Made by a program: the position numbers and the translations under genes. A stretch of 64,000 nt of DNA from Armatimonadetes bacterium DC (GTDB lineage Bacteria > Armatimonadota > Fimbriimonadia > Fimbriimonadales > GBS-DC). This document shows positions 1-64,000 of this stretch, in pieces. Within the stretch, counting starts at the first letter, position 1; every line of letters starts with the position of its first letter. Where the stretch lies: contig LDYB01000020.1 of the NCBI GenBank assembly GCA_001442985.1, positions 62,001 through 126,000 on the forward strand, in the 5' to 3' direction. The notes beneath the pieces are model-generated. The model made no database searches. It had not been told where the DNA came from and saw only the letters and a program-made list of their open reading frames with translations.

Positions 1-1
1 G

Positions 2-772
2 AACAGCCTTGCTGTTCTACTGATTCTCGCCTCAGTTTACGGAGTTTTGATTACGAAGAACCGTGCCCTTTGGGCGGCACTGATAGCAGTTCTGCCTTTC
101 GCCTTGTTCTGGAAACCGCCAGCCGTACTGGCGCGTCAAGCACTTACTCTGGGCGTAACTGCGCTTCTACTGGGCGCTGGAATGCTTCATCCTGCGTTCA
201 ATCGTGCGATCACCCAGAAGGTAAACGAAGCAGCCGAGCGCTGGCAGCGCAATTACATCTACGGAGGCGACCCGCGAAACGATCCGTCGTATCAATTCCG
301 TCTTCGTGAAAAAGAAGCGTGGGAGGCGACAATCTCTCGCTTCACCCTGTTGGAGCGCTTCGTGGGTCGTGGATTAGAAGAGCCATATGGTTTCTACCTA
401 CCCTTATCTGTTAAGGGTTATCCTGCTCAACGGTTCAAAAATGTATACTTCGAAAAAATCAATATGCATTTTCCCTGGCTCGCGCGCCAGACCCAGATTG
501 GGTGGATTGGCGTGGCGTTATTGGCCCTAACACTGGCGGCGGGACTGGCGCGAATCGGGCACGCCTTTATTGTGGTTAAGCATCCCCTTACGCGTGCCCT
601 TCTAATGGGTGTTGGTGCAGGCACCCTTGCAGCGATTGGGTACGATGCAGTGCATTCGGGTCCGCTCGATTCTCCTCCCGTGCTTCCGGTTATCCTGCTT
701 TGGTCGCTGGCGGAGTTGACCTTCCACTGGCATCGCACGGGGCAACTTCCCGAACCGGGAGGGAAGCCATGA
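2..772 (+). CDS. O-antigen ligase/polymerase-like membrane protein, C-terminal part (5' end outside window)
   Basis: The reading frame is open to the left edge of the window, so only the last 256 residues are seen. It shows hydrophobic segments at the very start, another pair just after, and further ones around residues 165-185 and 195-240. Between them lies a soluble loop rich in charged and aromatic residues (about residues 65-155, with RFTLLERFVGRGLEEPYG). A large extracytoplasmic loop between late membrane helices, next to glycosyltransferases and a flippase, is typical of Wzy/WaaL-type O-antigen polymerases and ligases. The next gene starts inside its stop codon (ATGA overlap), so the two are probably translationally coupled. 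A TTG at 47 could be read as a start, but the open frame before it encodes continuous hydrophobic sequence and argues for truncation by the window edge. Confidence 0.6.
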   Translation, partial: NSLAVLLILASVYGVLITKNRALWAALIAVLPFALFWKPPAVLARQALTLGVTALLLGAGMLHPAFNRAITQKVNEAAERWQRNYIYGGDPRNDPSYQFRLREKEAWEATISRFTLLERFVGRGLEEPYGFYLPLSVKGYPAQRFKNVYFEKINMHFPWLARQTQIGWIGVALLALTLAAGLARIGHAFIVVKHPLTRALLMGVGAGTLAAIGYDAVHSGPLDSPPVLPVILLWSLAELTFHWHRTGQLPEPGGKP

Positions 773-1647
773 AGGGTGTGAGGTTTATCCAAACACTGTG
801 GGGCTACTACAAAGCGGGGCAAAAAGAGAAAATCCTGCGCGCTATTACCTACAAGCTGATTACGCGAACAGGCTTGTCCGAGAAGTTCAGTGTAAGCTAT
901 CGCGGAGCGCGTTTCCATCCCTTCAGAAGCTCGTTGTCACGTGGAATCTGGATGATGCGAGAAAAATTCCACCGCAAAGATTTGGACTTAATCCTAGATT
1001 TTTTGCGTTCCGGCGACTGCCTGATTGATGTGGGCGCGAATGTGGGCACGCACTCCATATGCGCCTCCGTGAAGTTCGGCGGGGGGTTGTGCGTGTTCAG
1101 CTTTGAACCTCATCCAAGAATCTATGGGTATCTCGTCAAGAATATAGCCCTGAACAAACTGAGCAATATCCAGAGCTTCAACCTTGCCTTGGGCGACTGT
1201 GAAGGCGAGGCGAGACTTCAAGAAGATAGAACAGACGACACCAGCTGGATTGACCCCAAAAATCAGGAGACAGGCTATCTTGTTCCCGTAAAACCGCTGG
1301 ACGCACTGCAGTTAGCGCTGGATGGGCGCGTCACAGCTGTGAAGATTGATGTAGAGGGGTACGAGCTGTATGTGCTTCAGGGGGGCGCTGAAACCCTGTC
1401 CGAGGCGCATTTCCTGTGTCTTGAGATGGGCGATCGACACTCAGTGCGCGTGGGATATTCGGCGCAGGAGTTGATGCGTTCTCTCGAGCAAGCCGGCTGG
1501 CGTCTTTTTCGCACCCCTGAGGCGCAGTCGCTTGTCGAGATTCGTTCGGACTACAATCCGCCTGATGTGGAAAATCTGGTGGCTGTCCGAGATTTGAGCC
1601 TGTTGCGCGAGAGATTGCCCACTTATCAGATAATTGTTTCAGGCTAA
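769..1647 (+). CDS. FkbM family SAM-dependent methyltransferase
   Basis: A 292-aa protein with a class I methyltransferase core. The SAM-binding motif is DVGANVGTHS, followed by FSFEPHPRIYGYLVKNIALN (acidic residue after strand 2) and a later VKIDVEGYE block, the standard FkbM pattern. FkbM proteins O-methylate sugars or polyketides; in this polysaccharide cluster a sugar O-methylation role is the natural inference. The ATG at 769 is chosen over an in-frame GTG at 700: it has a GGGAGGG-like ribosome site just upstream and overlaps the previous stop codon as ATGA, while the longer form would run 72 nt into the upstream gene. The 3' end overlaps the convergent glycosyltransferase gene by 4 nt. 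Confidence 0.85.
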   Translation: MKGVRFIQTLWGYYKAGQKEKILRAITYKLITRTGLSEKFSVSYRGARFHPFRSSLSRGIWMMREKFHRKDLDLILDFLRSGDCLIDVGANVGTHSICASVKFGGGLCVFSFEPHPRIYGYLVKNIALNKLSNIQSFNLALGDCEGEARLQEDRTDDTSWIDPKNQETGYLVPVKPLDALQLALDGRVTAVKIDVEGYELYVLQGGAETLSEAHFLCLEMGDRHSVRVGYSAQELMRSLEQAGWRLFRTPEAQSLVEIRSDYNPPDVENLVAVRDLSLLRERLPTYQIIVSG

Positions 1648-2741
1648 TCGGGGAGTAGCAAGTTGAGATACTGCTGCGCCACCTGATCTAACTCAAACTG
1701 CTGAAGCCACTCGGCGGGAACAGGTTCGGGTGGCTCGCGTAGCGCCCGCACAATCGCGCGCGCCATCGCCTCTGCATCGCCTACAGGCACAAGCGCGCCG
1801 TACCGACCGCCATCCAGAATCTCAGACGGACCACTGGGGCAATCCGTACTCACTACGGGACACCCACATGCCAGCGCTTGAATCAATACATTCGGCAATC
1901 CCTCATACCACGAGGAGAGCACAAATACACTCGCACGCTTCATGTACCGAAATGGGTTCAGATCAAACCCTGGCAGTTCCACATCCGCGGCAACCCCTAA
2001 ATCCGATGCGAGTTGTAGCAATCGCGGGCGTTCCTCGCCCTCGCCAAGAATCACAAGACGGGCGGGCATCTGCTCGCGCACACGCGCAAAGGCGTGTAAG
2101 AGGATATCGAATCCCTTAAGGGGAACAAGGCGCCCTGCGCCCAGAACAACAGGTGGGGCGTCTGAGCGGAACCATGGGTGATCTAGGGGCGCGTTGGCTT
2201 TCACAAACAAGTCAGGCGTAATTGCTGGGTTTCTTATCACATGAAGCTTATGCGAGGGTATGGAAGCCATTTGCAGGAGTGAGTGGGCAACGCCGTACGA
2301 AGGCGCGACAATAGCGTCGGCGCACGGGTAGAGCAGACGATAGCCAAGCTGGACGGCGATTTGTACCCTCCGCTGCATTTTCCTGTGGGCAAGGGCAACT
2401 GTGGGCGTGGTGGCTTCGCGTATCACTACTCGGGTTGGCGAGCGAGTTATCCATCGCGCAAGAATAGGCGGAAAATTTCTCGGGCTGGACAGAAGCGCAT
2501 CAAACCGCTCATTACGCATAATTCTGGCTAAACTTGGCGTAACCTGAATGCGCCGACGAGATTTCAGGAAATGAACGAGTATTGCAGGATCCACTTCACT
2601 CAGGTAAGCGACTTTCTCTGAAACAACAATCATTTGTACATTATACTGGAGGCGGACAAAGTGGTTGGCAAGGGTTACCATTACCCGTTCTGCGCCTCCA
2701 CCGCTAAGACTATGGAGAAAAAACGCGAGACGTGGTCGCAT
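1644..2741 (-). CDS. Glycosyltransferase family 4
   Basis: A 365-aa retaining GT-B glycosyltransferase. The N-terminus has the GT4 glycine-rich loop (LSGGGAERVMVTLANHF). The C-terminal half has the nucleotide-sugar site: LGAGRLVPLKGFDILLHAF, then SSWYEGLPNVLIQALACGCPVVSTD with the conserved acidic EX7E-type region. It probably adds a sugar to a lipid-linked repeat unit. The start is the ATG at 2741, where homology to the neighbouring paralogue begins; a -10-like TATATT (2748-2753) lies only 6 nt upstream, suggesting a leaderless mRNA. It is closely similar to the adjacent GT4 gene at 2831-3934, so the pair probably arose by tandem duplication. The donor and acceptor sugars cannot be told from sequence. 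Confidence 0.9.
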   Translation of the reverse strand: MRPRLAFFLHSLSGGGAERVMVTLANHFVRLQYNVQMIVVSEKVAYLSEVDPAILVHFLKSRRRIQVTPSLARIMRNERFDALLSSPRNFPPILARWITRSPTRVVIREATTPTVALAHRKMQRRVQIAVQLGYRLLYPCADAIVAPSYGVAHSLLQMASIPSHKLHVIRNPAITPDLFVKANAPLDHPWFRSDAPPVVLGAGRLVPLKGFDILLHAFARVREQMPARLVILGEGEERPRLLQLASDLGVAADVELPGFDLNPFRYMKRASVFVLSSWYEGLPNVLIQALACGCPVVSTDCPSGPSEILDGGRYGALVPVGDAEAMARAIVRALREPPEPVPAEWLQQFELDQVAQQYLNLLLPD

Positions 2742-2830
2742 AACACTAATATACCACGAAACTTGCCCCAAACCGAGGCAATAGGCGGCATGTTCGGTAC
2801 ATGCACATATCTTGTAGGATGCAGCATTCC

Positions 2831-3934
2831 TCAAACCGCCTCGAGTAACACTTGTCGATATTGGCGAAACACATTGGTTTCCCGGAACTGGTCAAGCCAT
2901 GAGTCAGGAACCTGAGGCGGCGCATCGGCGAGCGCGTCCAGGATGGCACTGCTCATGGCTTCTACATCGTCAACGGGCACAAGCCGCCCGTAACGCCCCT
3001 CATCGAGGACCTCGCGCGGTCCGCTGGGACAATCGGTGCTGACAATTCGACACCCGCAGGCGAGTGCCTGAATCAGAGCATTTGGCATTCCCTCGTAGCG
3101 CGAGGAGAGCACAAACACCCCCGCACGCGCCATATATCGGAACGGGTTCTGATCGAACCCTGGCATTGCAACGATCTCCTCTAAACCTAACGTGCGCACC
3201 AGCGACTCCAGCTCCCCCCGTGCAATTCCTTCACCGAGTATCAAGAGGCGCACGGGCGTGCGCTGCACAACCCGTGCAACGGCTCGAATGAGTATATCGA
3301 ACCCCTTCTGGGCATACAGTCGCCCGACGCCCAAAATCACAGGAGGCGCGCCGTCCGCAAACCAAGGATGCTCTACAGGCTCTTTACGCAGCGCATCGAA
3401 TCGACTTGTGATTGCAGGGTTGTAAATGACATGGACGCGCGTTTCCGAGATGCCTGTAAGCTGCACCAGCACATCCCGTACCCCCCGAGAGGGTGTAATC
3501 ACGGCATCGGCGTGGGGATAAGCGTGCTGAACGAATAGCTGGATACGCAGTTGATCTTTCAACCTGCGACGAGTCTTGATCACTTCTGTGGGGGTGTTCG
3601 TTTCCCGCAAGACGACGCGCACGGGTACGCGCGCCAAGCGCTTCGCTTGCACCGCCCAGAAGTTGATGCCGCTCAAGGTACTCAAGAGCGTTACGGGGCG
3701 CTCGACGCGGAGCAGGCGCGCCAGTCGCAGCCCCCCCACTGCGTAGCGCCTCGTATCCAAGTTAATCAGGCGCACCCGCGAATCCAGCTCCGCTGCATAG
3801 GTTAGAGGGGGCGACATGACCGCCATAAGAACCTCGGCACCCTGCTGCGCAAAGTTGTTGGCAAGGGTCACCAGCACGCGCTCTGCGCCGCCCCCTGCCA
3901 GACTCCGCTGATAAAACAGGATTTTGGGCTGCAC
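2831..3934 (-). CDS. Glycosyltransferase family 4 (tandem paralogue)
   Basis: A 367-aa GT4 enzyme built like its neighbour: SLAGGGAERVLVTLANNF near the N-terminus, LGVGRLYAQKGFDILIRAV in the middle, and SSRYEGMPNALIQALACGCRIVSTDCPSGPREVL in the donor-binding site. The start is placed at a GTG at 3934 because the conserved domain begins immediately after it (VQPKILFYQRSL) and a perfect TATAAT lies 7 nt upstream at 3942-3947. Upstream in-frame residues look non-conserved. The promoter and the divergent flippase promoter share the 135-nt gap between the two genes. Transcripts would run on into the second GT4 gene, 89 nt downstream. Confidence 0.9.
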   Translation of the reverse strand: MQPKILFYQRSLAGGGAERVLVTLANNFAQQGAEVLMAVMSPPLTYAAELDSRVRLINLDTRRYAVGGLRLARLLRVERPVTLLSTLSGINFWAVQAKRLARVPVRVVLRETNTPTEVIKTRRRLKDQLRIQLFVQHAYPHADAVITPSRGVRDVLVQLTGISETRVHVIYNPAITSRFDALRKEPVEHPWFADGAPPVILGVGRLYAQKGFDILIRAVARVVQRTPVRLLILGEGIARGELESLVRTLGLEEIVAMPGFDQNPFRYMARAGVFVLSSRYEGMPNALIQALACGCRIVSTDCPSGPREVLDEGRYGRLVPVDDVEAMSSAILDALADAPPQVPDSWLDQFRETNVFRQYRQVLLEAV

Positions 3935-3941
3935 ATGGGGA

Positions 3942-3947
3942 ATTATA
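3942..3947 (-). promoter_or_regulatory. -10 box of the GT4 gene (leaderless architecture)
   Basis: A perfect TATAAT on the minus strand ends 7 nt before the GTG start at 3934. A start site 6-7 nt downstream of the -10 would place the first transcribed base at or next to the start codon. Confidence 0.55.
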
Positions 3948-4069
3948 CTCCCTCGAGAACGCCCCTCAAGAAACAATCTCGTCCCCATGCTTTCCCCTGT
4001 ACGATCTTCGCTGGCGCTGGGACCCAGATGTCCAGTTCTTCTCTAATATGTGCCATAATTTATCCCGAC

Positions 4070-5563
4070 ATGGCTCGCGAATCTGGAACCGTATCCCTTC
4101 GACAGCGTGTGATCGAAGGAGGTACTTACCTGGCAACCCGACGGGTTGTCTCTATGATTTTCAGCTTTTTGGGCGCTCTTTTCATCACACGAATTGTGGG
4201 CGCTGGCAATTATGGACTCTTCAGCGCTGCCTCCGGGATTTTTAGCTTCTTTTTGTCGGTAGGATTGATGGGTACCAATGTCTACTTAATCCGATCTTCA
4301 AAAGACGCCCCGATGAATTTATTTCATCTGGCATTCTGGTGGTTGCTGGGTTTTGGGACCTTCCTTGCCACAGCCTTAAGTGCGACACTCGTGTTTGCAG
4401 GAAACCACTGGTTCCGCACAGAAGGGTTTGTGCCTGTAGCCTTGGCGCTTTGTGCGAACATTCCCCTTACGCTCATAAGCTATGTACCCTTAGCGCTGCT
4501 TGAGCGCCAGCTGGATTACCGCAAGACCACGACCGTAGAAGTCGTTGCCCAAACTCTTCAGTACATAGTAAGTATACCACTTGTTTGGCAAGGTTATGGC
4601 GTATGGGCTCTCGTGGCAGGATTCTGGGCGAGTCAGCTCGCCCTGCCAATAGGCTTTTTCTGGGCGGCACGATACCGTCCACGATGGTACTGGAACATGG
4701 GCGAGCTGCGTGCGATGCTTGAATATAGCTTTTCCCAAGCAGTTTCCGGATGGGTCTACAACCTGAGAAACCTGTCGACCTCTATGATTGTCCTGCCCTT
4801 TGCAGGGCAGGAAGCGGTAGGCTATATCGCGTTAGCGCAGAAGTTTTTGAACTTCGTCAGCTTTCTTAAAGGACCTGCAGGGCGTCTTTCTATCCCTGCC
4901 TTTGCACGGCTACAGCAAGACGCCGCGCGTTTGACACGCGCCGTTAGTGAAGCCATGCAACTCCAGACACTGGCACTCTTGCCGTTTCTTGCCGGATTTG
5001 CCGCGATTGCCCCCTTTGTGCTTCCCCACCTCCTCGGAGCCAAATGGGATGTTCCAACGCTCTTGATGGTTTTCTCCATTAGCGGGATACGAATCCTTCT
5101 CTCTGCACTATTTGCCATTCAGGGTTCCGCTTTGTTTGTCATCAAAAAGAATTGGCTGATGCTCAAAGCGAATATTGCTTACATCGTTGTCTTCTTTCCA
5201 TTGACATATGTCGGCATGCTTGTTGCTCCTCCAGAATATCGGTTGTTCGTGTTCAACATTGCAGACCTTGTGGCACATTTTCCGACATACTGGTATAAGC
5301 ATTATGGGGTAAGCCGTTATCTGGGGCGAGTGGACTATCGTATCACTTCCTTATGGACGCTGGGAGGGATTGCCGCTCTGCTGGCGCCGTGGCTGGGTTG
5401 GTGGCTGTACGGCATCACACTCGTGCTGATAGGGCATCCTGCGAGTGTCCGAGAGATTCGGGAAGTGATTCGCTCAATCCTCGCCCAGCGAGCGCGCCGA
5501 AGCTTGCTCTCCCAGAAGTCGTCGGCGGATAGCGAGCGGCAACCGCTGAAAGAAGAGTTTTAG
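4070..5563 (+). CDS. Wzx-like polysaccharide flippase (MOP superfamily)
   Basis: A 497-aa integral membrane protein with about 12-14 hydrophobic segments. The N-terminus (VIEGGTYLATRRVVSMIFSFLGALFITRIVGAGNYGLFSAASGIFSFF) is typical of polysaccharide transport proteins that flip lipid-linked glycans across the inner membrane. The ATG at 4070 starts the conserved region; 45 in-frame codons upstream lack conservation. An extended -10 (TGC CATAAT, 4054-4059) lies 10 nt before the ATG. It fits functionally with the surrounding glycosyltransferases and the ligase/polymerase-like protein. Its last 90 nt overlap the 3' end of the convergent GT2 gene, an unusually long tail-to-tail overlap. Confidence 0.85.
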   Translation: MARESGTVSLRQRVIEGGTYLATRRVVSMIFSFLGALFITRIVGAGNYGLFSAASGIFSFFLSVGLMGTNVYLIRSSKDAPMNLFHLAFWWLLGFGTFLATALSATLVFAGNHWFRTEGFVPVALALCANIPLTLISYVPLALLERQLDYRKTTTVEVVAQTLQYIVSIPLVWQGYGVWALVAGFWASQLALPIGFFWAARYRPRWYWNMGELRAMLEYSFSQAVSGWVYNLRNLSTSMIVLPFAGQEAVGYIALAQKFLNFVSFLKGPAGRLSIPAFARLQQDAARLTRAVSEAMQLQTLALLPFLAGFAAIAPFVLPHLLGAKWDVPTLLMVFSISGIRILLSALFAIQGSALFVIKKNWLMLKANIAYIVVFFPLTYVGMLVAPPEYRLFVFNIADLVAHFPTYWYKHYGVSRYLGRVDYRITSLWTLGGIAALLAPWLGWWLYGITLVLIGHPASVREIREVIRSILAQRARRSLLSQKSSADSERQPLKEEF

Positions 5564-6418
5564 GATTTGCGGGTCCTCGCGCAAGATTCGCCATGCCTCC
5601 CCCCAGTTGCCTTTTTTGAGCGCGCTTGCGAAGTACGGATACTTGCGCTTAAGCTCGCCGCGCCGCTGGTTGTACCACAGTAATCGGCGCAGACGGGGCG
5701 TCGTCTCGGGGAGGCTACAGAGATACTCACATGACATCCGGGTGTAGAGGTGCTGTCCGCGAAATGTCGCCGTAATGCCTGCATTATGGATACGGTAATA
5801 ATACATCGGCTCGGGCAACAGGGCAAATCGCGCCCCTTTGATGAGGATTTCCGTTTGAAATGCATAATCCTGAGATTTTTTAATATGGACCTGATAGCGT
5901 ATTTGCTTTTCCTCTATAAACTGCCGCCAGATAACCGGATTAAAAGACGGATGAGCTCTGATGACTTCTTCTGCAGTATAGACGCGCGGTTTGTTCGGGT
6001 TTGGGGCATTCGGAGACCAGCGAACACCTAACACGGTTCCATCTTCCGCAAGGCGCACGGAGAGGTCCGCGACCATCTGCGCGTCCCACTCGCGAGCAAA
6101 ACGCACAAGTTTCTCCAGCCGTTCAGGCGCATACCAGTCGTCAGCATCCAACACAGCAATCCACTCACCCTGAGCGGTATCCAGCGCACGGTTGCGCGTG
6201 TAGCCTGCGCCCATGTTCTGTTCATTCTGGAGGAGTTTGATCCGGGGGTCATCCAGATAGCGTTTTACCACCTCCACAGTTTCGTCGGGCGAGGCGTCGT
6301 CGACAATAATCATTTCCCAGTCCTTGAGGGTTTGCGCCTGCACCGACTCAATCGCCTGCCCGATATAGCGGGCTGCCTTGTAGGCAGGTGTAATCACAGA
6401 GACGACGGGCGTTGCCAT
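5474..6418 (-). CDS. Glycosyltransferase family 2
   Basis: A 314-aa inverting GT-A glycosyltransferase. It shows the GT2 start VVSVITPAYKAARYIGQAIESVQAQT, the nucleotide-binding VDDASPDETVEVV, and the metal-binding AVLDADDWYAPERLEKLV, then a C-terminal basic helical tail. The ATG at 6418 is chosen because the family begins there; AGAGGA precedes it, and a TATAAT (6428-6433) sits 9 nt upstream, giving a leader of only about 2-3 nt. Gene context indicates surface-glycan assembly; the transferred sugar is unknown. Confidence 0.9.
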   Translation of the reverse strand: MATPVVSVITPAYKAARYIGQAIESVQAQTLKDWEMIIVDDASPDETVEVVKRYLDDPRIKLLQNEQNMGAGYTRNRALDTAQGEWIAVLDADDWYAPERLEKLVRFAREWDAQMVADLSVRLAEDGTVLGVRWSPNAPNPNKPRVYTAEEVIRAHPSFNPVIWRQFIEEKQIRYQVHIKKSQDYAFQTEILIKGARFALLPEPMYYYRIHNAGITATFRGQHLYTRMSCEYLCSLPETTPRLRRLLWYNQRRGELKRKYPYFASALKKGNWGEAWRILREDPQILKLFFQRLPLAIRRRLLGEQASARSLGED

Positions 6419-6427
6419 TCCTCTAAA

Positions 6428-6433
6428 ATTATA
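6428..6433 (-). promoter_or_regulatory. -10 box of the GT2 gene
   Basis: A perfect TATAAT preceded by TGTGG on the minus strand, 9 nt before the ATG at 6418. The same TGTGG-TATAAT arrangement precedes ssrA at 41463. Confidence 0.55.
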
Positions 6434-6453
6434 CCACACTTACAGGGTATTTT

Positions 6454-6492
6454 GGAGGAGAGGCACTGGCGGCGCCTGAAGTGCTTTCCTCC
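6454..6492 (+). repeat. Inverted repeat in the leader of the S55-peptidase gene
   Basis: The arms 6454-6467 (GGAGGAGAGGCACT) and 6480-6492 (AGTGCTTTCCTCC) pair over 13 positions with one G-U pair and one bulged base, around a 12-nt loop that is itself GC-rich and palindromic. It lies 88 nt before the start of the 1366-aa gene and could be a leader structure or an operator shared with the divergent GT2 gene. No U-tract follows it. Confidence 0.5.
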
Positions 6493-6579
6493 CCCTGAGC
6501 TGGTAGCCCCTCCGTCCGTGGAAAAGGACTCGCAGGACTCTTCACCGCTCCCGCGAATTGCTCTCTGCGGAGGCAACTT

Positions 6580-9500
6580 ATGATGCGAACCGTGCTGGTA
6601 TTTCTCACAGGACTGCTCTGGCTTTCTGTCTGGGCGCAGGAGGCTCCTGATGTACGCCCGATGCTGCAGGATGTGTTCCCCGTTGCGAAAGTGAAGCCCG
6701 GTATGAAAGGCTACGGGCTGACGGTATTCAAAGGCACGAAAATCGAGCGTTTTGAGGTGGAAGTGATCGGGGTGCTGGAGCAGGCGGTCGCTGGCAAGCC
6801 CCTGATTATGATCCGCGCCAGGGGCGGTCCCATCACCGAGCGCAACGCGATGATTATTGGGGGCATGAGTGGTAGCCCCGTGTTTCTGGAGGGCAAGGTT
6901 CTGGGGGCGATTGGCTATGGGTTCTTCTTTTCGCGCGAGCCAATCGGGCTGGTCACGCCGCTGGAGGCGATGCTGACCGTTTTTGATCCGCGCGTAGAGG
7001 CATGGCATCCCGCTGAGCCGCGCACGGTGATGAAACCCATCCAGATTGGGGGGCGGCGCTACGCGGGGGTTTATATTGGCTTGGAGCGCCCGCCGTCGCC
7101 CAATCTGGCGTGGGCGCGCCCGCTGATGACCCCCGTGATGGTGCGCGGTGTCTCGCCCCGCCTGATGAAACCGCTCAAGGAGCGCCTCGAAAAGTTCGGC
7201 TTGACGCCGATTATGGCGCCTGCAGGCACAACGCAGCGCCCCATTCCGGTGCGTTTTGAGCCGGGCGCGGCGCTGGGCGGCGCGCTCGCCACAGGCGATA
7301 TTGACCTCACCGCTATCGGCACGCTCACCTACCGCCGTGGCAACTATGTGCTGGGGTTCGGGCATCCGTTTCTGGGAGCGGGCGAGGTGGAGATGCCCAT
7401 GACCGCCGCCGAGATTGTGGATGTCATCCCCACCTACGACATCTCTTCCAAAATCGGCAACCGGGCGCAGGTGCTGGGCACTATCTATCGGGACGAGGCG
7501 TTCGCAATTGCGGGCAGAATCGGGCGTACCCCGAAAATGCTGCCCATCCGCGTGCAGGTGAGCCATCTCGGCAAGGGCGTCACGCGCACTTTTCGGTGCG
7601 AAGTGATACGCCATCCACTCTTCGCGAGCGGTCTCGCGGCAACGGCTGTGGATGAGTTCATCGGGCGCATCCACTATGGAATCGGCGAGGCATCGGCGAC
7701 TGTGCGGTGGCGCTTGCAAACCGACCGTTTCGGCACGATTCAATATCAGAACCGCGTGGCGTCCAACTTTTTGCTCTCCAGCGAAGTGGTGGGCGACCTG
7801 ATGTATGCGATGGACCTGATTCTGAATGCGCCCGATGTCAAGGCGACCATCGAGTCGCTGGAGGTGGAGGTGGCGATTGCGCCTACCTATGCCAGCGCGT
7901 TTATTGAATCGCTGACCACAGACAGGGCGAGCTATCGTCCTGGCGAGCGGGTGAATGCCCTGGTGCGTGTGCGCCCTTACGGCGCGCAGGACCCAGTGAG
8001 TTTTCCTGTAAGTTTCCGCCTGCCTGCGGACGCACCGCCAGGGCGCTATCTGCTCCGTGTGAGCGCACCCTCGCAGGGGATGGGCGGGGGCGCGCTGGGG
8101 TTGGGAGCCATTCTTGTGCAGGCGCTTGGCGGCGAGGGCGCTGGCGGTGGGCGGCAAAGCACGGAAGAGCTGCTGCGTGAGTTCCAGCGCCGCGAGCGCA
8201 ACAACCAGCTTATCGCCACGCTCACGATGCAACAACCCACGGTTTCGGTGAACGGCATGCTGTTGAGCCAGCCACCCCCTGCGCTGCGTGCCTTACTCGC
8301 CGTGCCGCGCTCCTCCAAAATGCAACCCCAGGCGGATGAGATCAAGCAGGTGGTGGATACCGACTGGGTGCTAACAGGCATGCAAACAGTGTTTGTGAAT
8401 GTGCTTCCCTCTGAGGATCGGGACGCGGCGCGCCGCGCGTTCTCCTTTGGCACGGCGGAGGTTCTCACTGCCGACGAGGGCGAAAGCGATATTCAGGAAA
8501 CTTTCCATGAGCGCGAGGAGATGGGGTCTTCCTTCGCCGACGAGCGTACCGACGGGGAGCCCATGACCTCAGAAGACGAGTCCGCAAAGCCAGAGGCGGA
8601 CAAACCCGTCAGCCGCAAGGTAAAGTTCTGGACGCCCGATTATGCTCTGTTAAGGCGGGGCGAGTTTGATGGAGTAGCGCTCAGCCCCGATGGCGTGCTG
8701 TCGCTGGCGCCCACGCTGAAGCCCCTTCGCACGCTCCCCGTGGAATACCTCTGGTGCGCCGTCTCGGATGCGAACGGCGTTCTCTATGTAGGCGAAGGGG
8801 TTTCAGGCGGTTTGTGGCGGATTGAGGGTGAACAGTCCCAGCGTATTCCTCTCCCCGCAACGCTGGTAACGGCGCTTGCGGTAGACCCCGATGGCACGCT
8901 CTACGCAGGCGCCTCGCCTGAGGGGACCCTGTTCCGCATGCAGAACGGGCAGGTCGCGCCGATTGGCAGCACGGGCGCACGCTACATCAATGCGCTTCAC
9001 TGGCACGAGGGCAAACTCTATATCGCCACAGGAGCGCCCGCACGCATTATGGTGTGGGAGTCGGGCGTGTTGCGCACCTTATTCACCAGCGAGGAGGCGC
9101 ATTTCTCGGCGCTCGCCGTCGGCGCGGACGGCACGGTTTATGCCGGCACTTCCGAGCGCGGGTTAATTTATCGGATTGCGCCTTCGGGGGTTGCGGAGCC
9201 AGTCGCCGACCTGAGTGAGCCGAGCGTTTCTGCTCTGTTCTGGCATGAGTCGGGCGCGTTGTTCGTAGGCACGATGCCATCGGGCAATCTGTATCGGATT
9301 GGTGCGGACGGCGTGGTGCAGGCGCTCACCGATCAGCCGCGCTGGAGTACGCGCCTGTGGCTGGCGCAGGGTGATACCCTGCTTGCCCTTGCCAGCGAGG
9401 GCGTGTTGCGTGTGAACCCGAACCTGCCGAAGCCGCAGGCGGAGATTCTCTCGCGCCAGCGCCACGAATGGGTGGGGGCAGGCACGCTCGGCGAGCAGAG

Positions 9501-10680
9501 GGCACTCGCGAGCGCAAGCGGGCAGATTCTCACCCTCGCCACCCCCGAAGAGGGGGTTTACCTCTCGCCCGTGCTGGACGCGGAAACCATTGCGCGATGG
9601 GGCGCCATTCGCTGGAACGCGCAGGGCGCCGAAGTGCAGATTCAAACCCGTTCGGGCAACACGCGCGAACCCGACGACACATGGAGCGGCTGGAGCATGG
9701 TGTACGGCGACCCGAACGGCAGCACGCTTTTCAGCCCGCCTGCGCGATTCTTGCAGGTGCAGATTCGCCTCAAGGGCGACGCCGCCGTGCGGAACCTGAG
9801 CCTCTCGTATATGCCCGCCAACCGCCCGCCCGAAGCGCGCCTGCTGAACCTCAAGCCCTACGCCGTGTTGAGCGAGAAGCAAACCCTCCGCTGGAGCGCA
9901 AAAGACCCCGATGGCGACGCGCTCCGCTTCGAAGTGCAAATCTCATCGGACGGCGGTCAATCGTGGAAGCCCCTTAAAGAGGCTCAGGCTGAATCGAAGC
10001 CCTCGGACTCTTCCAGCGCTCCCACATTGCCTACCGACACGGAGCTTCAGCAGCAACTGCTCACGGATCTGGAGGCAAACCCTGACATTCCCGAAGAGAT
10101 CAAAGCCCAGATTCGCGAGCGGGCGCCTGAAATGATTCAGCAAATGCGCCAGGCGATGGACACACAGCCCACGGAACCTGCTCAGGAGCCGCCCACGCCT
10201 GCCCGCGAGAACCGAATGGAATGGGACACCACGCAGGTGGCGGACGGCGTTTACCTGTTGCGCCTGATGGCGACCGACCAGCCTGCGATGCCGAGCGATT
10301 ACGCCACCGTCTACACCCCTCCGATCCCCGTTGTGGTCTGCAACACACCGCCCAGCGTGCTGATTTCCGAGCATTCAGTGCAGGTGGATGCCGAGGGGCG
10401 TGCCCTGCTGATGGGGTATGCTTTCCAGCGAGCGACTCTCAAAAACGGCTCTGAGCGCGCCGCGCTTCTGACCAGCGTCGGCATCACCGCTGTGCAATAT
10501 CGCATCGGCGAGGGCGACTGGTTCAGCGCGGAGCCACTGGACGGGTTGTTTGACTCCAGCTACGAGCCGTTCCGCATCCGCACGGAGCCGCTGCCCAAAG
10601 GCGAACACACCCTGAAAATCAAGGTCTTCAACGCGGCAGGCAAAACGGTGGAGATAGAGCGGAAAGTGAAGCGGGAGTAA
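6580..10680 (+). CDS. Secreted S55 (SpoIVB-like) peptidase-domain protein fused to a beta-propeller
   Basis: A 1366-aa exported protein. Residues 1-20 form a signal peptide (hydrophobic LVFLTGLLWLSVWAQ). Residues about 28-430 resemble the SpoIVB S55 family: GMKGYGLTVFKG, then GGMSGSP at 94-100 (candidate nucleophile Ser97), then LGFGHPFLGAGEVEMPM. A low-complexity acidic linker (about 620-680) leads to a propeller made of repeats such as AVDPDGTLYAGASPEGTLFRM and AVGADGTVYAGTSERGLIYRI (about 690-1010). The C-terminus has a fibronectin/cadherin-like segment (LRWSAKDPDGDALRFEVQISSDGG). A GGAGG site precedes the ATG at 6580; a second ATG follows at once. S55 domains are best known from sporulation signalling, so this architecture points to a different envelope role. 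Activity is not proven because the other catalytic residues cannot be assigned with certainty. Confidence 0.75.
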   Translation: MMRTVLVFLTGLLWLSVWAQEAPDVRPMLQDVFPVAKVKPGMKGYGLTVFKGTKIERFEVEVIGVLEQAVAGKPLIMIRARGGPITERNAMIIGGMSGSPVFLEGKVLGAIGYGFFFSREPIGLVTPLEAMLTVFDPRVEAWHPAEPRTVMKPIQIGGRRYAGVYIGLERPPSPNLAWARPLMTPVMVRGVSPRLMKPLKERLEKFGLTPIMAPAGTTQRPIPVRFEPGAALGGALATGDIDLTAIGTLTYRRGNYVLGFGHPFLGAGEVEMPMTAAEIVDVIPTYDISSKIGNRAQVLGTIYRDEAFAIAGRIGRTPKMLPIRVQVSHLGKGVTRTFRCEVIRHPLFASGLAATAVDEFIGRIHYGIGEASATVRWRLQTDRFGTIQYQNRVASNFLLSSEVVGDLMYAMDLILNAPDVKATIESLEVEVAIAPTYASAFIESLTTDRASYRPGERVNALVRVRPYGAQDPVSFPVSFRLPADAPPGRYLLRVSAPSQGMGGGALGLGAILVQALGGEGAGGGRQSTEELLREFQRRERNNQLIATLTMQQPTVSVNGMLLSQPPPALRALLAVPRSSKMQPQADEIKQVVDTDWVLTGMQTVFVNVLPSEDRDAARRAFSFGTAEVLTADEGESDIQETFHEREEMGSSFADERTDGEPMTSEDESAKPEADKPVSRKVKFWTPDYALLRRGEFDGVALSPDGVLSLAPTLKPLRTLPVEYLWCAVSDANGVLYVGEGVSGGLWRIEGEQSQRIPLPATLVTALAVDPDGTLYAGASPEGTLFRMQNGQVAPIGSTGARYINALHWHEGKLYIATGAPARIMVWESGVLRTLFTSEEAHFSALAVGADGTVYAGTSERGLIYRIAPSGVAEPVADLSEPSVSALFWHESGALFVGTMPSGNLYRIGADGVVQALTDQPRWSTRLWLAQGDTLLALASEGVLRVNPNLPKPQAEILSRQRHEWVGAGTLGEQRALASASGQILTLATPEEGVYLSPVLDAETIARWGAIRWNAQGAEVQIQTRSGNTREPDDTWSGWSMVYGDPNGSTLFSPPARFLQVQIRLKGDAAVRNLSLSYMPANRPPEARLLNLKPYAVLSEKQTLRWSAKDPDGDALRFEVQISSDGGQSWKPLKEAQAESKPSDSSSAPTLPTDTELQQQLLTDLEANPDIPEEIKAQIRERAPEMIQQMRQAMDTQPTEPAQEPPTPARENRMEWDTTQVADGVYLLRLMATDQPAMPSDYATVYTPPIPVVVCNTPPSVLISEHSVQVDAEGRALLMGYAFQRATLKNGSERAALLTSVGITAVQYRIGEGDWFSAEPLDGLFDSSYEPFRIRTEPLPKGEHTLKIKVFNAAGKTVEIERKVKRE

Positions 10681-10687
10681 GGGTCTT

Positions 10688-10720
10688 GCTCTCCCCCGTG
10701 AATCACTCACGGGGGAGAGC
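10688..10720. terminator. Hairpin between convergent genes
   Basis: A perfect 14-bp inverted repeat (10688-10701 with 10707-10720, 5-nt loop) lies between the ends of the S55-domain gene and rplL. It could stop transcription from both sides. No U-tract is present on either strand, so its efficiency as an intrinsic terminator is uncertain. Confidence 0.65.
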
Positions 10721-10730
10721 CAGGGGGTGT

Positions 10731-11129
10731 TTACTTAATCTCGACTTTGGCGCCGACTTCCTCAAGTTTCTTCTTGATTTCCTCGGCTTCCTCTTTGCTG
10801 ACGCCCTGCTTGACAGGTTGCGGCGCGCCTTCCACAAGGTCTTTGGCTTCCTTCAGCCCCAGCTGGGTGATTTCGCGCACGACCTTGATGACCTGCAGCT
10901 TGTTGCCGCCCGCATCTGCCAGCACGACATCGAACGAGGTCTTCTCCTCAGCAGGAGCCGCCTCGGCAGGCGCAGCGCCAGGCATCATGCCAGGCATCGC
11001 CGCGACGGCGACGGGCGCCGCTGCTGTGACGCCGTACTTATCCTGAAGCGCTTTGACCAGCTCGTTGAGCTCCATTACGGTCATCTCATCAATCGCCTGA
11101 ATAATCTCTTCTGCAGTCAGTTTTGCCAT
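10731..11129 (-). CDS. rplL: 50S ribosomal protein L7/L12
   Basis: A 132-aa protein with the complete L7/L12 plan: N-terminal dimerisation helices ([21 protein letters not shown]), an Ala/Pro/Met hinge at about residues 40-60, and the C-terminal factor-binding domain ([38 protein letters not shown]...). Several copies form the ribosomal stalk that recruits translation GTPases. A strong ribosome site (GGAGGAGAG) precedes the ATG at 11129; an in-frame ATG 15 codons upstream overlaps rplJ and has no such site. It follows rplJ by 13 nt. The usual rpoB is not downstream; the next gene is convergent and unrelated. Confidence 0.97.
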
Positions 11130-11142
11130 GGTTCTCTCCTCC

Positions 11143-11670
11143 TTAGGCTTGGGTTTCGGCTTTCTTGTCGGCAACCGCCTGAAGCGTGCGGACGAACTGT
11201 CCGATCAGCTCCGACAGCGTGCCCACCAGCCCCGTGATGGGGGACTGGAGCGCGCCCACCACCTGTGCCAGCAGCACCTCGCGTGGGGGCATTTTGGCTA
11301 AGGTCTCCACCGCGCTGGCGGGATAGACCTTACCGCTCAGGATGAGGGTTTTGACTTCCGCCTTGCGCACCTGTTTGATGAAGTCGGTCAGGGCTTTTGC
11401 GCAGGCAGCCTCGTCGCCCATCACAAAGGCGACGGCGGTCATGCCCTCCAGATGGGGTTCCAGCCCTTCGGGCAGGTCGCCGTTATAGGCGCGGCGGTAG
11501 AGCGTGTTCTTGACGACATGGAGTTCTGCGCCCGCAGAGCGCAGCTGGCGACGCAGGTCGGTAATCTCGCGCACGGTCAGCCCGCGATAGTCCACCAGAA
11601 TCTGGGCGTGGGCTTTTTGTAGCCAGCCCCGAATCTGCTCTACCTGCGCCACCTTTTTCGGGTTTGCCAT
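11143..11670 (-). CDS. rplJ: 50S ribosomal protein L10
   Basis: A 175-aa protein with the L10 N-terminal RNA-binding domain ([51 protein letters not shown]) and C-terminal helix region that binds L7/L12 dimers. The ATG at 11670 has an excellent AGGAGGTGA site 7 nt upstream. It is co-transcribed with rplL from its own promoter and leader RNA, described separately. The rest of the usual L11-L1 cluster is absent upstream, where corA lies. Confidence 0.97.
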
Positions 11671-11689
11671 TGAGCGTCACCTCCTGTTT

Positions 11690-11860
11690 TTAAACGCAAA
11701 ACGCGAGCCGCGCGCAGACGCAGGCTCGCAACGAAGCACCATCCCGTGCCCGAACAGGCACGGAGAAACCGTCTTTTTGCCGATTGTCGTTGCGCCATCC
11801 CTCGGCAGGATGATTAAGCCTCCCAAACGGGAAGCCCCTGCTGTCTGCGGTAGGCGGGCA
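11690..11860 (-). ncRNA. L10 leader (ribosomal protein autoregulatory 5' UTR)
   Basis: Between the promoter at 11862-11891 and rplJ lies a structured leader. Read on the minus strand it contains ACAGCAGGGGC, GGCTTAATC and CCTGCCGAGG, the hallmark of L10 leaders that bind L10(L12)4. A second hairpin (CCGTGCC/GGCACGG, 11744-11763) follows. A third, GCGAGCC/GGCTCGC (11703-11729), is followed by GTTTTGCGTTT and resembles an attenuator terminator. The known mechanism in Firmicutes is L10-dependent attenuation; the same logic is inferred here. Confidence 0.85.
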
Positions 11861-11861
11861 A

Positions 11862-11891
11862 AGTATACCCCATAGAGACGAAAAAATGCAA
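11862..11891 (-). promoter_or_regulatory. rplJ-rplL promoter
   Basis: On the minus strand a -35 TTGCAT (11886-11891) and a -10 TATACT (11862-11867) are separated by 18 nt. The -35 lies immediately after the corA stop codon, so the ribosomal operon is initiated independently of corA. Confidence 0.75.
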
Positions 11892-11893
11892 GT

Positions 11894-12952
11894 CTACAAC
11901 CAGCCCCGACGCCGGAAGTAGACCAGCAAGCCCCCAGCCATCAACGCCATCACCAGCAGCACCAGCGGGTAGCCGAAGGTCCAGCGCAACTCTGGCATAT
12001 ACTCAAAGTTCATTCCGTAGATGCTGGCGACGAAGTTCAGTGGGATGAAAATCGTGGCGATAATGGTCAGCACCTTCATCACTTCGTTCAGGCGGTTGTT
12101 GGCAGCCGAGAGATAGATTTCCACCAGATGCCCCAGCATTTCGCGGTAGGTGGTGAGGTTCTCCATCACATATACGAGATGGTCGTAGACATCACGCATA
12201 TAGAGGCGGGTTTCGGGTGTGATGAACTCGTTTTCGGAGCGCGTCAGGGAGGCGAGTGCTTCTCTGAGGGGCCAGACCGCCCGACCGAACTGCACCATCT
12301 CGTGGCGCCATGTCTGAATGGTGCGCAATATCTCCTGCGCGTTGCCTTCCATTAGCGCCTGCTCCGCCGCTTCAATCGCATCGCCCACCTGCTCCAGCAC
12401 CACGAAATACTGGTCTACAATTGCATCGATGAGCGAGTACGCGAGGAAGTCGATTCCCTGCGTGCGCAGGCGGGTTTGTGGGGAACGCAGGCGCTGCCGC
12501 ACAGGCTCAAACACATCGCCCTCGCTCTCCTGAAAAGTGAGCAGAAAATCGCGCCCCAGGATGAAGCTCACCTGCTCCGAAAGAATGGCGCGTGTGGTCT
12601 CCTCGTAGCGCAACATGCGCAACACGAGGTAGAGGTAGTGCGGGAACTCTTCCAGTTTGGGGCGCTGGTGCGTGCTGAGAATGTCTTCCAGGGTCAGAGG
12701 GTGCAGTTCAAAAGCCTCTGCGAGGGTGCGGATGGCGTCCACTTCGTGGAGACCCACCACATCGATCCAGAGGAACGAGTCAGGGGCGCGCAGTCCCAGC
12801 ACGACCTTTACGAACTCGGTGTGGCGCTCTTCCAGTTGCTCGGCGTTGAAACGGAACGCATGATACTGGACGCGCTCGACCTTGCGCTCGCCGACCAGCA
12901 CCGGCGTGCCGGGCGGCAATCCTGCCTTTTCCGCACGCTTGCGTACAATCAT
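11894..12952 (-). CDS. corA: CorA family magnesium/cobalt transporter
   Basis: A 352-aa protein with the CorA layout: a large cytoplasmic N-terminal domain, a long helix, and two C-terminal membrane segments (about residues 290-310 and 325-345). The signature YGMN follows the first membrane helix, with MPEL in the loop (SIYGMNFEYMPEL). A basic tail (FRRRGWL) closes the protein, as in the family. It forms pentameric Mg2+/Co2+ channels in the inner membrane. The ATG at 12952 is chosen; an upstream in-frame extension would read through a hairpin and into the preceding gene. No strong ribosome site is visible (GGCGAATT). Confidence 0.93.
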   Translation of the reverse strand: MIVRKRAEKAGLPPGTPVLVGERKVERVQYHAFRFNAEQLEERHTEFVKVVLGLRAPDSFLWIDVVGLHEVDAIRTLAEAFELHPLTLEDILSTHQRPKLEEFPHYLYLVLRMLRYEETTRAILSEQVSFILGRDFLLTFQESEGDVFEPVRQRLRSPQTRLRTQGIDFLAYSLIDAIVDQYFVVLEQVGDAIEAAEQALMEGNAQEILRTIQTWRHEMVQFGRAVWPLREALASLTRSENEFITPETRLYMRDVYDHLVYVMENLTTYREMLGHLVEIYLSAANNRLNEVMKVLTIIATIFIPLNFVASIYGMNFEYMPELRWTFGYPLVLLVMALMAGGLLVYFRRRGWL

Positions 12953-12961
12953 AATTCGCCT

Positions 12962-12986
12962 GCCCTCCCCAGCGCGTGGGGAGGGC
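12962..12986. terminator. Hairpin between the 2113-aa gene and corA
   Basis: A 10-bp perfect stem (GCCCTCCCCA with TGGGGAGGGC) and a 5-nt loop lie between the stop codon of the giant gene and the corA ATG. No U-tract follows on the minus strand. It may end the pseudopilin locus transcript or shield the corA start. Confidence 0.5.
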
Positions 12987-12992
12987 GTTTCC

Positions 12993-15900
12993 TCAGTCGC
13001 CTCTATCGAAGATAGAGATGGTGAAGCGCGGATGGAGCGCGCCGCCGTAGAGTTCAGGCACGCCGTTGCGCGTGCTGCTCCAGAACAGCAGGAGCATCTC
13101 GTCCAGCCCCCCGTACGCCTCATCCAGCGTCGGGTCGCCCTGCTTGCGGAACTCCAGGTTAGGTAGCGCCCACAGGTAGAGCTCGTTGGTGGGCAGGTCT
13201 ATCGGCACGGCGGAGGTGTATTCGGGCGATTCGCCGGGCAGGTTGCCCTCGTCAATCCAGCGCACGCGCTCCACCACGGTGCGCTCTTCCACACCGGTTA
13301 CCTGACCGTTCGCGTCGCGCACAAAGGTCAGGAAGCGCACTTCCACCTCTTTACCGAGGTCTTCGGTGGTGAAGAAGACAATCCCGCGGTTCGCGTCGTA
13401 CTCATAGAAGCCGATGCTGGCACCAGCGGGGTTATTCCCGGTGGGACGCAGGGTCGCGTGATTGGTGCCGAACGCCAGTATGAAGCCGCCCGTTTGTAGC
13501 GGGAGACCGCCGCGCACAGTCGCGATAGTGGTTCCCAGCCGAATGCCGGGACGCAGGGTCTTGTAGAAGAAGTTGCCCTGCGGATTGGGCGGCGTGCCCG
13601 CACGGCGGAAGAAGACCCACAGCCGATCCACGGGCGGGCGGTCGCTTGGGGCGCATACGCCGTTCTCTGGACCCTTGCGCACGGGCGAACGGGCAGGGTC
13701 ATTCGCATTATGGCGCGGGTTTTTGACTGTTTGTAGCACGGTGAACACCTGCGAGTAGGTTCCCGTCGCCGCCGAAGTGGGTGCTGTCAGCCGGTACACG
13801 CGCGGGCGATAGGTGACCGAAACGATGTCGCGCGTGCCCGGCGCGAAGTTCACAAACCGAATCGTGCCGTTGCGCGGGTCGACGCTGATAATTCCCCTGT
13901 CGAGGCGCGTGTTGTTGGGTCCGGGCACCATGTAGCGGAACTGGATAATGCCCGTTTCGGGGTCTTCCACGGGGGTTTGCATCCCGGTGGGGTTTGTGGG
14001 GTCTACAATCACCGAGACGCCGTTCACTTTGATATCCAGATCCAGGCGGGTCGGGTCGGCGTTCCATTCCTGTCCCAGTCGTACCCAGTCGAGATGGCGC
14101 ACGCGCCACACATTCTGGTCGGCGTCTTTTTGTGCCACCTCTTCGGGCACCATCGGAAGCAGAGTGTCGAGGAGCGAATCCGCTGTGTTGCGCCCATACT
14201 GGCGTCGGAGCAGATTGATGGCGCGGTTGTCGTTGAATGCCAGCAGGTTGCCGTTGTTGGGGTCTACCATGAAGCGCTGGAGCAGAATTTCGGAAGCGTT
14301 GCCCACTGTACCTGTTAGCACCAGGTCTGCCACATAGAAGGGGCGTGCGTCATCTGTCGGCAGCACGGGGTACACCTGTGCCGAGACGCTCTCCACCGAG
14401 CGCATCACCTGACTGATGGGCACCAGTTGCTCGCGCCGCCAGTTGGTGAAGTTATCGCCACGGCTGGAAATCGCGTAGACCTGCTTCTTGCCCGAAGGCG
14501 CGGCGACATAGAAGAGCCAGTGCCCTTCGCCAGGCACGCCTGTAATCGCAGGGCGCGAGCGCGGCACGGCAGGGTCCAGAGGCACTGCCTGAACATTGCC
14601 GATCACCGCGCCTGTAGCGGGGCTAACTGGCGCATAGAACAGCAGCGAGTACGGCTGATTGCGCAGGGTGACCTCGCCCGTCCAGAAGAGCCACGCCGTG
14701 TTCGGGTTCGTCATGTAAGCCACCGGGTTGATATGCTTGATGGTGGCGGCTTCTTCGGAGGTGAGCGTGCGTCCCAGATTCAGTGCGGTAGCGAACAGGT
14801 TGCCGCTGGGGTCGTTCGGGAACGGTCCCTCGGGCTGGCTCCAGCGGTCCGATTGGACAGGCACCCAGCCGTTGGTGGTGCGCAAGCCGTTGAAGAGCGT
14901 GCCCTGCCCGTTCCACTCGAAGGGCGCATGATAGAGGAAGAACTGACCCGGGCGGTTCGGGTTGTTGCGGTTGCTGCTCCAGTAGAGGTGCATGCGCCCG
15001 GTGTTCGGGTCGCGGAACGCGGTGGGCGTGAGGTCGGAGAGTTTGGGCGCGTTCTGGGCAGGGGGCGTGTCAATCATGGGTTGCACGCCGCGGTTGGTGC
15101 TGCCCGTCAGCTGGGTTTCGCGCACGCGCACCGACAATCGCACGGGCGGCGTTGCGATGGGATCGGCGTTGCCCACGATGCCGGTCGCGTCGCTGCCTGC
15201 GTAGGGAGCCAGCTGCGCCACATAGACGCCCATCGGCTGGAAGGGCGGGATGGCTATCGCGATACGCGGCAGCTTGGGCTGGGCATCGGGCGGGATGGGG
15301 ATGTTCGGGTCGCGGCGCGGCGGCAGGGTCGGGAGCGACAGAACCGTCGGCGCGAAGTCGCCCACCTGCGGCTTCTGCAGAATCGGATACGGCTGGCGCC
15401 CACCTGTGGGCGTATAGAAGGGGTTCGTGGTGAACTCAGCGTTTTCGGGGCGCGGCAGCCAGAAACGCTCATCCAGCGTGCTGTGAACCACCGTATAGGC
15501 GGGCATCGTCGCGCCTGTTACATCAGAGCCGAACAGCACTGTGCCGCTGGCGCTGTTGAAGGCTTTGCCCATCCGCACCGGATAGAGGTTCAGATTGCCC
15601 TCGTTGCGCACGGTGAAGGTCTTCCAGTACGGCGCGAAGATGGGGTTATCGGGTCGGAACGCTGAGTTCGGGTCGCTGGGGAGCAATGTGTTCCAGCTGA
15701 AGCCGAAACCGCCGGGCAGGGAGCCGAAGTCAATCGTCTGTTCCTCCACCACCATGCGCGGGTCAGGGCGCACGATGGTTGCAATCTGAATCTGGCGGTA
15801 CGCCTCGCTGCGCGTTGCGTTCACATCGATGGCTCCGAGCTGGAGACCATCGAATCGCCCGTTGTTGTTCGTATCCACATAGACGAAGTTTTTATCGCTC

Positions 15901-18900
15901 AGGTAGCCGAGGCTGTTGGGCGGCTGATAGCGTGGGATGTCCACCTGCACCACCACGGGCGTCCAGTCGATGGAAAGTGTATAGCTGGCGCGCTGGAGGT
16001 CGGTGCCGCCCTGCACCTGCGTTTTCACCCGTCGGGCAGGGATGTCAGGATAATCGGGGCTGCTGTTGAGCCAGCTGGGCAGAATCTCCCATGGCAGGGG
16101 GTTAATGACGGCGGTGGCGCCGCCCTGCCAGCGCAGGTCGTTCACAAAGACACGCGCGTTCAAGCGCCCTCCTGCACGGGTGGGATCGCGCCGATCGCGC
16201 ACACGGAACTGCCCCGTAACCTGCTTGCCATGCTCGCCGTTTGCGATAGGGCTGTTGTTCCCGAAGTTAGCGCTCACGGGGATGCCGTCGTTGCCCTGCG
16301 CAAGGTTGAGCCGCGGGTCAGCATTATCCCCCACCACGCCCACACCGCTAATCGCCAGCGGGTTCGCCACGCCGAAGCGCCAGCCCGCATCACCTATCAG
16401 GCTGCCGGGGTCTCCCGGATCACCCGGTTCGGTGGAGTTCGCAGGGTCGCTGGTGCTGGGACGGTCTATCTCTGGCGTGGTGAAATCGAGGTCGGACTGC
16501 CAGCTGGTGCCGCCCGCGCGTATCTGCAGCTCAAAACCTTTGCCCGGCGTCCAGAAGTTCTGCCCGCTGGGGTTGACACGGAACTCGTAGAGCGCGACAT
16601 TCGGATAGTTCTCGTCGGGGACGAGCCGCGCATCCAGTGTCAACAGGGTTCCCCCTGCCCGCTCTTCGCGCGTGATGCCCGGACCGACCACCTGCACCTG
16701 CGGCGCTCTGTTGGATTTGAAGTTCCAGACGATCACATAGAAGGTCTCGCCCCAGTCGAAGGCGTCGCGCCACTTGGGTGGCACCTGATGCGGTCCCAGC
16801 GTACCAGAGCGTACCTGCTCGAAAAGCGCCTTGTCGTCTGTTACCGTAACTTTGAGTTTTGAGTAGTCGCTGGTGGGGGTGGTATCGGTTCTTTCGGGTT
16901 CCGGGGTCTGAATGATGCCGATATCCTCCAGTTGTCCGCCCGTAATGGTGCCCACCACATTGAACGCATAGGTTACGCCTGCATCGTCGCTAAGATAGAG
17001 CCAGTTATCCAGCACAGCAGGCGAGCTGAACAGGGTGTCGGCGTAGAGGTCCCAGCCTTCGAACGCCTTGCCGTTTCGCGAGTTGAGGCGGTTATCGGCA
17101 TAGAGCGCCAGCAGCTGCCCATTATTGACGCCCACCACCACGGCAGGAATCGAGCCGAACTGCGCCCCGGTGCGGTCGGTGTCCACCACATTGGTGAACA
17201 CGGGTGAACTGAATACGGCGCCGCCCAGGTTCTCGCTGATATACAGCAGGTTGCCCGTTGCTGCCTCCAGCGCAATCACACGCCCGCTCTGCGTGGCAAC
17301 ATACAGCACCTCAATCGGGTTGCCGTTGCGATTGTAGTCCACCTGCACCACCAGCGGCGAACTGTAGAGGAAGTTAATCAGCGTGTTTAGCGGCGCACTC
17401 GCGGCAGGACGCTGCCACACCAGAGTCCCTGAGGTGTTTATCGCATAAATGCGCCCACCTTCCACACCGCCTGTGGTGAAGTAGATTCGCCCGTTGGCAA
17501 CGGCGGGAGTGGTGGTGATTGGCTCCACTGCGGGTTGATCCAGCGGTGGATACGCCCAACGCATGCGCAGTGAATCGTCGTTCGTGTCCGGGTCTAAGGC
17601 GTAGAGGCGCCCGAACAGCCCTCCACCTTCCACGCTGCCGATGTAGACGGTAGAGCCGTCATAAGCGGGTGTGGAGTAGAACGCGCCGGTGCCGATCGCA
17701 AACTGCCAGCGCAGGAAATCGGACTCGTCGTTCGGGTCGCTGAGGTTGGTGTTTATGGCGAACACCCGTCCTGCGGAGTTGCCAATCACCACGAGGTTTT
17801 TATCTTCAATAATCAGCGGCGAAGCGAAGCTGAAGGGTCCCGACAGGTTCGGCTTGACTGCCCAGTAAGTGCGGGTTTGCCCCGGGAGCGTGCCGTTTTG
17901 CCCGTCGCCCAGCGCATCCAGACAGTAGACGCGCCCGTTTTCGGCGCCGAACACCACCACCCACCGGCGGGAGCCGTTCACCACCACATTGCCCACAGCG
18001 GGCGTGGTGTAGACTCCATTTTGCCCTCCTTCGGCGCTCTCCACCCGGATCGCGTCGGCAATCACGCGCCGCGAGCCAAGCCGCACATCTTCGGGCGAGA
18101 AGTTCGTTACCGAGATTTCGTAGGTCTGATTTTGCAAGAATCGCACGGGGACATTATTGAGGCGCACCCAGCGCCCGCCGTTGCGCTGGTCAATTCGCAG
18201 GTTCAGCAAGCCGTCTTCATGCTCAATCAGGTACTGCGCTTGCTGGGCGTTGTTCGCCTCGCTGGGAAACCATGCGTAAACATAGTACAGCCCATCGGTG
18301 GGCACGCGGATGCGCCAGTAGGCGCGCACGGTGGCGCCGGGGTCATCAGTCGGTTCCGCGGCGTGATAGAGCGTATCGTAGGCATCGCTCAGGTCTGTGT
18401 TGCTGAAGAAGCCGCCTGCTGTGAAAATGCTGGGGTCGCGGTCGTCATAAATCTGCCCACCCACCGTTTGGGGGTCGGTCGGCACGCGGAAGGTCCAGCG
18501 CACGCGCAGGGTGCCCGAAGGCGTGCTTTCCAGACAGGTTACAGTTCCGTTGCCGTTCGCCACATATACCAGATGGTTGCTGGGGTTCAGCGGGTTGCGA
18601 ATCACCACCGGTGAGGCTTTGGTGGTGCCGTAATCGGGCACAAAGCGCACGGCATCCGCCACCACGATGGGGAAGATAACATTCGGAAAGTTCGGGTCGT
18701 CGGGGTCTACATAATCGGGACTATCGGACACGATCAGGTTGGTGAGGGTTACGCGAATGGGGTTCGTGCCGTCGTAGTAGAAGGGGGTATCGCCCAGTGG
18801 AATCCAGCCGCCTGTTTGCTGGTTGATATAAATCTTCTGCTCCACCCCTGTGCTGTCCGTAACTTTATACTCGGCATAGCGGGCGTAATCGCGCGGTGGG

Positions 18901-19334
18901 GTGAGAGGGGTGTCAGCGGAGGGTACATAGACAAAGATACGGTAGTAGCCCGGGCGCAGGTTGCTGCTAAACCATGTGAACGCTACAGGATTCCGCCCCG
19001 GCACAGGACTACAGACGGCGAAGCGATACGGCTCGCTCGTGTTGGGGTCTTCTTTGTAGGCGTCGGAGGCGGGATTGAGGGGCACCTCCCATGCTCCTGC
19101 AGGAGTGAAAGTTGTGCCCGCGGAGTCGTTATCCACAATCACGGGAGCCGTGAGCGTGTCCACGAAGGGGTAGGTCCACACCAGTCGCAGGTTCACGGAG
19201 CTGCCTGCGGAGTTGGTGGTCACGCCTGTGCGAGCGTTGTTCCCGCGATGGGTTTGCCAGCTATCCTGCGCCAGCGCCACGCTGAGCGCCAGCACCAGCG
19301 CCAATCCAACACCATTTCGCCAAATCGCTTTCAT
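12993..19334 (-). CDS. Giant secreted protein with golvesin-like and PQQ-type beta-propeller domains
   Basis: A 2113-aa exported protein. The signal peptide (MKAIWRNGVGLALVLALSVALAQ) follows an ATG at 19334 with GGAGG 9 nt upstream. Two golvesin/Xly-type modules are recognisable: about residues 60-235 (IYINQQTGGWIPLGDTPF ... VVADAVRFVPD) and 300-440 (LRIDQRNGGRWVRLNNVPV ... VIADAIRVE). Propeller repeats of the BamB/PQQ kind (VVNGSRRWVVVFGAENGRVYCLDALG, GRIYFTTGGVEGGRIYAINTSG) lie near 240-310 and 440-820. The C-terminal half is beta-rich with an Asp/Asn-rich VDTNNNGRFDG motif near 1150 and DxxxGxIxF strands near 1790-1830. It follows the 1536-aa gene by 29 nt. It probably works at the cell surface; no catalytic motif is evident. 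Confidence 0.8.
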   Translation of the reverse strand: MKAIWRNGVGLALVLALSVALAQDSWQTHRGNNARTGVTTNSAGSSVNLRLVWTYPFVDTLTAPVIVDNDSAGTTFTPAGAWEVPLNPASDAYKEDPNTSEPYRFAVCSPVPGRNPVAFTWFSSNLRPGYYRIFVYVPSADTPLTPPRDYARYAEYKVTDSTGVEQKIYINQQTGGWIPLGDTPFYYDGTNPIRVTLTNLIVSDSPDYVDPDDPNFPNVIFPIVVADAVRFVPDYGTTKASPVVIRNPLNPSNHLVYVANGNGTVTCLESTPSGTLRVRWTFRVPTDPQTVGGQIYDDRDPSIFTAGGFFSNTDLSDAYDTLYHAAEPTDDPGATVRAYWRIRVPTDGLYYVYAWFPSEANNAQQAQYLIEHEDGLLNLRIDQRNGGRWVRLNNVPVRFLQNQTYEISVTNFSPEDVRLGSRRVIADAIRVESAEGGQNGVYTTPAVGNVVVNGSRRWVVVFGAENGRVYCLDALGDGQNGTLPGQTRTYWAVKPNLSGPFSFASPLIIEDKNLVVIGNSAGRVFAINTNLSDPNDESDFLRWQFAIGTGAFYSTPAYDGSTVYIGSVEGGGLFGRLYALDPDTNDDSLRMRWAYPPLDQPAVEPITTTPAVANGRIYFTTGGVEGGRIYAINTSGTLVWQRPAASAPLNTLINFLYSSPLVVQVDYNRNGNPIEVLYVATQSGRVIALEAATGNLLYISENLGGAVFSSPVFTNVVDTDRTGAQFGSIPAVVVGVNNGQLLALYADNRLNSRNGKAFEGWDLYADTLFSSPAVLDNWLYLSDDAGVTYAFNVVGTITGGQLEDIGIIQTPEPERTDTTPTSDYSKLKVTVTDDKALFEQVRSGTLGPHQVPPKWRDAFDWGETFYVIVWNFKSNRAPQVQVVGPGITREERAGGTLLTLDARLVPDENYPNVALYEFRVNPSGQNFWTPGKGFELQIRAGGTSWQSDLDFTTPEIDRPSTSDPANSTEPGDPGDPGSLIGDAGWRFGVANPLAISGVGVVGDNADPRLNLAQGNDGIPVSANFGNNSPIANGEHGKQVTGQFRVRDRRDPTRAGGRLNARVFVNDLRWQGGATAVINPLPWEILPSWLNSSPDYPDIPARRVKTQVQGGTDLQRASYTLSIDWTPVVVQVDIPRYQPPNSLGYLSDKNFVYVDTNNNGRFDGLQLGAIDVNATRSEAYRQIQIATIVRPDPRMVVEEQTIDFGSLPGGFGFSWNTLLPSDPNSAFRPDNPIFAPYWKTFTVRNEGNLNLYPVRMGKAFNSASGTVLFGSDVTGATMPAYTVVHSTLDERFWLPRPENAEFTTNPFYTPTGGRQPYPILQKPQVGDFAPTVLSLPTLPPRRDPNIPIPPDAQPKLPRIAIAIPPFQPMGVYVAQLAPYAGSDATGIVGNADPIATPPVRLSVRVRETQLTGSTNRGVQPMIDTPPAQNAPKLSDLTPTAFRDPNTGRMHLYWSSNRNNPNRPGQFFLYHAPFEWNGQGTLFNGLRTTNGWVPVQSDRWSQPEGPFPNDPSGNLFATALNLGRTLTSEEAATIKHINPVAYMTNPNTAWLFWTGEVTLRNQPYSLLFYAPVSPATGAVIGNVQAVPLDPAVPRSRPAITGVPGEGHWLFYVAAPSGKKQVYAISSRGDNFTNWRREQLVPISQVMRSVESVSAQVYPVLPTDDARPFYVADLVLTGTVGNASEILLQRFMVDPNNGNLLAFNDNRAINLLRRQYGRNTADSLLDTLLPMVPEEVAQKDADQNVWRVRHLDWVRLGQEWNADPTRLDLDIKVNGVSVIVDPTNPTGMQTPVEDPETGIIQFRYMVPGPNNTRLDRGIISVDPRNGTIRFVNFAPGTRDIVSVTYRPRVYRLTAPTSAATGTYSQVFTVLQTVKNPRHNANDPARSPVRKGPENGVCAPSDRPPVDRLWVFFRRAGTPPNPQGNFFYKTLRPGIRLGTTIATVRGGLPLQTGGFILAFGTNHATLRPTGNNPAGASIGFYEYDANRGIVFFTTEDLGKEVEVRFLTFVRDANGQVTGVEERTVVERVRWIDEGNLPGESPEYTSAVPIDLPTNELYLWALPNLEFRKQGDPTLDEAYGGLDEMLLLFWSSTRNGVPELYGGALHPRFTISIFDRGD

Positions 19335-19363
19335 AGAGTTTCGCCTCCACCACGCAATCATCG

Positions 19364-22300
19364 TTAAAACCCCCTGTCGGCAGAAGACGGCTTGCGCAGG
19401 GGCGACGAGCCGCTCATCGCCGGACGATCCGCCGTACTCCAGAGAATAGAAGACGGTCCAAACCCGTAGAGCGTGCCATCCGATAAACTGGTGTCGTTCG
19501 GGTCATAGTCGTCCGCTTTGATTTCCAGCACCTCTCCCGGAAAGACACGCTCTTCCTGCTGATTGCCATTTTGCACCAGCGTCGCGCCCGAATACTGGTT
19601 TACAATCAGCACATTGCCGTTGAACAGGTAGCGCGCCTGCCGCGGCTTGAACAGGATTGGCTGGAGCGGCAGGTTATCGCTACCCCGCACCAGGTCCAGC
19701 CCATCGAAACGCCGCCGCAGGGCATAACTGTAGGCTTCGTTGGTCACCATCCATGAGACGGGCGCTGTGTCGGTGATGGTTCCCGAAGTGGGAATTGCCA
19801 GCTCATAGACGCCCGTGCTGGTGGTCAGGAGCAGATAGAGTCCTGCGTTGCCTTGCCCTGTGGCGGAGCGGCGCGCCGTATCGATGGCGACTGGTCCGAG
19901 GATCGGCACGATGCGCCCATCGGGCAGCTGCATCTTGCGAATGTAGAGGGTGCGGTCTGCCAGCTCAATTGTAATCATGCCTGCTTCGGGGGTGGCAGGG
20001 TCTGTGTTGGGCGAGCCACTATTGCCCGCAAGCGTGCCTTCCACTGCCACATTTTGCACCAGCGTCGCGAAGCCCACCCGAATCTGGCTGCCATCCCAGT
20101 ATTCGAATCGTTGCGCGGAGACATACTTATACTGGCGCCCCAGAATGGTGGCGGGGGTCATCCAGTAAAGCACGCCGAGCATCGCCCCCAGTTGCGGATG
20201 TTGCACGGGCGGACCAATCTCGAAAGTTCTGGGGTTCACCTGATAGCGATCCACGATATCCACCACGCGGTTGTTGCCCGCGTCGCTGATGGTGTAGTGG
20301 ATCCAGTATTCCAGCGGCAGCCGATACAGGTAGGGATTGCGGCTTTCGGGCACGAATTCGGTCCAGACGGTTACATCCGTGGGGTTACGCAGGGTGTCGG
20401 GCGTGCCGCTGACATAGTTGGAGCTGGGCGCACGGGCTGGGTCGCGCAGGTCAATCTTGCCCGTAATGCGCCCCTGAGCGTCGTATTGCGGCACCACATC
20501 GGGCAGGAATCGGGTGATGGTGCGCAGCTCGTAGCCAGCGCGGTCTATAATCGCCACGCGGTTACGTTCTGGCTCCACAATCAGCAGTTCATTATCGCCG
20601 TAGCGGTAGACGCGGGCGTTCGGCGTGAGCGCATACTTCGCTTTGCTGGGCACAAACGCGCCCGAAGGAATCTCGAGCTGGGTGTTTTCGGTCGCCCACA
20701 CCACGCGCCCCGCGCTGTCCACCTCCACGATGCGTCCTTCGTCAGCGATCAGCGTGCCCTGACGCGCGTAGGCGTGCAGTCCTTCGCTGGAGCCGACCAC
20801 CAGCGCGCCCTCGCCTGCATAAATCGGCGAGACCTGCCCGCCCAGCCGCAGCGTCTCCGCAAAGCGCGTAATGAACTCGCGGAAGAAGGCGAACGGGTTG
20901 CGACTGAGCGCCGATTCGTCCACCAGATCGTCAATATAGGGCCAGCGGATAATGGAGCGATAGCCCTGCGACACATAGGGGATGGTGCCTGCCTGCGCTT
21001 TGCGTGCTGGCAGGTTCGGTTGCAGGCGATACGGGTCAGCGCCCAGCGCCAGAATACCGCTTCCGGGCGGCGAGTTGGGGAACTGCGCCACCACAGGCAG
21101 GTACACATTATCGCCCACCACCACAGGCGGACCCTGCGCCTGCACGCCGAACAGCACCGCATACCAGCGCAGGTTGTTCCAGTTGCCTGCGATTTTGTCA
21201 GGGTCCACCACAAACGGCGCCTCGGTGCCGACCGTTACGACCACGGGCTGCGAAATGCTCAGCACATTGTCCAGCAGGTTCACCGTGCCGCCCGAGCTGG
21301 ACTGTGCGAAAGCCGTGAAGCGAATCTGCCCGCGCGTGTAGTCTACCAGCAGCAACGGGTTCGGGTTGCCCTCCGAGTAGCTGATGTTGGAAGAAACATT
21401 GTATATCTTTTGAGGTCCAGAGCGCCCATAATCGCGCTGGGAAATCTGGAGGTTGGTGCCCGAAGTGATGGGGGCGCCCAGATCAATCGCGAAGTTGTTC
21501 TGCTCGGCGTCAAAGGCGAGCAGAATGGTGTAGGGAAGCACGATCGGTCCAAGACGCACCTGCCCTTCGCCGAGCGCATAAATCGCGCCGTCGTAGTAGA
21601 CAGGGGCGTACCGGAAGGTGAAGTTCATTGCGCGGTTGTTCGGGTTAACCGAATGGTTGAATTGCACGAAGCTCCCCAGAAACCCATCCAGCACAGCGTT
21701 CGGCTCTTTCCAGAGGGTTGCGCCGTCCACAGCCCATTCTGAGCCACCGCGCAGAATCTGCACATAGCCGCCGTGCGACTGCCAGCGCCACAGCACCATC
21801 GAGCCGCCGCGTGCGCCACCACGGGGCGGGGTCTGTTCCAGCAGCGCGATCAGGTTACCGTTGGCAATATTCGGGTCGGTAGACTCCGTGCCAGTGGTGA
21901 TATACAGCACACCGTTGGGACCGAGCGTGATCCCCTGCAGTTTGTTCGGGGGCACAGGTTCATTCCCCGAAGAAGGGGGCAGCTGCGCGAAGGAGCGGAA
22001 CATCACGCCCGAATTCGTGGTGCGCGCCCAGTCGATGTAGTAGTCGATAAAGAAGCGATAGCCGCTGAGCGGTCCACTATAGAACACGCGCCCTGATTCC
22101 CCGGGCGTGGCGGATTCGTCTGAGAAAGTTACCAGACCGGAATCGGTGATGTCTTCCAGCAGCCCCTGTGCTTCGTCATACCGGTAAACTCGCGGGCGCA
22201 AGGGGCGGAGCGCTGGGTCTGCTGCGGAGGGCACGAACATGAACGCTTGCCCCGTAATGCGACAGCGCAGATGTCCCAGATAAGTGCCGTCGTTGGCGCG

Positions 22301-23974
22301 CGCAGGGGTCAGCACTTCGCCGCGTGCGCCGATCCAGAAAGATTGCACGCCCTCGTTGGTGTTGCCAGAACCGCTCGGTGGCTCGCGTCGGCTCCCATAG
22401 TAAAGCACAATATCGTCGCCACCGCCCACGCCGCGGTTGGGTACCATGCCAGCCACCACAGGCAGGAGCCATGTGCCGCTGGCACCCCCACTCCGCGGCT
22501 GATACCACTGGGGCGGAAATGCATTACTGGATTGCACCACCTGCGGGTTGCGCCCATCGCCCAGCGCCACGGCGTAGAACCCGGTCGCCATGACCGTGCC
22601 TGCGGAGTGATAGGAGGGCACAACCAGCAGCGTGTTGTCAATCAGCACAGGTGCAGGCAGGCGCCCATCAGGCAGCGAGGGGATGCTACCCCCCACTGGA
22701 TTACTTACTTGCCACACGCGCTGACCTGCGGGGAGAATAATCCCCGTAGACGGATCGCGTGGGAGCGCCCAGTAGCCTTCCACGCTCGTCCCCACCAGCA
22801 CAATCACCTGAGTGCCGCTGGGCGTTTCGGCAATAATCGGGGCGGAAGCTTGCCCGCTCAGCGCAACCTCCCACACCTTGTCGTAGGTTTTGCCTTCTGC
22901 CATATCGCGTATGCCGTCGTCGGCAAGTCCGTCGCCGTCCAGGTCGCGGCTGGGTTGCATGTCGTAGCAGACGAGCTTGCCACCTGTCGTGGCGAAGAGC
23001 AAGCCGCCATAAATCACGGCGCCGTCACGGGGGGTGAGGGTTTCATCTTTGTTGCGCCAGCGCACGCCCAGCGGTGCGCCATACTGATCGCCAATCGCGT
23101 TTGCGCCGCGCAGGTTCACATTCGGCGCAATGCTGCTGCCTGCCCAGCGGACGATGTTATAGGCGAACTTGAGGTCTAAATCGGGTACTGCTTCCAGCAG
23201 GGTTTCGCGCGCGCGGGGCGCCATCGCGCCGCTACGGGTAATAAAGGGGCGGTTGAGTGCCGACGCCACGCCCGCGGCGCTGACCACAATCCGCCCAGAG
23301 CCGTAGGTGCATGCCGCAATCACGGGTCCGCTGGCATCGGCGGCGACAATCTGCAACGGCGGGCGACCGCCTGTAATCAGATTCAGGCGCCCGTCCATCA
23401 ATCCACGCCCACGCAAGCCTACCTGCGCAATCTCGCCTGGCGAAAGCCGATAGTATCCGTTCAGTAGCGGATGGTTCAAATTAATCGTCGTGATGGGGCT
23501 GAGACCGCCCGTTATCTCCACATCGGGGAAGTAGAGGCGGATATTGCCCGCAGGTGGGGCAGGAACATAGGGTTTATCAATCCATAACACGCCGCCCGCC
23601 TCCACGAAGCGGCGCAGTTTGGCGAAAATTTCGGGAGTCATGAAGCGCCAGTCGGTGCGGCTCAATAGCAGCACACGATAGCGCGTGATCTCGGTGTCGC
23701 TGATGGTGTGAAGGTTGACCTCCCAGTAGGCAGCCTGGTCGCGTGTGGTGCCCGCAGGCGCGTACGGGTTGAGGAAAGTCAGCCCCAGCGGCTTGACATC
23801 GTTACGACGCTCCAGCACATAAAAGGTGTAGTGGTCGCGCACATTGAGGTCGTTTTCGCCGAACTTGCCGACCCCCGCATAGATGGGCACGGTGCGCGCT
23901 TCATAGCCGCGCCCGTCGGCAAAGCCAGTAGCCACCAGCAAACAGGCTCCGATCAGCAAACCGATTCGTCGCAT
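19364..23974 (-). CDS. Large secreted beta-propeller protein with an N-terminal GATase-like domain
   Basis: A 1536-aa exported protein. A signal peptide (MRRIGLLIGACLLVATGFADG) starts at the ATG at 23974, about 9 nt after GGGGAG; another ATG at 23983 abuts the ribosome site and is less likely. Residues about 25-260 resemble the DUF4159/glutamine-amidotransferase-like fold seen in secreted proteins (YRVLLLSRTDWRFMTPEIFAKLRRFVEAGGVLWID). Then come propeller-like repeats with Gly/Asn-rich turns (GGLLFATTGGKLVCYD, GVLYITTGTESTDPN, SPIYAGEGALVVGSSEGLHAY). A calcium-loop-like SRDLDGDGLADDG lies near residue 350 and a DYTRGQIRF strand near 880. It sits between the PilX-like gene and the giant golvesin protein in one transcription unit. 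The function is unknown; a surface or scaffold role is inferred. Confidence 0.75.
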   Translation of the reverse strand: MRRIGLLIGACLLVATGFADGRGYEARTVPIYAGVGKFGENDLNVRDHYTFYVLERRNDVKPLGLTFLNPYAPAGTTRDQAAYWEVNLHTISDTEITRYRVLLLSRTDWRFMTPEIFAKLRRFVEAGGVLWIDKPYVPAPPAGNIRLYFPDVEITGGLSPITTINLNHPLLNGYYRLSPGEIAQVGLRGRGLMDGRLNLITGGRPPLQIVAADASGPVIAACTYGSGRIVVSAAGVASALNRPFITRSGAMAPRARETLLEAVPDLDLKFAYNIVRWAGSSIAPNVNLRGANAIGDQYGAPLGVRWRNKDETLTPRDGAVIYGGLLFATTGGKLVCYDMQPSRDLDGDGLADDGIRDMAEGKTYDKVWEVALSGQASAPIIAETPSGTQVIVLVGTSVEGYWALPRDPSTGIILPAGQRVWQVSNPVGGSIPSLPDGRLPAPVLIDNTLLVVPSYHSAGTVMATGFYAVALGDGRNPQVVQSSNAFPPQWYQPRSGGASGTWLLPVVAGMVPNRGVGGGDDIVLYYGSRREPPSGSGNTNEGVQSFWIGARGEVLTPARANDGTYLGHLRCRITGQAFMFVPSAADPALRPLRPRVYRYDEAQGLLEDITDSGLVTFSDESATPGESGRVFYSGPLSGYRFFIDYYIDWARTTNSGVMFRSFAQLPPSSGNEPVPPNKLQGITLGPNGVLYITTGTESTDPNIANGNLIALLEQTPPRGGARGGSMVLWRWQSHGGYVQILRGGSEWAVDGATLWKEPNAVLDGFLGSFVQFNHSVNPNNRAMNFTFRYAPVYYDGAIYALGEGQVRLGPIVLPYTILLAFDAEQNNFAIDLGAPITSGTNLQISQRDYGRSGPQKIYNVSSNISYSEGNPNPLLLVDYTRGQIRFTAFAQSSSGGTVNLLDNVLSISQPVVVTVGTEAPFVVDPDKIAGNWNNLRWYAVLFGVQAQGPPVVVGDNVYLPVVAQFPNSPPGSGILALGADPYRLQPNLPARKAQAGTIPYVSQGYRSIIRWPYIDDLVDESALSRNPFAFFREFITRFAETLRLGGQVSPIYAGEGALVVGSSEGLHAYARQGTLIADEGRIVEVDSAGRVVWATENTQLEIPSGAFVPSKAKYALTPNARVYRYGDNELLIVEPERNRVAIIDRAGYELRTITRFLPDVVPQYDAQGRITGKIDLRDPARAPSSNYVSGTPDTLRNPTDVTVWTEFVPESRNPYLYRLPLEYWIHYTISDAGNNRVVDIVDRYQVNPRTFEIGPPVQHPQLGAMLGVLYWMTPATILGRQYKYVSAQRFEYWDGSQIRVGFATLVQNVAVEGTLAGNSGSPNTDPATPEAGMITIELADRTLYIRKMQLPDGRIVPILGPVAIDTARRSATGQGNAGLYLLLTTSTGVYELAIPTSGTITDTAPVSWMVTNEAYSYALRRRFDGLDLVRGSDNLPLQPILFKPRQARYLFNGNVLIVNQYSGATLVQNGNQQEERVFPGEVLEIKADDYDPNDTSLSDGTLYGFGPSSILWSTADRPAMSGSSPLRKPSSADRGF

Positions 23975-23992
23975 AAGTGTCATCTCCCCACC

Positions 23993-26599
23993 TTACGGTC
24001 TGATATCCCCTGCGAAAATCGGGTTCGGGCACACAGGCAGGCGCGGAATGGGCGGCAGGATGTTGCCCGGATGGGCGTACAGCGGGTCGGCAGGGTTCGC
24101 CGTGTACGCCGTGCGAATCGGTTGACCGCCCACCACCGGGTTACGGAAAATGGGGTCATAGCGCATCAGCAGGTTGACGGCATAGCGCCCGTTGTTGCCG
24201 TCGTGGAAGTAGCGCCGGTGCGCCAGCGGAATTTCCTCGCCGGAGTTGCCGTACTCACGCGGGATCCAGCCCCACTTGCGCAGCCACTCGGTCTGGTCGC
24301 CCACCCGTGCCGTGTAGTTTTCCGCAATCGCGCCTTCAATCGTGATTCGGATATCCAGCGGCTCGCCATAGAAGGGGAACTCGGGCGAGGCGACTCCCAG
24401 CAGGCGTCGGTCGCGCTGTTGCGCGTTCTCGCGCGTGTCCTGCGGGTTCGTGTTGAACCAGTAGCCCGGGATTACGAAGAAGCTCCCCTCCTGCGCGAAG
24501 AGCGCCGCCTGAATCTTGATGTCCAGCGGCTGAATCGCCGCCGCGCTCAACCGATAGGGCTTGTTGTCCGTTGGGAAACGGAAATTGTCGATGTTCGAAA
24601 TCGGCTGCAGCTGGAACTGGAGCATGTTCACCACGCCGGGCGTCGTGTTGAACGCCGTTATCGGCGTCAGCGGGAAGGCAATCTTCTCGTAGTTCGGGTA
24701 GACCTGCAACGAGGTAAGCCCCAGCGGATAGACATACGACGGAAAGCCCGGAATGTTGAACAGATAGAACGGGTTCGTTAGCTGCGAGGGGTTCACCAGC
24801 AGGTTGATAAAGGAAGCGTCGCCGCCCGCCGCATGGCGCACATAGAGGCGCAGTTGATTCGCGTAGGGCGTGGGGTCTTCGCCAAAGCTGAACAGCAGGC
24901 GCATCGGCTGGTCGGGCAGAATCTCGAAGAAGTAGGGCGCTTCGGCGTTGAACGGGTCGCCTTCCGCCACGCCGGGGCTATCCGCCGAGCGATACAGGAA
25001 CTGCGTGGTGTTGATGCACACATAGTCGCGGGCAATCACCGCCAGCGCCGAGCGTTCGTCGCCCTTGACAAGGTTGCCCTCAATATAGGCAGTGCCGTTG
25101 GTGACAATCGTAATCTGGCGTCCGGAGGGGATGCGCCCCCGAATGCGCACATTGCCCTCGGCGTAAATCACGCCGTTGAAAGGCACACGGAACTGGGCGC
25201 GTTCGCTGGGGGGCAGGCTCTCCACAATCTCGTTGGTGAGCGTGTTGTCCTGCGGGTTGTTCGGGTTCACGAACTGGAACGCCAGCGTCTTGATGTTGGT
25301 GGGTGCGCCTGTAAGCGGATTGTACCACACATCGCGCGGGTTAGACTGGTTGCGGGTGATACGGAAGCCCTGCGCCCTGACGATCCCGTTCTCCACAACC
25401 TCTATCAGTTCAATATAGGCGCCGGGGGGCTCATAGAAGGGACCGTTCCAGTAGCGGGAGTTGCCGGGCTTGAGCCAGTCGTTGCGGAGCGTGTAGCCGC
25501 CCAGCACGCCCTGACTTTCGCGCTGGATATCGTCGGCGTTATTGATATAGATGCCGCGCCCATAGCCATAGATTCCTGTGTTGAACCAGCTGCCGTTGGG
25601 GCGCTGGCGCCAGATGCCGGAATCGCGCGTGGCGGCGACATAGCGCGGGCGGTCGGTGGCAGGGTCTACGGTATCCATGCGTGGCGGCTCCAGGTACGGA
25701 ATCGTGCGCGGGTAGCCGTCTGCCGCGGTCAGTGGACGCCCATCGCGATACAGCCCTCCTGCCGTAATGAAGTTCGGGTTGTTGCTGGGCAAAACGGGTA
25801 CTGTCGTGGCGCCCGTGCCATTCGCAATCACCAGTGTTACCTGGGTGGGTACATTTTCGTTGTGCAAAATCTCGCCTGCCACATAGACGCGCTCGCCCAA
25901 ATCAGGGTTCAAGCCAATCTGCACATTGCCGCTCCAGCGCAGGTTGCCGTTCACATAAATCGAGCCGCCCCCTACGCCGTTGCCGTTGACCTCGCCCAGA
26001 ATCAGCCGGAACGGCACGCCCAGCCCGATATCTTCGGCGCCCAGATCCATGATGTCGCCGCGCTGGTCGCGGTTCATCACGAAGCGCAGGTAGTCGATGG
26101 TGCCAATCTGGATGTAGGCGGCGCGTTCGGCACGGTTCCCCCTCTGATCCTCTGTGAAGGTCGTGGGGTCGTTCTCGTCAATCAGCCCCACGCGCCCCAC
26201 CGATTCCACTTTAATCACGGGCTGGCGGTGAACGGGTCCTGAGGGCTGGTAAGAGACCCGAATCAGCGCACGCCCGTTCGCGAAGTTGATTCGGGTGAAC
26301 CCGCCTGTGCCATCGGCTGGATTATAAGGCTTAATCCAGAAGTAGTCGGGGTCTCTGGGGTTTGTGGAGTTGGTGGGGATGGGGCGCCAGTCGGCGCCGA
26401 ACTCGCTGTTGACCAGCTGATCCACGGCATAGCGGATGCCTGCTTCCGCGAAATAGTCGGCGCTGAGCCGCTCGCGCGCCGTGCGCACATTCAGCAGGTT
26501 CCGTGCGATGACCGAGATGAACACCCCGCCCAGCACCAGCAGCACAAAGCTCACCAGCAGGGCAATCACCAGAGTCTGTCCCAAATGCGTTCGTCTCAT
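23993..26599 (-). CDS. Oversized PilX-like pseudopilin
   Basis: An 868-aa protein. The N-terminus (GQTLVIALLVSFVLLVLGGVFISVIARNLLNVRTARERLSADYFAEAGIRYAVDQL) is one long hydrophobic helix followed by the AEAGIRYA segment typical of PilX_N/GspK-like minor pilins, which lack the full FTLxE signature. GspK caps are normally about 300-330 residues, so this one is unusually large. The rest is beta-rich with repeated polar strand-turn units (GGGSIYVNGNLRWSGNVQIG, GVIYAEGNVRIRGRI), resembling right-handed beta-helix or bactofilin-like repeats. The ATG at 26599 has a GAGGTGA site. It is fourth of the four pilin-like genes and lies 14 nt after the PilW-like gene. Confidence 0.75.
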   Translation of the reverse strand: MRRTHLGQTLVIALLVSFVLLVLGGVFISVIARNLLNVRTARERLSADYFAEAGIRYAVDQLVNSEFGADWRPIPTNSTNPRDPDYFWIKPYNPADGTGGFTRINFANGRALIRVSYQPSGPVHRQPVIKVESVGRVGLIDENDPTTFTEDQRGNRAERAAYIQIGTIDYLRFVMNRDQRGDIMDLGAEDIGLGVPFRLILGEVNGNGVGGGSIYVNGNLRWSGNVQIGLNPDLGERVYVAGEILHNENVPTQVTLVIANGTGATTVPVLPSNNPNFITAGGLYRDGRPLTAADGYPRTIPYLEPPRMDTVDPATDRPRYVAATRDSGIWRQRPNGSWFNTGIYGYGRGIYINNADDIQRESQGVLGGYTLRNDWLKPGNSRYWNGPFYEPPGAYIELIEVVENGIVRAQGFRITRNQSNPRDVWYNPLTGAPTNIKTLAFQFVNPNNPQDNTLTNEIVESLPPSERAQFRVPFNGVIYAEGNVRIRGRIPSGRQITIVTNGTAYIEGNLVKGDERSALAVIARDYVCINTTQFLYRSADSPGVAEGDPFNAEAPYFFEILPDQPMRLLFSFGEDPTPYANQLRLYVRHAAGGDASFINLLVNPSQLTNPFYLFNIPGFPSYVYPLGLTSLQVYPNYEKIAFPLTPITAFNTTPGVVNMLQFQLQPISNIDNFRFPTDNKPYRLSAAAIQPLDIKIQAALFAQEGSFFVIPGYWFNTNPQDTRENAQQRDRRLLGVASPEFPFYGEPLDIRITIEGAIAENYTARVGDQTEWLRKWGWIPREYGNSGEEIPLAHRRYFHDGNNGRYAVNLLMRYDPIFRNPVVGGQPIRTAYTANPADPLYAHPGNILPPIPRLPVCPNPIFAGDIRP

Positions 26600-26613
26600 C
26601 GTCGGTCACCTCT

Positions 26614-28530
26614 TTACTGTGTGCGTGTGCGCACGATGTTGGGCAGTTCCACCTGCGTTTTCTGGGTGATATTCACCGCGCGGTCGGCGCCGTAGAACCG
26701 CACGCCTACCACCAGTTCCATCAGCCGCCGCGTCTGATAGTCCGCCACATATGAATCGCCTGGCAAGTTATTTTGATAGGCGAAAGTAACAATCACATTA
26801 TTCTGACCGGGTGGCATGGGCAACTGCGGGTCCGAATAGAACTCGATATAGCCCCGCAGCAAAGGCGCGTACTTGTAAAAATTCTGCGTGATTTCCGCCT
26901 CGCCATAGGTTGCCACCAGCTGACGCAGGGGCACCACATCTTGATAGAGAATCCGATACTGGTTCGGTCCCACAGGCGCGGTTGCCGACGAGACCCGCTG
27001 ATAGCGAATGGGGCGTCCGTAGTTCGGTCCAGGGCGCTGGTCGGGACCGATGACAATCTCGGAGCCAGGCACAATCGCACAGTCCAGCTCGTTCAGCGGT
27101 CCGTAGAGGGCTACATCATCGATGCGCCCGTTGTTATTGGTGTCCATCAGCGAGATGGCGCGCTTCACATTGTTTTGTGTGCCATCCGTCAGCGCCGCGC
27201 GATATTCGGCGTTGAAGCGTGAGTTGATGGTCGTCGCGTAAGGAGGTCCGGGGTCGTTGAAGGGCGTGTAGAAGTCGCCCGTGCTGTAAATCAGTCCCTC
27301 ACGAGGGTACTTCAGCCAGTGAGGCATAGCGAAGTTCAGCGTGCCCGACTCGGTGTCTATCATAAACTCGAGCGCGCTCTGCTCGGGGTCGTCCAGGTCA
27401 GGCGGTTGGGTGGGAACTGGCGTCGTAGCGGGCGGCGCCTGATACAGAATCCGATAGGTAATCTCGCTGATGGAGGCAACCTTTTGCTGGATCACGCGGT
27501 TGCCGTCGGTCCAGTAGCGGTAAAGCGCCCAGTACGGCGGGCGGATGGGAAGCCCCGGCGGCTGACCGTCCACATCCACATAGAAATACTCCAGCGGTTG
27601 ATTGTTCTGGAGCGCGTCGGGGCGACTGCGGAATACCACCAGCCGAAACTCACCCGGCGTCATCTGCCACAAGCCATGGGGGAACCGCACTCGGACAGGC
27701 GGATGCTTCGGCGACTCGCTATCCAGACTCTCGGTGCCCACAGGCGCGCCCATCTGGTTGACCACCTGTCCGGGCTTCAGCTGAAACAGCGGCTGCACCG
27801 AAATCGGGTTGCCGTTGTTATCGTAGGTAACCTGCACCATGTCCACCACGCCCAGCGGCACGATTGGCTTCGCCACCTTGCGCCAGCCATCGCGCTTGGG
27901 GCCGTAGAAGAAGTTGGGGTCATAAAAATCTTCGGGGCGATCAAACAGTTCGGGGTTCAGACGCCACTGATTGCCCACGCGCACATAGAGCGGAAACTCC
28001 GCGCGATACAGCACCGCCAGGTTCTCTTTCGCCGTTGCCAGCACATTGCGCCGCTCGTCGGGATTGAAGTAGGGGCTGGTGTTATCCATCGTGCCGATGA
28101 AGTAGCGCACCACCACGCGCCCGGGCGCAATCGGCACTGCCAGCTCGTTGACCCCGAACGGGATGTCGGAGGTCGGGTCGTTAGAGGGCTGCCCGGGGTC
28201 GCCGTAGGCAGGCGGCACGAGGTCAATTATCGCTCCATTCAGCACGAATTGCCGCGGCGTGCCGCTGGCGTCTTCCACATAGAAGTAGAGTTCGCGCCCT
28301 GCGGTATCGAACACATAGGCGGCGCGTTTGAGGTCGTTCTGAATCTGGTTCAGAGCAAGGCGCACGGTATCCTGTGCCTGTGCCTGCACCTGCCCCTGCC
28401 GTGTATAGCGGAACCCCTGCACCAGGGGTACCAGCAGCAGCCCCAGCAGGATTGCCGTAATCGCAATCACCACCAGCAGCTCCACCAGCGTGAACCCGTT
28501 TGTCCGCATCGCCTGCCTATCGCGCATCAT
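26614..28530 (-). CDS. Oversized PilW-like pseudopilin
   Basis: A 638-aa protein with a type III signal: [35 protein letters not shown], where prepilin peptidase would cleave after Gly and methylate Phe. The ~600-residue C-terminal part is far longer than usual minor pilins. It contains VDYxxG-like and DTESGTLNF strands (near 390) and a calcium-loop-like MDTNNNGRIDD (near 445). The start at 28530 (ATGATG) has GAGGGAGAAG just upstream; an internal ATG closer to the prepilin motif (28509) has no good site. It is 42 nt downstream of the PilV-like gene and in the same unit. Confidence 0.8.
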   Translation of the reverse strand: MMRDRQAMRTNGFTLVELLVVIAITAILLGLLLVPLVQGFRYTRQGQVQAQAQDTVRLALNQIQNDLKRAAYVFDTAGRELYFYVEDASGTPRQFVLNGAIIDLVPPAYGDPGQPSNDPTSDIPFGVNELAVPIAPGRVVVRYFIGTMDNTSPYFNPDERRNVLATAKENLAVLYRAEFPLYVRVGNQWRLNPELFDRPEDFYDPNFFYGPKRDGWRKVAKPIVPLGVVDMVQVTYDNNGNPISVQPLFQLKPGQVVNQMGAPVGTESLDSESPKHPPVRVRFPHGLWQMTPGEFRLVVFRSRPDALQNNQPLEYFYVDVDGQPPGLPIRPPYWALYRYWTDGNRVIQQKVASISEITYRILYQAPPATTPVPTQPPDLDDPEQSALEFMIDTESGTLNFAMPHWLKYPREGLIYSTGDFYTPFNDPGPPYATTINSRFNAEYRAALTDGTQNNVKRAISLMDTNNNGRIDDVALYGPLNELDCAIVPGSEIVIGPDQRPGPNYGRPIRYQRVSSATAPVGPNQYRILYQDVVPLRQLVATYGEAEITQNFYKYAPLLRGYIEFYSDPQLPMPPGQNNVIVTFAYQNNLPGDSYVADYQTRRLMELVVGVRFYGADRAVNITQKTQVELPNIVRTRTQ

Positions 28531-28572
28531 TCTTCTCCCTCATTAGACCCGTCCGGGCGAGCCTCAGGTTCC

Positions 28573-30441
28573 TCACTCTGCTCGCGAGAGAACCTGATCA
28601 AAGTCCAGACGCACAGGGCGTCCCGTGCCCGTAACTTCGTAGGTCAGGCGCACTTTGAGCGACAGTCCCTGCACGCCGCGCAGGGCGGTTCCCGTCACCT
28701 CAGGCGCCCAGCGCACCGCATCGGGATGGAGCTGGGTCAGGTCAACATAAACATACTCTCCGCCGTCGACTGGTTCAGTCGCCTCCGAGATACGGAACAC
28801 CCCGTTTGTGCCGTGTCGTATTGCGCCGTCGCGTGTCTGGTACCAGTATTCCCGAATCTGGATTGTCTTGCCCGCTTCGCTCTTGTTGAAGTAGAGGCGC
28901 CGTTGACGCGGCGTCGTCTCCCGATTGTACGCGCCTTCAAAATCGTACCAGCAGGCGTCTATGGGCATACCTACCAGCGCCGCGCTGATAAAATAGCGCT
29001 GTACTGCCTTTTGCACCGACATCGCCCAGTTGTCATGCACCTTATAAAGCACGCGCACCTTGCGTCCTGCCCATGCGCGGTCGCCAAACTCAATAATCCC
29101 TGCGCCGTAGTCCACCGACACGGGCGTGTTGAGTCCACCCCTTATCGCCTGCCCCTTCTGGATAAACACCGATTGCCCGCTTATCAGATCAATCACCACC
29201 ACATCGGCATGTGCGGGGTTACCCTCCATCTGATCAGGGGAAGGCAGTGGCGTCAGGTCGCCGCCCAGTCGCAGCCCCGGATAGAGCGTCTGATCGTTCT
29301 GCAGGTCGCCGAACTGCTTGAGGTCGGTGAACACGAGCCGCAAGCGGAGGCTGGTGGGCACGGTCAACTCTTCGGAGATGATAGACCAGTCCTGAACAGT
29401 GTAGTCAATATTGGCGTTCAGGGGGCGTTCGCCGCGCCAGTAGCGCTCATACGCGCCCGACGCATGGGGGCTGAACATCAGCGTGCCCAGCAGCGGGTTC
29501 ACCACCTTGTATTGATAGGGATATTCGGGGTCCCACGAGGCGTTTGCGTTCAGCATTTCGAACAGACGCGCGCAGGAGTCGGAGTCGGGCACAATCCCCC
29601 CGAATCCGGGCATCTGGTTGACGGGCTGGAAGTTCTCTGGGGGCTCGCCCGCCACAGGCACGGTGAGCGGCACCCATACAGCATAGGGAGGGTTCGGTGC
29701 CGTGGGCGCCAGGCGAATCACCGTAGAGACCTGACGCACATCGTAGTGATCCCCATGCGCCACAAGGTAGGTGTAGTCCACCTTATAGCTGATGGGTCGG
29801 TTGCGCAGGGGGCGCAGCAGGATCAAGCCGTTCTCGTAGTCAATTCCGTAGTCAAATACCTGCAGGTTGCGCCATTGATAGTCAGAGTCCATCACGAATC
29901 GGCGCATCGGGTTGCCGTATACCTGCAGGTAGTTTGCCATCACATTGGGATTGTTGCGCAGAGGCTCTGGGGGCAGGGCGATTGGGGCGAAGGTGGTGGT
30001 ATACAGGATGCCTTCGGTAATCTGGTTCATCGAGCCAGGCAGGGCGCCGGGCAGTCCCAGCGTGGCGCGCTCGCCAATCACGCGCCGCATGCGATTGACG
30101 CCCGAAGCATACTCTGGGGGCACGCCGTTCGGTAGGTCAGGCTGCACACCGAGGTCATCTGGCGACACGGTGGGGTCGAGCTCCATCAACACATCCCCGT
30201 TCACCACCTGATAGCGGATGGGCGCAATCGCATAAGGGAGGCTCTCCCGACGCATTTTGAGGCGCTCCATCTCGCGCTGTGCCAGCCGTGTGGCTGCCTC
30301 GCTCTGCCCCGAACGCTTCAAAGCCAGAAAGCCGCTCGGGTAGAGCCGTATAAACGCCAGAATGGCAATGGTCAACACGCCAACCGCCACCAGCACCTCG
30401 ACCAGCGAGGCGCCTGCCCGTATTCTATCCCTGCCAGTCAT
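28573..30441 (-). CDS. Oversized PilV-like pseudopilin
   Basis: A 622-aa protein with a PilV/GspI-type start: GASLVEVLVAVGVLTIAILAFIRLYPSGFLALKRSGQSEAATRLAQREME. Cleavage is expected between Gly and Ala, a tolerated variant of the Gly-Phe site. The large C-terminal part carries repeated IDYENGLILL (near 200) and VDYGAGIIEF (near 438) strands followed by VxVxY. The ATG at 30441 is preceded by AGGTGG at a proper distance. It is second of the four pilin-like genes, with 50 nt between it and the previous stop. Confidence 0.8.
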   Translation of the reverse strand: MTGRDRIRAGASLVEVLVAVGVLTIAILAFIRLYPSGFLALKRSGQSEAATRLAQREMERLKMRRESLPYAIAPIRYQVVNGDVLMELDPTVSPDDLGVQPDLPNGVPPEYASGVNRMRRVIGERATLGLPGALPGSMNQITEGILYTTTFAPIALPPEPLRNNPNVMANYLQVYGNPMRRFVMDSDYQWRNLQVFDYGIDYENGLILLRPLRNRPISYKVDYTYLVAHGDHYDVRQVSTVIRLAPTAPNPPYAVWVPLTVPVAGEPPENFQPVNQMPGFGGIVPDSDSCARLFEMLNANASWDPEYPYQYKVVNPLLGTLMFSPHASGAYERYWRGERPLNANIDYTVQDWSIISEELTVPTSLRLRLVFTDLKQFGDLQNDQTLYPGLRLGGDLTPLPSPDQMEGNPAHADVVVIDLISGQSVFIQKGQAIRGGLNTPVSVDYGAGIIEFGDRAWAGRKVRVLYKVHDNWAMSVQKAVQRYFISAALVGMPIDACWYDFEGAYNRETTPRQRRLYFNKSEAGKTIQIREYWYQTRDGAIRHGTNGVFRISEATEPVDGGEYVYVDLTQLHPDAVRWAPEVTGTALRGVQGLSLKVRLTYEVTGTGRPVRLDFDQVLSRAE

Positions 30442-30491
30442 CAGTTATCCACCTCATACAACGCTGGGTTCCCTATCAAACGCGCGTTCCC

Positions 30492-31286
30492 CTACGGGCG
30501 TGCCAGATACGGAGTGTTGAACATCAACTCCGAATCCATCATCTTCACATTCCCCGTCAGGAACAGCACCGGATCATTTTTGGCTTTGACAGGCTGATTC
30601 CCCTGATAAGAGCGATGATAAGAGCACCATGTCACCACAGCGGTTGTATCAGGATTGCGATAACCTAACTGGCGCGGGTTGTCCGTTGCCTTGGGACCCA
30701 CAGGGTTGTCGAAAAACCCTTCCCGATACTGGGGGGTCTCCAGCTGGTTCAGCTGCGCGTTAGTCCAGAAGAGCGTATAATGCACTTCATAGGCGCTGGT
30801 ATTGCCCACCTTCCCGATGGAGTAGCTGTCGTAGCGATAAAAGCAGACCTCTGGGCTGCTGGGATCGGCAGGGTTCAGGCGCACGCCTTGCCCCGCGAGC
30901 GCATGCCCCCGCGGGTACACGGCGCGTGTAATCAGGCGTTTGTCATCCACAGGGTTATTGGGGCAGTAGAAAATCTCGTCGTTTCTCAGGTAGGAACCCA
31001 GCGGTTTCGGCGCCAGATTGAACGGAACCGCTGCCTGCTGGTTGCAGGTCAGGTTGCCAGCTGCGTCGACCGCATACGCGCCCAACACCGGAGGGTACGC
31101 GCGATAGTCGTCTTTGTAGTTCTGGAGCGCCACAAAAATCTGACTGAGATTCGAAATGCATCGGCTGCGGCGCGCATTTTCCCGAACCGTGCCCGCGATC
31201 GGGAAAATAATCGCCGCCAGAATCGCGATAATCGCGATCACCGTCAGCAGTTCCACCAGCGTAAAGCCTGTTTTTCTCATCGTCAT
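30492..31286 (-). CDS. Type II secretion/type IV pilus-like pseudopilin
   Basis: A 264-aa protein with the prepilin signature [46 protein letters not shown]. The globular part has CxxN and Tyr-rich segments common in the large Armatimonadota/Planctomycetota pseudopilin family (DDYRAYPPVLG, IFYCPNNPVDDKR). The start at 31286 (ATGACGATG) follows GGGGGCAACG; upstream in-frame codons are unlikely to be translated. Its promoter is probably the extended -10 at 31347-31352. As first of the four pilin-like genes it may provide the GspH- or major-type subunit. Confidence 0.85.
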   Translation of the reverse strand: MTMRKTGFTLVELLTVIAIIAILAAIIFPIAGTVRENARRSRCISNLSQIFVALQNYKDDYRAYPPVLGAYAVDAAGNLTCNQQAAVPFNLAPKPLGSYLRNDEIFYCPNNPVDDKRLITRAVYPRGHALAGQGVRLNPADPSSPEVCFYRYDSYSIGKVGNTSAYEVHYTLFWTNAQLNQLETPQYREGFFDNPVGPKATDNPRQLGYRNPDTTAVVTWCSYHRSYQGNQPVKAKNDPVLFLTGNVKMMDSELMFNTPYLARP

Positions 31287-31346
31287 CGTTGCCCCCTGTG
31301 CGCCTCTGTGTCTTTGACAGAGACGGGTTTCCAAAGGTTCCCGAAT

Positions 31347-31352
31347 ATTATG
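31347..31352 (-). promoter_or_regulatory. Candidate extended -10 upstream of the pseudopilin genes
   Basis: On the minus strand ATGTGCCATAAT carries TGC before CATAAT. The same 12-mer occurs before the flippase gene at 4048-4059. It lies 60 nt before the first pseudopilin start, and the leader between has a small CTCTGT/ACAGAG hairpin. Confidence 0.45.
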
Positions 31353-31409
31353 GCACATCGGGCGCAGGATACTTATTCTCCTGGCGTGCGCCGCTTCCTG
31401 CCATTTTCT

Positions 31410-33791
31410 CTACCGAATGGTTAAGACCTGCCCTGCGGGCGAAAGGTTCCAGCGCACAAGCAGGGTCTCGCGTTCGCGCTGTGTGTTCACGGGCAGGGGG
31501 TTGCCCAGCGTATCGGTGAGCGTTGCCTGCCCCTTCAGCCCGCGAATGGCAATTCGGGCGATCCCGTGTGCGCCCTCAGGTCCCTGCACCAGATAGCTCA
31601 GAGCGCGTGGGGTCTCGTGTTGCAAAACGACTCGCGCGTTGGTGTGCAACAGTCCTGCCCGCTGAAGGCGAGCGTCTACCTGTAAAAACAGTCCTGCACG
31701 GTTCGGCTCGATGGGAATGTCGCTCTGGATGGGCAGGCGCGGGTCCAGCACATCCAGATAGGTGCCGCGCAGTGTGGTGATGCGGTAAGTACCCCAGACG
31801 GCTACCCAGTCGCCGCGTTTGGCGAGGATTCGGGCGCGTTCACGGTAGCGAATCTCCGCCTGGGCGCAGAGGTAGCGCAGCACGGCACGCCACATCTCGT
31901 CGCCCCGGGGCAGGTTGCCAAACGCACGCCCTGAAACCCCCAGAAGCGCAAGCCCGCCGCGCCCCATACGCTGAATAACGCCCACTGGCGCGCCCTGCCA
32001 CAGATAAAACGGCTCGCTTCCTTCTATCGTGTAGCGCGTCAGGCTCTCGTTGCGCCGCACGGGAATTGCTGGCAGGTCGGGTCGTGTCGGATTCAGCACG
32101 CGCTCAGGGTAGGGGGGCGTTGTGCTGAGTTCCACCAGCCATTCCTGCGCGATTTCCACGCGAAGCGTGATGCGCTGTGCCTGTGGCAGCGGGAATCGGT
32201 AGGTGAACGAAGCGCCGCCATCAGCGGCGCGTTCCCCGTTTGCGTTTCGCTGGCTCCCCTGCTCATGATAAAGGAAAAGCGGCTCTGCGGGCGTGCCGGG
32301 CGAGAACGCCGCAAGCGTGCGCCCATCGGCTTCCAGCCGGACCCGACGCAGCCGCGCGCCCCAGCCCGTTTCGGGCAAGCTATCCCGAAAGCGCACATAG
32401 ACCGTCTGCCCTGCATACGCGCTCAGGTCAAACTCCACCCAGCGGCGGTTGAGCGTGCCCTGCTGGGGCTGGTCGCCATGACGCCCCAGCTCGCGCCACG
32501 CTTCGGGGGGCGCAGGCGGGGCAGGCTCGGTGTGAATCTCTGCGGCAACATCGCACTTTGCCAGCAGCCAGTGAAGCGGCGAAGCAAAACCCGCCTGTCG
32601 CCATGGGGTCTCGGCAAGCGCATCTAAGTCGTTCGTGCCGCCGACAATCACCAGCCAGCCGCCCTGACGCACCCACTGCGCCAGCGCGTCCACCTCCGAC
32701 TCTCGCTGAGGCTTCACACTTTCAGGCGTCCACATTAGCAGGCGCACGCCCCGCAGGAGGTTCGGCTCCCCTGCCCGCTGGATCGGAATCATCTGCACGG
32801 GCACGCCTGCGTGAACCAGCGGCGCCAGAAGCGCCATCAGATCCTCCGATGCCACACCCTGCCCTGCAGGGGGCATCTCGCCGAAGAGTGCCGCCATCCC
32901 CTCCACCCCTGCATCGATGGTTACCGTGCGTTGTTCGGCAAGGGATTCCAGCGCCCGCACAAGGCTCAAACTCGCGCTGACATCCTCCAGCAACATACTG
33001 TCAGGAACGCGCTCTGGGATGGGGGGCAGCTCGTAGCCATGGACCTCCCCAAACATCGCCGAGGCGATAGCGCTCGCCATATAGTCTGCCCGACGCCCTG
33101 CTGTTGCCACTTCTGAAAAAGGGTTTATCCGAAGCCAGAGCTGCCTGTCGCTCTGGCGCGTTAGCCCTGCCAGTGAAGCGCACTGCAGGTAAGCGCACGC
33201 GAACGGCAACGACTGCGACTCCCCCCGAAACGGAATCGGCGCACACCCGGCTCCCACCTGCCCCACCACCTCCTGAAGCGAACGGGGAACGCTTTCGCCC
33301 TCTGCGAGGAAGCGGAGTGTCGTTGCCGAACGCGGTCTCAAAGCGCCTGCCGAAGCGCCCAGAAGGCGCTCCACCCCATCGCCAATCCCGTCGCCGTCCT
33401 CGTCCCGATCGCTTGCCGCCACCTCTACCGAGAAGATGCGTATCTGCGTGCGGCGTAGCGATTCGACCACCACCTGCAGAGTCTGAACGGCTGGCTGAAG
33501 GGGGATGCGCACCGTGAAGCGATAACTCTGCACCCCGCGCACAAGGCTCCTTACTGCCAGACCGCCCGCTTCCGTGCGCAGGCGAATCCGCCCTGCCCCG
33601 CTCGCCTGCACCACTACCGAAACCGCCATCCCGCTCACCACACGAAACCCATACACCGCGCGCCCACGGGAACCTACCAAGCGCGCCCGCCCCTCAATAC
33701 GGGAACGCTCCGCCTGAATCAAAAAGGGAGACTCGCTGGGGGGAACAACCTGCCATCGAAGTGCTGGAACCAAGCCGACTTGCCTCTGCAT
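31410..33791 (-). CDS. Large beta-rich protein with a GATase-like segment, function unknown
   Basis: A 793-aa protein I cannot assign to a named family. It lacks a clear signal peptide from the ATG at 33791. Visible parts are a jelly-roll-like N-terminus, a calcium-loop-like stretch SDRDEDGDGIGDGVERLLG near 130-150 (thrombospondin type 3-like), a central Rossmann-like region with VRQGGWLVIVGGTNDLDALAETPW near 390 (compare the GATase-like segment of the 1536-aa protein), and a second beta-sandwich (RWVEFDLSAYAGQTVYVRFRDSLPETGWGARLRRV). It precedes the pseudopilin genes by 124 nt on the same strand and could be the first gene of that locus. TACAAT at 33800-33805 lies 8 nt before the ATG. A missed upstream start providing a signal peptide is possible but no such frame is evident. 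Confidence 0.65.
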   Translation of the reverse strand: MQRQVGLVPALRWQVVPPSESPFLIQAERSRIEGRARLVGSRGRAVYGFRVVSGMAVSVVVQASGAGRIRLRTEAGGLAVRSLVRGVQSYRFTVRIPLQPAVQTLQVVVESLRRTQIRIFSVEVAASDRDEDGDGIGDGVERLLGASAGALRPRSATTLRFLAEGESVPRSLQEVVGQVGAGCAPIPFRGESQSLPFACAYLQCASLAGLTRQSDRQLWLRINPFSEVATAGRRADYMASAIASAMFGEVHGYELPPIPERVPDSMLLEDVSASLSLVRALESLAEQRTVTIDAGVEGMAALFGEMPPAGQGVASEDLMALLAPLVHAGVPVQMIPIQRAGEPNLLRGVRLLMWTPESVKPQRESEVDALAQWVRQGGWLVIVGGTNDLDALAETPWRQAGFASPLHWLLAKCDVAAEIHTEPAPPAPPEAWRELGRHGDQPQQGTLNRRWVEFDLSAYAGQTVYVRFRDSLPETGWGARLRRVRLEADGRTLAAFSPGTPAEPLFLYHEQGSQRNANGERAADGGASFTYRFPLPQAQRITLRVEIAQEWLVELSTTPPYPERVLNPTRPDLPAIPVRRNESLTRYTIEGSEPFYLWQGAPVGVIQRMGRGGLALLGVSGRAFGNLPRGDEMWRAVLRYLCAQAEIRYRERARILAKRGDWVAVWGTYRITTLRGTYLDVLDPRLPIQSDIPIEPNRAGLFLQVDARLQRAGLLHTNARVVLQHETPRALSYLVQGPEGAHGIARIAIRGLKGQATLTDTLGNPLPVNTQRERETLLVRWNLSPAGQVLTIR

Positions 33792-33799
33792 AGCCCCCT

Positions 33800-33805
33800 A
33801 TTGTA
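33800..33805 (-). promoter_or_regulatory. -10 box of the 793-aa gene
   Basis: TACAAT on the minus strand lies 8 nt before the ATG at 33791, the same near-leaderless spacing as several other genes here. Confidence 0.45.
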
Positions 33806-33821
33806 CCCCGAACAAAAAAGA

Positions 33822-33849
33822 GGAGCAGGCGGGCTTGGACGCCTACTCC
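33822..33849 (-). terminator. Rho-independent terminator
   Basis: On the minus strand GGAGTAGGCG pairs with CGCCTGCTCC (10 bp, one G-U pair, 8-nt loop) and is followed by TCTTTTTTG. It lies 43 nt after the stop of the PH-like membrane protein gene and separates it from the 793-aa gene. Confidence 0.8.
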
Positions 33850-33891
33850 CCAACCTTGTGTGTGAGGTGTTCACCTTCCTTCGAACCTTAA

Positions 33892-34629
33892 TTATACACC
33901 ATTTTCCGATTTTTCCTGCCAATTTTCGGGGGACTTTGGTGTCGCAATCCGCTGAAGAATCTCATAGAGTTCCTGTGCCTGCTTATGGGAAGGCGTGCGC
34001 CCGATCTCAAACACATCGTCCACATCGTCCCGAACGAGAACCCTGTACAGACCGTTGCCCTGTTCGAGGCGAACTTCTTGAATCGAGTCAAAGCGAAGGC
34101 GATCCTGCGTCGCTATCGCCCTGCCTGATAAACGCAGGATACGCTGTGATGGCACATCGATAAGCGTGGTAATCGCCCAGCGTAGCCGATACCATGTGAG
34201 CGGAGTCACGAACAGCACTGCCAGCAAAAAGAGCAGCCCGTTATTGAGGATCACAGGAGTCGCCAGCGCTTTGCGAACACCTTCCCCGCCCCAGAAAGCG
34301 TGGAGCGCAAGCGCCGTGTAAAACAGTCCCTGTAGCAGCACAAAGGTCGCAAGGTACCGACTGAACGCGGGGAGAAGGAACGAATCAGAGGCGCGCAATA
34401 GCGGAATCCAGTAGAGCGCGCGTCGCACCTCCACCACAGGATACCAGATAAACAGAACCGCGGCAGCGGCGTGCCAGAGCGTGCGCGGCTCAAGAAACTG
34501 CCGCGCTGTCCACCAGCACCCCATCCATACGACGAAAAACCAGCCCAGCACCATAAACGGCGCATCGAAACCCCTTCGCTCACGCCCCGACAGCACTTTC
34601 AGACCGCGTGCATACACCTCAAGCTGCAT
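33892..34629 (-). CDS. Membrane protein with a PH-like C-terminal domain, function unknown
   Basis: A 245-aa protein with about four hydrophobic segments (roughly residues 25-45, 52-70, 88-115 and 125-148) arranged in pairs. The cytoplasmic C-terminus (TTLIDVPSQRILRLSGRAIATQDRLRFDSIQEVRLEQGNGLYRVLVRDDVDDVFEIG) looks like the beta-strand pattern of bacterial PH/DUF304-like domains. No enzyme motif is seen. It is monocistronic: TACACT at 34637-34642 lies 7 nt before the ATG (no ribosome site, so leaderless), and a U-tailed terminator follows. The function is unknown. Confidence 0.7.
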   Translation of the reverse strand: MQLEVYARGLKVLSGRERRGFDAPFMVLGWFFVVWMGCWWTARQFLEPRTLWHAAAAVLFIWYPVVEVRRALYWIPLLRASDSFLLPAFSRYLATFVLLQGLFYTALALHAFWGGEGVRKALATPVILNNGLLFLLAVLFVTPLTWYRLRWAITTLIDVPSQRILRLSGRAIATQDRLRFDSIQEVRLEQGNGLYRVLVRDDVDDVFEIGRTPSHKQAQELYEILQRIATPKSPENWQEKSENGV

Positions 34630-34636
34630 CGGGTTT

Positions 34637-34642
34637 AGTGTA
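34637..34642 (-). promoter_or_regulatory. -10 box, leaderless gene
   Basis: TACACT on the minus strand, 7 nt before the ATG at 34629. Confidence 0.45.
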
Positions 34643-34768
34643 CCCTTCGCTGGAAACTCTTTGTGGAACCTTTTCGTTTTTAAGTATGGTCTTACTCAGC
34701 AGGGTTCAGGGGAGGTCGGTACGAAAAAATGGGGGCGCAAGTTCCCGTGCCTGCCGACGCTTTCCCCC

Positions 34769-34798
34769 TTGAATCTGCAGGGCGAATTGTGCTACAAT
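34769..34798 (+). promoter_or_regulatory. clpC promoter
   Basis: A -35 TTGAAT (34769-34774) and a -10 TACAAT (34793-34798) are separated by 18 nt. Transcription would start near 34805, just at the base of a long hairpin. No CIRCE element or CtsR-type direct repeat is visible. Confidence 0.7.
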
Positions 34799-34803
34799 TT
34801 AGG

Positions 34804-34855
34804 CAGGGTGAAACCTGTCCCTGTCGCTACCGATAATATGGATAGGTTTCCCCTG
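34804..34855 (+). promoter_or_regulatory. 5'-terminal hairpin in the clpC leader
   Basis: The arms 34804-34820 (CAGGGTGAAACCTGTCC) and 34840-34855 (GGATAGGTTTCCCCTG) form a 16-bp stem with one bulged T and one G-U pair around a 19-nt loop. It begins at the predicted transcription start and ends 9 nt before the ribosome site of the leader ORF. It could stabilise the mRNA, act as a thermosensor, or as DNA be a repressor operator. Confidence 0.6.
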
Positions 34856-34873
34856 TGAAATCACGGAGGTTAT

Positions 34874-34927
34874 ATGGAAACAGCCTATCAATACGGCAAA
34901 AACGCCGTGCTGGAGGGTCGAGCATGA
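34874..34927 (+). CDS. Possible 17-aa leader peptide before clpC
   Basis: An ATG at 34874 is preceded by a full GGAGG (34865-34869, 4-nt spacing) and encodes [17 protein letters not shown]. Its TGA overlaps the clpC ATG as ATGA, so translation of clpC could be coupled to it. The YGKNAVLE part resembles the N-terminus of RlmB/TrmH-type rRNA methyltransferases, so it may instead be a gene remnant. Real translation is not shown. Confidence 0.4.
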   Translation: METAYQYGKNAVLEGRA

Positions 34928-37410
34928 TGTGGCAACGGTTTACTGAGCGTGCGCGCAAGGTGATCTTCTATGCGCAGGAGGAAGCGCAGCGGCTGGGGGA
35001 GTCTCAGGTCAGCACCGAGCATCTCCTTCTGGGGCTTGTGCGTGAGTCCGATAGCGTTGCTGCGCGGATTCTGGACCGTCTGGGGGTGAGCCTGCAGCGC
35101 ATCCGCAACGAGATTGAGCGCTATGCGACCCGGGGCGAGGCACGCCCGTCGCAGGAGATGGCGCTCACCTCGCGCGCCAAGCGCGTCATTGACCTCGCTT
35201 ACGACGAAGCACGGCAATTGAACAACAACTACATCGGGACGGAACACCTGCTGCTTGGTTTGATTCGCGAGGGCGAAGGGCTGGCAGCCCGCGTCCTGCA
35301 TAAACTCGGTGTTGACCTGGAACGCGCCCGTCGCGAAGTCATGAATATTCAAGAACACGAATCGCATAGCACCGCGCCCACCCGTTCCCAGCGTTCCCGC
35401 ACGCCCACGCTCGATGAGTTCGGACGCGACCTCACCGAGATGGCACGGCAGGGCAAACTGGACCCCGTGGTGGGACGCCATCAGGAAGTGGAGCGCGTGA
35501 TGCAGATTCTGGCGCGACGCACCAAGAATAACCCGGTTCTGGTGGGTCCGCCCGGCGTCGGCAAGACCGCGATTGTGGAAGGTCTGGCGCAACGCATCGT
35601 GCAGGGCGATGTGCCCGAAACGCTCAAGAACAAGCGCATCGTCTCGCTCGATCTGGCAGGCTTGGTCGCCGGGACGAAGTACCGCGGCGAGTTCGAAGAG
35701 CGTATGAAGCGCGTGCTGGACGAGGTGCGCAAAGCGCAGGGCGATGTGGTGCTGTTCATCGATGAGTTGCACACGCTGATTGGCGCAGGCGCCGCCGAAG
35801 GGGCGATTGACGCTTCCAATATCATGAAGCCTGCCCTCGCGCGCGGCGAGCTGCAGTGCATCGGCGCCACCACGCAGGACGAGTATCGCAAGTATATCGA
35901 ACGCGACGCCGCGCTGGAACGCCGATTCCAGCCCGTGCAGGTGCGCGAACCCTCCATCGAGGAAGCGATCGAAATCCTCAAGGGGCTGCGCGACCGCTAT
36001 GAGGCGCACCACCGCGTGATTATCACCGATAGCGCGATTGAGGCTGCCGTGAAACTCTCCGCGCGCTACATCACCGACCGCTATCTGCCCGATAAGGCGA
36101 TAGACCTTATCGACGAAGCGGCGTCCCGTGTGAAACTCCAGCAGACCCTGCCGCCGCTGGAACTGCGACGCGCCAAAGGCGAACTGGAGAACCTCCAGAA
36201 AGATATCGCCAGCGCACGCCAGCAGCGCAACATGGAGCGCGTGGAGGAGCTGGAGATGCGCAAAGCCCAGCTCGAAGAGCGCATCGACCAGCTGCAGGAA
36301 GAGTGGGAAGCCTCCCGCCAGGAGATGACCACTCTGGTCACCGAACACGATGTGGCGCATATCGTGCAGAGCTGGACGGGCATCCCTGTCGCCCGCCTGG
36401 TGGAGAGCGAAACCCAGAAACTGCTGCACATCGAAGAGGAGCTGCACCGTCGGGTGATTGGGCAGCACGAGGCGGTCTCGGCGGTCGCCCGCGCCCTGCG
36501 ACGCGCCCGATCGGGTCTCAAAGACCCCAAGCGCCCGATGGGCACTTTCCTCTTTCTGGGTCCGACAGGCGTTGGCAAGACCGAGCTGGCGCGCGCCCTC
36601 GCCGCCTATATGTTCGACAACGAGAACAACCTCATCCGCATCGACATGAGCGAGTATATGGAGAAGTTCAATGTGTCGCGCCTGATTGGCGCGCCACCGG
36701 GCTATGTCGGCTATGAGGAAGGCGGCGTGCTGACCGAAGCCGTGCGACGCCAGCCCTACAGCGTCGTGCTGCTGGACGAGATCGAAAAAGCGCACCCCGA
36801 TGTCTTCAACCTGCTCCTGCAGGTGATGGAAGACGGGCGCCTCACCGACTCGCAGGGGCATGTGGTGGACTTCCGCAACACGATTATCATCATGACCAGC
36901 AATGTGGGCGTGCGTTCGGTCGTGGAAGAGCCGGGCATGGGTTTCCGCAAGGAGCGTACCAGCCCTGAAGACCCGCGCGCCTACGAAGCGATGAAAAACC
37001 GCATGCTCGACGAACTCAAGAAGCTCTTCCGCCCGGAGTTCCTCAACCGCGTGGACGAGGTGATTGTGTTCCATCCGCTCACGCGCAACGAGATTCTGCA
37101 GATTGTGGACCTCATGGTCGGGCGGGTGGCAGAGCAGCTCAAGGCGCACCGGATGAACCTGGTGCTGGAGCCGCCTGTCAAGGAGCTGCTGGCGCAGAAG
37201 GGCTACGACCCGAACTACGGCGCACGCCCGCTGCGGCGAGTCGTCCAGCAACTGATTGAAGACCCGCTCTCCGAGCAGTTGCTGCTGGGGCGGTTTGAGG
37301 AAGGCGACACGATTATCGCCAAACTCAACGAGAATAACGAGATCGTGTTCGTGAAGGGCGAAAACCCGCCCTCTCAGGACACCGATCTCACCACCGCCGC
37401 GGCAAACTAA
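34924..37410 (+). CDS. clpC: ATP-dependent Clp protease ATP-binding subunit ClpC
   Basis: An 828-aa Hsp100 unfoldase. It has two N-terminal Clp_N repeats ([33 protein letters not shown] and [33 protein letters not shown]), an AAA+ domain 1 with GPPGVGKT, a short ClpC-type middle domain with a UVR-like coiled segment ([24 protein letters not shown]), and AAA+ domain 2 with GPTGVGKT. It feeds substrates to ClpP in the cytoplasm. The ATG at 34924 is preceded by GGAGGG; the longer in-frame form starting at 34855 has no site. It is monocistronic apart from the leader ORF: the mcsA, mcsB and ctsR genes usual in Firmicutes are absent. A 17-bp hairpin follows. Confidence 0.97.
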
Positions 37411-37430
37411 CCACACCTGCTTTCAAGCCT

Positions 37431-37470
37431 TTTCAGCCCCTCCACTCCCCGGTGAGTGGAGGGGCTGAAA
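37431..37470 (+). terminator. Long hairpin after clpC
   Basis: A perfect 17-bp stem (37431-37447 with 37454-37470, 6-nt loop) lies 20 nt after the clpC stop codon. It has no U-tract downstream, although AAA/TTT closes the stem. Confidence 0.7.
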
Positions 37471-37510
37471 GGTAGCAGGAATCCCTCCCCTCCCCCCTAA
37501 ATCCTCTCAT

Positions 37511-38827
37511 GTGCGCACCTTCTGGCTGGGCATGGCGCTAATCGGGCTGATTAACCTCGCAGGGGTGCTGCGCTGGCACTATGATGAGGACATCACCCAC
37601 CCCAACAATTTTGAGAATCTGGACACCCGCACGATTGTCGCGCGTCTGGAGCAGCCCCACTCGGTGTGGCGGTGGTTCACGGGCGACTGGGTGCTGGGCA
37701 ACGGTTTCTACCGCCCCCTGCCCAGTCTGCTCTATAAGCTGGACTACACGCTCTGGGGGCGCGATTTCCTTGCCTACAAGTGGACGAACGGGGTTCTGGC
37801 TCTGCTCTGTGGCTGGCTGGTGGTGGGGCTGGCGTGGCAGTTGAGCGGGCGCTTGAGGCTGGCGCTGGGCACAGGGGCGATTTTTTCTCTCTGGCAGACC
37901 GGTTTTCTGCCGGGCGTGCCTGAGTGGCTGAGCTGGGTGTGGCTTGCAGGAAGTGTCGCATGGGGCTGGTGCCTTGGCGACTGGCGTAAAGGGGTGGTGG
38001 TGGGCGCACTGGGGGCGACCGCCCTCTGGGAGCTGGGCTTCATCCCCAGCTTGCCCGATTTGCACATGGAGTCGTTCGCTTACCGCGCAGTGGGCTGGAT
38101 TCCGGGGCGCACCGCCACGCTGATGACCTTTTTCGCCCTGATGAGCCTGATTGCGTTCTGTCGTTATGCGCTGACCCGCCATATTGGCTGGGCAATTCTG
38201 AGCCTGCTGGGGCTGCTCGGTGCGCTGGGGAGCCACGAAGGCGCCGTGATTCTGCCGTTGCTGATGGCGCTATGCGCCGTTGTCCTCAAGAGGCGGGGCG
38301 CTATGTTCCCTGCGTGGCTCCTTGCCGTGAGTTTTGCCATCTTGCTCGCCTATGTTGCGTTCTACCAGCACGCCATCCCCATCGACACGGAGTACCACCG
38401 CCAGCGGCTCAAACGGTTCAGCACGATGGGTCTCACATGGCTGAAGTGGTTGTTCCCTCCTGCTGTGCCGATGCGGGACCAGCTGTTGCTGCTGGTGGAT
38501 GCGCCGCTGGCGGTTTTCTTACCTGGCTTCTGGGAGAGCGCTCTGCGCGTGGGGAGTTACGGGCTGGCGCTGGCATGGCTCCTGCGCCAAGAGCGCCTGA
38601 TGGCGGTGGGCTGGCTTGGCTCGTTGATTGCCTACATGCCTCTTTCCCCCGTGCTTCCGCTGATGCACTATTACTATTTGCCCGCCGCCTTTCGCGCGTT
38701 TTTGATCGCCTGCCTTCTGTCAGGGCTGGTGCGTGTGGCGCATCGCTTCTCGCAGGCGCTTGTCGCGTGCCCGCCGGAGCCAGCCATAAAAGAGCGGCGG
38801 CACCAGCAACAGGTAGAGCCAGAATAA
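37511..38827 (+). CDS. GT-C-like multi-spanning membrane protein
   Basis: A 438-aa integral membrane protein with about 9-11 hydrophobic segments. Between the first two lies an extracytoplasmic loop with acidic residues (WHYDEDITHPNNFENLD) and GNGFYRPLPSLLYKLDYTLWG, a pattern common in GT-C/PMT-like proteins that use polyprenyl-phosphate sugars. No close family name can be given. The start is uncertain: GTG at 37511 or ATG at 37532; neither has a good ribosome site. The last 108 nt overlap the 3' end of the convergent TPR gene, and the final 35 residues are hydrophilic and may not be conserved. Confidence 0.65.
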   Translation: MRTFWLGMALIGLINLAGVLRWHYDEDITHPNNFENLDTRTIVARLEQPHSVWRWFTGDWVLGNGFYRPLPSLLYKLDYTLWGRDFLAYKWTNGVLALLCGWLVVGLAWQLSGRLRLALGTGAIFSLWQTGFLPGVPEWLSWVWLAGSVAWGWCLGDWRKGVVVGALGATALWELGFIPSLPDLHMESFAYRAVGWIPGRTATLMTFFALMSLIAFCRYALTRHIGWAILSLLGLLGALGSHEGAVILPLLMALCAVVLKRRGAMFPAWLLAVSFAILLAYVAFYQHAIPIDTEYHRQRLKRFSTMGLTWLKWLFPPAVPMRDQLLLLVDAPLAVFLPGFWESALRVGSYGLALAWLLRQERLMAVGWLGSLIAYMPLSPVLPLMHYYYLPAAFRAFLIACLLSGLVRVAHRFSQALVACPPEPAIKERRHQQQVEPE

Positions 38828-39694
38828 CACCAGGCAGACCCAGCCAAACATTAGCGCATCGGTCCAAAAAGTGGTGCTGGCAAAGTCCTTCGAGAACACA
38901 ATCCGTCCACTATGGAGACCTGCGAGGATAAGAAACAGCGCCACAAAACGCCACACAGGCGAGAGGCGATCTACCCAGAACTGCCATCGCAGGGCGGGCA
39001 CCATGATTTTGGAGCGCATGCCTGCGGCGTGAATGAGCGTTTCGCGGGCACCCGGATGTTCAGGGTCTATGGCGAGCGCGTCCAGGCTGAGTTGCCATCC
39101 CGTGCGCCAGTCGCCCCGACGCACCGCGACCATCGCCAGAATCCAGAGCGCGTCGGGGTCTTCGGGGTCTTCGCTCAGGCAGTGGCGGGCGATTCGCTCT
39201 GCCTCGTCCAGTTGTCCTTGCGAGCCTCGCGCGAGCGCCAGCGCCAGCTGCGCCCCCCGATTGGTGGGTTCCAGGCTCAGCGCCTGATGCGCCAGGCGTA
39301 CTGCTTCCTGCCAGTGGGCGCGTCGGCAAGCCAAATCTGCCAGGTGGGCAATCACCGAAGCGTTCTGGGGTTCCAGCGCCAGCGCTCGACGCAACGCCAC
39401 CTCCGCGCGCTCCAGTCGCCCCTGATCTTTCAGCACAATCCCCAGCACATAGTGGGGATAGTACCAGTCTGGCTCATAGCGCACCGCCAGCATCGCTTCG
39501 TTCAGAGCTTGTCGGGGATTGTTGCCTCTCTGATAAGCCAGCGCCATCAGCGCATGGGCATAGCTGTTATCGGGTTCCTGCTGGAGCGCCAGACGCAGGT
39601 AGCGCAGCGCGACCTGCCAGCTGCCCTGCGCCACCATCTGCCTGCCCAGCTCAATCAGCTCATCTACCGAATGCCGTGAAGGGGGTTGCGACAT
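38720..39694 (-). CDS. TPR protein with two C-terminal membrane segments
   Basis: A 324-aa protein with five to six TPR units from residue 10 to about 215 (for example SWQVALRYLRLALQQEPDNSYAHALMALAYQRGNNPRQALNEAMLAVRYEPD), then two hydrophobic helices (about 243-262 and 275-300) and a basic tail. It is the last gene of a three-gene operon with a small membrane protein and a TPR-AAA+ ATPase. The ATG at 39694 is 4 nt past the previous stop and uses GGTGGAGG inside that gene. TPR arrays mediate protein contacts; the partner is plausibly the AAA+ ATPase. Tail-to-tail overlap with the GT-C-like gene is 108 nt. Confidence 0.75.
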   Translation of the reverse strand: MSQPPSRHSVDELIELGRQMVAQGSWQVALRYLRLALQQEPDNSYAHALMALAYQRGNNPRQALNEAMLAVRYEPDWYYPHYVLGIVLKDQGRLERAEVALRRALALEPQNASVIAHLADLACRRAHWQEAVRLAHQALSLEPTNRGAQLALALARGSQGQLDEAERIARHCLSEDPEDPDALWILAMVAVRRGDWRTGWQLSLDALAIDPEHPGARETLIHAAGMRSKIMVPALRWQFWVDRLSPVWRFVALFLILAGLHSGRIVFSKDFASTTFWTDALMFGWVCLVLFWLYLLLVPPLFYGWLRRARDKRLREAMRHTHQP

Positions 39695-39698
39695 TGTT

Positions 39699-40130
39699 TC
39701 ATGCCTCCACCGAGAACACGGCTATCGCCGCCAGCAGCATAATCCCGAAGAAAAACGCCAGCAGAATGCCCAGCGGCGCCCACACCGGTTTCAGCTGCCC
39801 ACCCATCTCCAGATGCGCCTGCACATGGGGTTCATTTTGCAGTTGCAAATAGTATCCCAGTCCGACTTCCAGCGCCAGCGACACAAAGCGCATCAGGTGT
39901 CGGCTCTCAGGCGCGAACATCACCACCACGAAAACGACAGGCGTTCCAATCAGCCATATCAGCAAGCAGATGAGGCTTTTTTGATAGAGGTCATTCTCCT
40001 CCAGCCGCCGCGCGTTGAGGAGGGAGAGCGCAATCCCCAGCGGACCGCCGAACACCGTAAAGTAAAAAATCGCTCGCGCGCTGTAAAGCGGCGGCAGGTA
40101 GTCCCTGAAATAGTAACCTGAGTCCCTCAT
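39699..40130 (-). CDS. Small four-helix membrane protein, function unknown
   Basis: A 143-aa protein with hydrophobic segments at about residues 18-36, 50-75, 78-95 and 117-140. The N-terminus is MRDSGYYFRDYLPPLYSARAIFYFTVFGGPLGIALSLLNARRL. The ATG at 40130 overlaps the stop of the AAA+ gene as ATGA, so it is translationally coupled; an in-frame ATG 9 codons upstream lies inside that gene. I do not recognise the family. Context suggests it acts with the TPR-AAA+ ATPase and the TPR membrane protein. Confidence 0.65.
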   Translation of the reverse strand: MRDSGYYFRDYLPPLYSARAIFYFTVFGGPLGIALSLLNARRLEENDLYQKSLICLLIWLIGTPVVFVVVMFAPESRHLMRFVSLALEVGLGYYLQLQNEPHVQAHLEMGGQLKPVWAPLGILLAFFFGIMLLAAIAVFSVEA

Positions 40131-41386
40131 GGCATCAGTCGCTCTTTTTTCAGCCATTCGGCAACGGGGTCGTACAAGCCTGTTTCGTTGGCGTAGGTGG
40201 CGTAGTTGCGTGCAGTGCGCGCCCAGTCCAGCGTGAGGGGGCTGAGGGTGCGCGCCAGTCGCAGTAGTTGTTCGGCGCGGATGGGTTCCTGACGCCCCGT
40301 GCGCAGGGCGTTCGCGATGGCTTCTTCAGCGGCGCGCTCGCACAGCGCCTCGATATCCGCACCCGTGAAGTAACGAAGCGCCTGCGCCACCTTACGATAG
40401 TCAAAGCGCGGTTCCACAGGGCGCCCCCGCAGGTGAATTTTGAGAATCTCAATCCGCGCCTCCAGGTCAGGCGGCGGCACAAACAGCACGCGGTCAAAGC
40501 GGCGCGGGCGCAATAGCGCAGGGTCTACATGCCACGGGGCGTTCGTCGCTGCCAGTATCAGCAGGCGCTCGTTGGAACTGTGAAAGCCGTCCAGCTCCTC
40601 CAGCAGCTGGTTCACCAGCACACGGGAATAGTGCCCCGCGTCGGTGCGCTTCACCCCCAGCGCGTCCAGCTCGTCAATAAACAAGATGCAGGGCGCATAG
40701 TTGCGGGCGGTCTCAAACGCCTCGTGCAACAGCTGCTCACTGACCCCAATCCACGGCGAGAGAATCTCGTGGATGCCGATATAAAGCATGGGCATCTCGC
40801 ACTCGGTCGCAATCGCGCGCGCCAGAAGCGTCTTCCCGCAACCGGGCGGACCATACAGTAGCACTCCACCCCCCACGCGCTTGCCATACGCCTGATAGAG
40901 GTCAGGGCGCTGAAGGGGATAGATAATCATCAGCCGAATCTGCTCTTTGAGGTCTTCCATACCCCCCACATCGGCAAACGAGACGCCCGTGGGGCGCACA
41001 GGGAAAAAGGGCGCACTGCCCGGTTCAGGGGGTTCGTAAGGGGTTTCCTCCTCATCTTCATCGGCTTCAAACGATTCGGTCTCGTCTGCGAGGGGCGAGT
41101 CGCGCAGAATTTCGGCTTCCAGATCGTCGGGGTAGACTTGCAGAAAAGCGCGGAGTTGCAGGTCGGCTTCTGCGGCACGCCCCAGATTACGAAGCATGCG
41201 AATTGCGCCCAGCCATGCCTCGCGATGGCGCGGCTGGAGCCTCAGGATGGCGACATAATGCTCCAGCGCTGGCTCAAACCGGGCGGCTTGCTCCAGCAGC
41301 TGCGCCAGATGCAACCGCAACGGGACATCCTCGGGCGAATTACGAACGGCTTCCTCCAGCGCCCGAATCACACTTTCTGACGCCAT
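40127..41386 (-). CDS. TPR-AAA+ ATPase
   Basis: A 419-aa protein. Residues 1-90 are TPR-like helices (VIRALEEAVRNSPEDVPLRLHLAQLLEQAARFEPALEHYVAILRLQP), 95-130 an acidic linker, and 130-390 one AAA+ module of the classic FtsH/Cdc48 group: FADVGGMEDLKEQIRLMIIYPLQRPDLYQAYG, Walker A GPPGCGKT, Walker B ILFIDELDAL, and an Arg-finger region ALLRPRRFDRVLF. No protease domain is attached. It could remodel a membrane complex formed with the two downstream gene products. The ATG at 41386 is 4 nt after TATAAT (41391-41396), so the mRNA is probably leaderless; the longer frame upstream crosses the promoter. Confidence 0.85.
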   Translation of the reverse strand: MASESVIRALEEAVRNSPEDVPLRLHLAQLLEQAARFEPALEHYVAILRLQPRHREAWLGAIRMLRNLGRAAEADLQLRAFLQVYPDDLEAEILRDSPLADETESFEADEDEEETPYEPPEPGSAPFFPVRPTGVSFADVGGMEDLKEQIRLMIIYPLQRPDLYQAYGKRVGGGVLLYGPPGCGKTLLARAIATECEMPMLYIGIHEILSPWIGVSEQLLHEAFETARNYAPCILFIDELDALGVKRTDAGHYSRVLVNQLLEELDGFHSSNERLLILAATNAPWHVDPALLRPRRFDRVLFVPPPDLEARIEILKIHLRGRPVEPRFDYRKVAQALRYFTGADIEALCERAAEEAIANALRTGRQEPIRAEQLLRLARTLSPLTLDWARTARNYATYANETGLYDPVAEWLKKERLMP

Positions 41387-41390
41387 CAGG

Positions 41391-41396
41391 ATTATA
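41391..41396 (-). promoter_or_regulatory. -10 box of the TPR-AAA+ operon (leaderless)
   Basis: A perfect TATAAT on the minus strand, only 4 nt from the ATG at 41386, the clearest leaderless case in the window. Confidence 0.6.
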
Positions 41397-41462
41397 ATTT
41401 GCTCATGGGGGAGAAAATCCTGCCTTTCTGCATGCCGGGAACTTTTTCGGGGCACGATGTGG

Positions 41463-41468
41463 TATAAT
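41463..41468 (+). promoter_or_regulatory. ssrA extended -10 promoter element
   Basis: TATAAT preceded by TGG (extended -10) lies 11 nt before the mature 5' end of tmRNA. No good -35 is visible. It is divergent from the TPR-AAA+ promoter 67 nt away. Confidence 0.6.
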
Positions 41469-41479
41469 AATACCGACAC

Positions 41480-41830
41480 GGGGGCGTCAGGGTTCGACAG
41501 AACACGACTGGCGCTCAGTGGCGAGCCGAGGTGCGGAGGGCCTCGTAAAAAATCCGCAAACAAGAAGTGCGACTCCTAACTATGCTCTTGCTGCCTAATT
41601 GAAGGCAGCCGCCGCTCTCCTCGCGGTCGGTCCGAGGGGAGTTGAGCGTGGGCCAGACCGACTGGCTCCGAAGGCGGCGCCCAGCGCCGACGGAGGACAC
41701 CCAACTGGGCTGGCGACGGGATGCCCTGTCCGTCGGGACACCCGCCGCGAGACCTAAAGACGGACTACGCTCGTAGAAGCTGGGTGTGCAGGTGTTCTGG
41801 AAGGGGGTTCAATTCCCCCCGCCTCCACCA
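41480..41830 (+). ncRNA. ssrA: Transfer-messenger RNA (tmRNA)
   Basis: A 351-nt one-piece tmRNA. The 5' end GGGGGCG pairs with CGCCTCC before the encoded CCA, with one G-U pair, and GGTTCGACAG follows as in the tRNA-like domain. The T-arm GGGGGTTCAATTCCCCC precedes the 3' end. Pseudoknot-like hairpins lie on both sides of the tag region. tmRNA with SmpB rescues stalled ribosomes and tags incomplete proteins for ClpXP/ClpAP-type proteases. Confidence 0.95.
41569..41598 (+). other. tmRNA tag-peptide reading frame
   Basis: The only frame that ends in the conserved YALAA-stop is GCG ACT CCT AAC TAT GCT CTT GCT GCC TAA, giving the tag ATPNYALAA. The GAAGU before GCG aligns with the UAGUC before the E. 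coli resume codon. The more obvious GCA AAC triplets upstream are in another frame and meet a stop after seven codons, so they are probably part of the pre-resume region. Confidence 0.75.
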
Positions 41831-41837
41831 AAACCCC

Positions 41838-41848
41838 CACACAGGCTC
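41838..41848 (+). repeat. Left copy of an 11-bp direct repeat (putative target-site duplication)
   Basis: CACACAGGCTC here is identical to 42061-42071. The two copies exactly border the inverted-repeat element between them. Confidence 0.7.
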
Positions 41849-42060
41849 CCTAAAGGGTAGTTTTTTTCATGCCTCCTCGAAAGAGCGACGGCTAAAGCCG
41901 TTCCTACTAAACAAAGCCAGCCTTCGCTGGCTATTTTAGCCGACGCAGGTCGGCTTCGTCTTATAGGAACGGCTTCAGCCGTCAAGGCGAGGGCGTTCCC
42001 CACCATGTTGCGGGAGCGCATAAGCCGGCGTCCCTCTCAAAAAAAAACTACCCCTTTAAG
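41849..42060. mobile_element. MITE-like miniature inverted-repeat element
   Basis: A 212-bp non-coding element with imperfect terminal inverted repeats of about 20 bp. The left end reads CCTAAAGGGTAGTTTTTTT; the right end, on the other strand, reads CTTAAAGGGGTAGTTTTTTT. Inside are a second inverted repeat (41887-41906 with 41964-41983, 19 of 20 matching) and four small hairpins at 41888-41901, 41915-41932, 41938-41955 and 41969-41982, all built on AGCC/GGCT stems. It is flanked by an exact 11-bp direct repeat and contains no credible ORF. It looks like a non-autonomous transposon mobilised by a transposase encoded elsewhere. It lies 18 nt after ssrA and just before the cyclase promoter. Confidence 0.75.
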
Positions 42061-42071
42061 CACACAGGCTC
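42061..42071 (+). repeat. Right copy of the 11-bp direct repeat
   Basis: CACACAGGCTC, identical to 41838-41848. It overlaps the expected -35 region of the cyclase gene promoter. Confidence 0.7.
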
Positions 42072-42085
42072 TTCCTCTCTGAAGG

Positions 42086-42091
42086 TATCAT
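42086..42091 (+). promoter_or_regulatory. -10 box of the cyclase-methyltransferase-peptidase operon
   Basis: TATCAT lies 7 nt before the ATG at 42099. The -35 position (about 42063-42068) falls in the direct repeat of the upstream element and shows no consensus. Confidence 0.4.
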
Positions 42092-42098
42092 CTTTCAC

Positions 42099-42887
42099 AT
42101 GTGCACGCACGCGATTTATCGGGAGTTGTGGGGTAACTTAGGGCACGCAACAGCGCCTGTGTCGGCACAGCGCACGCCCACCCTCCGCCTGCCCCAGCGC
42201 GCACGGAATATGCTCGACCTCACCCACATCCAGACGCCAGAGTTCCCCACCTGGCCGGGCACGCCGAAGCTGGTGCGCGAGCCGCTCTACACGCACGAGG
42301 CGTCGGGCTTTTACGCCAATCGCTGGCAACTCTATGAGCATCACGCCACGCATATGGACGCCCCTGTCCACTTCATCAAGGGCAAGCCGACGCTGGATCA
42401 GCTCACACCCGCCCAGCTGGTGGGCTACGCGGTGGTGGTGGACATCCGCGAGCGGGCACAGAAGAACCCCGACGCCCAGCTCACCGCCGACGATCTGCGC
42501 CAGTGGGAACGCCGATACGGACGCATCCCGGACGGCGCGATTGTGTTCATGCTGAGCGGCTGGGGTGCCCGCGCCCGCGACGAGCAAGCCTACCGCAACG
42601 CCGACTCGCAGGGCGTGATGCACTTCCCTGGCTTCGCGCCCGACGCCGCCGAAATGCTTGTCAAAGAGCGCAACATTCTCGGCATCGGTGTCGACACGCT
42701 CAGCCTGGACTTCGGCGCGTCCACCACCTTCGCTGTGCATAAGATGGTGCTGGAGGCGGGCAAGTGGGGGCTGGAGAATGTGGCGAATCTTGAGAAGCTC
42801 CCGCCGTCGGGCGCGGTGGTGTTCGTCGGTGCGCTGCGGCTCCAGAACGCTTCGGGCGGTCCTGTGCGGCTGATTGCGCTATGGTGA
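42099..42887 (+). CDS. Cyclase family metal-dependent hydrolase (kynurenine formamidase-like)
   Basis: A 262-aa protein of the cyclase/KynB-like family. It has the family start LDLTHIQTPEFPTWPGTP near residue 39 and the metal site HHATHMDAPVHF (His81, His85, Asp87, His91), followed by DGAIVFMLSGWG and GIGVDTLSLDFG. Members hydrolyse amides such as N-formylkynurenine, or lactone/imide substrates; no other tryptophan-degradation gene is near, so the substrate is open. The ATG at 42099 suits a leaderless mRNA; a later ATG at 42210 would start right at the conserved domain and cannot be excluded. The next gene begins 7 nt inside its 3' end. Confidence 0.85.
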   Translation: MCTHAIYRELWGNLGHATAPVSAQRTPTLRLPQRARNMLDLTHIQTPEFPTWPGTPKLVREPLYTHEASGFYANRWQLYEHHATHMDAPVHFIKGKPTLDQLTPAQLVGYAVVVDIRERAQKNPDAQLTADDLRQWERRYGRIPDGAIVFMLSGWGARARDEQAYRNADSQGVMHFPGFAPDAAEMLVKERNILGIGVDTLSLDFGASTTFAVHKMVLEAGKWGLENVANLEKLPPSGAVVFVGALRLQNASGGPVRLIALW

Positions 42888-44050
42888 ACACGGCGCAGGC
42901 ACGGAGGCTGGCGCATGTGCCCACGCCCGCGTGGATTGTGGCGCGCATGGTCGCCGCGCTGGCGCAGTGGATTGACCCCCAGCGCCCCCTGCGCGTGCTG
43001 GAACCCGCCTGCGCCGACGCGCCCTTTTTGCACGCCTTCCGACACCGCTACGGAACCCACCACCTGCTGGAAGGCGTGGAACTGTGCCCTGCCCATCGTG
43101 CCGAGTTCCCTATCCACGACGCCGACTATCTGCTCTGGGAACCCGAAGGGGGCGAGTACGATGTGATTCTGGGCAACCCGCCATACGGAATCGTGGGCGA
43201 CGCGAGCCATTACCCCCTTTTCGCCCTCAAAGAGCGCAAGCCTCTCTATAAAAAGCGCCTGCGCACATGGCACGGCAAATATAACCTTTACGGCGCGTTT
43301 ATCGAGCGCTCGGTGGAACTGCTAACGCAGGGGGGTGTGCTGGCGTTTATTGTGCCCGCCAGCTGGCTCGTGCTGGACGATTTTCGCAAACTGCGTACCT
43401 ACCTCTTTGAGCGCGGCAGCCTCCGAATCGAGTATGTCGGCAGGGTGTTCCCGCGCCGCAATGTGAGCGCGGTCATCCTCTACTTTCAGAGGGGACAAAA
43501 AGGCGTGTGGCTGACCGATGGCAGAACCGAAACGCACTACCCTGAACCGCTCCCTGAGCAGATGATTCGTTTCGAGGACGAGACTATTCGGGCGTGGGAG
43601 CGGTCGGGCACGCCGCTGGGCGAGGCGTTCGCGATTCACTTCGCGGCGCGCAGTCCCGAATTCCGTCGCTCAGGCTTGACGCGCCCGTTTCCCCAGGCAG
43701 GCGATGTGCCCGTACTGACAGGGCGCAACCTGCACGCGGGGCGCATCGACTACGAAACCTGCCACTCTGGCTGGTGGATGCGCCACGAAGACGCGCCCCT
43801 GCTCCGCCCCTACTACGCAACGCCCCATCTGGTGGTCGCCCATACCAAAGGGAGTCGTCTCGTGTGCGCCTACGACGAACGCGCTTACCCCTGGCGCGAA
43901 GAGTTCCACCTGATTCCCCACTTCCAGCAGGACGCGCGGCGTGTGGAGGCGTACCTGAATCAGCCGATGGTTTCGCAACGCCTGCAAGCGATGTATCGCG
44001 ACTTTGTGCCGCATCTTACTCGAACGATGCTGGCGAGGGTTCCCTTATGA
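42881..44050 (+). CDS. M.TaqI-like DNA adenine-N6 methyltransferase (predicted TCGA specificity)
   Basis: A 389-aa gamma-type N6-adenine methyltransferase. It has the SAM motif VLEPACADAPFL, catalytic NPPY at residues 99-102, and a C-terminal target-recognition domain. From memory of the Thermus aquaticus M.TaqI sequence, long blocks match closely: NPPYGIVGDASHYP, GKYNLYGAF, HFAARSPEF, PVLTGRNL, PHLVVAHTKG and DERAYPWREEFHL, including the recognition domain. The same target, adenine in TCGA, is therefore likely. No TaqI-type endonuclease gene is adjacent: a cyclase precedes and a peptidase follows. It starts inside the cyclase gene and ends in an ATGA overlap with the peptidase gene, so all three form one operon. 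Confidence 0.92.
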   Translation: MVNTAQARRLAHVPTPAWIVARMVAALAQWIDPQRPLRVLEPACADAPFLHAFRHRYGTHHLLEGVELCPAHRAEFPIHDADYLLWEPEGGEYDVILGNPPYGIVGDASHYPLFALKERKPLYKKRLRTWHGKYNLYGAFIERSVELLTQGGVLAFIVPASWLVLDDFRKLRTYLFERGSLRIEYVGRVFPRRNVSAVILYFQRGQKGVWLTDGRTETHYPEPLPEQMIRFEDETIRAWERSGTPLGEAFAIHFAARSPEFRRSGLTRPFPQAGDVPVLTGRNLHAGRIDYETCHSGWWMRHEDAPLLRPYYATPHLVVAHTKGSRLVCAYDERAYPWREEFHLIPHFQQDARRVEAYLNQPMVSQRLQAMYRDFVPHLTRTMLARVPL

Positions 44051-45192
44051 AAGCCTATCGCTATCTGGAAAGCCTCATTTACACCATCGGCGCACGCCCT
44101 GCCACTTCGGAGGCAGAGGCGCGGGCGCGCGCCATGATAGAGCGACGCCTGCACGAGCGCGGAATCAAGACCATAACCCAGCCCTTTCGGAGCGTGCCCT
44201 CTTTCACGACGCCGTGGGTGGTGGTCTCGCTGGGGTTTGTGCTGGCAGGCGTGAGCGCCCTCGCGTCGCTCTGGGGGGTCGCGGCGGTGCTGAGCATAAT
44301 CGCTTCGGCGCTCTACTGGGGGCTGGTCAGCGGCAAGTGGGATGTGATGCGCCTTTTCCCCCAGCGGGAGAGTGCGAACCTGATCGCGATTGTGCCCCCG
44401 CGCGAGACGGTGAGGCGGCGTGTGGTGGTGATGGCGCATATTGATAGCACTCGCGCCGCGCTTTTATGGGACCCCAAAACCGTGCGCTATTTCGGCTTGA
44501 GCTTTCAGTTGCAAACCCTTCTGCTGGGGTTGCTCACGCTCGGCACGCTGCTGGGGCTTGCGGGCTACGCGGCGGTGGGGCAGATTCTGGCTCTCCCTGG
44601 CACTCTGCTCTCGCTCTGGGGGCTGTTTGTGCTGGCGCATCGGGAGTGGCGCATGCCGTGGGTGCAGGGCGCCAACGACAACGGCTCGGGCGTGGCGGTG
44701 CTGGGGGCGCTGCTGGAACGCCTCGCCGCAGTGCCCCTTCAGCACACTGAGGTGTGGGGCGTGTTCACGGGTTGCGAGGAGGTGGGCACGCCCGCAGGCG
44801 CGTTCGCTTTCGAACGCGAATATGGCGCCCAGCTGCGCGACGCCGAGTTTCTGATTGTAGACCATGTGGGGCTGGGTGCGCCGCGCTACCTGCTCGCCGA
44901 AGGCATGCTCCCGCGCCAGCACGCGCACCCCGAAATGGTGCAACGATTCGCCCAGCTCGCCACCCGACACCCCGAATGGGAGCTGAAACCGAGCGCCGTG
45001 CCCCATGGCGCCTACACCGACGCGCTCCCGTTTCTGATCAAACGCTACCGCGCAATTGCCATGTGGTGCGAAACCCAGCCTGGCATCCCCCCAAACTGGC
45101 ACTGGGTCAGCGATGTGATTGAAAATGTCTCGCCCGACGATTTAGAACGCGCCTCCCATGTGGTGGAGGCTTATTTGCGGGAATATGATTGA
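44047..45192 (+). CDS. Membrane-bound M28 family metallopeptidase
   Basis: A 381-aa protein with the M28 zinc-site order: MAHIDST (His, Asp), GANDNGSGVAVLGALLERL (bridging Asp), GCEEVG (Glu catalytic base and Glu ligand), VDHVG (Asp), and a late HGAYTDALPF (His). Unlike secreted aminopeptidases it carries three or four hydrophobic helices inserted after the first 55 residues (about 58-100) and between the first two metal motifs (about 160-205). It is probably an inner-membrane exopeptidase or aminopeptidase-like hydrolase. The ATG at 44047 overlaps the methyltransferase stop codon as ATGA. The stop codon overlaps the -35 of the next operon. Confidence 0.85.
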   Translation: MKAYRYLESLIYTIGARPATSEAEARARAMIERRLHERGIKTITQPFRSVPSFTTPWVVVSLGFVLAGVSALASLWGVAAVLSIIASALYWGLVSGKWDVMRLFPQRESANLIAIVPPRETVRRRVVVMAHIDSTRAALLWDPKTVRYFGLSFQLQTLLLGLLTLGTLLGLAGYAAVGQILALPGTLLSLWGLFVLAHREWRMPWVQGANDNGSGVAVLGALLERLAAVPLQHTEVWGVFTGCEEVGTPAGAFAFEREYGAQLRDAEFLIVDHVGLGAPRYLLAEGMLPRQHAHPEMVQRFAQLATRHPEWELKPSAVPHGAYTDALPFLIKRYRAIAMWCETQPGIPPNWHWVSDVIENVSPDDLERASHVVEAYLREYD

Positions 45193-45216
45193 CACTCAGA
45201 AACCTTCAGGTATAAT
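45189..45216 (+). promoter_or_regulatory. Consensus sigma-70 promoter of the ECF sigma operon
   Basis: A perfect TTGACA (45189-45194) and perfect TATAAT (45211-45216) are separated by 16 nt. The -35 overlaps the stop codon of the M28 peptidase gene. The sigma gene therefore has a housekeeping promoter; no ECF-type AAC/CGT promoter is seen. Confidence 0.8.
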
Positions 45217-45248
45217 TACCCGTCTAAACCAGATAGAGGAGGGTAGGA

Positions 45249-45296
45249 ATGGCGGTGGGGAACTCTTTACTGCCTCATCTCGTATTTTCCCAGTAG
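45249..45296 (+). CDS. Possible 15-aa leader peptide before the ECF sigma gene
   Basis: An ATG at 45249 preceded by GGAGGG (45238-45243, 5-nt spacing) encodes MAVGNSLLPHLVFSQ and ends at TAG 45294-45296, 13 nt before the sigma-factor start. Promoter and ribosome site are both strong, so translation is plausible. It might regulate the downstream gene; no conserved family is recognised. Confidence 0.35.
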   Translation: MAVGNSLLPHLVFSQ

Positions 45297-45309
45297 AATG
45301 GAGGCGGTA

Positions 45310-45912
45310 ATGACCCATACAGCCATTGCGCAAAGCATGGAACAGGAACTTCTGGATCGTGAGTTCGATGCGCTGGTAATGCGTTATTACCAGCAGGTCT
45401 ATAACCTGGCATACCGCCTCACGGGCAACGCCGCAGATGCGGAAGACCTGACTCAGGAAGCCTTCCTGCGCGCCTACCGGTTCTTTGACCGCTACGACCC
45501 TACGATGCCCTTCATGAACTGGATTAGCCGCATCCTGACCAACCTCTATATCGACGAATACCGGCGTCGGAAGCGCCTTCCTACACTCTCCATCGAGGAG
45601 CGATTCGAAAATGAGGAAGGGGAAGAAGGCGAGCAGCTCGATATTCCCGACCCCGGTCCGTCTCCGCTCGATATTGCGGAATCGAACCAGTATAAGGAGG
45701 CTGTTCAGGAAGGGCTGATGTCGCTGGCGCCTGAATTCCGCACTGCGGTCGTGCTTGCCGATGTGATGGGGCACTCCTACGAGGAGATTGCCGAGATTAT
45801 GAACACCTCCATTGGCACGGTGCGCTCCCGTATCCACCGGGGACGCAAGCAACTCCGCGACATCATCCAGAGGAAGTACCCAGAACTCTTTGAGCGAGGT
45901 GACTTGAAATGA
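45310..45912 (+). CDS. ECF-type RNA polymerase sigma factor
   Basis: A 200-aa group IV sigma factor. Region 2 is FDALVMRYYQQVYNLAYRLTGNAADAEDLTQEAFLRAYRFFDRYDP and region 4 is LAPEFRTAVVLADVMGHSYEEIAEIMNTSIGTVRSRIHRGRKQLRDII, joined by an acidic linker (EEGEEGEQLDIPDPGPSPLD). The type resembles SigW/RpoE. The ATG at 45310 has GGAGG at 45300-45304; an ATG at 45298 upstream would overlap that site. The next gene starts in an ATGA overlap and encodes its likely anti-sigma factor; an HtrA protease follows, as in envelope-stress operons. Confidence 0.93.
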   Translation: MTHTAIAQSMEQELLDREFDALVMRYYQQVYNLAYRLTGNAADAEDLTQEAFLRAYRFFDRYDPTMPFMNWISRILTNLYIDEYRRRKRLPTLSIEERFENEEGEEGEQLDIPDPGPSPLDIAESNQYKEAVQEGLMSLAPEFRTAVVLADVMGHSYEEIAEIMNTSIGTVRSRIHRGRKQLRDIIQRKYPELFERGDLK

Positions 45913-46484
45913 ATTGTCGCTATGTGCAGTCCCGACTGTCCGCGTATTTAGACATGGAACTCACAGGTCATGAACATCAGCTGATTCGCTCTCACATCGA
46001 GAACTGCATCGAATGCTCCACCGAGTTTGAACGCCTCAGACGCACGAAGCACCTCTTGCGCCAGTTGCCCGTTGTGCAACCTTCTCAAGGTCCCGAAGCG
46101 GTTTTAGTGCGTCTTCGGGCACAGCGCGCAACGGTTTCCCAGAATGCGGTCATAAGAGTGGGGTGGCGGTCTGTCAGATGGTGGCAGATGGCGGTGGGCG
46201 CTGCTGCCATAGGGGTTTTCCTATGGTGGAACAGTACCGTCGCCGAAACGCCGTCTGATGTAACCTTCGCCAGTTCCACGCCGAAACCCCTCCTCTTCCG
46301 AAGTTCGTCAGAGCCATCCCTGTTCCGAATGCGATCGCCATTACCTTCCGAAATGCTTAACCCTGTCCCCTTCAATCAGCCTGTATTCAGTACCCCAATA
46401 TTGCCAACAAATTACTATCCTGCTCACAACAGCGTGCCCTCATTTGAGGGATTGTATCACACTTTTTATTTCCAGAGCCGATAA
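45909..46484 (+). CDS. Anti-sigma factor with zinc-binding N-terminal domain
   Basis: A 191-aa protein. The N-terminal 60 residues form a ZAS/zf-HC2 domain with HxxxCxxC (HIENCIEC) and an upstream Cys in MNCRYVQSRLSAYLDMEL. One membrane helix (WWQMAVGAAAIGVFLWWN, about 92-109) separates it from an extracytoplasmic Ser/Pro-rich tail without recognisable domain. It is expected to bind and hold the co-encoded sigma factor at the membrane until a stress signal releases it. Translation is coupled to the sigma gene (ATGA). Confidence 0.85.
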   Translation: MNCRYVQSRLSAYLDMELTGHEHQLIRSHIENCIECSTEFERLRRTKHLLRQLPVVQPSQGPEAVLVRLRAQRATVSQNAVIRVGWRSVRWWQMAVGAAAIGVFLWWNSTVAETPSDVTFASSTPKPLLFRSSSEPSLFRMRSPLPSEMLNPVPFNQPVFSTPILPTNYYPAHNSVPSFEGLYHTFYFQSR

Positions 46485-46508
46485 ACAGGATTGGGAGGGA
46501 TGACGCCT

Positions 46509-48002
46509 ATGCGACGACATGGATGGATTCTGCTGGGGTTAGGTCTGGTGCTGGGTGCAACACTCACTTTGCTGATTGCGCGGCACGCCAATCCGCTTCA
46601 GGCGCAGGAGCGCACGACCGTCGCGCTCACACCGCAAGAGCGCACGACGCTGGCAAGCTTTGAGTCGGCGCTCACGCGTATTGCTGAAACCGTACAGCCC
46701 ACCGTGGTACATATTCGCGTAGTCAAGCAGCTGGGACGCTCCTCCGATGGGGAAATCGAGGACCCCTTCGGCTTCTTTGAGCGGTTTCGGGAGCGCCTGC
46801 CCGAGAGCCAGCGCATCATAATCCCCCCGCCCCGAATTGAGGGAGAGGGTTCGGGTGTGATTATCCGCAGCGACGGCTACATCGTGACAAATGACCATGT
46901 GGTCAGCAACGCCAAAGAGGTGGAGGTGACCTTCCACGACGGCACGAAGGCGAAGGGCGAGGTTATTCGCGCCCCCAGCGTCGATATCGCGCTGGTGAAG
47001 GTGGATCGTAAGAATCTCCCTGCGGCGGTGCTGGGCGACTCGTCTACGGTCAAGCCGGGGCAGCTGGTCTTTGCGATTGGCAGTCCGTTTGGGCTGGAAA
47101 ATACCTTCACGATGGGCATCGTGAGCGCTGTTGGGCGGCGCGAGCAGATTGCTGGCTCCGACCGCGTGCGCTTCTACCCTGACCTAATTCAGACCGACGC
47201 CGCGATTAATCAGGGCAACTCCGGCGGTCCGCTGGTCAACTCGCGCGGCGAGGTGATCGGTATCAACACCGCTATTGTGAGCGGTTTCGCGGGCGGGAAT
47301 GTCGGAATTGGCTTTGCCATCCCCATCAACCGCGTGAAGGCAGTTGTCAAACGGCTGCTGGAGGAAGGCGCTTACAAGCGCGGTTATCTGGGCGTCGGCT
47401 TGCGCAACCTGACCCCCGAACTGCGCGAAGAGCTCAGGGTGCAGAACGGCGTGCTGGTGGAGGCGGTAGAAGCGGGCACGCCCGCCGACCACGCGGGAAT
47501 CCAGCCGGGCGATGTGATTGTGGAGTTTGACGGCAAGCCGGTAGAGAACGAGGTGGCGCTGCGCGACGCGATTGCCGAAAAAGGTCCCAACGCGCGCGTC
47601 TCCATTAAAGTCGTGCGCGACGGGCGAACCCTGACCCTGAACGCCACGCTGGGCACACATCCCGAAGACGCAGAAACTGAGACGCCGAAAACCGCCCAGA
47701 AACCCCAACAGGACGCCCTGCAAAAGCTGGGCTTGCGTGTCAGCGAAATCCCCGCAGAGCTCCGTGAGCGCGTGGGTACCGAAGGCGTCTATGTGGAGAG
47801 CGTGGCGTCCGACAGCCCCGCCAGCGAAGTGCTTCAGCGCGGCGATGTGATCCTCAGCGTGAACCGCACCCCCGTGCGCACGCCCGAAGAACTGGAGCGC
47901 GCCCTGAGCCGAATCCCCTCCGGGCAGATGGCGCGACTGGCGGTCAAGCGCGTCGTCGAAGGGCGCGTTTTCCATCAACTGGTGATGTTCCGCATGCCTT
48001 AA
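46509..48002 (+). CDS. htrA: HtrA/DegP-type periplasmic serine protease with two PDZ domains
   Basis: A 497-aa protein. A signal anchor (MRRHGWILLGLGLVLGATLTLLI) leads to a trypsin-like domain with the catalytic triad His130 (VTNDHVV), Asp159 (SVDIALVKV) and Ser238 (GNSGGPLV). PDZ1 starts at YLGVGLRNLTPELREEL (about 295-390) and PDZ2 lies near 410-495 (LGLRVSEIPAELRERVGTEGVYVESVASDSPASEVLQRGDVI). The start at 46509 has GGAGGG 9 nt upstream; ATG 46500 would be too close to it. It probably degrades misfolded envelope proteins and is in the operon of the ECF sigma and anti-sigma factor, so it is a likely output of that stress response. Confidence 0.93.
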   Translation: MRRHGWILLGLGLVLGATLTLLIARHANPLQAQERTTVALTPQERTTLASFESALTRIAETVQPTVVHIRVVKQLGRSSDGEIEDPFGFFERFRERLPESQRIIIPPPRIEGEGSGVIIRSDGYIVTNDHVVSNAKEVEVTFHDGTKAKGEVIRAPSVDIALVKVDRKNLPAAVLGDSSTVKPGQLVFAIGSPFGLENTFTMGIVSAVGRREQIAGSDRVRFYPDLIQTDAAINQGNSGGPLVNSRGEVIGINTAIVSGFAGGNVGIGFAIPINRVKAVVKRLLEEGAYKRGYLGVGLRNLTPELREELRVQNGVLVEAVEAGTPADHAGIQPGDVIVEFDGKPVENEVALRDAIAEKGPNARVSIKVVRDGRTLTLNATLGTHPEDAETETPKTAQKPQQDALQKLGLRVSEIPAELRERVGTEGVYVESVASDSPASEVLQRGDVILSVNRTPVRTPEELERALSRIPSGQMARLAVKRVVEGRVFHQLVMFRMP

Positions 48003-48011
48003 AACAACTGC

Positions 48012-48035
48012 AGGGGAAGGCGCGCGCCTTCCCCT
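48012..48035 (+). terminator. Hairpin after htrA
   Basis: A 24-nt perfect palindrome AGGGGAAGGCG-CG-CGCCTTCCCCT followed only by TTACC. It ends the stress operon; the -10 of the next gene begins 2 nt after it. Confidence 0.65.
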
Positions 48036-48036
48036 T

Positions 48037-48042
48037 TACCAT
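48037..48042 (+). promoter_or_regulatory. -10 box of the GT2 gene (leaderless)
   Basis: TACCAT lies 6 nt before the ATG at 48049, directly behind the terminator hairpin. The expected -35 would fall within the hairpin. Confidence 0.4.
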
Positions 48043-48048
48043 AACCCC

Positions 48049-48957
48049 ATGCCAGCGGTCAGCGTTCTTATCCCCAGTTATAATCACGCGCACTATCTCC
48101 CGCTCGCGCTGCAGAGCGTGTTTGAGCAAACTTACACCGATTACGAAATCGTGGTGGTGGACGACGGCAGCACCGACGGCTCGGTGGCGCTGCTGGAGTC
48201 GTATGGGGAGCGAATCCGCCTGTTCACCCAGCAGAACCGCGGCACCTACGCCACGCTCAACCGCCTGATTGCCGAATCACGGGGGCAGTATCTCGCCATC
48301 CTCAACTCAGACGACCTCTGGCTCCCCCAGAAACTCGAAAAACAGGTCGCCATGCTGGAGGCGAACCCGTGCATGGGGCTGGTTCACACCTACGGCTACT
48401 TCATCGACGATACGGGAAACCGATTGCTCCAGAACCCTCTGGGCTACCCCTGGCCCCGCACCACCTGCCTCAACCCGATAGAAGACCTCGTGCGCTACAA
48501 TCGGATTGTGCCCTCCTCGGCGATGATTCGGCGCGAATGCTTTGAAAAACTGGGCGGCTTCCGTGAAGACCTCTACGGGCTGGGCGACTGGGAGATGTGG
48601 CTCCGAATTGCCCTTCACTACGAGATTGGCTTTATAGACGAGCCGCTGACCCTCTATCGCGTGCATGCGACCAACGCCTGCCATCGCCACGACAAAATGC
48701 GGATGGATGAAATCAAGGTGCGCTCCGAAGCGATTCATGCGCGCGAGGCGCTCTTCTGGCAGCGCGCGAACAGCCCCCGCGCCATGCGCCTCGCCCTCGC
48801 GCACTCTTACGCCTGCCTTGGCACAAACTACGCGCTGTTTGAAGACCGTCGCAACGCCCGACGCGCCTACCTCAAGTCGCTCCAGCTCTATCCCCTGCGC
48901 TTCAAAAGCCTGCTCCGACTGGCGCTCACCTTTTTGCCCATCAAAATGCCCCTTTAA
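48049..48957 (+). CDS. Glycosyltransferase family 2
   Basis: A 302-aa GT-A enzyme: VSVLIPSYNHAHYLPLALQSVFEQTYTDYEIVVVDDGSTDGS at the N-terminus, LAILNSDDLWLPQKLEKQV as the metal-binding DxD region, and a catalytic-base region GGFREDLYGLGDWEMWLRI (ED..D.E.W). The C-terminal 70 residues are helical and basic and could contact the membrane. It stands alone, away from the polysaccharide cluster. No ribosome site precedes the ATG. Confidence 0.9.
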   Translation: MPAVSVLIPSYNHAHYLPLALQSVFEQTYTDYEIVVVDDGSTDGSVALLESYGERIRLFTQQNRGTYATLNRLIAESRGQYLAILNSDDLWLPQKLEKQVAMLEANPCMGLVHTYGYFIDDTGNRLLQNPLGYPWPRTTCLNPIEDLVRYNRIVPSSAMIRRECFEKLGGFREDLYGLGDWEMWLRIALHYEIGFIDEPLTLYRVHATNACHRHDKMRMDEIKVRSEAIHAREALFWQRANSPRAMRLALAHSYACLGTNYALFEDRRNARRAYLKSLQLYPLRFKSLLRLALTFLPIKMPL

Positions 48958-49048
48958 GCAGCAGGATTCCGTCTCTATGGCAGGAATCTAACCCCTCCCC
49001 CCGAATCGGGAAACGGCTGGGGTAGTCTGAAACAGGGAGGTTTTTCGC

Positions 49049-49867
49049 ATGCGATATCAACTCAAGGACATGCCGTTATCCACTGCGCTGCTGGTGCTGG
49101 TGACGCTCTTTGTGCTGGCGGGCAGTGTGCATCATGTGGCGTACACTTTCAGCACCCTGGAGGGCGGCAACCTCTACTGGGGCTATGTGCAGGCATTAGG
49201 AATCGATTTAGGGATTTTAGGCTTGGCTTACGGCATCCAGCTGCGTAAGCGTCAGGGGCGCTCCACCGCGCCGCTCTGGTCTGTGCTGATTCTGGTGACC
49301 TTTATCAGCGCATATGCTAACTATCTGTACGGGATTATGCATCAGCAGCCGCTGGAGACCGCGACCGCGTTTGACCACGCGGTGGTGTTCCTGCGCCCGT
49401 TTTTGCTTTCGGTAACCTTGCCGATTATCATGTTCGCGCTGATTGAGATTATCGGCGAGGACCGCAACTACGCCCTGCGCTTGCAGGAGCAGGTGAAAGC
49501 CAGCGAGCCTGAGGCATCGCCCGCGTCGGAGCCTGTTGCGCCCCAGCCTGCGGAACCCGCACCCGCGATGCCGATGGCAGTGGCGGCTGTGGAGCGCACC
49601 AACGGACACGCGAACCATCGGGAAGCCACGATGGAGCAGCTCCTGCGCTTGATTTATGAGAACCCCAGCATGAGCCGCACCAAGTTAGCCGAGCATCTGG
49701 GCTGCTCACGCCAGACGCTCGCCCACTACCTGCAGGAGCTGGAGAGCCGCGGCTACATTCGGCGCACCGCCACCGGCTACGAAACCGTCGTTACACCCCT
49801 GCCCCGCAACGGCGCACGACGACACGAAACTGGTATTCCTACCAGTTTTCTCTCGCCGCGCGAATAG
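49049..49867 (+). CDS. Membrane-embedded winged-helix protein (putative one-component regulator)
   Basis: A 272-aa protein with four membrane helices (about residues 11-31, 43-63, 75-97 and 112-136), a Pro/Ala-rich flexible linker (about 145-185), and a C-terminal winged helix-turn-helix (MEQLLRLIYENPSMSRTKLAEHLGCSRQTLAHYLQELESRGYIRR). The HTH is of the MarR/LexA-like type that binds DNA. The membrane part has an arrangement reminiscent of DUF2637/SpdB-type proteins but no clear match. The plain reading is a DNA-binding regulator tethered to the inner membrane that senses something through its helices. GGGAGG precedes the ATG at good spacing. Confidence 0.75.
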   Translation: MRYQLKDMPLSTALLVLVTLFVLAGSVHHVAYTFSTLEGGNLYWGYVQALGIDLGILGLAYGIQLRKRQGRSTAPLWSVLILVTFISAYANYLYGIMHQQPLETATAFDHAVVFLRPFLLSVTLPIIMFALIEIIGEDRNYALRLQEQVKASEPEASPASEPVAPQPAEPAPAMPMAVAAVERTNGHANHREATMEQLLRLIYENPSMSRTKLAEHLGCSRQTLAHYLQELESRGYIRRTATGYETVVTPLPRNGARRHETGIPTSFLSPRE

Positions 49868-49870
49868 CTC

Positions 49871-49900
49871 TTGACATAACCGCCTGCAGGCAGGTATAAT
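49871..49900 (+). promoter_or_regulatory. Consensus promoter of the small LuxR-type HTH gene
   Basis: A perfect TTGACA (49871-49876) and perfect TATAAT (49895-49900) with an 18-nt spacer. The spacer contains the palindrome CCTGCAGG. Confidence 0.8.
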
Positions 49901-49916
49901 CGAAGCGAAACCTGCC
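49889..49916. promoter_or_regulatory. Inverted repeat around the -10 (candidate operator)
   Basis: GGCAGGT (49889-49895) and ACCTGCC (49910-49916) form a 7-bp inverted repeat that brackets the -10 box and the predicted start site. A bound regulator, perhaps the HTH protein itself, would block transcription. Confidence 0.5.
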
Positions 49917-49934
49917 AAAGGAGGTACCTTTACG

Positions 49935-50156
49935 ATGACGGAGCATAAACTGACCGAGCGTGAGCGGAGCGTTCTTCATGCGTTCGCCCAGGGTCTCGAG
50001 GCTGATGCGGTCGCCGAAAACTTGGGCATCACCACCGAGCAAGTAGAACAAATCTCCCGGAACATTCTGCACAAGCTCTTCGCAGGCGCTGTCCACAACA
50101 TCGTGAACTCCCCTGAAAACGCCACCGTGCGCGAAGAGGAACTCGTGAGCGCATAA
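49935..50156 (+). CDS. Small LuxR-type helix-turn-helix protein
   Basis: A 73-aa protein consisting of little more than a GerE/LuxR-type HTH: LTERERSVLHAFAQGLEADAVAENLGITTEQVEQISRNILHKLF. It has no receiver or ligand-binding domain. The ribosome site AAAGGAGGT is excellent and the promoter matches consensus, so it is probably highly expressed. A U-tailed terminator follows, so it is monocistronic. The C-terminal tail (ENATVREEELVSA) is acidic. The target is unknown; palindromes around its promoter suggest self-regulation. Confidence 0.75.
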   Translation: MTEHKLTERERSVLHAFAQGLEADAVAENLGITTEQVEQISRNILHKLFAGAVHNIVNSPENATVREEELVSA

Positions 50157-50180
50157 ATCAGCAAATTACGCAACTTCCTG

Positions 50181-50210
50181 AAAGCCCTCTGTCGCCAGAC
50201 AGGGGGCTTT
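50181..50210. terminator. Bidirectional terminator
   Basis: A 13-bp stem (50181-50193 with 50198-50210) with one G-U pair and a 4-nt loop, followed by TCTC on the plus strand and preceded by AAA, which gives U residues on the minus strand. It lies between the small HTH gene and the convergent apbE-like gene. Confidence 0.8.
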
Positions 50211-50212
50211 TC

Positions 50213-51055
50213 TCATTGATGCCACCACACCTGCACTTCGGGGAACACCTCTGCCAGAGAAGGCTCCACAAAAAGCGCCGTACTCAGCGCGTCGCACAGC
50301 ACGGGGTCAGGGTGGCACACCGAGACAGCCCCCTGTGTGGGGGCAGGATAGCCTGTGCGGGGGTCTATAATGTGAGCATAGCGCACGCTGTCTACCTCAA
50401 AAAACTGCTCGCTGCCCCCAGAGGTGGCAAACGCCTGATTGCAGAGCGTGAGCGTCGTCTCCGGGCTAATCCGCACCTGCCAGCCGTCGCTTTCGGGGGG
50501 TATGCCGAGCGCATACAGCGTGCTATCCCCTGCCGAAAGGAGCGCCGACTCGACCCCCATCTCGTGCAACACCCGCACCCCCTGCGCCACTGCCCAGCCC
50601 TTGCCAATCGCGCCAAAGCTTAACTCCACGCCCTCCGTTGCGTAATACACCCAGCGCCCCTCTGGCTCCAGCAGCACAAGGTCCATCCCCACACGCGCCA
50701 GTGCCTCTTCAATCGCTTCGGGTGGCGGCACGCGATAGTGTTTGTCTATAAATCCCCACAGGCGGAGCAGGGGTGTAACGGTGGGGTCAAACGCGCCGCG
50801 CGTGCGCTCCCAGAGCGTCTTACAGGTCTGCAACAGCTGAAACAGTTCAGGCTCCACCCGCACGGGGGCGCGGTGGGCGTGCGCGTTCAGGTAGCACACC
50901 TCGCTGTCGGGCTGATAGAGGCTCAGCTGGCGCTCCAGCCGATTGATTTCCTCCCGCACCTGCTCGGCGACGCCGCAGGCGTCCTCATATGCCATCGCGC
51001 CCACATAGAGCGCGTACTCGGTGCCCATCGCCGCCCAGCGGAAGGTGTGAATCAT
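50213..51055 (-). CDS. apbE: FAD:protein FMN transferase (ApbE family)
   Basis: A 280-aa protein with the ApbE signatures: MGTEYALYVG at the start, FDPTVTPLLRLWGF, ELSFGAIGKGWAVAQGV, the FAD-binding loop SAGDSTLYALG (usually a GGD motif), HIIDPRTGYPA and CDALSTALFV with the Mg2+-binding Asp. These enzymes attach FMN to threonine of target flavoproteins such as Rnf or Nqr subunits. No lipoprotein signal is seen, so it is probably cytoplasmic. No Rnf/Nqr gene is near. The ATG at 51055 overlaps the stop codon of the epimerase gene as ATGA. Confidence 0.9.
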   Translation of the reverse strand: MIHTFRWAAMGTEYALYVGAMAYEDACGVAEQVREEINRLERQLSLYQPDSEVCYLNAHAHRAPVRVEPELFQLLQTCKTLWERTRGAFDPTVTPLLRLWGFIDKHYRVPPPEAIEEALARVGMDLVLLEPEGRWVYYATEGVELSFGAIGKGWAVAQGVRVLHEMGVESALLSAGDSTLYALGIPPESDGWQVRISPETTLTLCNQAFATSGGSEQFFEVDSVRYAHIIDPRTGYPAPTQGAVSVCHPDPVLCDALSTALFVEPSLAEVFPEVQVWWHQ

Positions 51056-51960
51056 GCTTCCAGCACCGCCCTCAGCGCAGGCTCCAGTTCCGGGTAGCGA
51101 AACGCATAGCCCGCCTCCAGCAGGCGTTTGGGCAGCACGCGCGAACCCTGCAACAGCGAGTCTGCCATCTCGCCCAGCATCAGGCGCAGCGCGAACGCCG
51201 GCGCCCGCACAAAGGAGGGGCGCAACAGCACGCGCCCCAGCGTTCGGGCGAACTCCGCCATCGTCACGGGGTTCGGCGCGGTGAAATTGAATGCGCCCGA
51301 CAAATCGTTGCGTTCTATCAGAAACTGCGCCGCGCCCACCACATCGTCGATATGCACCCACGAGAGCCACTGCTTGCCAGAGCCAATCGGTCCGCCAACG
51401 CCCAGTTTGAACGGCAGCAGCATCCGCTCCAGCGCGCCGCCCCCCGCCCCCAGCACAACGCCGATTCGCATATAGCACAGGCGCACGCCCAGCGCCTCAA
51501 CAGGGCGCGCCGCCGCCTCCCACGCCACGCCCAGCTCCGCCAGAAAGCCCCTGCCAGGTGGCGAACTCTCATCGGCAACGGTGTCGGGATTCTGGTCATA
51601 AATCCCAATCGCGGACGCCTGAAGCCACACCGCAGGGCGCGCTGATAGCCCCTGCAACGCCTCCACGAGCAGGCGCGTCGTCTCCACCCGGCTGGAGACC
51701 AGCCGCCGCTTCACCTCAGGTGTCCAGCGCTGGGCGATCGATTCGCCTGTTAGGTTGACCACCACATCGGCTGTGCCCAGCGTTTGCACCCAGTCGCCCA
51801 GCGTGCGCCCGTCCCAGTAGACAGGCTGAACCGTTTCGAGCAGTTTTCGCCGAGCCTCTTCAGGGTTGCGCGTCAGCGTCAGCACCGTGTGGCTCTGCAC
51901 CCACGCCCGCGCCATCGCCGAACCGATAAACCCTGTACCGCCCACCAGCACAATCCGCAT
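51052..51960 (-). CDS. TIGR01777 family epimerase (extended-SDR, YfcH-like)
   Basis: A 302-aa NAD(P)-binding protein. The Rossmann motif GGTGFIGSAMARAW opens the protein; the family-specific VNLTGESIAQRWTPEVKRRLVSSRVETTRLLVEAL and the C-terminal DUF1731 block (VRAPAFALRLMLGEMADSLLQGSRVLPKRLLEAGYAFRYPELEPAL) identify TIGR01777. The substrate of this family is poorly known. The ATG at 51960 lies 6 nt after TACAAT (51967-51972), so translation probably starts on a leaderless mRNA. It is coupled to the downstream apbE-like gene. Confidence 0.92.
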   Translation of the reverse strand: MRIVLVGGTGFIGSAMARAWVQSHTVLTLTRNPEEARRKLLETVQPVYWDGRTLGDWVQTLGTADVVVNLTGESIAQRWTPEVKRRLVSSRVETTRLLVEALQGLSARPAVWLQASAIGIYDQNPDTVADESSPPGRGFLAELGVAWEAAARPVEALGVRLCYMRIGVVLGAGGGALERMLLPFKLGVGGPIGSGKQWLSWVHIDDVVGAAQFLIERNDLSGAFNFTAPNPVTMAEFARTLGRVLLRPSFVRAPAFALRLMLGEMADSLLQGSRVLPKRLLEAGYAFRYPELEPALRAVLEA

Positions 51961-51966
51961 ATCCCG

Positions 51967-51972
51967 ATTGTA
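51967..51972 (-). promoter_or_regulatory. -10 box of the epimerase-apbE operon (leaderless)
   Basis: TACAAT on the minus strand, 6 nt before the ATG at 51960. Confidence 0.45.
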
Positions 51973-52011
51973 CCTGAACCTGACACCCCCAAAAACCCCA
52001 CAGAATTGGGG

Positions 52012-52017
52012 TATAAT
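52012..52017 (+). promoter_or_regulatory. -10 box of the dockerin-tailed protein gene
   Basis: TATAAT lies 31 nt before the ATG at 52048, leaving room for the AAAGGAGGTCA ribosome site. The -35 region is not recognisable. Confidence 0.55.
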
Positions 52018-52047
52018 AGGAATACCCAGAAAGGAGGTCATTCGACG

Positions 52048-53346
52048 ATGAAACGCAGATGGGCTTTTTGTGTGAGTGCGGCGCTCGCCGCTGTGTGGAG
52101 CGCTGGCTGGTCGCAGATTTCGTTTGTGCATGTGGCAACAGTAGACCTCTCCCCGTATTTCCCCAACGGCGGACAACAGGGCAATTCGGTCTCTGATGTC
52201 GCCTTCGATGGGACGAACCTGTATCTTGCAGGTTTTTCCACCGTGTTTGATCCCGCCACGCAACCTGTGGGAGTCGTGAGGGTGGAGAACGCACTCTCGC
52301 CGAACCGTGCTTTCACCCCCCTTATTTCGCTGATGCAGGCGTCCCAGAGCCGCGTGAGCTATGTCGTCTACAGAGACGGCTACCTCTATCTCGGCACCGG
52401 GCTGGGAGACGGAAGCAATTCAGCAAGCAACACGGGCATCCGCCAGTATGACGCCGCCACAGGCACGCAGATTACCACATGGAACAGCGGGGGGTCCACT
52501 CCTGGCGTGGTGCTACCCAGCGATTTGAGCAACTCCTCGCGTGCCGAGTGTATCGAGCTGGACCCCGGCTATCAGGGGAGCAACCCCTCGCTGGCGGTGC
52601 TGGCACGCGGGCGTGGGTTCATCTTCCGCCGCAATCTGGTGGATGGCTCCGCGCTGGCAAACATCTTGAGTCCGCCTTCGCGCGATTGTCAGGGCGGCGC
52701 GACCACCACAGGCATGCGCGACATCACCTTCTCGCCCGAAGGCGACGCCTACCTGCGCGTGGACAACAGCGTCTTCTACGCCCAGCGCACTGCGGATAAC
52801 ACGGTGGATAGCAATCGCGCATGCCGCATCCTGGACTTTGAGTCGGACAACGCTTTCCAGGTGCTGATTAACATTCACTACCTGCGTGTGGGTGGGTCAA
52901 ACTACTTGATTCTCAACCGCCGCACCGGTGCCGACCCCCGAATCAACAAGGTGCTGATATACACGGGCGGTGGCGCCAGCTGGACTCCCTATGCCGAGCT
53001 GAACGGCGACGAGCCCATCGGGAGCGACACGCCCGCACCTTTCGGCACAGACATCTTCAACTTCACCACAGGCTACGGTCCCGACCCCTCAAAGGGCGAT
53101 GTGAACCTTGATGGTCTCGTGGACGACGCCGACTTGCTGGGAGTGCTGTTCGCCTTTGGGGGTAGCGGCGGCACCGAAGATGTGAACGGCGACGGCGTGG
53201 TGGACGACGCAGACCTGCTTACTGTGCTATTCAACTTCGGTTCCAACCCGCAGGCGCTCTACCTCTTCGTCGTCTCTTCGCAGCTTACACAGTCGGGCAC
53301 GAACGACCGACTGGACATCTATCGCGTGGAACCGTCCAGCGATTAA
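52048..53346 (+). CDS. Secreted beta-propeller-like protein with dockerin-like repeats
   Basis: A 432-aa exported protein. The signal peptide MKRRWAFCVSAALAAVWSAGWSQ starts at the ATG at 52048 behind AAAGGAGGTCA. Residues 24-345 are beta-rich with propeller-like strands (NSVSDVAFDGTNLYLAGFSTV, VVYRDGYLYLGTGLGD). Residues about 350-405 hold two dockerin-type calcium repeats, GDVNLDGLVDDADLLGVLFAFG and EDVNGDGVVDDADLLTVLFNFG. Unusually, about 25 further residues follow the dockerin. In cellulosomal bacteria dockerins bind cohesins; no cohesin is visible here, and in this lineage such repeats may act as surface anchors. Confidence 0.8.
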   Translation: MKRRWAFCVSAALAAVWSAGWSQISFVHVATVDLSPYFPNGGQQGNSVSDVAFDGTNLYLAGFSTVFDPATQPVGVVRVENALSPNRAFTPLISLMQASQSRVSYVVYRDGYLYLGTGLGDGSNSASNTGIRQYDAATGTQITTWNSGGSTPGVVLPSDLSNSSRAECIELDPGYQGSNPSLAVLARGRGFIFRRNLVDGSALANILSPPSRDCQGGATTTGMRDITFSPEGDAYLRVDNSVFYAQRTADNTVDSNRACRILDFESDNAFQVLINIHYLRVGGSNYLILNRRTGADPRINKVLIYTGGGASWTPYAELNGDEPIGSDTPAPFGTDIFNFTTGYGPDPSKGDVNLDGLVDDADLLGVLFAFGGSGGTEDVNGDGVVDDADLLTVLFNFGSNPQALYLFVVSSQLTQSGTNDRLDIYRVEPSSD

Positions 53347-53360
53347 TCCTCCTTGCTCAA

Positions 53361-53382
53361 CCCCCGCCATGCACGGCGGGGG
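53361..53382 (+). terminator. Rho-independent terminator
   Basis: CCCCCGCC pairs with GGCGGGGG over 8 bp (6-nt loop) and is followed by TTTTGT. It lies 15 nt after the stop of the dockerin-tailed gene. Confidence 0.85.
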
Positions 53383-53390
53383 TTTTGTAT

Positions 53391-53463
53391 CTCTCGTAGC
53401 CCCCTCTTCGAGACAGCCTTGGGCAGGATGCCCGGGCTACTGAAAGAGAGTGCAGGATTCCTG
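53391..53463. repeat. Nested inverted repeats in the gap before the acylase gene
   Basis: GTAGCCC (53396-53402) pairs with GGGCTAC (53434-53440); CTCTC and GAGAG flank these arms; GGGC-AGGAT-GCCC forms an inner hairpin, and CAGGATTCCTG just downstream is a palindrome. The element could be a REP-like extragenic repeat; copy number cannot be judged from this window. Confidence 0.4.
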
Positions 53464-53488
53464 ACTCGTCGGTCGAAAAGGGGGGGCT

Positions 53489-55831
53489 ATGCGAAGAGGC
53501 ATTCGTCTTGGGACGCTCTGGCTCGCTGTGAGCCTGCTGTTTTGCACGAGTTTCGCACAGACCACGACCCTCTCCGTCGCCGGCGACACGGTTACGATAT
53601 TTCGCGACTCGTATGGCGTGCCCCATGTGCAGGCGAACACGCTGTATGGGCTGTTTTATGGCAACGGCTACGCAATCGCGCAGGATCGGCTCTGGCAGAT
53701 GGAGCTCTATCGGCGTCAGGCGCGGGGCGAGATGGCAGAAGTGGTGGGCGCCTCCGCCGTGGAACAGGACAAAACCGCCCGTATCGAGGGCTACACCGAA
53801 GAGGAGCTGCAATCGTTTATCGCACGGCTTCCTGAAGACCTGCGCACAACCTTGCAGGCGTTTTCCGACGGGGTGAACGCATGGATTGAGGAAGCGAAAC
53901 GCACGAACCAGCTCCCCGCCCAGTACGCCCAGAACGGCATCGAGGTGCGCCCGTGGAAGCCCACCGACAGCGCCGCGATTGGCGTGATGATGTCGCGCCG
54001 ATTCGGCAGCGTGGTGGCAGGCGGCGACCTGCGCAACTATGCCCTCTACCAGCTCCTCAAGGCACGCAATAAAGACCTCGCCCCCGTGTGGGCAAACGAT
54101 CTGCTCTGGGTGCAGGACCCCACCTCGCCCACCACCGTGCCGTTTGAAGACGACCCACGCAAACCCCACAAAGTGAACCCCCGCGACACGCTGGAGCGCC
54201 TCCGCAAACACACTCAGACTCTGCCGGATGTGGGACTGGAAGTGCTGCTGCCCGCGCTCCGTATCGCCTCCAACGAAGCCCAGATTGAACTCGCGCGGGA
54301 GCTGGGGCTTTTCACCTATTTCGGGAGCTACGCGATTTTGATCCATCCCAAAAAGTCCGCCAGTGGGAACGCGATTCTGGTGGGCGCGCCGCAGATGGGG
54401 TTCTCCCTCCCCCATATTGCCGCCGAGATTCAGCTCGTCGGCGCAGGCTACAATGTGATGGGCATGACCTTCCCCGGCGTGCCCGGCGTGCTGATTGGCA
54501 TGACCCCCTATGCCGCCTGGACTTTCACTTCGGGGCTGGGCGACCTGATTGATTTCTTTATTGAGAAGTTGAACCCCGACAACCCGGAGCAATACTGGTA
54601 CAAAGGCGAGTGGCGCACTTTCGAGAAGCGCACCGAGACCATCAAGGTCAAAGGCGCGAACCCCATCACCCTCACGGTCTACCGGAGCGTTCATGGACCG
54701 ATTGTGGGCATCGACAACAAGAACCGCGTCGCGCTCGCCAAAGCGATGAGCTTCTGGGGGCGCGAACTGGACACGATGCACACGCTTAACGGCTTCTATC
54801 GCGCCCGCACGATTCAGGATTTCGAGCGTGCGGCGGCGCACATGCCGACCTCGTTCAACCTGCACGCCGCAACGCGCACAGGCGACATCGGTTGGTGGTA
54901 TGGCGGGCGTGTGCCCATCCGCGCCGACGGCATCGACAGCCGACTGCCTGTGTGGGGCACCGGCGAGTACGACTGGAAAGGCATTCTGCCGTTCGAGCAG
55001 ATGCCGAAGGTCATCAACCCCAGGCGCGGGTTTATCGTAAACTGGAACAACAAGCCCGCAGGCTGGTGGGAGAACTCCGATACCCCTGCATGGGGCGCCA
55101 TCTTCCGCGTCTACCGGCTGATTGACTTAGCCAGCGCAAAGCCCAAACTCACTCTGGACGATGTAAAGCGCATGGTGCGCGATATTGCCGAATACGACGA
55201 AGACGCCGGCAAACTCCTTCCCGTAATGCTGAACATCGTGCGCCGTAACGAGAAAAACCTGACCCCCGAAATGAAGCAAGCGCTGGAGGTGCTTGCCGCG
55301 TGGGACTGTTATGAGGTGGAAGGCAGTGCGGGCAAAGCAATCTGGGATGCGTGGCTGAACGCGGTGCGCAATCGCGTGTTCGCCGATGACCTCGGCAACT
55401 TTTTCAGCCCTGACCTGTTCCGCCTCGCCATTCAGCCCAGCTATATCTACTATGCGCTGCTGGGTTCCAGGGCGCCTGTGCCGCGCCAGTTTGACTACTT
55501 CAACGGCAAGCGTCCTGAAGAGGTGCTGACGATTGCGCTGGCGGACGCACTGACTCAGCTGAAACGCACTTACGGCGAGGGTATCAGTCAGTGGCGCTAC
55601 AAGGCGCCGCGCATGAGCTGGGGCGAGCGCCTCGCGGGCGTGCCCTACACCGACCGCGGCTCCTACATTCAGGTGATTGAGCTGGGCGACCCTGTGGTGG
55701 GCGAAAATGTGCTACCGCCCGGACAGAGCGAGAACCCCAGCTCGCCACACTTCAGCGACCAGCGCGACCTCGCCAGCTGGTGGATGTTCAAGCCGATGCT
55801 GTGGGACACCGCCAGGTGGGAGCGTAAGTAG
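53489..55831 (+). CDS. Penicillin acylase family (S45) Ntn-hydrolase
   Basis: A 780-aa exported protein. A signal peptide (IRLGTLWLAVSLLFCTSFAQ) precedes the alpha region with the typical VTIFRDSYGVPHVQANTLYGLFYGNGYAIAQDRLWQMELYRRQARGEMAEV. The predicted autocatalytic cleavage is at Gly279-Ser280 (YFGSYAIL), giving Ser280 as N-terminal nucleophile; SASGNAILVGAPQMGF follows as in the family. The oxyanion Asn lies in NWNNKP (518-523), where Asn520 is residue 241 counted from Ser280, as in the E. coli enzyme. Members cleave amides of penicillins, acyl-homoserine lactones or other N-acyl compounds; the substrate here is unknown. A GGGGGG run precedes the ATG. Confidence 0.9.
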   Translation: MRRGIRLGTLWLAVSLLFCTSFAQTTTLSVAGDTVTIFRDSYGVPHVQANTLYGLFYGNGYAIAQDRLWQMELYRRQARGEMAEVVGASAVEQDKTARIEGYTEEELQSFIARLPEDLRTTLQAFSDGVNAWIEEAKRTNQLPAQYAQNGIEVRPWKPTDSAAIGVMMSRRFGSVVAGGDLRNYALYQLLKARNKDLAPVWANDLLWVQDPTSPTTVPFEDDPRKPHKVNPRDTLERLRKHTQTLPDVGLEVLLPALRIASNEAQIELARELGLFTYFGSYAILIHPKKSASGNAILVGAPQMGFSLPHIAAEIQLVGAGYNVMGMTFPGVPGVLIGMTPYAAWTFTSGLGDLIDFFIEKLNPDNPEQYWYKGEWRTFEKRTETIKVKGANPITLTVYRSVHGPIVGIDNKNRVALAKAMSFWGRELDTMHTLNGFYRARTIQDFERAAAHMPTSFNLHAATRTGDIGWWYGGRVPIRADGIDSRLPVWGTGEYDWKGILPFEQMPKVINPRRGFIVNWNNKPAGWWENSDTPAWGAIFRVYRLIDLASAKPKLTLDDVKRMVRDIAEYDEDAGKLLPVMLNIVRRNEKNLTPEMKQALEVLAAWDCYEVEGSAGKAIWDAWLNAVRNRVFADDLGNFFSPDLFRLAIQPSYIYYALLGSRAPVPRQFDYFNGKRPEEVLTIALADALTQLKRTYGEGISQWRYKAPRMSWGERLAGVPYTDRGSYIQVIELGDPVVGENVLPPGQSENPSSPHFSDQRDLASWWMFKPMLWDTARWERK

Positions 55832-55865
55832 TCTCTGCAGGGCGTGGGGCTTTCTCCCTGCGCCC

Positions 55866-56534
55866 TCAAATTCGGCGATTGCGGGCGGCGGCGCTCAGAG
55901 GTGCGTCAATAATCGCGTAAACCCACACCAGAAAGAGCAACAGCGCCAGCATGACCTGAAAACTGCTGATGCCACCCCGCACCCGCGTCGGGTTCACCAG
56001 ATATGCCAGCAGGTTATACACGAAGTCGCTTCCCCCCGGCGTGAGCATAAATACCACCCAGCCCAGCACCCAGAGCGCAATCAGCACGCCCCCCTTGACC
56101 CACTGACCGTTATAAAGTTGCCCCACGCCCGGCATCAGCATCGAGAGCAGGAACGCCAGCCCGGGATTGCGCGGCAGCAGGGTGGCGTCGGCAGAGTCTT
56201 TACCCTCCAGAGCGCGCTCCCACATCTGATACTGTTCCTGCTGGCGCGAGAGCATCAGCACCGCTTCGGCGAATTTGCGCTCGATATGGGGGTTTTCAGG
56301 AGCGAGTTCGTGCGCTTTCTGGTAGGCTTCGTGGGCGCCCTTCCAGTCGCCCACTTCACGCCGGTAATCGCCGAGCAGTTCCCACACATCGGGCGCGTCG
56401 GGCATCAGCTCCAGCGCTTGCTGGAGCGTGGCGCGTGCCTGCTCGCTCTGCCCGCGCATCTTCTCGATGTGCGCTTGCCGCAGCAGGCGCTCGACCTCAT
56501 CGCGTTTCGGGTCCAGTTCGCTGTGTGGTGCCAT
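55866..56534 (-). CDS. TPR protein with TM2-like membrane region
   Basis: A 222-aa protein. Residues 10-95 form two or three TPR units (ARATLQQALELMPDAPDVWELLGDYRREVGDWKGAHEAYQKAHELAPENP). The C-terminal half has three hydrophobic segments and the small motif PGVGQLYNGQWVKGGVLI, typical of TM2/DUF5683-type membrane proteins. The ATG at 56534 lies 38 nt inside the 3' end of rsfS; GGGAG is 12 nt upstream. It follows nadD and rsfS in the same direction and is probably co-transcribed. The function is unknown. Confidence 0.75.
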   Translation of the reverse strand: MAPHSELDPKRDEVERLLRQAHIEKMRGQSEQARATLQQALELMPDAPDVWELLGDYRREVGDWKGAHEAYQKAHELAPENPHIERKFAEAVLMLSRQQEQYQMWERALEGKDSADATLLPRNPGLAFLLSMLMPGVGQLYNGQWVKGGVLIALWVLGWVVFMLTPGGSDFVYNLLAYLVNPTRVRGGISSFQVMLALLLFLVWVYAIIDAPLSAAARNRRI

Positions 56535-56889
56535 CGCTTCTCTGCTCCCGCAAACTCTCAATCAGCGGCGCGTTCTCCCAGAAGGTCTCCAGCCCGTAAT
56601 GCTGCCGCTGCTCCTCGCGCATAATGTGAACCACCACATCGCCATAGTCCAGCAACACCCAGGTGGCTTCGCGGTAGCCCTCTACGCGCAACACACGCTC
56701 TTTCTGTTCCTCAAGCGCTTCCTGAACCCTGTCGGCTATTGAGCGAACATGCACATCCGAGTTGCCCGTGCAGACGATAAAGTAGTCGGCAATCAGGGTT
56801 TTCCCGCGCAGGTCCAGCACATGGATGCGTTCCGCTTTGGCATCCTCCAGCGCTTCCACAATCATTTGACGCTTCTGTTCCGCTGTCAT
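56497..56889 (-). CDS. rsfS: Ribosomal silencing factor RsfS
   Basis: A 130-aa protein of the RsfS/Iojap family: IVEALEDAKAERIHVLDLRGKTLIADYFIVCTGNSDVHVRSIADRVQEAL and WVLLDYGDVVVHIM. RsfS binds L14 on the large subunit and blocks subunit joining during starvation. The start at 56889 has GAGGTGAT upstream. It lies 1 nt after the nadD stop, the classic nadD-rsfS pair. The C-terminal ~20 residues extend beyond the family core and overlap the next gene. Confidence 0.95.
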   Translation of the reverse strand: MTAEQKRQMIVEALEDAKAERIHVLDLRGKTLIADYFIVCTGNSDVHVRSIADRVQEALEEQKERVLRVEGYREATWVLLDYGDVVVHIMREEQRQHYGLETFWENAPLIESLREQRSDGTTQRTGPETR

Positions 56890-56890
56890 A

Positions 56891-57493
56891 TCACCTCGGC
56901 TCCGTGTAGAGATGGTTCTCACGAATATATTCTATCACATCGTCAGGGGTTAAGTAGCGAATAGAGTGCCCTGCCCGCACTTTCTGGCGGATGGCGCTGG
57001 CGCTAATCGCCAGCGGCGTCATGGGCACCAGTAAAGTCCGCTGGCGCACCCAATCGGGCAACGCCTGCCAGACGGACTTCTCATCGTAGGGCGGTCGCAC
57101 GCCTGCAAGCAGGGTGACTTTTTGCGCCAGACGCTCTGCCTGATACCACTGGGGAAAGCCCTGCAACGAGTCGGCGCCCAGAATCAGAAACAGCTCAGCA
57201 TCAGAATACTCCCCTTGAAGCGCCTCTACGGTCTCAATTGTGTAGGAGATGCCGCCGCGCTGGATTTCCATCTCCGATACAGCGAAGGCAGAGTTGGAGG
57301 CGATTGCAAGCCGCACCATCGCCAGTCGGTGTTCTGCCTCCGTGAGTGGCTCTTCCAGGCGGAAGGGTGAGCGCGCGGCAGGGACAAACAGCACCCGATC
57401 CAGCTGAGCGAACTCACGCGCCTCCTCTGCGAGGCGCAGATGCCCGTAGTGGATTGGGTCAAAGGTTCCGCCAAACAGACCGATGCGTTTCAT
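56891..57493 (-). CDS. nadD: Nicotinate-nucleotide adenylyltransferase
   Basis: A 200-aa nucleotidyltransferase. It has GGTFDPIHYGHLRLAEEA, where the HxGH-type motif (HYGH) binds ATP, and the C-terminal ISASAIRQKVRAG (SxSxxR-type motif). It makes nicotinate adenine dinucleotide in NAD biosynthesis. The ATG at 57493 begins at the conserved strand (MKRIGLFGG). It follows the MFS gene by 4 nt and precedes rsfS by 1 nt, so it sits in the middle of a five-gene operon. Confidence 0.96.
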   Translation of the reverse strand: MKRIGLFGGTFDPIHYGHLRLAEEAREFAQLDRVLFVPAARSPFRLEEPLTEAEHRLAMVRLAIASNSAFAVSEMEIQRGGISYTIETVEALQGEYSDAELFLILGADSLQGFPQWYQAERLAQKVTLLAGVRPPYDEKSVWQALPDWVRQRTLLVPMTPLAISASAIRQKVRAGHSIRYLTPDDVIEYIRENHLYTEPR

Positions 57494-57497
57494 AGGT

Positions 57498-58781
57498 TTA
57501 TTCAGGCAGCGGTTTGCCTCGCGTTTCGGGCGCGAACATCAACACCACAAACCCCAGCAGAAACACCGACGCCACAATCGTCGCCGCCCACTGGATGCTG
57601 AACATCGCGCTCAGCACGCCGAAGGTGTAGGGGGCAGCGGCGGCGATATACCGCGCCACATTGTAGCAAAAGCCCACGCCCGTCGCCCGCAGGCGCGTGG
57701 GAAACAGTTCAGGGAAGTACACGGCATAGCCCGCAAACAGCGCCGTTGTGAAAAAGCCCAGCAGCGGAAACAGCACCAGCGCCCGCTCATACGAAGTGGT
57801 CAGGAAAAAGGTGGCGGGCACAATCACGAGACACGCCAGAAAGGTCAGCGCGAAGGTCGGGCGCCGTCCAATCCGCTGCGCCAGATATGCCCATGTCAGC
57901 ATCCCGAAAAATGCACCCACCTGCTGTGCCATAATCGCATAAGACTTGCGCTCATCCACCAGTGGTTTCAGCGCGGGATCGTTGGTGGGGTTGATGGCTT
58001 GGGTGAGCAGATCAGGCGACCATGTGCCGATGCCCCAGAAGCCGACCACGCCCACGGCTGCCAGCCCAACGCCCACCAGCGTGTGCCGTCGCCAGCGGGG
58101 GTCTCTGAAAAGGTCGCCGAACGCGCCCAGTTTCTCGCCGAGCGCTTTTGCCTGCTCCCAGCGCGCTGGCTCTTTAACGAACAGGCGAATCACAAAGACC
58201 AGGATCGCGGGGAAGAAACCGATACCGAACACCCAGCGCCAGCCCAGTTCGGGCGCCACGAAGCGATAGACAACCGCTGCCATCAGGTTGCCAATTGCCG
58301 AGCTGGCTTGCATCAGCCCCAGCGCGGTGGGGCGTGCGTGCGCAGGGAAAGTTTCCGCTACGAGCGCCGCCCCCGCGGCGAACTCGCCCCCGACGCCCAG
58401 CCCCACCAGAAAACGCAAAATCGCAAACTGCTCCCATGTCTGGGCGAATGCGCTCAAACCCGTGAAACCTGCGTACATGAGAATTGTGAGCGCCATCGTG
58501 CGGGTGCGCCCCAGTCGGTCGCCAATAATCCCGAACAGAAAGCCCCCTGTCGCCCAGCCGATGATGAAGATGGACTGCACAATGCCTGAGTAATACGCCA
58601 CCTGCGCGTCGGTGGCTTCCGGACCCAGCAGGTCGGCAATTGCGGGGCGGCGCGCCAGCACATAGAGCCACTGATCCATCGTATCGAACAGCCAGCCGAG
58701 CGAGGCGACCACCAGCACCAGCCAGTGATAGCCCGTCAGCCCTTCGTACCAGCGCGTCGGTGCGCCCCCCGATTTGACCAT
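57498..58781 (-). CDS. Major facilitator superfamily transporter (sugar/organic-acid type)
   Basis: A 427-aa protein with 12 membrane helices in two halves. The MFS signature after helix 2 is GDRLGRTRTMAL, repeated in the second half as AQRIGRRPTFAL. FLVGLGVGGEFAAGAALVAETFPAHARPTALG after helix 4 and FPTRLRATGVGFCYNVAR after helix 10 resemble the SP/AAHS groups that carry sugars or carboxylates. The substrate is unknown. The ATG at 58781 lies 4 nt after the previous stop; no strong ribosome site is visible, so coupling is likely. Confidence 0.88.
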   Translation of the reverse strand: MVKSGGAPTRWYEGLTGYHWLVLVVASLGWLFDTMDQWLYVLARRPAIADLLGPEATDAQVAYYSGIVQSIFIIGWATGGFLFGIIGDRLGRTRTMALTILMYAGFTGLSAFAQTWEQFAILRFLVGLGVGGEFAAGAALVAETFPAHARPTALGLMQASSAIGNLMAAVVYRFVAPELGWRWVFGIGFFPAILVFVIRLFVKEPARWEQAKALGEKLGAFGDLFRDPRWRRHTLVGVGLAAVGVVGFWGIGTWSPDLLTQAINPTNDPALKPLVDERKSYAIMAQQVGAFFGMLTWAYLAQRIGRRPTFALTFLACLVIVPATFFLTTSYERALVLFPLLGFFTTALFAGYAVYFPELFPTRLRATGVGFCYNVARYIAAAAPYTFGVLSAMFSIQWAATIVASVFLLGFVVLMFAPETRGKPLPE

Positions 58782-58785
58782 ATGC

Positions 58786-59424
58786 TTAGAGCAAGCCCGC
58801 GCTCTTCAGAAAGTCGCGCAGCTGGGGATATTTCTCGATTTCGGAGCGGATGCTATTGATTTGGGGTGCCACCATCGACTGCACCATCGGGTTGCCTGCC
58901 AGCTGGCGAATACGGCGGATCATCTGCTGGCGCACTGCGTTCGGCACGAACTCGTTGAACGAGCCTGCCAGAGTCGGCTCCACAGCCACTTTCCATTGCC
59001 CCTCCACCTTGCGTAGCACATAGGTCGGGTTCATCGTGACCTCGCCACTGGGCGCCGCGACTTTGAGCGTCACCTGCGCCCGTGCCGTCTCCCCCTCTAC
59101 CGAGAGGCTCTTCACCTCATACGACTGAGTTTGCCCGAACTCCGCACTCTTGTAGCCCGGGAAAATCAGCGTAATCGGATCCATCCCGCCGCCGCCCATT
59201 GCCATCGATGCCATTCCAATAAAGCCGAGAATGGGTCCCGTCGCATCGGCGTAGCGGTCCACTCGCTCGGTATCGCCTGCTTTGGCGGCGTCCAGAAACT
59301 GGTTCAGCGCGTACTGGGGCGACTTCATGTAGATGAAGAAGTACCATCCGCCAACCCCAATCGCGGCGAGCAACACCAGCACCACCAGAATGCCCAGCAC
59401 TCGCGCTTGCTCTCTTCGTCGCAT
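58786..59424 (-). CDS. Membrane-anchored protein with an NTF2/DUF4878-like domain
   Basis: A 212-aa protein with one N-terminal membrane helix ([25 protein letters not shown], about 8-32), then [26 protein letters not shown], a helical start seen in DUF4878/NTF2-like extracytoplasmic domains, and beta-strands ([37 protein letters not shown]). It is the first gene of the operon with the MFS transporter and nadD. The ATG at 59424 has GAGGTGA at good spacing. The function is unknown. Confidence 0.75.
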
Positions 59425-59486
59425 GCCGTTCACCTCAGTAAATCCGCCTTTCGCCACAGGGGTTCGCTTTCCTGCCAGCTATGTTG

Positions 59487-59492
59487 TATAAT
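59487..59492 (+). promoter_or_regulatory. -10 box of the pseudopilin gene
   Basis: TATAAT lies 23 nt before the ATG at 59515, with GGAGG (59502-59506) between. The -35 is weak (TTCGCT). Confidence 0.55.
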
Positions 59493-59514
59493 TAAGCCTG
59501 CGGAGGTATACTCT

Positions 59515-60270
59515 ATGCGCAGACGCGGCTTTACACTGATTGAGCTTCTGGTCGTGATTGCGATTATCGCTATTTTGGCGGCGATTCTGTTCCCGGTGTT
59601 TGCTCAGGCACGCAACAAGGCACGGCAGACAGCCTGTGTGAGCAACATCCGCCAGTGCTGGCTCAGCATCACCATGTACCGCACGGACTACGACAACTTC
59701 TACCCGTATGGAATTGATATAGATCCCTCGCGCCCGATCACCGATTGCTCTCGCTGGAACATCAACCAGGCGCTTTTCACATGGGAGGGTCCGTACAACC
59801 TCAGCAGTCAGGGGATTGGGTGCGTGATGGTGGGTTCGGCGTTCCCGAACGAGCTGCCCACGCCGAACGGTCCGCGCCCCGTGTTGAGTCCGTATCTCAA
59901 AGACAACAATGTGATTTACTGCCCGAATGTGCCAGAATGCTGGAAGCGGGGCACATGCCCGAACCCATATGGCGCTAACGGCTCGTTTTTTGATCCTGCT
60001 CGCACGCGCGGGCGCTCCAGCTACTACTATCCGCACCGCGATCGGGGCGCGTTTCTTTACACGGGGTCTTCGCCGCAGGAAGCCACTCAGCTGGCGAACG
60101 AGAACCTCATCTGGGGTCGCTCCGACGATGCGCTGGACGACCGCGTGCGCATCTTGCTGGATAACTACCTGATTGAGCAGCGCCATACGGATAGCAGGGG
60201 CGTCCACACGATGGTGGCGGTCTTCCCCAGCGGCTCCACGCGCGTGTGGAAGTGGTACTATCCGGAGTAG
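59515..60270 (+). CDS. Type II secretion-like pseudopilin
   Basis: A 251-aa protein with the prepilin signal [51 protein letters not shown]. The block after the helix ([11 protein letters not shown] ... [13 protein letters not shown]) marks the large pseudopilin family abundant in Armatimonadota and Planctomycetota. The globular part has two Cys pairs ([13 protein letters not shown]) that could form disulphides. The ATG at 59515 has GGAGG 8 nt upstream. It is monocistronic, between a TATAAT promoter and a U-tailed terminator. Confidence 0.88.
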
Positions 60271-60293
60271 GCGGTTCTGCTAAGCGCGAATGC

Positions 60294-60328
60294 AAAGCAT
60301 GGGCAGGGGGTTTCCCTGCTCATGCTTT
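60294..60328. terminator. Bidirectional terminator
   Basis: A 15-bp stem (60294-60308 with 60314-60328) with one G-U pair and a 5-nt loop, followed by further T residues on the plus strand; AAA at the other end gives U on the minus strand. It separates the pseudopilin gene from the convergent helicase gene. Confidence 0.85.
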
Positions 60329-63300
60329 TTAAACACGCTGCGCCTCCGACTGCCACTGGCTCTGGGGCACCTGATAGCGCACAATCTCTTGAATCTGTTC
60401 GGGCTGGAGGCGGCGAGCAGGGTTCTGAATCAGATGGAGCTGGGGTTGCTCGCTTGCGTGCGTGATGATATAGAGCCAGTATTCGTCGCCCAGGCGTTGC
60501 GCCATAATCCATTCGTTAGGCGTCAGCACAATGTCGCCCGTGTGAGCGCGCGCTTTGACCTCGATATAGCGCACCGCGCCGTCGGGCGATTCCGAGCGAA
60601 TGTCGTAGCCAAGATTCTGTGTCGAGACATCGGCGGGATTGCGCCCTTGCCGGCGTTCATACTCCATCGCTATCTGCATGCCGATTGCCTCAATCTCGGC
60701 GTCGGGTGCCATGCCTGCCTGCGGTTTGGGGAGAACCCGCGCCACGCCCAGCAGTTCGGGCGATTGCATCAAGAGGCTCTGCTCGCGCGCAATCTCCTGT
60801 TCCAGCGCCGCGAGCCGTTGCTCCGCCTCCTCTTTGCGACGCTGGGTGTTGGCAATCTCCGCTTCGGGAATGTCCTCACGCATGGAATATTCGAGCAGTT
60901 TATCGCTCAGTTCGCCGATTCGGCGATTCAACGAAGCGACGCCGTATTTGCGTTTTATCTCAGCCAGCTGGGTTCGGGTTCGGCGGAGCTCGTCACGGAG
61001 CGGCTCCAGGAGCTCCCGTATCAAAAACACCTCTACAGAAGCCGTATCGGGTTCTGGCGCCGTTGCGGGAGGGTTCTGTGCAGGCACAAGGTCCCACAGG
61101 ATTGCAGGGGGCACGAGGCGCAGTGTGCTATCCTGCGCCACATACACGGTGGTAATCCGCTGGGCGGCGGTGCGATTATTACCGTCGCGCAGCTCAATAC
61201 TGTAGAAGTAGAGCCAGCCGTCCAGTTTGCCGTCGGGGTCATAGAAGACGGCGCCGCACTGGCGGCTTTCGCGGCTCATCTCGCGCAGTTGCTCGCCGAT
61301 CGCCTCCAGCAGGGGGTGTCCGGGTGCAATAAACTCCGCGCCAGTGGCGCGCGCTTGCTCCTTTCGGAAAGCCAGTTTCTGATAGCTGCGTTGCACCTCA
61401 CCGTAGACGCGCTTGAACGCTTCCGAGCGGTGGCGTAGCTCAAACGGCACATTGGGCACGCTCCATAGCCCCTCGCTTTGACGCCGCGCTGCAATGCCCA
61501 TGCGATGGCACGCTCGTTCGAAAAACCGTTCCACATATTCGGGCACGAGTCGGTTCTCGCGGGCGCGACGCTCCTCACCTATAATCGCCTGCATGTCGAT
61601 ATGGCGCGTGGCTAACGCCTCCTGTGTGGCTTCCCGCACTTTCTCGATCAGCTCTTTGTCGGGTAGGGCGCGAATCGATTCCACAATCTCCTGCCAGTTG
61701 CGCCGATTGGTTACGGCATCGATAATCAGCTCGCGCAGGTCGCGCTCCAGCAAGTTGCCAATCACATCGAACACGCGGTCGGTGCCCATCTGTTCGCGGA
61801 TGCGTTCCAGTTTCTCCAGCAGGGTTGCCAGCACTTCCCCTTCGCGGGTGTCGTAAGCCACGAGGTTGTAAATATGCACTTCGCGTGTTTGCCCGTAGCG
61901 ATGGATGCGCCCCATCCGCTGCTCCAGACGGTTCGGGTTCCACGGGATGTCGTAGTTAACCATCAGCGAGCAAAACTGCAGGTTAATGCCTTCCCCGCCC
62001 GCCTCGGTGGAGACCATGACCTGCGTCTCGTGGCGAAACTTGTGTTCTGCCTGAATACGCGCGTCGAGGTTCATGCCGCCGTGCAGCTCGGTGACGCTAT
62101 AGCCCCAGCTGCGCAGTTTCCGCACCAGATAGTCCAGCGTGTCGCGCGATTCGGTGAAAATCAGCAGTTTCTCGTCCCGACCGCGCAGTTGCAGTTCCTC
62201 CAGCACCTCACGCAGCTCTTTGAGTTTGGTCTCGATGTCCTGTTCCTCGGCTTTTTTGGCGAGTTGCACCAGGTGGCGAAGGGTGTTCACCTCCTGCTGA
62301 AGTTCTGCCTGGGTGGTGGCGTTGGTGAGCTTTTCGAGGAGGTCGTCTTCGATCTTGAATCGCTCTTGCTCCTCTAACTCTTCCAGCTCGTCTTCGTCGT
62401 AAGGTAGCTTGCCCTGTCCCTGTTCGGTGAAGCGGACTCCGAACTGGAGATATTCTTTAAGGCGCTTGAGTCGTCTTTCGAGGGACTGGCGTGCGGCGTA
62501 GATGCTGGAAGCGAAGCGGCGCTGGAGCATGAGCAGGGCGAACGCCACATTACGGTTCTCGCCCTGAAGCGCCCGCCCATACTCGCGCTCCACATATTCG
62601 GTGAGCGCGTTGTAAAGCTCCTTTTCGGCGTCGCTCAGCGTAAAGGTGCGCGTGAACACATGGCGCGGCGGGAACAGCGGGCGCCCCGAAAAGTCTTTCA
62701 AATCCTCTTTGAGCCGACGCAGGTAAAGGGGGTTATCACGATACTCTATCGATTGCTGGAGCGACTCCACCGTTCCGAAAAAGCCCGGGCGGAGCAGGTC
62801 TAAAAACAGCCGAAAGTTTTCGGGGTCGCCCCGGTGGGGCGTGGCAGTGAGAAACAGCATCCCGTGCGTGCGCGTCGAGAGCAGCTCGCCCAGCCGATAG
62901 CGGGCGGTCTTTTCGGTTTTGGAGCCGTACTGATACGCCGCCATCTTGTGCGCCTCGTCCACAATCACCAGATCCCAGTGCGCCTCCCGCAGGGTCGCTA
63001 TCACCTCCTCCTGCTTGGCGTAGTCCATCGAGGTGATAATCTGGTTCTGCTCCAGCCACACGCTGCGCCCCCAATAGGAGTCCATCACATTCCGGTCTAC
63101 CACGAGGAAATGTTCGCCGAACTTCTCGCGCATCTCGCGCTGCCACTGATATTTCAGGTGCCCTGGCACCACCAGCAGCACCCGTTGCACCACACCCCGG
63201 TATTTCAGCTCCTTCAGCAGTAGCCCCGCCATGATGGTCTTGCCCGCCCCAGGGTCATCTGCCAGCAGGAAGCGCACATCAGGCTGGCGCAGGATGTAGT

Positions 63301-63649
63301 GATAGACCGCCTCGATCTGATGGGGCAGCGGGTCTATCTGCGACACATTCACTGCCAGCAGGGGGTCGAACAGGTAGGCGTAGTGCAGGCGGTACGCCTC
63401 GATGCCCAGAAAAAACGCTTCAGGGTCGCCCCGAAAGTTGCGCATCAGTGGCGCTTGAACCCGCCACTGGGCAAGGTCAGCCTCTGGGAAAATGCCGTCG
63501 TAGGCTTGTTTCGTGTGAACACCCTGCGCATAGATTCGCCAGAACCCGTCCTCAAGCGGCTGCACCTGTACCACGCGCACTGGCTCGCTGAACTGGCTCG
63601 ATTCGACGATGCTCCCGATGGGCACCGGCGGCTGGCTCGCGCCCTGCAT
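60329..63649 (-). CDS. SNF2-family helicase with C-terminal DUF3883 domain (DrmD-like)
   Basis: A 1106-aa superfamily 2 ATPase. An N-terminal ~100-residue region (SIVESSQFSEPVRVVQVQPLEDGFW) precedes the motor: Walker A DDPGAGKT (residues 131-138), DEAH box at 231-234, TATPH near 268, then a C-terminal RecA lobe with LIFTESRDTLDYLVRKL, STEAGGEGINLQF and QRMGRIHRYGQ. A coiled-coil follows (about 900-970), then a DUF3883-type domain (GYDIRSESPDGAVRYIEVKARAHTGDIVLT) with a nuclease-like D...ExK pattern. This layout matches helicases of DISARM-type and DUF499-linked defence loci. AAGGAG precedes the ATG at 63649 with 8-nt spacing; a GTG at 63658 overlaps the upstream stop. It is coupled to the upstream partial gene. 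Confidence 0.88.
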   Translation of the reverse strand: MQGASQPPVPIGSIVESSQFSEPVRVVQVQPLEDGFWRIYAQGVHTKQAYDGIFPEADLAQWRVQAPLMRNFRGDPEAFFLGIEAYRLHYAYLFDPLLAVNVSQIDPLPHQIEAVYHYILRQPDVRFLLADDPGAGKTIMAGLLLKELKYRGVVQRVLLVVPGHLKYQWQREMREKFGEHFLVVDRNVMDSYWGRSVWLEQNQIITSMDYAKQEEVIATLREAHWDLVIVDEAHKMAAYQYGSKTEKTARYRLGELLSTRTHGMLFLTATPHRGDPENFRLFLDLLRPGFFGTVESLQQSIEYRDNPLYLRRLKEDLKDFSGRPLFPPRHVFTRTFTLSDAEKELYNALTEYVEREYGRALQGENRNVAFALLMLQRRFASSIYAARQSLERRLKRLKEYLQFGVRFTEQGQGKLPYDEDELEELEEQERFKIEDDLLEKLTNATTQAELQQEVNTLRHLVQLAKKAEEQDIETKLKELREVLEELQLRGRDEKLLIFTESRDTLDYLVRKLRSWGYSVTELHGGMNLDARIQAEHKFRHETQVMVSTEAGGEGINLQFCSLMVNYDIPWNPNRLEQRMGRIHRYGQTREVHIYNLVAYDTREGEVLATLLEKLERIREQMGTDRVFDVIGNLLERDLRELIIDAVTNRRNWQEIVESIRALPDKELIEKVREATQEALATRHIDMQAIIGEERRARENRLVPEYVERFFERACHRMGIAARRQSEGLWSVPNVPFELRHRSEAFKRVYGEVQRSYQKLAFRKEQARATGAEFIAPGHPLLEAIGEQLREMSRESRQCGAVFYDPDGKLDGWLYFYSIELRDGNNRTAAQRITTVYVAQDSTLRLVPPAILWDLVPAQNPPATAPEPDTASVEVFLIRELLEPLRDELRRTRTQLAEIKRKYGVASLNRRIGELSDKLLEYSMREDIPEAEIANTQRRKEEAEQRLAALEQEIAREQSLLMQSPELLGVARVLPKPQAGMAPDAEIEAIGMQIAMEYERRQGRNPADVSTQNLGYDIRSESPDGAVRYIEVKARAHTGDIVLTPNEWIMAQRLGDEYWLYIITHASEQPQLHLIQNPARRLQPEQIQEIVRYQVPQSQWQSEAQRV

Positions 63650-63654
63650 ACGGT

Positions 63655-64000
63655 TCACTCCTTCTCCTGAATCTCAACATCAGCCTGAATTTGATTGAGC
63701 GTTTCCGGGATATTGATGTCCGCCAGGGTTTTGGGGATTTCGCCCTGCACCTCCAGTTCAACCGTGAAGCGGAAGTTGAGTCCATGACTCATCAGGGGGG
63801 TCAGCACGCCGCGCATCAGCTCATAGGTCTTCGCGCTGGGCACGGACACCCGTAGTTTGTAGCGCCGATAGCTGGGCTGCGCGGCAGGCTTTGAGGGCGG
63901 CGGGAGCGGTTCGACTGGATGCGGCTCGCCGATTACTACGGGCTGGGCAGACACGCGCTCCGACGCCCTCTCTTCGGGGGCTGGTTCGGTAGCGGGGGCT
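63655..64000 (-). CDS. C-terminus of a probable DUF499 ATPase (5' end outside window)
   Basis: The frame is open to the right edge; the last 114 residues are seen. A Pro/Ala/Glu-rich linker (about 45 residues) leads to a compact domain, YRRYKLRVSVPSAKTYELMRGVLTPLMSHGLNFRFTVELEVQGEIPKTLADINIPETLNQIQADVEIQ. The RGVLTPL and ETLNQI pattern matches what I recall of the C-terminal domain of DUF499 (Swt1/AAA-like) proteins, which often pair with a DUF3883 helicase and a DUF1156 methylase. The assignment is by memory and moderate. Its stop overlaps the GTG and lies 6 nt before the ATG of the helicase gene. Confidence 0.55.
   Translation of the reverse strand, partial: APATEPAPEERASERVSAQPVVIGEPHPVEPLPPPSKPAAQPSYRRYKLRVSVPSAKTYELMRGVLTPLMSHGLNFRFTVELEVQGEIPKTLADINIPETLNQIQADVEIQEKE

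What the first reader, a model, noticed from the sequence alone, without database searches (positions are those of the whole stretch)
60329..64000. Edge of a probable antiviral defence module: DUF499-like ATPase plus DrmD-like helicase
Seen: a 1106-aa SNF2/DEAH helicase with a C-terminal DUF3883-type domain (GYDIR...YIEVKAR), translationally coupled to the C-terminus of a protein that runs off the window. Known: SNF2 helicases of this type occur in DISARM (DrmD) and in DISARM-related arrays where DUF499 ATPases and DUF1156 DNA methylases are neighbours. Inference: the region beyond position 64000 holds the rest of the DUF499 gene and probably a DUF1156 methylase and accessory genes. The N-terminal ~100 residues and the DUF3883 end of the helicase may carry target sensing or cleavage.
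Basis: partly seen in the sequence, partly recalled or inferred. Interest (0 to 1): 0.75.

Follow-up and report, generated by a model that had tools for sequence, protein, structure and literature searches.

The report
Hma antiviral operon with broken methylase
The window edge cuts through a known three-gene bacterial antivirus system, Hma (helicase-nuclease, ATPase and DNA methylase); all three genes are present, but in this assembly the methylase gene is interrupted by a stop codon, so the system may be switched off or decaying.

Summary
Window 60329-63658 (-) encodes a 1109-aa SNF2 helicase with a C-terminal DUF3883/NOV_C domain, overlapping by 4 bp the 3' end of a gene that leaves the window. 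On the contig that gene is an 880-aa DUF499 ATPase, preceded by a DUF1156 DNA methylase and then topA. This is a complete Hma operon (order B-C-A), also called a Type-1 DUF499 BREX-related (BR) system. It is a known kind, best filed as Hma rather than DISARM: HmaA scores 698 bits against DrmD 514, and the DISARM marker DUF1998 is absent from the genome. The NOV_C domain folds as a PD-(D/E)XK nuclease, with D1019, E1033 and K1035 invariant in 105 homologues.

Broken HmaB with intact HmaA recurs in Armatimonadota relatives, but 80 named loci show no HmaB excess.

Two side leads are more novel. HmaB is split at one loop by different toxin-antitoxin cargos in two unrelated lineages. A head-tailed virus carries HmaB alone beside HsdM and HsdS.

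The parts
60329..63658 (-). hmaA: SNF2-family helicase-nuclease, 1109 aa, GTG start
   Evidence: PADLOC HmaA 697.7 bits
62597..63322 (-). SNF2-rel N-terminal ATPase lobe (residues 113-354; DPGAGKT, DEAH)
   Evidence: conserved in relatives
61892..62215 (-). Helicase_C lobe (residues 482-589)
60428..60694 (-). NOV_C/DUF3883 = PD-(D/E)XK nuclease domain (residues 989-1077); D1019, E1033, K1035 invariant in 105 HmaA
63655..64000 (-). 3' end of hmaC (DUF499 ATPase, 880 aa). The full gene would be window 63655-66297 (L004:5655-8297). Beyond it, on the same strand and outside the window: hmaB (DUF1156 methylase) at window-equivalent 66455-69397 with in-frame TGA at 68141-68143; topA at 69452-71728

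Best explanation
It is a chromosomal, horizontally acquired Hma (Type-1 DUF499 BREX-related) operon, gene order hmaB-hmaC-hmaA, in a bacterium of the Fimbriimonadales family of Armatimonadota. In the intact system HmaB (DUF1156 N6-adenine-type methylase) marks host sites. HmaC (DUF499 AAA+ ATPase with a variable C-terminus) assembles or licenses the complex and takes part in recognising unmarked foreign DNA. HmaA translocates with its SNF2 motor and cuts DNA with its C-terminal PD-(D/E)XK domain. In this assembly hmaB has one in-frame TGA at codon 419 between the target-recognition half and the catalytic half. The module is therefore most likely defective or switched off at the methylase step while HmaA and HmaC stay open. 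Shown: gene content, domains, nuclease fold and invariant catalytic residues, the stop codon. Inferred: biochemical roles, modification-based self-recognition, inactivity.
For: Families and PADLOC scores: HmaA 697.7, HmaC 506.6, HmaB 239 + 153 bits on its two pieces. Contig context and overlaps. AlphaFold model of the C-terminus, pLDDT 93, best PDB matches Hjc resolvases, EcoRV and PvuII also listed; D1019/E1033/K1035 invariant in 105 HmaA. HmaB invariant DPF.GGG and DPPY motifs. In-frame TGA with the rest of the gene open; TGA is also hmaB's own terminator, so TGA is not recoded. Lineage-specific position: none of the 17 topA loci recovered from 16 family relatives has Hma beside topA; nearest HmaA found is in another family of the phylum, 72%, against 68% in the same family. 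Published system: PMC8565338, PMC12839542. A virus carrying HmaB without HmaA or HmaC beside HsdM/HsdS without a visible HsdR fits HmaB as the modification arm.
Against: The stop codon rests on one assembly (MAG-like, 26 contigs); no reads could be checked. If HmaA and HmaC restrict on their own, losing HmaB should be lethal, so either they are inactive, HmaB is needed for restriction, or the stop is an error. PADLOC's paper calls HmaB m5C, whereas the DPPY motif and PMC12839542 say N6A.
Confidence: 0.8

Rival explanations
1. The in-frame TGA is a sequencing or assembly error, or a minority strain's allele, and the operon is an intact, working Hma system.
For: Only one codon is wrong in 980; everything downstream is open and conserved; a relative has R at this position, so CGA to TGA is a single change.
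Against: A substitution error in a well-covered contig is uncommon; the close relative L064 also has a single nonsense codon, at another site, with HmaA and HmaC open.
Confidence: 0.35
2. HmaB works as two chains here, re-initiating after the stop, as naturally split methylases do.
For: HmaB is found as two separate ORFs at one loop in two other lineages.
Against: The window's stop is about 115 residues upstream of that loop, inside the recognition region. The first in-frame ATG after it lacks an evident Shine-Dalgarno sequence, and the ATG overlapping the TGA is in the wrong frame (read).
Confidence: 0.08
3. It is a DISARM-related locus with a DrmD helicase.
For: HmaA matches DrmD profiles, 514 bits.
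Against: HmaA profile scores higher and spans the whole protein; no DUF1998 (DrmB) in the genome; DUF499 and DUF1156 define Hma/BR.
Confidence: 0.04

Closest known systems
Hma system (Payne et al. 2021, PMC8565338)
   Same: Helicase HmaA, methylase HmaB, ATPase HmaC; all three profiles match
   Different: Order B-C-A here, against A-B-C in most relatives examined; hmaB interrupted by TGA; the original paper calls HmaB m5C whereas the motifs are amino-methylase
Type-1 DUF499-centred BREX-related (BR) system (PMC12839542, 2026)
   Same: Tripartite DUF499 ATPase, DUF1156 N6-MTase, SNF2 helicase with C-terminal PD-(D/E)XK
   Different: No N-terminal HEPN on DUF499 (an optional feature of Type-1)
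DUF499 / SNF2-DUF3883 R-M operons (PMC3710099, 2013)
   Same: DUF499 AAA+ beside SNF2 helicase fused to DUF3883, already called a novel REase
   Different: HEPN fusion absent here
DISARM (DrmD)
   Same: Related SNF2 helicase
   Different: No DUF1998 protein; DUF499 and DUF1156 instead
BREX Type 3
   Same: Homologous ATPase, methylase and helicase by published comparison (PMC12839542); methylase often broken in BREX (PMC9122589, PMC11341690)
   Different: No PglZ or other BREX genes among the neighbours scanned

Membership tests
Hma / Type-1 BR | DUF499 AAA+ ATPase (HmaC) | tested here: met
   PF04465 169.6 bits; PADLOC HmaC 506.6 bits
Hma / Type-1 BR | DUF1156 DNA methylase (HmaB) present | tested here: met
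   PF06634 73.3 bits; HmaB profiles match both pieces
Hma / Type-1 BR | HmaB as one intact reading frame | tested here: not met
   In-frame TGA at codon 419. Affects activity, not homology
Hma / Type-1 BR | SNF2 helicase with C-terminal active PD-(D/E)XK domain | tested here: met
Hma / Type-1 BR | No DUF3780 gene (marker of Type-2 BR) | tested here: met
   Nothing else of gene length on the operon strand between topA and the prepilin gene
Hma / Type-1 BR | Antiphage activity and DNA methylation | not testable with these tools
   needs experiment
DISARM | DrmB (DUF1998/MZB, PF09369) | tested here: not met
   No match in the whole genome, while the control genomes ring in 8 of 14
DISARM | DrmD as best helicase match | tested here: not met
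   HmaA 697.7 > DrmD 514 bits
BREX | PglZ and BrxC in the locus | tested here: not met
   Ten flanking proteins scanned with PADLOC: no BREX hits; HmaC hits BrxC only at 19 bits

The most novel reading that the evidence does not exclude
HmaB has a split-permissive loop just before its catalytic DPPY motif. Toxin-antitoxin genes have inserted there at least twice independently (HEPN-MNT in an Armatimonadota MAG, DarT-macro plus others in an Aquificaceae MAG), leaving two in-frame methylase halves that work together as a two-chain enzyme and tie loss of the methylase to loss of the antitoxin. The methylase would thus be both the failure point and the addiction point of Hma systems.
Probability: 0.4. 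Interest if true: 0.6.

Novelty: new member of a known kind. Interest (0 to 1): 0.35.

Why it matters
The locus itself adds one more, possibly inactivated, Hma system in a poorly studied phylum. The wider value is a testable question about how Hma avoids killing its host: in several genomes the methylase is broken while the helicase-nuclease and ATPase stay open. A classical restriction system could not tolerate that, but a BREX-like one, in which the methylase is needed for restriction too, could. The viral stand-alone HmaB (82% identical to a Methanoliparum HmaB) and the split HmaB with toxin-antitoxin cargo offer two direct handles on the modification arm.

Tried and rejected
Frameshift in hmaB: rejected, the two pieces are in one frame separated by a single TGA. 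TGA recoding: rejected, since hmaB itself ends in TGA and the other broken copies use TAG or TAA. Programmed stop at a fixed site: rejected, the nonsense codons lie at different positions. General excess of HmaB breakage: suggested in Armatimonadota (hand tally: B 9/43, A 1/36, C 2/36; Fisher p=0.018 for B vs A, 0.009 for B vs A+C) but not seen in 80 named loci (A 5/55, B 6/73, C 6/57 incomplete), which were however selected for high-scoring HmaB; not claimed as a rule. Empty insertion site: topA and the MFS-NadD block are not adjacent in the relatives, so no empty-site comparison was possible. 109-nt hairpin-rich in-frame insert in hmaB as a genomic repeat: no second copy. First genome-contig scan with a single protein found no relative. 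HmaB whole-model PDB search gave only generic methyltransferase-core matches. DpdF hit of topA is topoisomerase homology. The experimental Hma helicase paper cited by PMC12839542 (ref 112) is not held, so it is known here only through that review.

Full report
Observation. The 1109-aa ORF at 60329-63658 (-) is real and is an SNF2 helicase ending in NOV_C/DUF3883. It overlaps the upstream frame by 4 bp. The window is G000:C20:62001-126000 and the contig continues to 292,721.

What lies beyond 64000. Going 5' on the minus strand: hmaC (DUF499, 880 aa, L004:5655-8297), a 157-bp gap, hmaB (DUF1156 methylase, L004:8455-11397), a 54-bp gap, then topA, a LacI regulator, ilvC, YbbR- and DisA-like genes. 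On the other side are a prepilin-like gene, a DUF4878-like protein, an MFS transporter, NadD and RsfS (names partly from general knowledge). None of the ten flanking proteins scanned is a PADLOC defence gene apart from a topoisomerase cross-hit. PADLOC assigns the three genes to HmaA (697.7 bits), HmaC (506.6) and HmaB (239 and 153 on two pieces). L004 coordinate + 58000 = window coordinate.

Where it lives. Contig CALGZO010000131.1 (uncultured Fimbriimonadales) is identical to a contig of G013, a genome of the same family as the window (L194 = L095), so the window is from Fimbriimonadales, Armatimonadota. HmaA is 68% identical to G013's but 72% to G180's, of another family, and no family relative examined has Hma next to topA. 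This is the patchy distribution expected of horizontal transfer.

The nuclease. D1019, E1033 and K1035 are invariant in 105 HmaA sequences, and a conserved Glu in the first helix is invariant in the 57-sequence alignment (E42 of A2). AlphaFold gives pLDDT 92.8; Foldseek's best PDB matches are archaeal Hjc resolvases, with EcoRV, PvuII, RecU and I-Ssp6803I further down. The domain is a PD-(D/E)XK nuclease with the full signature. This agrees with the literature, which already calls DUF3883 an REase (PMC3710099) and the BR Type-1 helicase a helicase-nuclease (PMC12839542).

The methylase. HmaB keeps DPFAGGG and DPPYYDN, invariant or nearly so across homologues, i.e. an amino-methylase of the N6A/N4C class. 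Codon 419 is TGA in the context ...RYGMT*WGDVFN...; relatives have R, K or T there. The downstream 561 codons are open. The AlphaFold model of the read-through protein (pLDDT 86) puts residue 419 just before a helix between the recognition region and the catalytic half, and the window-specific insert at about 163-209 is disordered. A one-base nonsense change in an otherwise pristine gene is recent, or an error.

Is breakage of hmaB recurrent? Among Armatimonadota loci: G180 has TAG at a Trp codon, G058 TAA at a Tyr codon right after DPPYYDAVP, G183 several stops, G157 a frameshift, G084 a deletion fusing the HmaB N-half to the HmaC C-end, G079 a split by inserted genes, and G024 has all three genes broken. 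HmaA is open in those where it can be read, except G024. Hand tally B 9/43 against A 1/36 and C 2/36. In 80 named loci there is no such excess. I therefore report recurrence, not a rule. The literature parallel is BREX, where pglX disruptions and phase variation are common and unique among BREX genes (PMC9122589; PMC11341690).

Mechanism. Best supported: modification by HmaB, recognition and licensing by HmaC, translocation and cleavage by HmaA. The order of events and the recognition signal are inferred from R-M/BREX logic. Two comparative facts bear on it. First, virus IMGVR_UViG_3300013885_000001 (terminase and portal present) carries an intact HmaB alone, in a row with N6_N4_Mtase, HsdM and HsdS, with no HmaA or HmaC found in its 63 kb by search (the tool warns that an empty answer is weak). 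Its HmaB is 82% identical to that of Ca. Methanoliparum, whose locus has all three genes. Viruses keep methylases to look like host DNA, so this fits HmaB being the modification arm. Second, G183 has a broken HmaB in its operon and an intact solitary HmaB elsewhere, 82.5% identical, so protection in trans is possible there. The window genome shows no full-length second copy.

Novelty. The system is known (2013, 2021, 2026 papers). The interrupted hmaB, the repeated split of hmaB at one loop with HEPN-MNT or DarT-macro cargo (tree placing the two splits apart), and the viral orphan HmaB were not found described in the papers read here; one full-text search on inserted HEPN/split methylases returned nothing, which is weak evidence of absence.

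Noticed in passing
L080 (G079:C32), HmaB-N 7844-9352, MNT 9349-9648, HEPN 9645-9998, HmaB-C 9991-11223: hmaB is split in two in-frame halves with a HEPN-MNT toxin-antitoxin pair between them; all four ORFs overlap by 4-8 bp.
   Followed up: partly
L159 (JALSHV010000028.1, Aquificaceae MAG), HmaB-N 2063-3553, cargo 3597-8250, HmaB-C 8343-9578: hmaB is split at the same loop by about 4.7 kb of cargo, including a DarT-macro fusion, an AAA ATPase and a MazE-like antitoxin. The HmaB tree places it far from L080, so the split is independent.
   Followed up: partly
L239:9232-11850 (IMGVR_UViG_3300013885_000001): Head-tailed virus with a stand-alone HmaB 82% identical to Ca. Methanoliparum HmaB, beside N6_N4_Mtase (with intein-like domain), HsdM and HsdS; no HmaA or HmaC found.
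   Followed up: partly
L070 and L069 (both G183): One genome holds an Hma operon with a broken HmaB and, elsewhere, an intact solitary HmaB 82.5% identical.
   Followed up: partly
L078:8606-10470 (G084): A deletion fuses the N-terminal part of HmaB to the C-terminal end of HmaC; HmaA is intact.
   Followed up: no
L160:9983-13411: One 1143-aa ORF matches both HmaB (model 39-846) and HmaC (295-531): a possible B-C fusion after deletion.
   Followed up: no
L004:10811-10919 (window-equivalent 68811-68919): A 109-nt in-frame, hairpin-forming insert in the window's hmaB, absent from relatives; single copy in the genome, disordered in the model.
   Followed up: yes
L239 vs L126 HmaB, residues about 420-490: The viral and host HmaB are nearly identical except in this stretch, just before the split loop; a candidate specificity-changing segment.
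   Followed up: no
L080:3099-3551 and 11180-11682: Arrays of short GGAGGGC.GCTCTCC-type repeats lie on both sides of the G079 Hma locus.
   Followed up: no
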